The notes: generated by a model not told the origin, from the sequence alone. A stretch of DNA of 20,821 nt from a virus (IMGVR_UViG_3300020051_000999:1-20821); one strand, 5' to 3'. Counted from the first letter of the stretch, positions 1-20,821 are shown. Numbers and translations are program-made.

Positions 1-2
1 CT

Positions 3-1070
3 ACAGGACAAGACGGTAGCTATCTAGCAGAACTCTTACTAAGTAAGGGATATGAAGTCGTCGGAGTCACCAGAAGATCAAGCACTCCAAACACAATTAA
101 TATTAATCACATCTTGCAAAATATCGTACTCGTAGAGGGCGATGTAACTGACGGATTTAATGTCAGCAAGATCATAGAAGAACATAAACCTGATGAAATA
201 TACAATTTGGCTGCACAGTCCCACGTCGGAACCAGTTTTAAGCAGCCGAATTTAACATGGGACATTACTGCTGGCGGTGTTTTGAATATCTTGGAGGCTA
301 TTAGATATTCTGACAGAAAAGACCAAATACGGTTTTATCAAGCCAGTAGCAGTGAGATGTTTGGTAAAAATTTCTCGATTACCAAAGGAAGATATGGGGA
401 CATCAAGTTCCAAGACGAGAACACTCCTTTTGTGCCACAGAGTCCTTACGCCATCGCAAAGTTAGCAGCGCACCATTTAGTGCGAAATTACAGAGAAGGG
501 TATGGTATACACGGCAGTTGTGGCATTTTATTTAATCATGAAAGCGAAAGGCGTGGAGAAAAGTTTGTAACCAGAAAGATTACCAATTGGATTGGGGAAT
601 TTGAAAGCTGGCGCGGTGGAGAGGTCGTATTTGTAGACGAAGAAATCTATTTGTACGATCACGAAACCCAAGAAAGGATTTCATTCCCAAAGCTAAGACT
701 TGGCAATCTAGATGCAAAAAGAGACTGGGGACATGCGGAGGACTATGTAAACGCGATGTGGCTCATGCTACAGCAGGAAAATCCAGACGATTATGTTATC
801 GGCACAGGCGAAACACATAGTGTCAGAGAGTTTCTAGATGCTGCGTTTCGCAGGATTGGTATTGATGGCTGGAGTAATTATGTTGTTGTAGATCCAGAGT
901 TTTATCGTCCAGCTGAAGTTGATTACCTTCTTGGCATACCAAAGAAGGCTGAAGATGTTTTGGGCTGGCAGAGAAATGTTAGTTTTAGTAAGTTAGCAGA
1001 AAGAATGGTGGATAGCGATGTCGAAAAGGCGAGACTACGGAGACCCGATTTACAAACAGTTTCGTCTTGA
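3..1070 (+). CDS. gmd: GDP-mannose 4,6-dehydratase, 5' end cut by window edge
   Basis: Converts GDP-D-mannose to GDP-4-keto-6-deoxymannose, the entry step to GDP-fucose and related deoxysugars, in the cytoplasm. The reading frame is open from base 3, so 355 residues are visible; about 8 N-terminal residues seem to be missing. The visible N-terminus TGQDGSYLAELLL is the end of the Rossmann NAD(P)-binding loop. ASSSEMFG (about residues 115-122) and the SPYAIAK motif (Tyr149, Lys153) are the catalytic elements of this SDR family. GILFNHESERRGEKFVTRK and RDWGHAEDYV are diagnostic of GMD. Compared with my memory of the E. coli enzyme there are two insertions, about 9 residues between the SSSE and YxxxK motifs and about 20 residues before KLRLGN. 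A TTG at 114 is in frame but would remove the nucleotide-binding loop, so it is not the start. The 3' end overlaps the next gene by 53 bases. In a phage this is an auxiliary gene, likely for surface glycan or phage glycosylation (inference). Confidence 0.95.
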   Translation, partial: TGQDGSYLAELLLSKGYEVVGVTRRSSTPNTININHILQNIVLVEGDVTDGFNVSKIIEEHKPDEIYNLAAQSHVGTSFKQPNLTWDITAGGVLNILEAIRYSDRKDQIRFYQASSSEMFGKNFSITKGRYGDIKFQDENTPFVPQSPYAIAKLAAHHLVRNYREGYGIHGSCGILFNHESERRGEKFVTRKITNWIGEFESWRGGEVVFVDEEIYLYDHETQERISFPKLRLGNLDAKRDWGHAEDYVNAMWLMLQQENPDDYVIGTGETHSVREFLDAAFRRIGIDGWSNYVVVDPEFYRPAEVDYLLGIPKKAEDVLGWQRNVSFSKLAERMVDSDVEKARLRRPDLQTVSS

Positions 1071-1293
1071 CGTGCTAAAACGAGACAATTATACGTGTCA
1101 AATGTGTAATAATAAGGGGAGAAATGTTCGTCTGAATGTACACCACATAATAAAGTGGAGTTCAGCCAGCTCCCTGCGTCACGATGCAGATAATGGTGTA
1201 ACCCTTTGTAGGGGCTGCCATAAGTCTGTGACTGGCAAAGAGTCACATTATGTTTCATACTTCAACGAGATAGTTAGGAGAAATAAAAAATGA
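1018..1293 (+). CDS. HNH endonuclease
   Basis: Small metal-dependent DNA endonuclease of 91 aa. The fold is visible as LKRDNYTCQMC (zinc ligands Cys27 and Cys30), the HH pair at residues 42-43, Asn59, and CRGCH (Cys64, Cys67, His68). The four cysteines form the usual zinc knuckle around the beta-beta-alpha-metal site. The ATG at 1018 lies inside the end of the GMD gene; no later start would keep the RLDVLKRD segment normally present in this family, so the 53-base overlap looks real. The ribosome site is weak, suggesting translational coupling. HNH proteins next to the terminase are needed for genome cutting and packaging in HK97-like phages, which is the favoured role. A free-standing homing endonuclease is the alternative. 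Confidence 0.9.
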   Translation: MSKRRDYGDPIYKQFRLDVLKRDNYTCQMCNNKGRNVRLNVHHIIKWSSASSLRHDADNGVTLCRGCHKSVTGKESHYVSYFNEIVRRNKK

Positions 1294-1568
1294 GCTACGA
1301 TAGATTTTCATCTTGGTCTTCCGGTGGTGAAGATGAGCAGGAAGACCCACAAGAGTCGCTAGAGCCTGTTCAGCCAGAGGAGCCTACAGAAGCGCCGGTA
1401 TCATCAGATAGCGTCATAGAGGTTCTTGAGGCACTTGAGCCGGGCGAGAGCTATGAAGCCGAGATTGGTCCAAGATGCTTCGACCTAGTGTATATCCACA
1501 TGAAAAAGACATCACCATCAAACAGGCCTTCATACAGGGATGGTAAAATATACTTTACTAAAGGTTAA
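1290..1568 (+). CDS. acidic protein of unknown function
   Basis: A 92-aa protein that I do not recognise. Residues 1-40 are low-complexity and rich in Glu, Asp, Pro and Ser (for example GGEDEQEDPQESLEPVQPEE), so probably disordered. Residues 41-92 look folded and end in a basic segment with SPSNRPSYRDGKIYFTKG. The start overlaps the HNH stop codon in an ATGA junction and is preceded by TTAGGAG nine bases upstream, which supports it as a real gene. It has no helix-turn-helix I can see, so I do not call it the small terminase despite its position. No cysteine pairs other than a single Cys, no membrane segment and no signal peptide. Confidence 0.75.
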   Translation: MSYDRFSSWSSGGEDEQEDPQESLEPVQPEEPTEAPVSSDSVIEVLEALEPGESYEAEIGPRCFDLVYIHMKKTSPSNRPSYRDGKIYFTKG

Positions 1569-1570
1569 TA

Positions 1571-2140
1571 ATGACAAAAAGCCAAATACCAAAATACACC
1601 GTAATAAAAGACACTAGAGAGCAGGATGGATGGTTCTTTAGTTCTTATGATAAGTGTAGTGGTATGGAGGTTGGAACGCTTCACACCGGAGACTATACTC
1701 TAAAGGGATATGAAGATGTTGTCTGTATAGAAAGAAAAGCATCTGTCTCCGAAATAGGTATGAATTTAGGAAGGAAAAAAGAGGCGTTTTTTAATGAAAT
1801 GGAGCGCATGAAAGATTTTCATTTTCGCTACTTGCTGCTTGAGTTTTCTGCTTCGGATGTGATAAACTACCCAATGAGTTTGCTTGACGAAGAAGATAAG
1901 CGCAAATACGAACTTTACAAAAGCGGCCAGATTAAAAAACCAACAGGAAAGAGATTTGATATTGTTGACCAGACAAGACTTAGTGGTAAATATCTTATGA
2001 AGTCTCTCATGGAAATATCCATAAGGCGAGATATAAATGTTATTTTTTGCGACAATAAGTATAATGCTTTTATAATTTGCAACAGCATCTTCAAGAGACT
2101 AAATGAACTTTTTAATGGAAAAGACAATGACGCTCAATAG
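1571..2140 (+). CDS. ERCC4-type (XPF-like) nuclease
   Basis: A 189-aa protein with the ERCC4 nuclease signature: VIKDTREQ (Asp14, Arg16, Glu17), TGDYTL (Gly40-Asp41-Tyr42) and CIERKASVSEI (Glu54, Arg55, Lys56). These carry the acidic residues and the ERK triad that bind metal in the XPF/Mus81/Hef family, which cuts branched DNA. There is no visible helix-hairpin-helix domain, so this is a single-domain phage version. The start has AAAGG six bases upstream and lies two bases after the preceding stop. It sits between the HNH gene and the ClpP-like gene, just before packaging genes. A likely job is resolving branched replication products before packaging, as endonuclease VII does in T4; this role is inferred from position, while the family assignment rests on the motifs. 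Confidence 0.86.
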   Translation: MTKSQIPKYTVIKDTREQDGWFFSSYDKCSGMEVGTLHTGDYTLKGYEDVVCIERKASVSEIGMNLGRKKEAFFNEMERMKDFHFRYLLLEFSASDVINYPMSLLDEEDKRKYELYKSGQIKKPTGKRFDIVDQTRLSGKYLMKSLMEISIRRDINVIFCDNKYNAFIICNSIFKRLNELFNGKDNDAQ

Positions 2141-2741
2141 AGATATGGTTGGCGAAATTCATGGATATGGGATAGACGTAAAAAATAGGGAAATATACAT
2201 AAATGAGTTTGATGATTCGGGTGAATCTGCTGGTGTGGATCATCGCATGTTGCAGAATTTTATAAAAAACATAAATATACTTAAAAGTCAAAACACTGAA
2301 CCAATAACCATTCACATGCAAACAGTGGGCGGTTGCTGGTATTCCGGTATGGGTATATATGACTGTATCAAGAGTTCTAGGTGTAAGACTACTTTTATAG
2401 CATATGGACAGCTTTGTTCTATGGGTACGGTTATAATTCAAGCCGCAGCAAAAAGACTGATAACCGCCAGCTCTTCGTTTATGGTCCATTGGGGCAGCAG
2501 CGAAATAAGTGGACATTACCTAAGCTCGCAAAATCTAGCGGCTTTTGAGAAGTCCGCAGCGCAGCAGATGATTGATATTTATTCTGATAGGTGTTATAAG
2601 TCTGGTAAATTTTTCAAAGACTCAGGATATTCTTTGTCGAAGGTTAAATCATACATAAAAAGAAAATTAAACAACGGGGATTGGTATATGTCTGCTGAAG
2701 AAGCCGTATACTATGGCTTTGTGGACGGAATATATAAATGA
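2127..2741 (+). CDS. ClpP-like serine protease (S14 family)
   Basis: About 204 aa with the ClpP/crotonase-like fold. The catalytic triad appears intact: Ser98 in QLCSMGTV, His121 in FMVHWGS and Asp185 in NNGDWYMSAEEA, followed by the family's C-terminal YGFVDGI. Residue spacing is close to that of bacterial ClpP. Several in-frame ATG codons exist (2103, 2115, 2127, 2145). I chose 2127 because GGA lies seven bases upstream and the overlap with the ERCC4 gene is then only 14 bases; 2103 would add eight residues. It ends in an ATGA overlap with the terminase start. In many phages S14 proteases mature the capsid, but this phage also has a separate prohead protease after the portal, so this one may process another protein or act on host proteins. 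The catalytic call is firm, the target is not known. Confidence 0.9.
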   Translation: MTLNRDMVGEIHGYGIDVKNREIYINEFDDSGESAGVDHRMLQNFIKNINILKSQNTEPITIHMQTVGGCWYSGMGIYDCIKSSRCKTTFIAYGQLCSMGTVIIQAAAKRLITASSSFMVHWGSSEISGHYLSSQNLAAFEKSAAQQMIDIYSDRCYKSGKFFKDSGYSLSKVKSYIKRKLNNGDWYMSAEEAVYYGFVDGIYK

Positions 2742-4720
2742 AAGATCATTCAAAACAACTAGAAGACGCTTGGCTTGGTATTGACGTAGATGAGTCAACC
2801 TTGTTCAATCCTATGGATTTCGTTATGCAGGACTCTGACAACGAAAAACTGCTAGAAAGAATAGCTTGGTTAATGATGCGTCCAGAGTATTTTTCATTTG
2901 CATGTAAATATATATTAAATATTGAAGTATCTCCTTTCCAGTCTCTGCTTCTTTATGAGATGTGGAACAGAAAGTTTCCAATGCTTGTCGGTAGTCGCGG
3001 CATGGGTAAATCTTTTATATTGTCCGTTTACCCGTTGCTTCGCGCTCTGTTTATGCCTAGAAGAAAAATAATTGTTGTAGGCGCTGCTTTCCGTCAGTCC
3101 AAGGTTTTGTTTGAGTACATGGACACCATATGGAAGAATGCGCCAATATTGAGGGACTTGTGTTCAAGCAATAGTGGGCCTAGAAGAGATGTGGATAGGT
3201 GTGTTATGCACATCGGCCAAAGCACTATTACTTGTCTCCCGCTCGGTGACGGTAGCAAGATCAGAGGTCAGCGTGCTAATGATATCATTGCTGACGAATT
3301 TGCCTCTATTCCTAGAGATATTTTTGAAAACGTTGTTGCTGGCTTTGCTGCCGTTGCCGCTTCTCCAATAGAAAAGGTCAAGCAAAAAGCAAAAGAAAAA
3401 AAGGCCAAAGAGCTTGGGATACCTATTAGCGCCCCAGAAGACAGAGATACTGGCGCATCTAAATCGAACCAAATTATTTTATCTGGAACGGCATATTATG
3501 ATTTTAATCATTTTGCTGAGTATTGGAAGAGGTATCATGCTATAGTATCTAGTGCGGGAAAAGAAAACAAGCTACAGGAAGTTTTTGGCGGCCCTGTTCC
3601 AGCAGACTTCGACTGGAGAGAGTATTCAGTTATTAGGATGCCCGTAGATAGGCTTCCAGACGGATTCATGGATAGCGGTCAAATAGCTAGAGCAAAGGCT
3701 ACTGTTCACTCAGGTATTTATCAGATGGAATATGGCGCCGTGTTTACTACGGACAGTCAGGGGTTTTTCAAGAGGAGTTTAATAGAATCATGCACAACGT
3801 CTCAGATGAAGCCAATAACACTGCCTTCTGGAGATGTGTGTTTTGAAGCTATGCTAAAAGGCGATCCAAATAAAAAATATATTTTTGGTGTCGATCCTGC
3901 TTCCGAGGTTGATAATTTTAGTATAGTGGTTTTAGAGCTAAATAGCGATCATAGAAGAATAGTCCATTGTTGGACGACGACTAGAAAGCAACATAAGGAA
4001 AAGTTGAAATCGAAATTAGTAACGGAAGACGATTTCTATTCATACTGCGCTAAAAAAATAAGACAGTTAATGAAAGCCTTTCCTTGTGTTGAGGTCGCTA
4101 TTGATGCTCAAGGCGGTGGGATAGCAGTTGTAGAAGCTCTGCAAGACAGAGATAAGATTGGCGAGGGTGAAGTTCAAATATGGCCCACGATAGAAGACAA
4201 AGAAAAAGACACAGACTATCACTCTGGGTTACATATTCTTAAATTATGCCAATTCGCTAAGGCTGATTGGTTGGCAGAGGCTAATCACGGTTTAAGAAAA
4301 GACTTTGAGGATAAGTGTGTTTTACTTCCATTTTTCGATACGGCTAGCATAGGTCTATCTATTGAGCAAGATAAGGTTTCTGGTAGACAGTATGATACGC
4401 TTGAGGATTGCGTGATGGAGATAGAAGAGCTTAAAGATGAGCTTTCCATGATCGTTATGACTCAGACATCAAGCGGCAGAGAAAGATGGGATACGCCAGA
4501 AGTAAAGCTTGGCGCTGGTAAAAAGACTAGACTGAGAAAAGATAGATACTCCTCTCTTATAATGGCTAACATGTCGGCTAGACATTTTACAACCGTTGAG
4601 AAAATAACAGAATTAGAAGTTGGCGGATTTGCTGAGTCTAATGCTTCTAGATTTGGAAATTCTGGCAAACTATACAATGGGCCTGCTTGGTTTTCAGATA
4701 AAATCCAAGATATCTATTAA
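2738..4720 (+). CDS. terL: terminase large subunit
   Basis: The 660-aa DNA packaging motor and nuclease. The N-terminal ATPase has Walker A GSRGMGKS (85-92), Walker B DIIADE (182-187) with the catalytic Glu, and the coupling motif SGTAYY (249-254). The C-terminal RNase H-like nuclease has GVDPASEVDN (384-393), VAIDAQGGG (453-461) and KDRYSSLIMAN (601-611), giving candidate metal ligands Asp386, Asp456 and Asp602. A lysine-rich segment at 213-224 (KVKQKAKEKKAK) lies between Walker B and the coupling motif and looks like a charged insertion. The ATG overlaps the previous stop (ATGA), with only a weak ribosome site, so translation is probably coupled. It acts with the portal at the prohead vertex. 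No small subunit was found beside it. Confidence 0.97.
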   Translation: MKDHSKQLEDAWLGIDVDESTLFNPMDFVMQDSDNEKLLERIAWLMMRPEYFSFACKYILNIEVSPFQSLLLYEMWNRKFPMLVGSRGMGKSFILSVYPLLRALFMPRRKIIVVGAAFRQSKVLFEYMDTIWKNAPILRDLCSSNSGPRRDVDRCVMHIGQSTITCLPLGDGSKIRGQRANDIIADEFASIPRDIFENVVAGFAAVAASPIEKVKQKAKEKKAKELGIPISAPEDRDTGASKSNQIILSGTAYYDFNHFAEYWKRYHAIVSSAGKENKLQEVFGGPVPADFDWREYSVIRMPVDRLPDGFMDSGQIARAKATVHSGIYQMEYGAVFTTDSQGFFKRSLIESCTTSQMKPITLPSGDVCFEAMLKGDPNKKYIFGVDPASEVDNFSIVVLELNSDHRRIVHCWTTTRKQHKEKLKSKLVTEDDFYSYCAKKIRQLMKAFPCVEVAIDAQGGGIAVVEALQDRDKIGEGEVQIWPTIEDKEKDTDYHSGLHILKLCQFAKADWLAEANHGLRKDFEDKCVLLPFFDTASIGLSIEQDKVSGRQYDTLEDCVMEIEELKDELSMIVMTQTSSGRERWDTPEVKLGAGKKTRLRKDRYSSLIMANMSARHFTTVEKITELEVGGFAESNASRFGNSGKLYNGPAWFSDKIQDIY

Positions 4721-4741
4721 ATTGTGTAATAATAGTATTAC
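4719..4741 (+). promoter_or_regulatory. promoter-like element before the portal gene
   Basis: The 54-base gap between terminase and portal contains AAATTGTGTAATAATAG. The same TTGTGTA core followed by an A/T-rich WWAT stretch occurs in the gaps at 6882-6897 and 9951-9964. An inverted repeat GTAATA/TATTAC with a 4-base centre covers 4726-4741. No good -35 hexamer is visible 17 bases upstream. I infer a phage promoter driving the head genes; AT-richness makes chance resemblance possible. Confidence 0.4.
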
Positions 4742-4774
4742 CATTTCTATTAACAATACCATTGGGAAAATTAA

Positions 4775-6859
4775 ATGTCTGACGATCTTTATCTAACATG
4801 GGATAACGAGTCTCAAAAACAAGAAGCATACAAGTCTACGGCTAACAATATTGACGCCTACGAAGGTATACAAAAGGCTTCTGCTCATTCATACGGCAGA
4901 AGAACCAGCTATATTGATATAGAGCCTAATCGCTCCGTCAGAACCAGCTTTAATAGAAGTGATTACAATGCTTTTCGTCCCGGTGAGGCTGTTGCCACCA
5001 AACAGAAAAGGCTTATTGCTCAATGTATGCAGGCATACAGTCGTGTTGGTATAATTAGAAATGTTATTGATCTGATGAGCGATTTTGCAAGTCAGGGGCT
5101 TGTTCTTGTACATCCCAACAAGACTATCGAAAAATTTTATAGAAAATGGTTTCAAGAGGTTGGTGGCACAGATCGCTCTGAAAGGTTCTTGAACTATCTT
5201 TATAGAACCGGCAATGTAATAACCCGAAGAAGCACTGCAAAAATAAACACGAAGCAAGAAAGAGCTTTGAAAAGCGCAGTCGCCGCTGACACAAAAATAG
5301 AAGATATAAACTTTAAAAGCAGAGAAATACCTTGGGGATATGATTTTCTAAATCCTTTAAGTGTTGATGCTGTTGGCGGTGTTCAACTAGGAAAGCCGGA
5401 GTATGTGATGAAACTATCGCATAATTCTCATCAGGCTTTAATGTCCTCTAATAATAAAAAGACGCTACCTCAAGATTTGTACAATAGATTAAAAAATGGT
5501 GAAAGAACCATACCTCTAGATCGAAATAAAGTTGATTTTTTCTTTTATAAAAAAGACGATTGGATGGTTTGGTCTGATCCAATGATTAGCTCTATTCTTG
5601 ATGATATTATCATGTTAGAGAAAATGAAGCTAGCAGATATGGCGGCTTTGGACGGCGCTATTTCTAATGTTAGACTTTGGACCGTTGGTGATTTAGATCA
5701 CAAAATTATACCGACTAAGGCTGTTATCAATAAATTAAGAGATATACTAGCCAGCAACGTCGGCGGTGGAACGATGGATATGGTTTGGGGACCGGAACTG
5801 AAATTTACTGAAAGTCAATCTCAAGTATATAGATTTTTAGGATCTGAAAAATATCAGCCGGTTCTTACGAGTATCTATGCCGGTTTGGGAATACCTCCTA
5901 CCCTTACCGGCGCCGCTGGCGGTGGTGGTTATACTAACAACTACGTTTCGCTAAAAACGCTTGTCGAGAGACTAGAGTACGGTAGAGAGATACTATCTAG
6001 CTTCTGGAGAAAAGAGATAGCAATAGTTCAAAAGGCTATGGGCTTTAGATATCCTGCTGAAATACATTTTGACTCTATTGTTCTATCTGATGAAGCAGCC
6101 CAGAAAAAATTACTGATGGACCTTGCGGATAGAGATATAATTTCTCAAGAAACCCTACTTGAAAGATTTAGAGAGATACCTTCAATTGAAAAGGTTAGAG
6201 TTAAAAGAGAGGTTAGAGATAGAGATTCCGATCCGCTTTCTCCTCAAAAGGCAAGTCCATATCACAATCCACAACATGCCCATGATGTTGCTAAGATTGG
6301 CATAACCAAGGACATTGTAGACAATGAAGAATATTTTGAGAAGTATAATATTCCTTTTAGTCCTCCTCAAGAGCCAGTAGAAAGCGTCCCTCAGAATAGC
6401 CCAAGGCAGGAGAAAAACGAGCCGATTCAAGAAGCCGGTCGTCCTATGTTTTCTAGAGATACGCAAAAAAGGAAACAAAAAAGGGTTCTACCAAAAAGCT
6501 CTGACACGACTGTAGCTATGTTATGGGCTATGGATGCGCAGGCGAAGATATCAGAAGTTCTATCTCCTATTGCACTTGCTCACTTTGAAAAGAAAAATAT
6601 TAGAAGTTTAACCAAGTCAGAAGTAGATCAGTTAGAGCATTTAAAATTATGTATACTTACTGGGTTGCAGCCATTTATGGAGATAGATGAAACAATAATC
6701 AAAAACTTGTTAGAAAGCCAGAAAAACCCACCAAGAGAATTCGTTTCCTTCGCGTCTGAAAAGGTTGAGCAGTTTGTTAGCACAAATAATAGACAGCCGA
6801 GTAGTAATGAGATGAAGTTAATTTACTCAACTGTCTTTGCTGAATTGAGCGATTTTTAA
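4775..6859 (+). CDS. portal protein
   Basis: A 694-aa portal protein, the dodecameric ring at the capsid vertex through which DNA passes and to which terminase docks. Support comes from position directly after the terminase and from the family-like core: IIRNVIDLMSDFASQGL near residues 91-107, the long helix region with LDDIIMLEKMKLADMAALD near 272-290, and the stretch around residues 330-425 with MVWGPELKFTES, YAGLGIPPTLTG and a Gly-rich loop followed by SLKTLVERLEYGR. The C-terminal 180 residues are Pro- and Lys-rich and then helical, possibly a flexible tail. GGGA lies seven bases before the ATG. It is the first gene after a promoter-like element, so it may begin a transcription unit. Confidence 0.93.
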   Translation: MSDDLYLTWDNESQKQEAYKSTANNIDAYEGIQKASAHSYGRRTSYIDIEPNRSVRTSFNRSDYNAFRPGEAVATKQKRLIAQCMQAYSRVGIIRNVIDLMSDFASQGLVLVHPNKTIEKFYRKWFQEVGGTDRSERFLNYLYRTGNVITRRSTAKINTKQERALKSAVAADTKIEDINFKSREIPWGYDFLNPLSVDAVGGVQLGKPEYVMKLSHNSHQALMSSNNKKTLPQDLYNRLKNGERTIPLDRNKVDFFFYKKDDWMVWSDPMISSILDDIIMLEKMKLADMAALDGAISNVRLWTVGDLDHKIIPTKAVINKLRDILASNVGGGTMDMVWGPELKFTESQSQVYRFLGSEKYQPVLTSIYAGLGIPPTLTGAAGGGGYTNNYVSLKTLVERLEYGREILSSFWRKEIAIVQKAMGFRYPAEIHFDSIVLSDEAAQKKLLMDLADRDIISQETLLERFREIPSIEKVRVKREVRDRDSDPLSPQKASPYHNPQHAHDVAKIGITKDIVDNEEYFEKYNIPFSPPQEPVESVPQNSPRQEKNEPIQEAGRPMFSRDTQKRKQKRVLPKSSDTTVAMLWAMDAQAKISEVLSPIALAHFEKKNIRSLTKSEVDQLEHLKLCILTGLQPFMEIDETIIKNLLESQKNPPREFVSFASEKVEQFVSTNNRQPSSNEMKLIYSTVFAELSDF

Positions 6860-6881
6860 CCATAAAAAACCAACAAATCAA

Positions 6882-6897
6882 AAATTTGTGTATTATG
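6882..6897 (+). promoter_or_regulatory. promoter-like element before the protease/scaffold gene
   Basis: AAATTTGTGTATTATG in the 56-base gap after the portal gene. It shares TTGTGTA plus a TATTAT -10-like hexamer with the elements at 4719 and 9951. It overlaps an AT-rich inverted repeat ACAAAT/ATTTGT. It also overlaps an in-frame TTG and ATG (6886, 6895) that lack ribosome sites, which supports placing the gene start downstream at 6916. Confidence 0.42.
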
Positions 6898-6915
6898 AAA
6901 CTGGAGGTATTCAAT

Positions 6916-8343
6916 ATGGAAATATATAAATCAGAAATAGAGGCCGGATTATCCGACCTTCTACAGAATAATAGTGTCGCATATTGCGCTCAAGCTAATC
7001 TTCATAAGGGTAGTATCGAGGCCGCTAAGGTTGTCATATCCGATGTTGATGTGCTTGAGAAGGTAATAGCTCAAAACAAGGACCAAATGGATTTATATTA
7101 TCTTGAGTCCGTATTAGTTTCTACCGGCTGGAACAAAAATGATGACGTTTTTGATCCTCAAGAAACTTGGGCTGCTAGAAATACCCCAGAAGACAAACAA
7201 TTCAATTTTATGCACAATGAAGATGACATCATTGGACATATAACTGGCAGTTATGTCGTTGACCACGAGGGTAATCAGCTTTCGCAAGAAGAAAAACCTG
7301 AGCAGTTTGATATTATTACTCAGGCGGTTCTTTATACTAGCTGGTCTGGAGAAGAAAAGCGCGAGCGCATGAATAAGATCATCGCAGAAATCGAAGAGGG
7401 TAAATGGTTCGTTTCGATGGAGTGTCTTTTTCCGGCCTTTGATTACGCTCTGCAAACGGCAGAAGGTCAAACAAAAATCATAGAAAGAAATGAAGCCTCT
7501 GCTTTCCTAACGAAGCATTTGAGGGCTTACGGTGGGGAAGGTACTTACGAAAACTATAGAATTGGCAGATTATTACGAAACTTAGCATTCTCTGGTAAAG
7601 GTCTTGTTTCAAAACCTGCTAATCCGCGTAGTATTATTTTGGACAAGAGTGAATATTTTGACGAATCAAAATCACAAACGTTAACTATTTCTTCAATCAA
7701 GGAGATGAAAATGTCAGATCACGATAAGCAGATCGAAGATTTGCGAGCAGAGTTGGCAGAAGCAAAAGCTGCTAACGAAGCACTAAAAGGGCAGGTTGTT
7801 GCAGAGCAGCAGTCTGAGTTTGAAGCCAAGATCCAAGCTTTAGAAGCTACTATTGCGGAGCAAGCTGGCACAATCGAGGCAAAAGACGCAACGATTGCGG
7901 AGCAGGCTGAAGCAATCAAGAATGGCGAAGAAGACATGAAAAATAAAATGGATGAGCTTCGCGAGATGAAAAAGAAAGAGGCCATGATGAAGCGTAAGGC
8001 ACAGCTAGAAGAAGCTGGTCTTGACGCCGAAGAAGCTTCTGCTACTGTCGAGTCTTTTGATGGCGTAAACGATGAAGCTTTCGAGGCTGTCGTTGCTGTC
8101 ATGAAGAAAAAGTATGCTAAAGAGTACGACGACAAAAAAGAAAAAGAAGAAAAAGACGCTAAGGCGGAAATCGAAGAAGAGCTTGATGCAGCAGAAGCTA
8201 GCGAAGAAGTTCTTGAAGAGGCGGAAGCATCGGAAGAAGTGGCTATTTCTGAAGTAGAACCAGAAGTTGATCCAGCAGAGTCGCTCCGCAGTGTTGCAAG
8301 CGAATGGATTGGTTCTTTCTTGCAATCAACACCAAAAAAATAA
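6916..8343 (+). CDS. prohead protease with C-terminal scaffold domain
   Basis: A 475-aa two-part protein. Residues 1-250 resemble the prohead serine protease family: His100 in NFMHNEDDIIGHI and Ser167 in WFVSMECLFP fit the catalytic His and Ser positions. Residues 266-475 are a long acidic, Ala/Glu/Lys-rich coiled coil with a short duplicated motif (ATIAEQA at about 313 and 328), typical of an internal scaffold that is digested during head maturation. The extreme C-terminus SLRSVASEWIGSFLQ could be the capsid-binding end. The start at 6916 has GGAGG eight bases upstream; the earlier TTG and ATG do not. A strong internal ribosome site and ATG at 7711 can make the scaffold part alone. Protease identification rests on motif placement and context between portal and capsid genes. 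Confidence 0.9.
   Translation: MEIYKSEIEAGLSDLLQNNSVAYCAQANLHKGSIEAAKVVISDVDVLEKVIAQNKDQMDLYYLESVLVSTGWNKNDDVFDPQETWAARNTPEDKQFNFMHNEDDIIGHITGSYVVDHEGNQLSQEEKPEQFDIITQAVLYTSWSGEEKRERMNKIIAEIEEGKWFVSMECLFPAFDYALQTAEGQTKIIERNEASAFLTKHLRAYGGEGTYENYRIGRLLRNLAFSGKGLVSKPANPRSIILDKSEYFDESKSQTLTISSIKEMKMSDHDKQIEDLRAELAEAKAANEALKGQVVAEQQSEFEAKIQALEATIAEQAGTIEAKDATIAEQAEAIKNGEEDMKNKMDELREMKKKEAMMKRKAQLEEAGLDAEEASATVESFDGVNDEAFEAVVAVMKKKYAKEYDDKKEKEEKDAKAEIEEELDAAEASEEVLEEAEASEEVAISEVEPEVDPAESLRSVASEWIGSFLQSTPKK
7699..7713 (+). promoter_or_regulatory. internal ribosome binding site and start codon for the scaffold
   Basis: AAGGAG at 7699-7704 stands six bases before ATG 7711, in frame with the surrounding protease gene. 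It is as strong as the ribosome sites of the capsid and decoration genes, and falls exactly at the junction of the protease part and the coiled-coil part. Confidence 0.65.
7711..8343 (+). CDS. nested scaffold protein (internal in-frame start)
   Basis: A likely second product of the protease gene: 210 aa starting MSDHDKQIEDLRAELAEAK and sharing the same frame and stop. It is an acidic coiled coil with charged heptads in its first 100 residues, a helical region around LEEAGLDAEEASATVESF, and a very acidic tail. Lambda makes its scaffold Nu3 from an internal start within the protease gene C in the same way. The evidence here is the ribosome site, the domain boundary and that precedent. Extra scaffold over protease would be useful because only a few protease copies are needed per head. 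Expression from this start is not proven by sequence alone. Confidence 0.62.
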   Translation: MSDHDKQIEDLRAELAEAKAANEALKGQVVAEQQSEFEAKIQALEATIAEQAGTIEAKDATIAEQAEAIKNGEEDMKNKMDELREMKKKEAMMKRKAQLEEAGLDAEEASATVESFDGVNDEAFEAVVAVMKKKYAKEYDDKKEKEEKDAKAEIEEELDAAEASEEVLEEAEASEEVAISEVEPEVDPAESLRSVASEWIGSFLQSTPKK

Positions 8344-8368
8344 TTAATTTTTCTAAAGGAGATAAATA

Positions 8369-8860
8369 ATGGCTCTTAAATCAGATAGAAGTGTTCTAGA
8401 TACTGACATTTCGTTCTTCATGAACGAAGCAGCTACCAGAGGCGGCGTTGCTTCTGTTAGCACTGGAGGCTCTGGAGCAGCTATGGATCAAGGCGAGGCT
8501 TTGGTTACTTACGCTGCGCTACCATCCGGTGCTGTTCCTGTTGGACTCTTGTTGAACGATATGGTCAATATTGACCTTACTCGTCAGCATCTTAACCAGC
8601 ACAAAGATGAAGTTCAGAAAGGCGGCAAGGTTACTCTTCTTCGCAAGGGTTATGTTGTGACTAGCAATCTAGAAGGCACCAGTCCAAGCGCTGGCGATCC
8701 TGCTTACGTTGCTCACAGCGGAAACTTGGCCACCAGCGATCTTTCGAGTGACGATACTGATGATGACGGTTCGACCAGACTTGTTGGTAGATTCCTTTCT
8801 GGTGTAGATCAGGACGGTTATGCTAAAGTTTACATCGACCTTCCTAACACAAACGTATAA
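8369..8860 (+). CDS. capsid decoration (cement) protein, probable
   Basis: A 163-aa protein placed directly before the major capsid gene with a strong AAAGGAG seven bases before the ATG. The N-terminus (residues 1-35) is Ser/Gly-rich. The rest is beta-rich with VGLLLNDMVNIDL, GGKVTLLRKGYVVTSNL, SAGDPAYVAHSG, VGRFLSGVDQDGYAKVYIDL. This pattern of short strands ending in a VGRFL...GYAKVYI segment is typical of phage head decoration proteins encoded next to the capsid gene. It probably binds the outer capsid surface and stabilises the expanded shell. The family assignment is from pattern and position, and a minor structural role elsewhere in the head is possible. Confidence 0.75.
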   Translation: MALKSDRSVLDTDISFFMNEAATRGGVASVSTGGSGAAMDQGEALVTYAALPSGAVPVGLLLNDMVNIDLTRQHLNQHKDEVQKGGKVTLLRKGYVVTSNLEGTSPSAGDPAYVAHSGNLATSDLSSDDTDDDGSTRLVGRFLSGVDQDGYAKVYIDLPNTNV

Positions 8861-8886
8861 TTAAATTATAAAAGGAGATACTTAAC

Positions 8887-9891
8887 ATGTCGATTAAAGA
8901 AAGACCATCAGCAGAATTCATTGAACTGCTAAAGCGCTCTGGCGCTTCTGATAAAGCTGTCGCTATCGAAGCACAGCGCGAAATCGCCAAGGCTCTTGAG
9001 CTTCCTTTGAGAAAGGGTGTTCTGTTTGGCGATGTTGTTACCTCGATTTTCGAGACAATGCCTCTTGAGCCGGGCGCTTCTCCAGAGTTTCCTTTGGACT
9101 TGCTTTCACCCGGAAGCGAAGTAGATCACATCGCTTACACTAATCCCGGAAACGGACGTATTCCTGAGCGTCACGTTGAAGGTGATTACGTCATGGTTAA
9201 CACCTACGGCATTTCTAGCTCGATTGACTTCTTGCTAAAATATGCTCGTGAGGCAAACTGGAACGTAGTCGCTCGCGCGATGCAAGTTCTTGAGTCTTCT
9301 TTCGTTAAGAAGATCAACGACGACGGATGGCACACCCTTTTGGCTGCCGCTGTTGATCGTAACATCTTGGTTTACGATGCCGATGCGGCTGCTGGTCAGT
9401 TCACCAAGCGTCTTGTAAGCCTTATGAAGACCGTTATGCGTCGTAATGGCGGCGGTAACAGTGTTACCGCTCCCGGACGTTTGACCGATCTTTACTGCTC
9501 GCCAGAAGCTATCGAAGACATCCGCAACTGGGGTGTCGATCAGCTTGACGAAGTTAGCCGTAGAGAAATCTACGTTGCTGGCGACGACGGTCCTGCAATC
9601 ACCAGAATCTTTGGTGTTAACTTGCACGACTTGTTCGAGTTTGGCGATAATCAAGAGTATCAGTCGTACTTCACGACCGATCTTGGCGGATCGCTTCAGG
9701 GTGGCGACGTTGAGCTTGTTATCGGCTTGGATCAAGGCGCTAGCGACAGCTTCGTTATGCCAGTCAAGCGTGAAGTTGAAATCTTTGAAGACGAAACTCT
9801 TCATCGTCATCAGCGACAAGGTTACTACGGATTCGCAGAAATGGGCTTTGGTGTCCTCGACAACCGAAGAGTTCTTGCTGGCTCCTTCTAG
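8887..9891 (+). CDS. major capsid protein
   Basis: A 334-aa HK97-fold capsid subunit. Supporting features are the long spine-like helix at about 126-154 (NVVARAMQVLESSFVKKIND), the P-domain-like GRLTDLYCSPEAIEDIRNW (198-216), and the position after portal, protease/scaffold and decoration genes. The ribosome site AAAGGAG is strong and a terminator follows 28 bases after the stop. Codon use differs from the neighbours: 17 of 22 arginines use CGN codons, mostly CGT or CGC, whereas the portal and terminase favour AGA/AGG. That is the pattern expected of a very highly expressed protein. The skewed codons also create long open frames on other frames over this gene, which are not genes. No N-terminal delta domain is seen, in keeping with a separate scaffold. 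Confidence 0.93.
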   Translation: MSIKERPSAEFIELLKRSGASDKAVAIEAQREIAKALELPLRKGVLFGDVVTSIFETMPLEPGASPEFPLDLLSPGSEVDHIAYTNPGNGRIPERHVEGDYVMVNTYGISSSIDFLLKYAREANWNVVARAMQVLESSFVKKINDDGWHTLLAAAVDRNILVYDADAAAGQFTKRLVSLMKTVMRRNGGGNSVTAPGRLTDLYCSPEAIEDIRNWGVDQLDEVSRREIYVAGDDGPAITRIFGVNLHDLFEFGDNQEYQSYFTTDLGGSLQGGDVELVIGLDQGASDSFVMPVKREVEIFEDETLHRHQRQGYYGFAEMGFGVLDNRRVLAGSF

Positions 9892-9918
9892 TAATTATCG
9901 CTCGAAGAAAAAAAATGC

Positions 9919-9950
9919 AAAGCCGTTCCTTTTGGGGCGGCTTTCTTTTT
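9919..9950 (+). terminator. rho-independent terminator after the capsid gene
   Basis: An 11-pair stem with left arm AAAGCCGTTCC (9919-9929) and right arm GGGGCGGCTTT (9934-9944), including two G-U pairs, closed by a TTTT loop and followed by CTTTTT. It ends the head-gene transcript and separates it from the fibre genes. Confidence 0.92.
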
Positions 9951-9969
9951 AAATTGTGTATAATCTATA
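9951..9969 (+). promoter_or_regulatory. promoter-like element before the fibre block
   Basis: AAATTGTGTATAATCTATA starts immediately after the terminator T-run. It contains a perfect TATAAT (9959-9964) preceded by TTGTG, as in the related elements at 4719 and 6882. No -35 hexamer is evident because the upstream bases are the terminator stem. Its place right after a terminator and before the fibre genes makes this the best of the three promoter candidates. Confidence 0.55.
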
Positions 9970-9995
9970 TAGAGGTTTTACATAAGGAGATATTA

Positions 9996-10217
9996 ATGTT
10001 TGGAGGCTCATCGTTTTCAGAGCTTTCTTTCGCTGAAATACCAAAACTAAAAGAAGGTATTCAGGGCAGTAGCGAAGTAGCAATACATTTCAATAAATCA
10101 TTTTTAACATTTGTCATGCAGCTTAACCAGCAGGCAGATTTCGATCTCGCTATAAACAGTCAACAGGATCATTCATTAGAAATAAATAAACAAATAGAAT
10201 TCTCTGTAGAGAGGTAG
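9996..10217 (+). CDS. small virion-associated protein, unknown
   Basis: A 73-aa protein that I do not recognise beyond its style. It begins MFGGSSFSELSFAEIPKL, an aromatic/Ser-rich N-terminus that resembles short structural proteins found next to fibre genes in other phages. The rest is polar and Gln-rich (QLNQQADFDLAINSQQDH), probably beta or helical with no membrane segment. The ATG at 9996 has AAGGAG six bases upstream, and in-frame codons before it overlap the terminator and promoter-like element, so 9996 is the start. The next gene starts two bases after its stop. A role as linker or cofactor of the following fibre is a guess. Confidence 0.8.
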   Translation: MFGGSSFSELSFAEIPKLKEGIQGSSEVAIHFNKSFLTFVMQLNQQADFDLAINSQQDHSLEINKQIEFSVER

Positions 10218-10219
10218 AA

Positions 10220-13075
10220 ATGGCTCGCAAGGTCTATGATAGAGTAAAAGAGTATACCGCCTCTACAGGTATTGGTGGTATTTCTTTCATTGGCGCCTTT
10301 ACTGGTTTTCAAAGTTTTGATAGTGTATTTACTAGTGGTGACACTACTTTTTATGTAATAGAAGAGCATAATCAGTGGGAAGTTGGTATTGGTACATACG
10401 GCTCTCACAACCTAGAGCGTGATACCGTTTTAAGTAGCTCTAATAATGGCAGCAAAATAAATCTCACCGGCAGCGGTGTTGTGTCTGTCACTTATCCAGC
10501 TTCTCAGGTTTTCTTTGCAGATGATGTTGTTGATGTTTCTGGTGTCGCGTACTATGCTAGCGGTCAAGCTGTAGAAAATGAACTACAGATAGCTTCTGTT
10601 AGCGGTTGGGCCAAATATTATGTTGAAAATCAAGACCATAGTGCAACAGCTGTTTCTGGTTGGGCTTCTTCTGAGATAGATCAGCTATATCTAGATGACG
10701 ACCACGTATCTGGTATTGCCTACTATGCAAGCGGTCAGGCTGTTCTGAATCAGGGCGATATTGCCTCTGTCTCCGGTTTGATTGGTGACGCAGACTTTCT
10801 TCCCGGAGCCACTGGCGCTCTAATAGATCAAAATACTCAGCAAATAGCTTCCGTGTCAGGATGGTCTCAGGTTTACGTTGATAATGGCGATGCTGCCGTT
10901 AGTGGGTGGACGCAGTCTGGATTGGATGGCTTGACGGGAGATTTGTCTTCTCTGAGCGGCTGGACTCAATCTGGATTAGATACCGTTGTTTCCGACTTAG
11001 GTTCTGTGAGCGGTTGGGCGCAGTCTGGTTTAGATGGTCTAACTAGCGATCTGGCTTCTGTTAGCGGATGGACTCAATCTGGTTTAGATTCTGTTGTTTC
11101 TGATCTAGCATCCGTTAGCGGATGGACTCAATCTGGATTAGACGATTTAACTAGTGATCTTACTTCTGTTAGCGGATGGACGCAGTTTGGATTAGATTCT
11201 GTTGTCTCGGATCTCGCCTCCGTGAGTGGATGGACAACCGATAATTTTAATACGATCAATACAGACGTTGATTATGTTTCTGGCATAGCTTCTTATGCTA
11301 GTGGTCAAGCTATTCAGAACGAAAGCGATATTGCTGCCGTATCAGGTCTTATCGGCGTTGCTGACTTTTTGCCGGGTGCCACTGGAGCATTAATAGATCA
11401 AAATTCAGAAGATATAGCCACGGCGTCTGGCGCTCTTAGAGATTCAATAAATCAAAACATATTAGACATAGCCTCTGTATCCGGCCTGCTTACTCCGAGC
11501 GGAACAGATTTTTCTTTTTCTAATGCTATTTTGACATATTTCAATAGCGCTGGTGGAAGTTTTGAGGTTGATCTTTCTAGCATTAGTGGCGATGTTTATG
11601 CTATGATTGTTGATGGGGCGCCCACAACACTTGATACTCTTAATGAGATTGCCGAAGCTTTAAATGACGATGAAAATATAGCGAACACCCTAACAACACT
11701 CATAGCAACCACAAGCGGCAATTTACAATCTCAAATAACAGACAATTTAAACGATCTTTCTTCAACTTCTGGTTATTTTGAAACTAGAGTAGATGGCGCT
11801 GATGCTGAGATATTAGCGGTCAGCGGCTGGTCAGACAGCACATTCTCCACTCTTTTGCAAATGGAATATGTCTCTGGTATTGCGACATATGCATCTGGTA
11901 AAAGTGTTACCGGTACTCCTAGCGGTGTTCTTTTCTTTGATGATGCCGGTTCTGTAACGGGTAATAGTTCGTTTATATTCGACGGGGCGAATGTTACTTT
12001 AGATGGATATATTGACGCAAGCGGCGAAAGGGTTGTAACTAGTCCTGATATTCATCATCTTGTTCAGTTAACTCAGGCTGAGTATGATGCCATTACCCCA
12101 GATTCTGCCACGTTTTATATTATAACAGATGCCCCGTCTGTGTCTGGGTATTTTGAGTCTAGAGTTTCTCAAAATGAAACAGATATTGTTGCCGTTTCTG
12201 GTATTGCGGCATACGCTTCTGGGAATAGTATTTCTGGCAATCCTAGTGGTATTCTTTTCTTTGATGATACTGGGGCCGTTACCGGAAACAATTCACTAAT
12301 ATTTGACGGTCAAAGCATTACGCTTGATGGAACTATATTTGCTACTGGTGAAAGAGTAATTACTAGTGATGAAATATTTCACATAAAACAATTAACACAG
12401 GCTGAATACGACGCCTCAACTCCAGATTCTTCTACATTCTATATCATAACAGACGCTAGCGAAGACGCTGCTATTTCTGGATATTTTGAATCTAGGGCTG
12501 ATAATGCGGATACCAATATAACGGCTGTTTCTGGAATAGCCGCTTACGCTTCTGGAAACACTATCACTGGAACCCCAAGTGGTATATTGTTCTTCGATAA
12601 TTCTGGTTCTGTTAGCGGTAGCAACACATTAATATATGATGGCGTAGATGTAGCGCTTAGTGGTAATATTACCGCTAGCGGAAAAAGAGTTATTAGTAGT
12701 GATGAAATATATCATATTAAACAGCTCACACAAGCCGAATACGATGTCATAACACCAGACGCCGCCACTTTTTATATTATTACAGATCCAGACATAGAAG
12801 GTCCGGTTGTACAGCCATACAGAGAAGTTTCATCAAACACGACGATTCTTACTTCTGATTATACTATAAACGCCACCGCTGGGTCGGTTCTTACTTTGCC
12901 AACAGCCGTAGGTAATGGTGGATTGATGTTTAATATTAAAAATACAAGTACTGGAAATGTAATAGTTAGTGGTGTTGCCGGAGAAACATTAGATGGTGAT
13001 ACGTCCTTTGAAATAAGTACTCAATATCAGTCTATTAAGGTACAATCAACTAACTCTAATTGGATTATCTTATAA
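10220..13075 (+). CDS. large repetitive fibre protein
   Basis: A 951-aa fibre built from modules. Residues 1-100 (MARKVYDRVKEYTASTG..., GAFTGFQSFDSV, HNQWEVGIGTY, LERDTVLSSSNNGS) match the N-terminal anchor domain common to many phage fibre-like proteins. Residues 110-430 carry repeated VSG(I/W/L) motifs, including an 18-aa tandem array. Around 470-500 the segment VDGAPTTLDTLNEIAEALND is a frequent tail-fibre shaft motif. Residues 551 to about 857 hold three copies of a ~110-aa module containing PSGILFFDD, IFDG and LTQAEYDAxTPDxxTFYIITD. The C-terminal ~85 residues form a beta domain ending in NSNWIIL. GAGG lies five bases before the ATG. It probably forms a trimeric fibre on tail or capsid; which site is unclear because it follows the capsid gene. 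Confidence 0.9.
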   Translation: MARKVYDRVKEYTASTGIGGISFIGAFTGFQSFDSVFTSGDTTFYVIEEHNQWEVGIGTYGSHNLERDTVLSSSNNGSKINLTGSGVVSVTYPASQVFFADDVVDVSGVAYYASGQAVENELQIASVSGWAKYYVENQDHSATAVSGWASSEIDQLYLDDDHVSGIAYYASGQAVLNQGDIASVSGLIGDADFLPGATGALIDQNTQQIASVSGWSQVYVDNGDAAVSGWTQSGLDGLTGDLSSLSGWTQSGLDTVVSDLGSVSGWAQSGLDGLTSDLASVSGWTQSGLDSVVSDLASVSGWTQSGLDDLTSDLTSVSGWTQFGLDSVVSDLASVSGWTTDNFNTINTDVDYVSGIASYASGQAIQNESDIAAVSGLIGVADFLPGATGALIDQNSEDIATASGALRDSINQNILDIASVSGLLTPSGTDFSFSNAILTYFNSAGGSFEVDLSSISGDVYAMIVDGAPTTLDTLNEIAEALNDDENIANTLTTLIATTSGNLQSQITDNLNDLSSTSGYFETRVDGADAEILAVSGWSDSTFSTLLQMEYVSGIATYASGKSVTGTPSGVLFFDDAGSVTGNSSFIFDGANVTLDGYIDASGERVVTSPDIHHLVQLTQAEYDAITPDSATFYIITDAPSVSGYFESRVSQNETDIVAVSGIAAYASGNSISGNPSGILFFDDTGAVTGNNSLIFDGQSITLDGTIFATGERVITSDEIFHIKQLTQAEYDASTPDSSTFYIITDASEDAAISGYFESRADNADTNITAVSGIAAYASGNTITGTPSGILFFDNSGSVSGSNTLIYDGVDVALSGNITASGKRVISSDEIYHIKQLTQAEYDVITPDAATFYIITDPDIEGPVVQPYREVSSNTTILTSDYTINATAGSVLTLPTAVGNGGLMFNIKNTSTGNVIVSGVAGETLDGDTSFEISTQYQSIKVQSTNSNWIIL
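10706..10860 (+). repeat. direct repeat A1 flanking the 18-aa array
   Basis: Encodes VSGIAYYASGQAVLNQGDIA followed by VSGLIGDADFLPGATGALIDQN. A diverged copy lies 570 bases downstream at 11276-11427, with the tandem 18-aa array in between. Confidence 0.8.
10895..11218 (+). repeat. tandem array of six 54-base (18-aa) units
   Basis: Six units of 18 codons, consensus SVSGWTQSGLDSVVSDLA, in the fibre gene, followed by a seventh partial unit. Unit ends alternate between an LTSDL type and a VVSDL type, so the true higher-order unit is 36 aa (108 bases). Confidence 0.9.
11276..11427 (+). repeat. direct repeat A2 flanking the 18-aa array
   Basis: Encodes VSGIASYASGQAIQNESDIA followed by VSGLIGVADFLPGATGALIDQN, the partner of the repeat at 10706-10860. 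Protein identity is high, especially across LPGATGALIDQN. Confidence 0.8.
11870..12792 (+). repeat. three tandem ~110-aa fibre modules
   Basis: Copies begin at 11870, 12194 and 12527 (108, 111 and about 89 codons). Each runs VSGIAxYASG, PSGxLFFDD, a (F/Y)DG strand, ASGxRV and LTQAEYDAxTPDxxTFYIITD. The third copy lacks the FESR linker and passes directly into the C-terminal domain. Confidence 0.88.
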
Positions 13076-15144
13076 TGAGTATAAAATTAGGTAATGCCGA
13101 AGTAAATGCTATATCTATAATTGAACCTTATAGTATAGGCGATCTTGGTGGCACTGATTATAGTGTAGGTAATCTTGAGCCAGATTGGGTTAGGCCGTCT
13201 GAGTGGATGGACATGCCCGTTATAAACTCTGGCGATAATAAGGTCGCTATGCTCATCGCCGTGGAGAGCGGTGTTCTTAACAAGGACATTGGATTCTTTC
13301 TTAGAGGCGCTCAAAGCAATTCTCCTAGTTATGCCACACACTCTATCATAGATTGGGGTGATGGATCTTCCGACCTCGTATATTTTGAGGGTCAGCCGGT
13401 TGATTATTATTATCATTCTTATAATTTTGACGACCTTCCAGAAAATACTGAATTTCTATTTGACGGCAAGTTAGCTAGACAGGTGATAATACAAATTGAT
13501 AGTTCGGCAAGCGGCTTAGACTATCTAAATCTTACTAGGTCTAATGGTGCATATTACAATGGTAGAGATGTTCATTCTAGTAACGGTCAATCTTCTAACA
13601 TTTTAGATCTTTATATTGATGCCCCGGATCTTAAAGTTATTTATAATGGAGGCTCACAACAAAAACACCTAGAAAGGATGCATGTAAATTGCGACAGTAT
13701 TTCGAATATAACGCTTTTTAAAAACTTACCAAGCCTTAAAGTTGCGCATATATCGAGCGGCGCAACTGCGGGGCTGTCTTCGTTGCAAGAATTTTTCTTT
13801 GGGTGTTCCAAGCTTCAACAGGCCCCTTTTATCGACACCTCTTCTGCTACTAAACTTCGAGGGGTGTTTCAAGGTTGCCATAGCATTAAAACTATTCCAA
13901 ATCTAGACACCTCTAGTTGTACAGATTTCTCTACCATGTTTTGGGAATGTCGATCTTTAGAATATATACCGGATTTCGATTACTCTAAAGCTACAACTCT
14001 TTCTCATACATTTGGGAATATGCACAATCTTAAAGCTGTTCCACACGGATTAAGATGGCCCACTGGCACATACGATTTCTACAATGGGTTTTATAATAAT
14101 AAGGAAATGGTCTATGTCGCATCAGACATGAACACAAGCGGAATAACAAGCCTTAGTCAATCTTTTCGGGAGTGTACATCGCTAAAAAAGATTCCAGAGA
14201 TATATTGCCCAAACGCCACGACTATGTATTATGCATTTTACAATTGCGATTCATTAAAAAAAATACATTTAAAAGACATATCATCTGTTACGGATATGAC
14301 CTACTCAATGTCTAATTGTGATGAATTAAGAGAAGTTACTGGAGAGAACCTGCCGACTGGCGTTACTACTTTTTATACAACATTTTATCAATCATCAAAG
14401 CTATTAAAGGCTCCAGAGTTTTACACCGGAAACGCTACGAACTTGAATCATATGTATGGCAATTGCGATGAGCTTGAATATGCCCAGACTATAGATGCCT
14501 CTAACGCCACATCTATATATGCTATATTTCAAGGATGCAGAAAAATAAAAGATGCTAGATTTATTAATGTTAATACTAAAATTACAGATGCGCGATACGC
14601 CTTTGATGCTTGCGAATCTTTAAAGTCTATTCCGTCTGGGTTGTTTGTTGATTACAATTCTTGCCCTTCTAGAGCAGATCTCATGTTTAACAGATGCTCT
14701 AGCCTTAGAGAAGTTAATAATATTGTTTTATCTGGTTGCATACAGAGTAACAATATTTCCCCATTTAGAAATTCCCCCGAAGGGTTAGATATTAGAAAAT
14801 TTGGAAATATAGAGTTTGGATCTGGGGTGTATCTTGACTGGCTAATTCACAACAACGATAAAGTAACCAGCGTTCCAGATTGGGATTTTTCTGGTGTTGA
14901 GTCTCTTCATGGTGCCTTTTGGGACTGTAACGGGTTGGCTTGGAGTGATGTTAAAAACACAAAAACCACAATTCACTATTATAATTGCCTGTTAGGAAGC
15001 GGCGCTATAGAAAATATATTCAATAACCTAGCGAGTGGCGTTGTTGGACAGAGTATAGATATCAGGGATAACTACGGCGTTTCAGAGCTTCACCCCGACA
15101 CCATCGCTATCGCAACTTCAAAAGGCTGGACTGTTACTACATAG
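13075..15144 (+). CDS. BspA-like leucine-rich-repeat protein, first of three
   Basis: A 689-aa protein. Residues 1-60 carry a conserved leader (KLGNAEVNAISIIEPY, WVRPSEWMDMPV). Residues about 60-145 form a PKD-like beta domain with IIDWGDG (91-97) and HSYNFDDL. From about 200 to 620 there are 23-24-aa repeats of the form TSxxTxxxxMFxxCxxLxxIPxxD, which is the DUF285/BspA-type LRR. The last ~65 residues (GSGAIENIFNN, SELHPDTIAIATSKGWTVTT) are shared with the next two genes. The ATG overlaps the fibre stop by one base (TAATG); an upstream in-frame TTG at 13060 is not favoured. No signal peptide, consistent with a virion protein rather than a secreted one. BspA LRRs are known in bacterial surface adhesins; a host-binding role here is inferred. 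Confidence 0.93.
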   Translation: MSIKLGNAEVNAISIIEPYSIGDLGGTDYSVGNLEPDWVRPSEWMDMPVINSGDNKVAMLIAVESGVLNKDIGFFLRGAQSNSPSYATHSIIDWGDGSSDLVYFEGQPVDYYYHSYNFDDLPENTEFLFDGKLARQVIIQIDSSASGLDYLNLTRSNGAYYNGRDVHSSNGQSSNILDLYIDAPDLKVIYNGGSQQKHLERMHVNCDSISNITLFKNLPSLKVAHISSGATAGLSSLQEFFFGCSKLQQAPFIDTSSATKLRGVFQGCHSIKTIPNLDTSSCTDFSTMFWECRSLEYIPDFDYSKATTLSHTFGNMHNLKAVPHGLRWPTGTYDFYNGFYNNKEMVYVASDMNTSGITSLSQSFRECTSLKKIPEIYCPNATTMYYAFYNCDSLKKIHLKDISSVTDMTYSMSNCDELREVTGENLPTGVTTFYTTFYQSSKLLKAPEFYTGNATNLNHMYGNCDELEYAQTIDASNATSIYAIFQGCRKIKDARFINVNTKITDARYAFDACESLKSIPSGLFVDYNSCPSRADLMFNRCSSLREVNNIVLSGCIQSNNISPFRNSPEGLDIRKFGNIEFGSGVYLDWLIHNNDKVTSVPDWDFSGVESLHGAFWDCNGLAWSDVKNTKTTIHYYNCLLGSGAIENIFNNLASGVVGQSIDIRDNYGVSELHPDTIAIATSKGWTVTT

Positions 15145-15153
15145 GTACAAATA

Positions 15154-17235
15154 ATGGCAAATTTAAAAGTAGGAAATACAAACGTCGGCAAGATTTCGGT
15201 TATAGAGCCGTATGAGGACGTGTATGTTGACAACACAGTAAGTGAACCTTGGGTGCGACCTAGTGAGTGGTTAGACATGCCCGTTATTGGCTCTGGTGAC
15301 GATAAGGTTGCCATATTAGTTTATGTTCCAAGTGGTCGGAAATATGAAGCCAAGATATACGCAAACGGAACGTATGTTAGCAATTATGATAGACCAACTT
15401 ATTATACCGTAGACTGGGGCGATGGGAATACAACTCTTGTCTCTGGTAATTATCCGTCTACTACTCATGTTAACGGCATCCAACATGCATATCACGAATA
15501 TGACTACAATGATTTATCACCAGATTCAGAATTTATATATCAAGGTGTACTATGCAGGCAAGCTATTGTTCAAATGGACAACAGTGTTAGTGGATGTTAT
15601 AATTTAGATTTATCTGGTTTTGGCCCAACTAATTACGAGCAAAATGCTCACGATGCTAACGTCAGAAGAGGTGCTAACCATGTATTAGACATACATGTAG
15701 CTTCTCAAAACCTCACTTACTTGAAGTTTTATGATAATTATAAGCCTAGATTTAGAAATCTAGAAAGAATTAAGATAGACAGCCCTAGAAGCATTGCCTC
15801 AATGTATCAAATGTTTTACCAGTGTGAGTCTTTGCGTTTAGCAATGCTACCAAGTGGGTTCACTACGGGGGTAACAGACTTTAGATACACCTTTGCTCTT
15901 TGCGAGAAACTTCAGGAGGTTCCATATTTAGATACATCTAGCGCAACACTTATGCACGATATGTTTAACCGCTGCTACAGCTTGGAAAAAATTCCAGATA
16001 TGGATACAACTAATGTTACAAATTTTGGTAACTTTGCTAATAGGTGTTATGACCTGAAGGAGATGCCAAATCTAGATTATAGAAATTCTTATATGAGAGA
16101 GGCTTTTACTTATTGTAGAAAGATAAAGTCAATTCCTAGTGGGGTAAGTTTTCATAACTGTAGTTCTCTATACGGTACATTTAATCTTTGCGATTTACAA
16201 GCTCTACCAAATGATATTTGGGAGAGGTGTTCTGGTGTTCCCGACATGGTTGCGGCTTTTTCTAATAATAACAATTTAAGAAGTGTTCCAAAAGTAAACA
16301 TACCGGATTGCACAGTTGGTTATTCTATGTTTGCAGGCTGTTCTAAACTAGAAAGTGTAGAACTTGGAGATGTATCTAACATACAGGTTACTGGATTTGT
16401 CAGTATGTTCAATGGGTGCAATTCTTTAAGAAGTGTAACATTTGACGACCCGGAAAATATAAAAGCTGATTCTACTAACTCTATGTTTTATAGATGCTTG
16501 TCATTAGAACAAGCGCCCTATTTTAACACATCTGGGGTTACAGACGCTAGATATATGTTTAACGGCTGCTACAATCTAAAGTCAATTCCTGCTTATGATT
16601 TTTCTAATTTAAGTACAGTTGGAATGACTAATTTCGCCTACGACTGTAGATCTCTAAAACATTTTGGTGGATTCAGGGGTATAAATAGTAATATTAGAGT
16701 TGATGCTTCTTTTATGTACTCTGATTCATTAAAAGAATTCCCATCTGGAATTTTCATAAGTCAAGATACATGTCCGGCGACTGGCTCGCAATTTATAAGA
16801 CAGAGCTACGGAGTACGAAGCGCTCCTCATATCTACGCTTCTGGAAATAGTGCTAATTCGATGTTTTATGAAGCATATAGTTTAAGATATATAGATGGAG
16901 TTACATTTGGCGCGGAGACAAATTGCTATCGAATGTTTTATAGTTGTCAGAACTTGAATAGATTTCCAGAAGCAGACGGATCTCTCATAACAAATGCTAC
17001 AGATATGTTTTTAAGTTGTGTCGAATTAGAGTGGTCAGATTTAAATAATGTCGGCGTATCTATTTCATATAGATCTAACTTTCTTGCTAGCGGTGCAATA
17101 GAAAATATATTTAATCGCCTCGCTAGCGGGGTCGCGGGTCAAAGTATTGATATAGTAGGTAACTATGGAACTTCCGAACTTCATTCAGACACTTTAGCGA
17201 TAGCTACCAGCAAGGGTTGGACAGTTACAACATAA
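15154..17235 (+). CDS. BspA-like leucine-rich-repeat protein, second of three
   Basis: A 693-aa paralogue of its neighbours. The leader (KVGNTNVGKISVIEPY, WVRPSEWLDMPV) and the TVDWGDG motif (85-91) with HEYDYNDL match the first copy. Repeats of DUF285 type fill about 200-625, for example MFNRCYSLEKIPDMDTTNVT. An irregular segment EFPSGIFISQDTCPATGSQF near residue 526 has counterparts in both sister proteins. The C-terminus is the shared GSGAIE/SASGV...SELH...ATSKGWTVTT type. It starts nine bases after the previous stop with only an AGG-like ribosome site, so translation is probably coupled. One 20-base stretch near the start is identical to the third copy. The repeat core is far more diverged than the ends. 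Confidence 0.93.
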   Translation: MANLKVGNTNVGKISVIEPYEDVYVDNTVSEPWVRPSEWLDMPVIGSGDDKVAILVYVPSGRKYEAKIYANGTYVSNYDRPTYYTVDWGDGNTTLVSGNYPSTTHVNGIQHAYHEYDYNDLSPDSEFIYQGVLCRQAIVQMDNSVSGCYNLDLSGFGPTNYEQNAHDANVRRGANHVLDIHVASQNLTYLKFYDNYKPRFRNLERIKIDSPRSIASMYQMFYQCESLRLAMLPSGFTTGVTDFRYTFALCEKLQEVPYLDTSSATLMHDMFNRCYSLEKIPDMDTTNVTNFGNFANRCYDLKEMPNLDYRNSYMREAFTYCRKIKSIPSGVSFHNCSSLYGTFNLCDLQALPNDIWERCSGVPDMVAAFSNNNNLRSVPKVNIPDCTVGYSMFAGCSKLESVELGDVSNIQVTGFVSMFNGCNSLRSVTFDDPENIKADSTNSMFYRCLSLEQAPYFNTSGVTDARYMFNGCYNLKSIPAYDFSNLSTVGMTNFAYDCRSLKHFGGFRGINSNIRVDASFMYSDSLKEFPSGIFISQDTCPATGSQFIRQSYGVRSAPHIYASGNSANSMFYEAYSLRYIDGVTFGAETNCYRMFYSCQNLNRFPEADGSLITNATDMFLSCVELEWSDLNNVGVSISYRSNFLASGAIENIFNRLASGVAGQSIDIVGNYGTSELHSDTLAIATSKGWTVTT

Positions 17236-17244
17236 GGTATACAA

Positions 17245-19464
17245 ATGGCAATTATTAAAGTAGGTAATAATAGTATAGGTAAGATATCGGTTATAGAGCC
17301 GTATGATGATCCTATTGGATATCAGGAAATTCAAACAACACCTTGGGTGCGCCCTAGTGAGTGGCTTGACATGCCCGTTTATTCTTCTGGCGACGATAAG
17401 GTTGCGATATTAGCCTTTGTCCCAAGCGGCTTACCTATGCAAGCACGCATAGAGCTTTTTGGGACTTACATTTCTAATGAAGTAAGACCAACTTTATCGA
17501 CTGTAGATTGGGGTGATGGTAATTCCGTTGCAGTTAGTGGTACTGACTATAGAGATACTTATCCGGGTTATGTTGAACCGGCTGTGCATACATACAGCTA
17601 TGACGACCTTTCTTCTGACACAGAGTTTGAATACAATGGTCGAATTTGTAGACAGGCAATGATAGAAATAACTAACGCTAGTGGCATGTATTATTTAGAT
17701 TTAAGCGATTTTGCTGCTACTAACAATAAAACAGATCCAGATAGCTATGGAAGAGCCTCTGTTTCACACAATTATTTAGAATTAAGTATTAATTCTTCTG
17801 GGTGTGAGAATGTATATCTTCGTAGACATCCTCCATATAGAGGCTCTCCAAGACATTGTAAAAAAATAAAAATAAGATCGGACAAGTCTATTACTAATGG
17901 TCAGACGTTTTGGCAGCTTTATGAACTTGAAGAATTAGATATTGAAAGTGGTATTTTTAGAGATCTCACAAGTTTCAATTATATGTTTGCAGACTGTAGA
18001 AGACTCAAGAGCGTGCCTTATTTCGACACCTCTTCAGCTACCTCAATGGGGACCATGTTTAATGGCTGCTGGGATCTAGAGGAAATTCCAGATTTTGACA
18101 CATCTAATGTGACTTCGTTTGGTAGCTTTGCTTCATATTGCTATAACCTAAAGAAAATTCCAAACATAGATTTTAGTAACGCCACTAATTTAAATAATTC
18201 CTTTTTTAATTGTACGACTATAAAATCTATTCCCTCTGGCATGAATATTTCTAATGCTCAAAATTTAGCGGGATGTTTTCAGGGCTGTACTAATCTCTCC
18301 GCTGTTCCAGATAATTTAGATTTTTCTTCTGCTACCACTACTGACGGTATGTTCCGAATATGTTCAAACTTAAAAAGATGTCCAGATTTATATCTTCCAA
18401 ACGTTACAGACATGGACTCTATGTTTAATGGTTGTTCGACATTAAAAGTTTCACCAAGTATAGATGCTCCCGTCGCAACAAATGCCAGTCGCGTTTTTAT
18501 GTCGTGTTATGGAATAAGAAAAGCGGGCTTTATAAATATACCAAGTGCTACAGACATTTCTTATTTTTTTAACGATTGCTATAATCTCCAGAACGCAGAG
18601 TTTGGCTCGATGACGGGCGTGCAAAGGTTAGATGGCGCTTTTGCTGATTGTCACGACCTAAATACTCTAAAAATGAATAGCATTGAAAATGCTTTACCCA
18701 CGCACACGCTTTCCATGCTTGAAAATTGTAAAACCATTAAGCGTGTTCCAACAATAAACACCTCTAATTGTTTATATACCTATAGCATGTATCTCGGTTG
18801 CAATTCTTTACAAGAGATCCCCGAACATGATCTTTCAAACGTTATAAATTGTAGTTATATGTTTAGGGGCTGCGGGTTGCTAGTTAATTTTGGCGGTGTT
18901 ACGAATTTTAGTTCTGTGGCAACAAATATAAACGGCATGTTCCAAGATACGCCCGTATCCGAGCTGCCCTCAAGTATTTTTACAAGCGGTTTTCCTGCTG
19001 GCGCATCGGCTCAATCTTTTGCTTGGGGGACGCATGTGGAATACATTCCAGTTCTTAACATATCGGGAGTCACTGACATTGATTATATCAGCTACAGCCC
19101 ATTTAGAAGTTCTCCATTAAAAGGAATAGGAACACTTGTTATTGGGGATGCCAATGCTTCTAATACATTTAATACTTGCGAGTGGATTCAAGTAATACCA
19201 AGCGCCGACGCCTCTAATGCTCAATCTTTGACGAACTTTTGTTATAATGCCAATTCTTTAACTTGGTCAGATTTATATAATGTTAATAAAACAATTAGTT
19301 ATTATGCGTGTTACTTAGGTAGTGGCGCCATAGAGCATATTTTTAATAACCTGAGTACGGTTAGCTCTGAGACTATCGACATAAGGTATAATTACGGAAC
19401 CAAAGAGCTTCACCCGGATACAATAGCAGTAGCAACCAGCAAGGGTTGGACCGTCACAACATAA
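17245..19464 (+). CDS. BspA-like leucine-rich-repeat protein, third of three
   Basis: A 739-aa paralogue with the same order of parts: leader (KVGNNSIGKISVIEPY, WVRPSEWLDMPV), PKD-like domain with TVDWGDG (86-92) and HTYSYDDL, a DUF285 repeat array, and the shared C-terminal domain ending ATSKGWTVTT. It is 46 aa longer than the second copy. Because the distances from the N-terminus to DWGDG and from the ELPSSIF segment to the C-terminus are almost the same in both, the extra length is in the LRR array and equals about two repeats. It starts nine bases after the previous stop, the same gap as between the first two copies. The likely role is a surface or receptor-binding protein, by family and position. 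Confidence 0.93.
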   Translation: MAIIKVGNNSIGKISVIEPYDDPIGYQEIQTTPWVRPSEWLDMPVYSSGDDKVAILAFVPSGLPMQARIELFGTYISNEVRPTLSTVDWGDGNSVAVSGTDYRDTYPGYVEPAVHTYSYDDLSSDTEFEYNGRICRQAMIEITNASGMYYLDLSDFAATNNKTDPDSYGRASVSHNYLELSINSSGCENVYLRRHPPYRGSPRHCKKIKIRSDKSITNGQTFWQLYELEELDIESGIFRDLTSFNYMFADCRRLKSVPYFDTSSATSMGTMFNGCWDLEEIPDFDTSNVTSFGSFASYCYNLKKIPNIDFSNATNLNNSFFNCTTIKSIPSGMNISNAQNLAGCFQGCTNLSAVPDNLDFSSATTTDGMFRICSNLKRCPDLYLPNVTDMDSMFNGCSTLKVSPSIDAPVATNASRVFMSCYGIRKAGFINIPSATDISYFFNDCYNLQNAEFGSMTGVQRLDGAFADCHDLNTLKMNSIENALPTHTLSMLENCKTIKRVPTINTSNCLYTYSMYLGCNSLQEIPEHDLSNVINCSYMFRGCGLLVNFGGVTNFSSVATNINGMFQDTPVSELPSSIFTSGFPAGASAQSFAWGTHVEYIPVLNISGVTDIDYISYSPFRSSPLKGIGTLVIGDANASNTFNTCEWIQVIPSADASNAQSLTNFCYNANSLTWSDLYNVNKTISYYACYLGSGAIEHIFNNLSTVSSETIDIRYNYGTKELHPDTIAVATSKGWTVTT

Positions 19465-19478
19465 AAGGAGAAAAAAAA

Positions 19479-19763
19479 ATGGCACATATAGAAGATGGTT
19501 TTTATAAGCACGATCAGGAAAGAAATTACATTCATCATGGCAATAATGTGTATAATGCTATGTATACGCTGTCGCGCCCAGAAAAAGACAGTTACGACCT
19601 ACCAATCGACGGATGGTACTGGTTTGACACTCCGCAGGCCGCCTGTGAGTTTTTTGGGGTTGACATAGAAGAGCATGATTATCTAACTTATGATCCAGAT
19701 CACGATGAAAATCTAAATCCGGGTTTTAATCCAGAAGAAGGAATAGATCCACATGGCATATAG
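19479..19763 (+). CDS. small acidic protein of unknown function
   Basis: A 94-aa protein that I do not recognise. It is rich in Asp, Glu, His and Tyr (GFYKHDQERNYIHHGNNVYN, DGWYWFDTPQAACEFFGVD) and ends in an acidic, Pro/Gly-containing tail (DPDHDENLNPGFNPEEG). Ribosome site AAAAGGAG stands eight bases before ATG 19479; an earlier in-frame non-ATG start at 19446 would lie inside the LRR gene and is rejected. Its stop overlaps the start of the next fibre gene by 11 bases. The strong ribosome site contrasts with the weak sites of the LRR genes, so it may be made in larger amounts. It could be an accessory or chaperone for the fibres, but nothing in the sequence proves this. Confidence 0.8.
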   Translation: MAHIEDGFYKHDQERNYIHHGNNVYNAMYTLSRPEKDSYDLPIDGWYWFDTPQAACEFFGVDIEEHDYLTYDPDHDENLNPGFNPEEGIDPHGI

Positions 19764-20821
19764 TCCAGTACCAAAGCTTACCAATGGTAATGCTACATTT
19801 AATTATGATCTGAGTGTTAGTGGTATAGCAACGGCTGGATCTGGCTTGGTTTTGGTTGATCTTGTTCCGGCCACCACGACAAACACTCTATATAATGATG
19901 CTGGAACCCTAAAATTCAATGGTGCCGCTATTGGTGGCGGCGGTGGATCTACATACACGTCTGGAAGCGGCATAACCATAGATGGCGATGACAACATACA
20001 CGTCTATGGTGGCAGTGGAAATTTCCAATATATTGAACTGCAAACAGATAATACGCTTATTCCAAAGATGAAGTTTACTGGCTCAGGCGTTACAGACACG
20101 CCAATTAGCCTAGAGGTGGCTTCTAGTTTTGAAAGTGCAACTGGCTCTGGTTCTGCTCTCTTGTTTCAGGGGACTCAGGGGCAATTATTCTCTATTACAG
20201 ATAATCTCTCAAGCGGTACGATCTTTAGTGTTTCTGACATTACTGGCCTACCAATGCTTGAGATCGACGCTTCGGGACACGTTCAGATTGGGGAGTTTGC
20301 AGACGATATAACTCTACATCAGGCGGTTCTTCTTTCTGGGGGGGTTCCTTCTGACACAACAAATAAATTATATAATAATGCGGGCGAGTTGTACTTTAAT
20401 GGTGCCAGTCTTGAGTATGATGACACCTATGTTTCTGGGATTGCAACTTATGCGAGCGGTCAGGTTATAGAAAATAAAGCCGATATTGTTTATATATCTG
20501 GTGTTGCTGCGGGCGGTATTACTGCTGAAGATTTAGAATATGTCTCTGGAATAGCTGTTTATGGGTCTGGTCTTGATAGTTATCTATTAAACCCTAGTGG
20601 TGTTGATGGTATTGCAATTACTTCTACCCCAGATCATGTAATATTTAGTGGAGATGCAACACTTGCTAGAGTGAGCGATCTAAATGTCATTTCTGGTGTT
20701 GCCACATCACAAACCTTACAATCTATTACAGATAATGGTTCTACAACTAATAATGCTATAACAATAAATAATGATCTTACAGCAGAGTTTATATTTGCTG
20801 AATTAGACGGCCCAATTGTCT
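19753..20821 (+). CDS. fibre-like structural protein, 3' end cut by window edge
   Basis: An open frame of 356 codons from ATG 19753 to the window end with no stop, starting MAYSPVPKLTNGNATFNYDL. It contains two copies of a NxLYNxAGxLxFNGA motif (about residues 45-58 and 209-222), a segment resembling phage head or tail fibre strands. From about residue 225 it carries VSGIATYASGQVIENKADIV and VSGIAVYGSG, the same modules seen in the fibre gene at 10220. An AAGGAA lies nine bases before the start. The two fibre genes thus bracket the three LRR genes and share modules. It is probably another long trimeric fibre; the size and C-terminal function cannot be seen. Confidence 0.9.
   Translation, partial: MAYSPVPKLTNGNATFNYDLSVSGIATAGSGLVLVDLVPATTTNTLYNDAGTLKFNGAAIGGGGGSTYTSGSGITIDGDDNIHVYGGSGNFQYIELQTDNTLIPKMKFTGSGVTDTPISLEVASSFESATGSGSALLFQGTQGQLFSITDNLSSGTIFSVSDITGLPMLEIDASGHVQIGEFADDITLHQAVLLSGGVPSDTTNKLYNNAGELYFNGASLEYDDTYVSGIATYASGQVIENKADIVYISGVAAGGITAEDLEYVSGIAVYGSGLDSYLLNPSGVDGIAITSTPDHVIFSGDATLARVSDLNVISGVATSQTLQSITDNGSTTNNAITINNDLTAEFIFAELDGPIV

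Follow-up and report, generated by a model that had tools for sequence, protein, structure and literature searches.

Tandem leucine-rich repeat genes next to a tail-fibre gene: candidate exchangeable fibre-tip adhesins in an uncultivated phage clade

We analysed a 20.8-kb linear virus record (20,821 nucleotides, hereafter the window) in which three consecutive genes for BspA/DUF285-type leucine-rich repeat (LRR) proteins lie between two fibre-like genes. We propose, with a probability of about 0.6, that these proteins form a repertoire of fibre-tip adhesins served by an assembly partner of their own, and host binding is the best reading we can give of the role of the LRR family. Since relatives carry from one to six copies that swap their middles and keep their ends, the system appears to be a changeable host-binding kit.

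The source phage is uncultivated and probably marine. Pfam and PHROG searches gave the gene order of the window as sugar epimerase, nucleases, head protease, large terminase, a 694-aa gene, a gene in the scaffold position, cement and major head protein (MCP, 8887-9891); the 694-aa gene had no PHROG match and is taken for the portal, judged by its position. Downstream of the head protein come a hairpin, a small ORF, the fibre gene FIB1, the LRR genes LRRA, LRRB and LRRC, a small gene termed h19458 and, read as an ORF, the start of a second fibre-like gene, FIB2 (19753-20821), which is cut by the contig end; all features from FIB1 onwards are on the plus strand. The same gene order through FIB2 was found in contigs L010, L013, L014 and L118. 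As the hairpin (9919-9944) is strong, terminator-like and directly 3' of the head protein gene, it suggests that the fibre/LRR block forms a transcription unit of its own; a promoter scan gave no excess over shuffled sequence. The MCP belongs to a very abundant uncultivated phage clade with at least 591 related stretches in IMG/VR, on contigs of up to 148 kb, and has no close named relative, its only match among named phages being one of 23% to Bacillus phage G. Related MCPs in MAG contigs binned with Flavobacteriales (2), Chitinophagia (1) and Alphaproteobacteria (1) hint weakly at Bacteroidota hosts.

LRRA (13075-15144, 689 aa), LRRB (15154-17235, 693 aa) and LRRC (17245-19464, 739 aa) are separated by gaps of 9 nt each. 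The first-pass annotation had described three tandem genes here with a common layout and a common C-terminus, and full-length alignment bears this out, with B 36% and C 34% identical to A. All three proteins exceed the Pfam cut-off for DUF285 (6.3e-20, 1.4e-18 and 5.7e-23, respectively), as had been anticipated from the repeats, and LRR_5 is also over its cut-off in LRRA and in LRRB (2.5e-14). A DNA-level search found seven DUF285 stretches in the window and none in 14 control genomes, and across the wider family 20 of 22 members matched a DUF285/BspA-type LRR profile (PF03382, PF13306) at E<=0.01; profile matches include lamprey variable lymphocyte receptors. The cysteine ladder noticed at first is equally real: the proteins hold 17, 20 and 23 cysteines, many of them spaced 24-26 apart, and 9-11 F..C..L motifs each. 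Conservation of the ends extends to the DNA, as had been claimed, in the form of a 221-nt repeat spanning the A/B and B/C junctions (71%) and of 94 nt at the 3' ends of the genes (68-70% identity). Averaged over pairs of 28 family members, identity is 42% in the leader, 34% in the DWGDG domain, 29.5% in the repeat core and 50% in the C-terminal cap, so that the cores have diverged as first supposed.

LRRA divides into a leader (residues 1-36), a DWGDG domain (37-200), an LRR solenoid (about 201-622) and a cap (623-689). An AlphaFold2 model of this copy, built with 21 relatives (pLDDT 88.9, pTM 0.81), agrees with this layout: residues 1-35 are predicted to be mostly disordered, the beta-rich domain containing DWGDG spans about 55-200, the solenoid follows at 200-620, and the chain ends in a helical cap. 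Although the leader ranks with the better conserved regions, its pLDDT is mostly below 50; leaders are hydrophilic and, by eye, unlike signal peptides, lipoboxes or transmembrane segments. What the annotation called a leader therefore stands as a conserved segment, but as a hydrophilic and predicted-disordered one. Its 'PKD-like domain with DWGDG' likewise survives in part: the model shows a beta-sandwich, but no Pfam PKD match was obtained in 22 family members and none in a profile search of the PDB, and the PKD likeness of the window proteins is confined to the DWGDG stretch. We call the domain a PKD-like beta-sandwich because of the model and because a cultured relative, S-CBWM1 gp93, passes Pfam PKD. 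When the LRRA model was compared with solved structures by Foldseek, the first match was 4gt6, a Faecalibacterium leucine-rich cell surface protein, with TM-scores to solved LRRs that were low, perhaps due to solenoid curvature. Among viral models the first matches were uncultured-phage proteins annotated 'Bacterial surface protein 26-residue repeat', and the phage protein A0A6J5NAQ5 matched over its full length (TM 0.68).

An LRR fold in a phage is not new, since BspA-type LRRs have already been annotated there. With one relative as query, 146 of 50,697 phage records were matched, some of which bear the name 'BspA family leucine-rich repeat surface protein', and one case, in Vibrio phage pir03, has been published (PMC7765460); the initial view that BspA LRRs belong mainly to bacteria and protists thus has to be given up. 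Matches to Phapecoctavirus 'tail proteins', which at first resembled an example from a laboratory strain, were dropped, as Pfam found no DUF285 in them. We compared S-SKS1 gp142, S-CBWM1 gp93, PAU gp103, Vibrio phage pir03 ORF287 and tail protein I of Klebsiella phage ST16-OXA48phi5.4. S-SKS1 and S-CBWM1 resemble the window in combining DWGDG/PKD, DUF285-like repeats and a terminal GWTV-like cap, whereas the cultured-phage proteins differ from it in being single copy where examined and in having no WVRPSEW leader; the small partner gene was not detectable at the four loci examined (S-SKS1, S-CBWM1, PAU and Klebsiella). In the Klebsiella phage a single fusion protein combines the P2 gpI baseplate protein with the LRR (Pfam Tail_P2_I 4e-38, LRR_5/DUF285), which by analogy lends independent support to a tail role for such LRRs. 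Searches of open-access literature on LRR or DUF285 adhesins of phages, or on the virion proteins of such phages, found no experimentally studied LRR tip adhesin.

The link between the LRR genes and the fibre is close. FIB1 (10220-13075) encodes a 951-aa tail-fibre-like protein with three matches to PF24243 'phage tail tip' (4e-18) and PHROG tail protein/fibre matches; repeated SGWTQSGLD-type units stand beside the three PF24243 units. Its last 141 aa (FIB1C, 12650-13072), which have a mean column identity of 85% over nine copies, are proposed as the docking site for the LRR leaders. The stop codon of FIB1 overlaps the start codon of LRRA by 1 nt in a TAATG (13073-13077), and the same overlap occurs in every fibre/first-LRR pair of the clade, both pairs of L010 included. 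Among contigs of the MCP-defined clade that extend far enough past the head protein gene, FIB1C and LRR genes occur together in five, are both absent from 31 and in no case occur one without the other, a count with which whole-record DUF285 scans of most of these contigs agree; the contigs are mutually related, for which reason Fisher-type tests were left out. Contig L029, with an MCP 99% identical, has a different fibre end and no LRR gene. Two fibre ends occur in L010: one LRR gene follows a long fibre, and five more follow a 160-aa mini-fibre, which consists of a FIB2-like start joined to FIB1C. Across phage groups each type of upstream fibre C-terminus pairs with its own type of LRR leader, and in L120, which has two modules, fibre end and leader are matched in each; this between-group match is confounded by common descent. 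Within the clade, divergence of FIB1C did not track that of the leader or body of the first copy (Mantel p 0.84 and 0.33, respectively), and fine-scale co-evolution of the fibre tip with either was rejected.

Comparison across relatives, a check that the annotation had itself named, revealed both the range of copy number and the exchange of parts between copies. Where both array ends are visible, there are three LRR copies in the window, six in L010, three each in L013 and L118 and one in L014; tandem arrays were found only in the FIB1C clade, while other modules usually have one LRR gene. In a tree of 26 bodies there are no sister pairs within one genome, and the well-supported pairs join different contigs. 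Bodies match across contigs by region (W_A of the window with L010_5, L011_1 and L012_1; L010_6 with L030_3 and L031_1), and leaders follow types of their own, apart from the body groupings. From these sequence relationships, bodies are drawn from a pool of types common to several contigs.

Three chimeric genes switch sharply from one leader to another body near the WVRPSEW box. The second copy of L031 joins the leader of window copy B (up to 100% DNA identity) to the body of window copy C (88-100%; 95-96% at the amino-acid level), that of L030 joins the leader of L010 copy 3 to the body of L010 copy 4 (each up to 100%), and that of L118 has a C-type leader on an L013_2-type body. A deletion between adjacent copies would produce genes like the first two. 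The A/B junction (15115-15215) consists of KGWTVTT and its stop codon, the 9-nt spacer, ATG and a B-type leader, and near-identical DNA is found in other contigs; the B/C junction (17206-17306), with a C-type leader, has near-identical DNA in L011. Such KGWTVTT-spacer-leader DNA hardly differs between contigs with bodies of less than 40% identity, and we read that of the A/B junction as a probable crossover handle. The conserved ends coincide with recombination junctions as well as with the probable docking and cap elements.

One transfer is apparently recent. Between the window and L031, dS is 0.055 in the core of copy C and about 0.43-0.53 in MCP, scaffold and cement genes, which indicates that the C body moved recently. 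The same core has a dN/dS of 0.43, as compared to 0.01 for MCP; this raised value, still below 1, could come from relaxed constraint. When placed in repeat register, substitutions stand at 0.59-0.64 around the F..C..L positions versus 0.07-0.15 at F, C, L and P. A diversity-generating retroelement (DGR) was also considered, and the reading of the LRR genes as its targets was rejected: no reverse transcriptase (RVT_1) was found nearby in 18 module-bearing records, which are partial and up to 174 kb long.

Directly after the last LRR copy lies h19458 (19479-19763), a gene with a strong Shine-Dalgarno sequence (AAAGGAG) that encodes a 94-aa protein (GFYK...YDLPIDGWYWFDT...) of a family with the motif GFYK...PVDGWYWFD.... 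Searched for by itself in IMG/VR, this family gave 144 relatives, of which 80 were kept, and the examined loci (L010-L226) hold 60 distinct ones. Counting distinct sequences with a visible upstream gene, from the h19458-only scan and from otherwise obtained loci, the gene upstream was an LRR protein with a (K/R)GWTV-like cap in 58/58. The phages that carry the LRR and h19458 module are unlike each other: in L019 the module is surrounded by contractile-tail sheath, portal and major head genes, and others have quite different fibres. Twelve columns are invariant among seven distant members of the small family. Its core domain has no Pfam or PHROG match, a profile search of the PDB was empty or irrelevant, Foldseek gave no match, and tblastn against 50,697 phage records returned nothing with two queries (E<=0.1 and E<=0.01) and weak hits with a third (E 0.3-0.5). 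No known tail-fibre chaperone fold or sequence was recognised by Pfam, PHROG or Foldseek, with a predicted model that is itself weak (pLDDT 72). By its linkage, h19458 is a putative dedicated folding or assembly partner of the LRR proteins. A few relatives have a C-terminal extension matching phrog_6034/14311. In L168 (1-3186) two small-protein genes lie within 3.2 kb, apparently with a fibre end and an LRR gene between them, and apparently the whole module, beyond the LRR gene alone, can be duplicated.

We therefore posit the following arrangement. FIB1 would form the fibre shaft and FIB1C its tip, on which the conserved, disordered LRR leader would dock; the DWGDG beta-sandwich would act as a spacer, and the variable BspA/DUF285-type solenoid, ending in its helical cap, would touch the host surface. 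LRRA would be translated by termination-reinitiation from FIB1 at the TAATG, with B and C following at 9 nt, and the h19458 product would assist their folding or assembly. Copies would be gained, lost and exchanged as cassettes through homologous recombination at the junction/leader DNA and the WVRPSEW box, with the result that each phage holds a repertoire of one to six heads from a common pool. A further step, which we offer more tentatively, is that these are alternative tips with interchangeable heads on one dock, sharing one small partner and reshuffled so as to give mixed specificities, and that one and the same module sits on different fibres in many unrelated phages; if true, single virions or progeny populations would display mixed host specificities.

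Other roles for the LRR proteins were weighed against this one. They might be weak polysaccharide or mucus binders decorating the particle, like capsid Ig-like decorations, instead of a specific receptor-binding tip: the DWGDG beta-sandwich and solenoid could bind glycans, and in L019 the LRR gene lies between portal and prohead genes. We regard this as unlikely, because the LRR gene always follows a fibre or fibre-like C-terminus and not capsid genes as such, because the cores vary far more than expected of a general glue, and because the strong hairpin separates the MCP gene from the fibre block. Slightly less probable still is a moron role, with BspA-like proteins on the infected cell, and not on the virion, serving to exclude superinfection or to alter cell adhesion. 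The classical BspA/DUF285 proteins lie on bacterial surfaces, and those of phages are annotated as 'BspA family leucine-rich repeat surface protein' or as 'outer surface protein'; however, by eye the N-termini do not look like export or anchoring signals, the first LRR gene overlaps the fibre gene translationally, LRR presence follows FIB1C, the Klebsiella phages fuse an LRR to a baseplate protein, and the L019 gene sits among those for sheath, portal and major head protein.

The roles of the two gene types could also be reversed, with the h19458 product as the fibre tip or cap and the LRR proteins as assembly or linker parts. The strong conservation of the small protein across phages, with its invariant columns, and its leading Shine-Dalgarno sequence would suit this; but a small, conserved protein present once per array is the opposite of a variable receptor-binding part, and variability resides in the LRR cores, which makes the reversal quite improbable. 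Of comparable standing, if anything a shade lower, is a recent tandem duplication with accelerated divergence within this genome. The common layout and order and the conserved ends gave it appeal, and the first-pass annotation had read the genes as a duplicated, diversifying set; the body tree largely refutes it, since the close relatives of a body, where there are any, always lie in other contigs and the cross-contig chimeras are clear. From that earlier interpretation we retain a BspA/DUF285-type LRR family between two fibre genes, with diverged cores and kept ends, but neither the fresh duplication nor the bacterial and protist restriction; it had overlooked the fibre tip that goes with the array, the translational overlap and the small gene 3' of the last copy.

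Known fibre systems offer precedents for the proposed adhesin. In T2 and S16 a separate adhesin gene, gp38, likewise lies directly downstream of the distal fibre gene gp37, and the adhesin, with a conserved N-terminal attachment part and a variable distal receptor-binding part, caps the fibre, as we propose for the LRR proteins (PMC6851490, PMC12892980). However, gp38 attaches through a Trp-containing three-helix bundle and uses the loops of a polyglycine sandwich for binding (PMC6851490, PMC12892980), whereas the window proteins have a disordered leader, a DWGDG domain and an LRR solenoid, occur in one to six tandem copies and have an extra small partner gene; neither glycine-rich motifs or a polyglycine sandwich nor a Trp helical bundle was seen in their sequence or model. 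By analogy, the arrangement would work like gp37-gp38 while being no member of that family. BspA-like/DUF285 (PF03382) surface proteins share the Pfam profile, the F..C..L repeat and, in 4gt6, the top solved match, but the window proteins differ from them in a phage structural-gene context, a proposed docking leader, the WVRPSEW box, tandem cassettes and no visible signal peptide or anchor. The tail fibre and chaperone module of Alteromonas phages V22 and A5 is comparable as a host-recognition module with a cognate assembly protein, horizontally exchanged between unrelated phages (PMC10579305); no LRR adhesin is described there, and h19458 resembles no solved protein in sequence or fold.

What appears to be new here is the combination of arrays of one to six copies, cassette exchange at leaders and junctions, a strict link to one fibre tip and an associated family of small proteins. 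Accounts of phage host range usually invoke one adhesin per fibre, or DGRs and invertases, and LRR solenoids elsewhere serve diverse recognition. A widespread uncultivated group appears instead to line up alternative tips and to exchange the heads of these as cassettes, with no retroelement involved. Copy numbers of one to six yield a clear prediction on host breadth, and the h19458 family provides a sequence handle for host-recognition modules in metagenomic phages.

Two further observations were made. A Klebsiella Reipivirus (L008 7422-10448; MK416015.1 23679-26705) encodes a P2 gpI baseplate protein fused to Big_2, DYGDG and BspA-type LRR repeats, so that tail protein and LRR are naturally joined in a named phage. 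In the window, a nucleotide-sugar epimerase/dehydratase gene (114-1070; phrog_540, 9e-63) lies near the packaging genes and is a possible surface-sugar gene.
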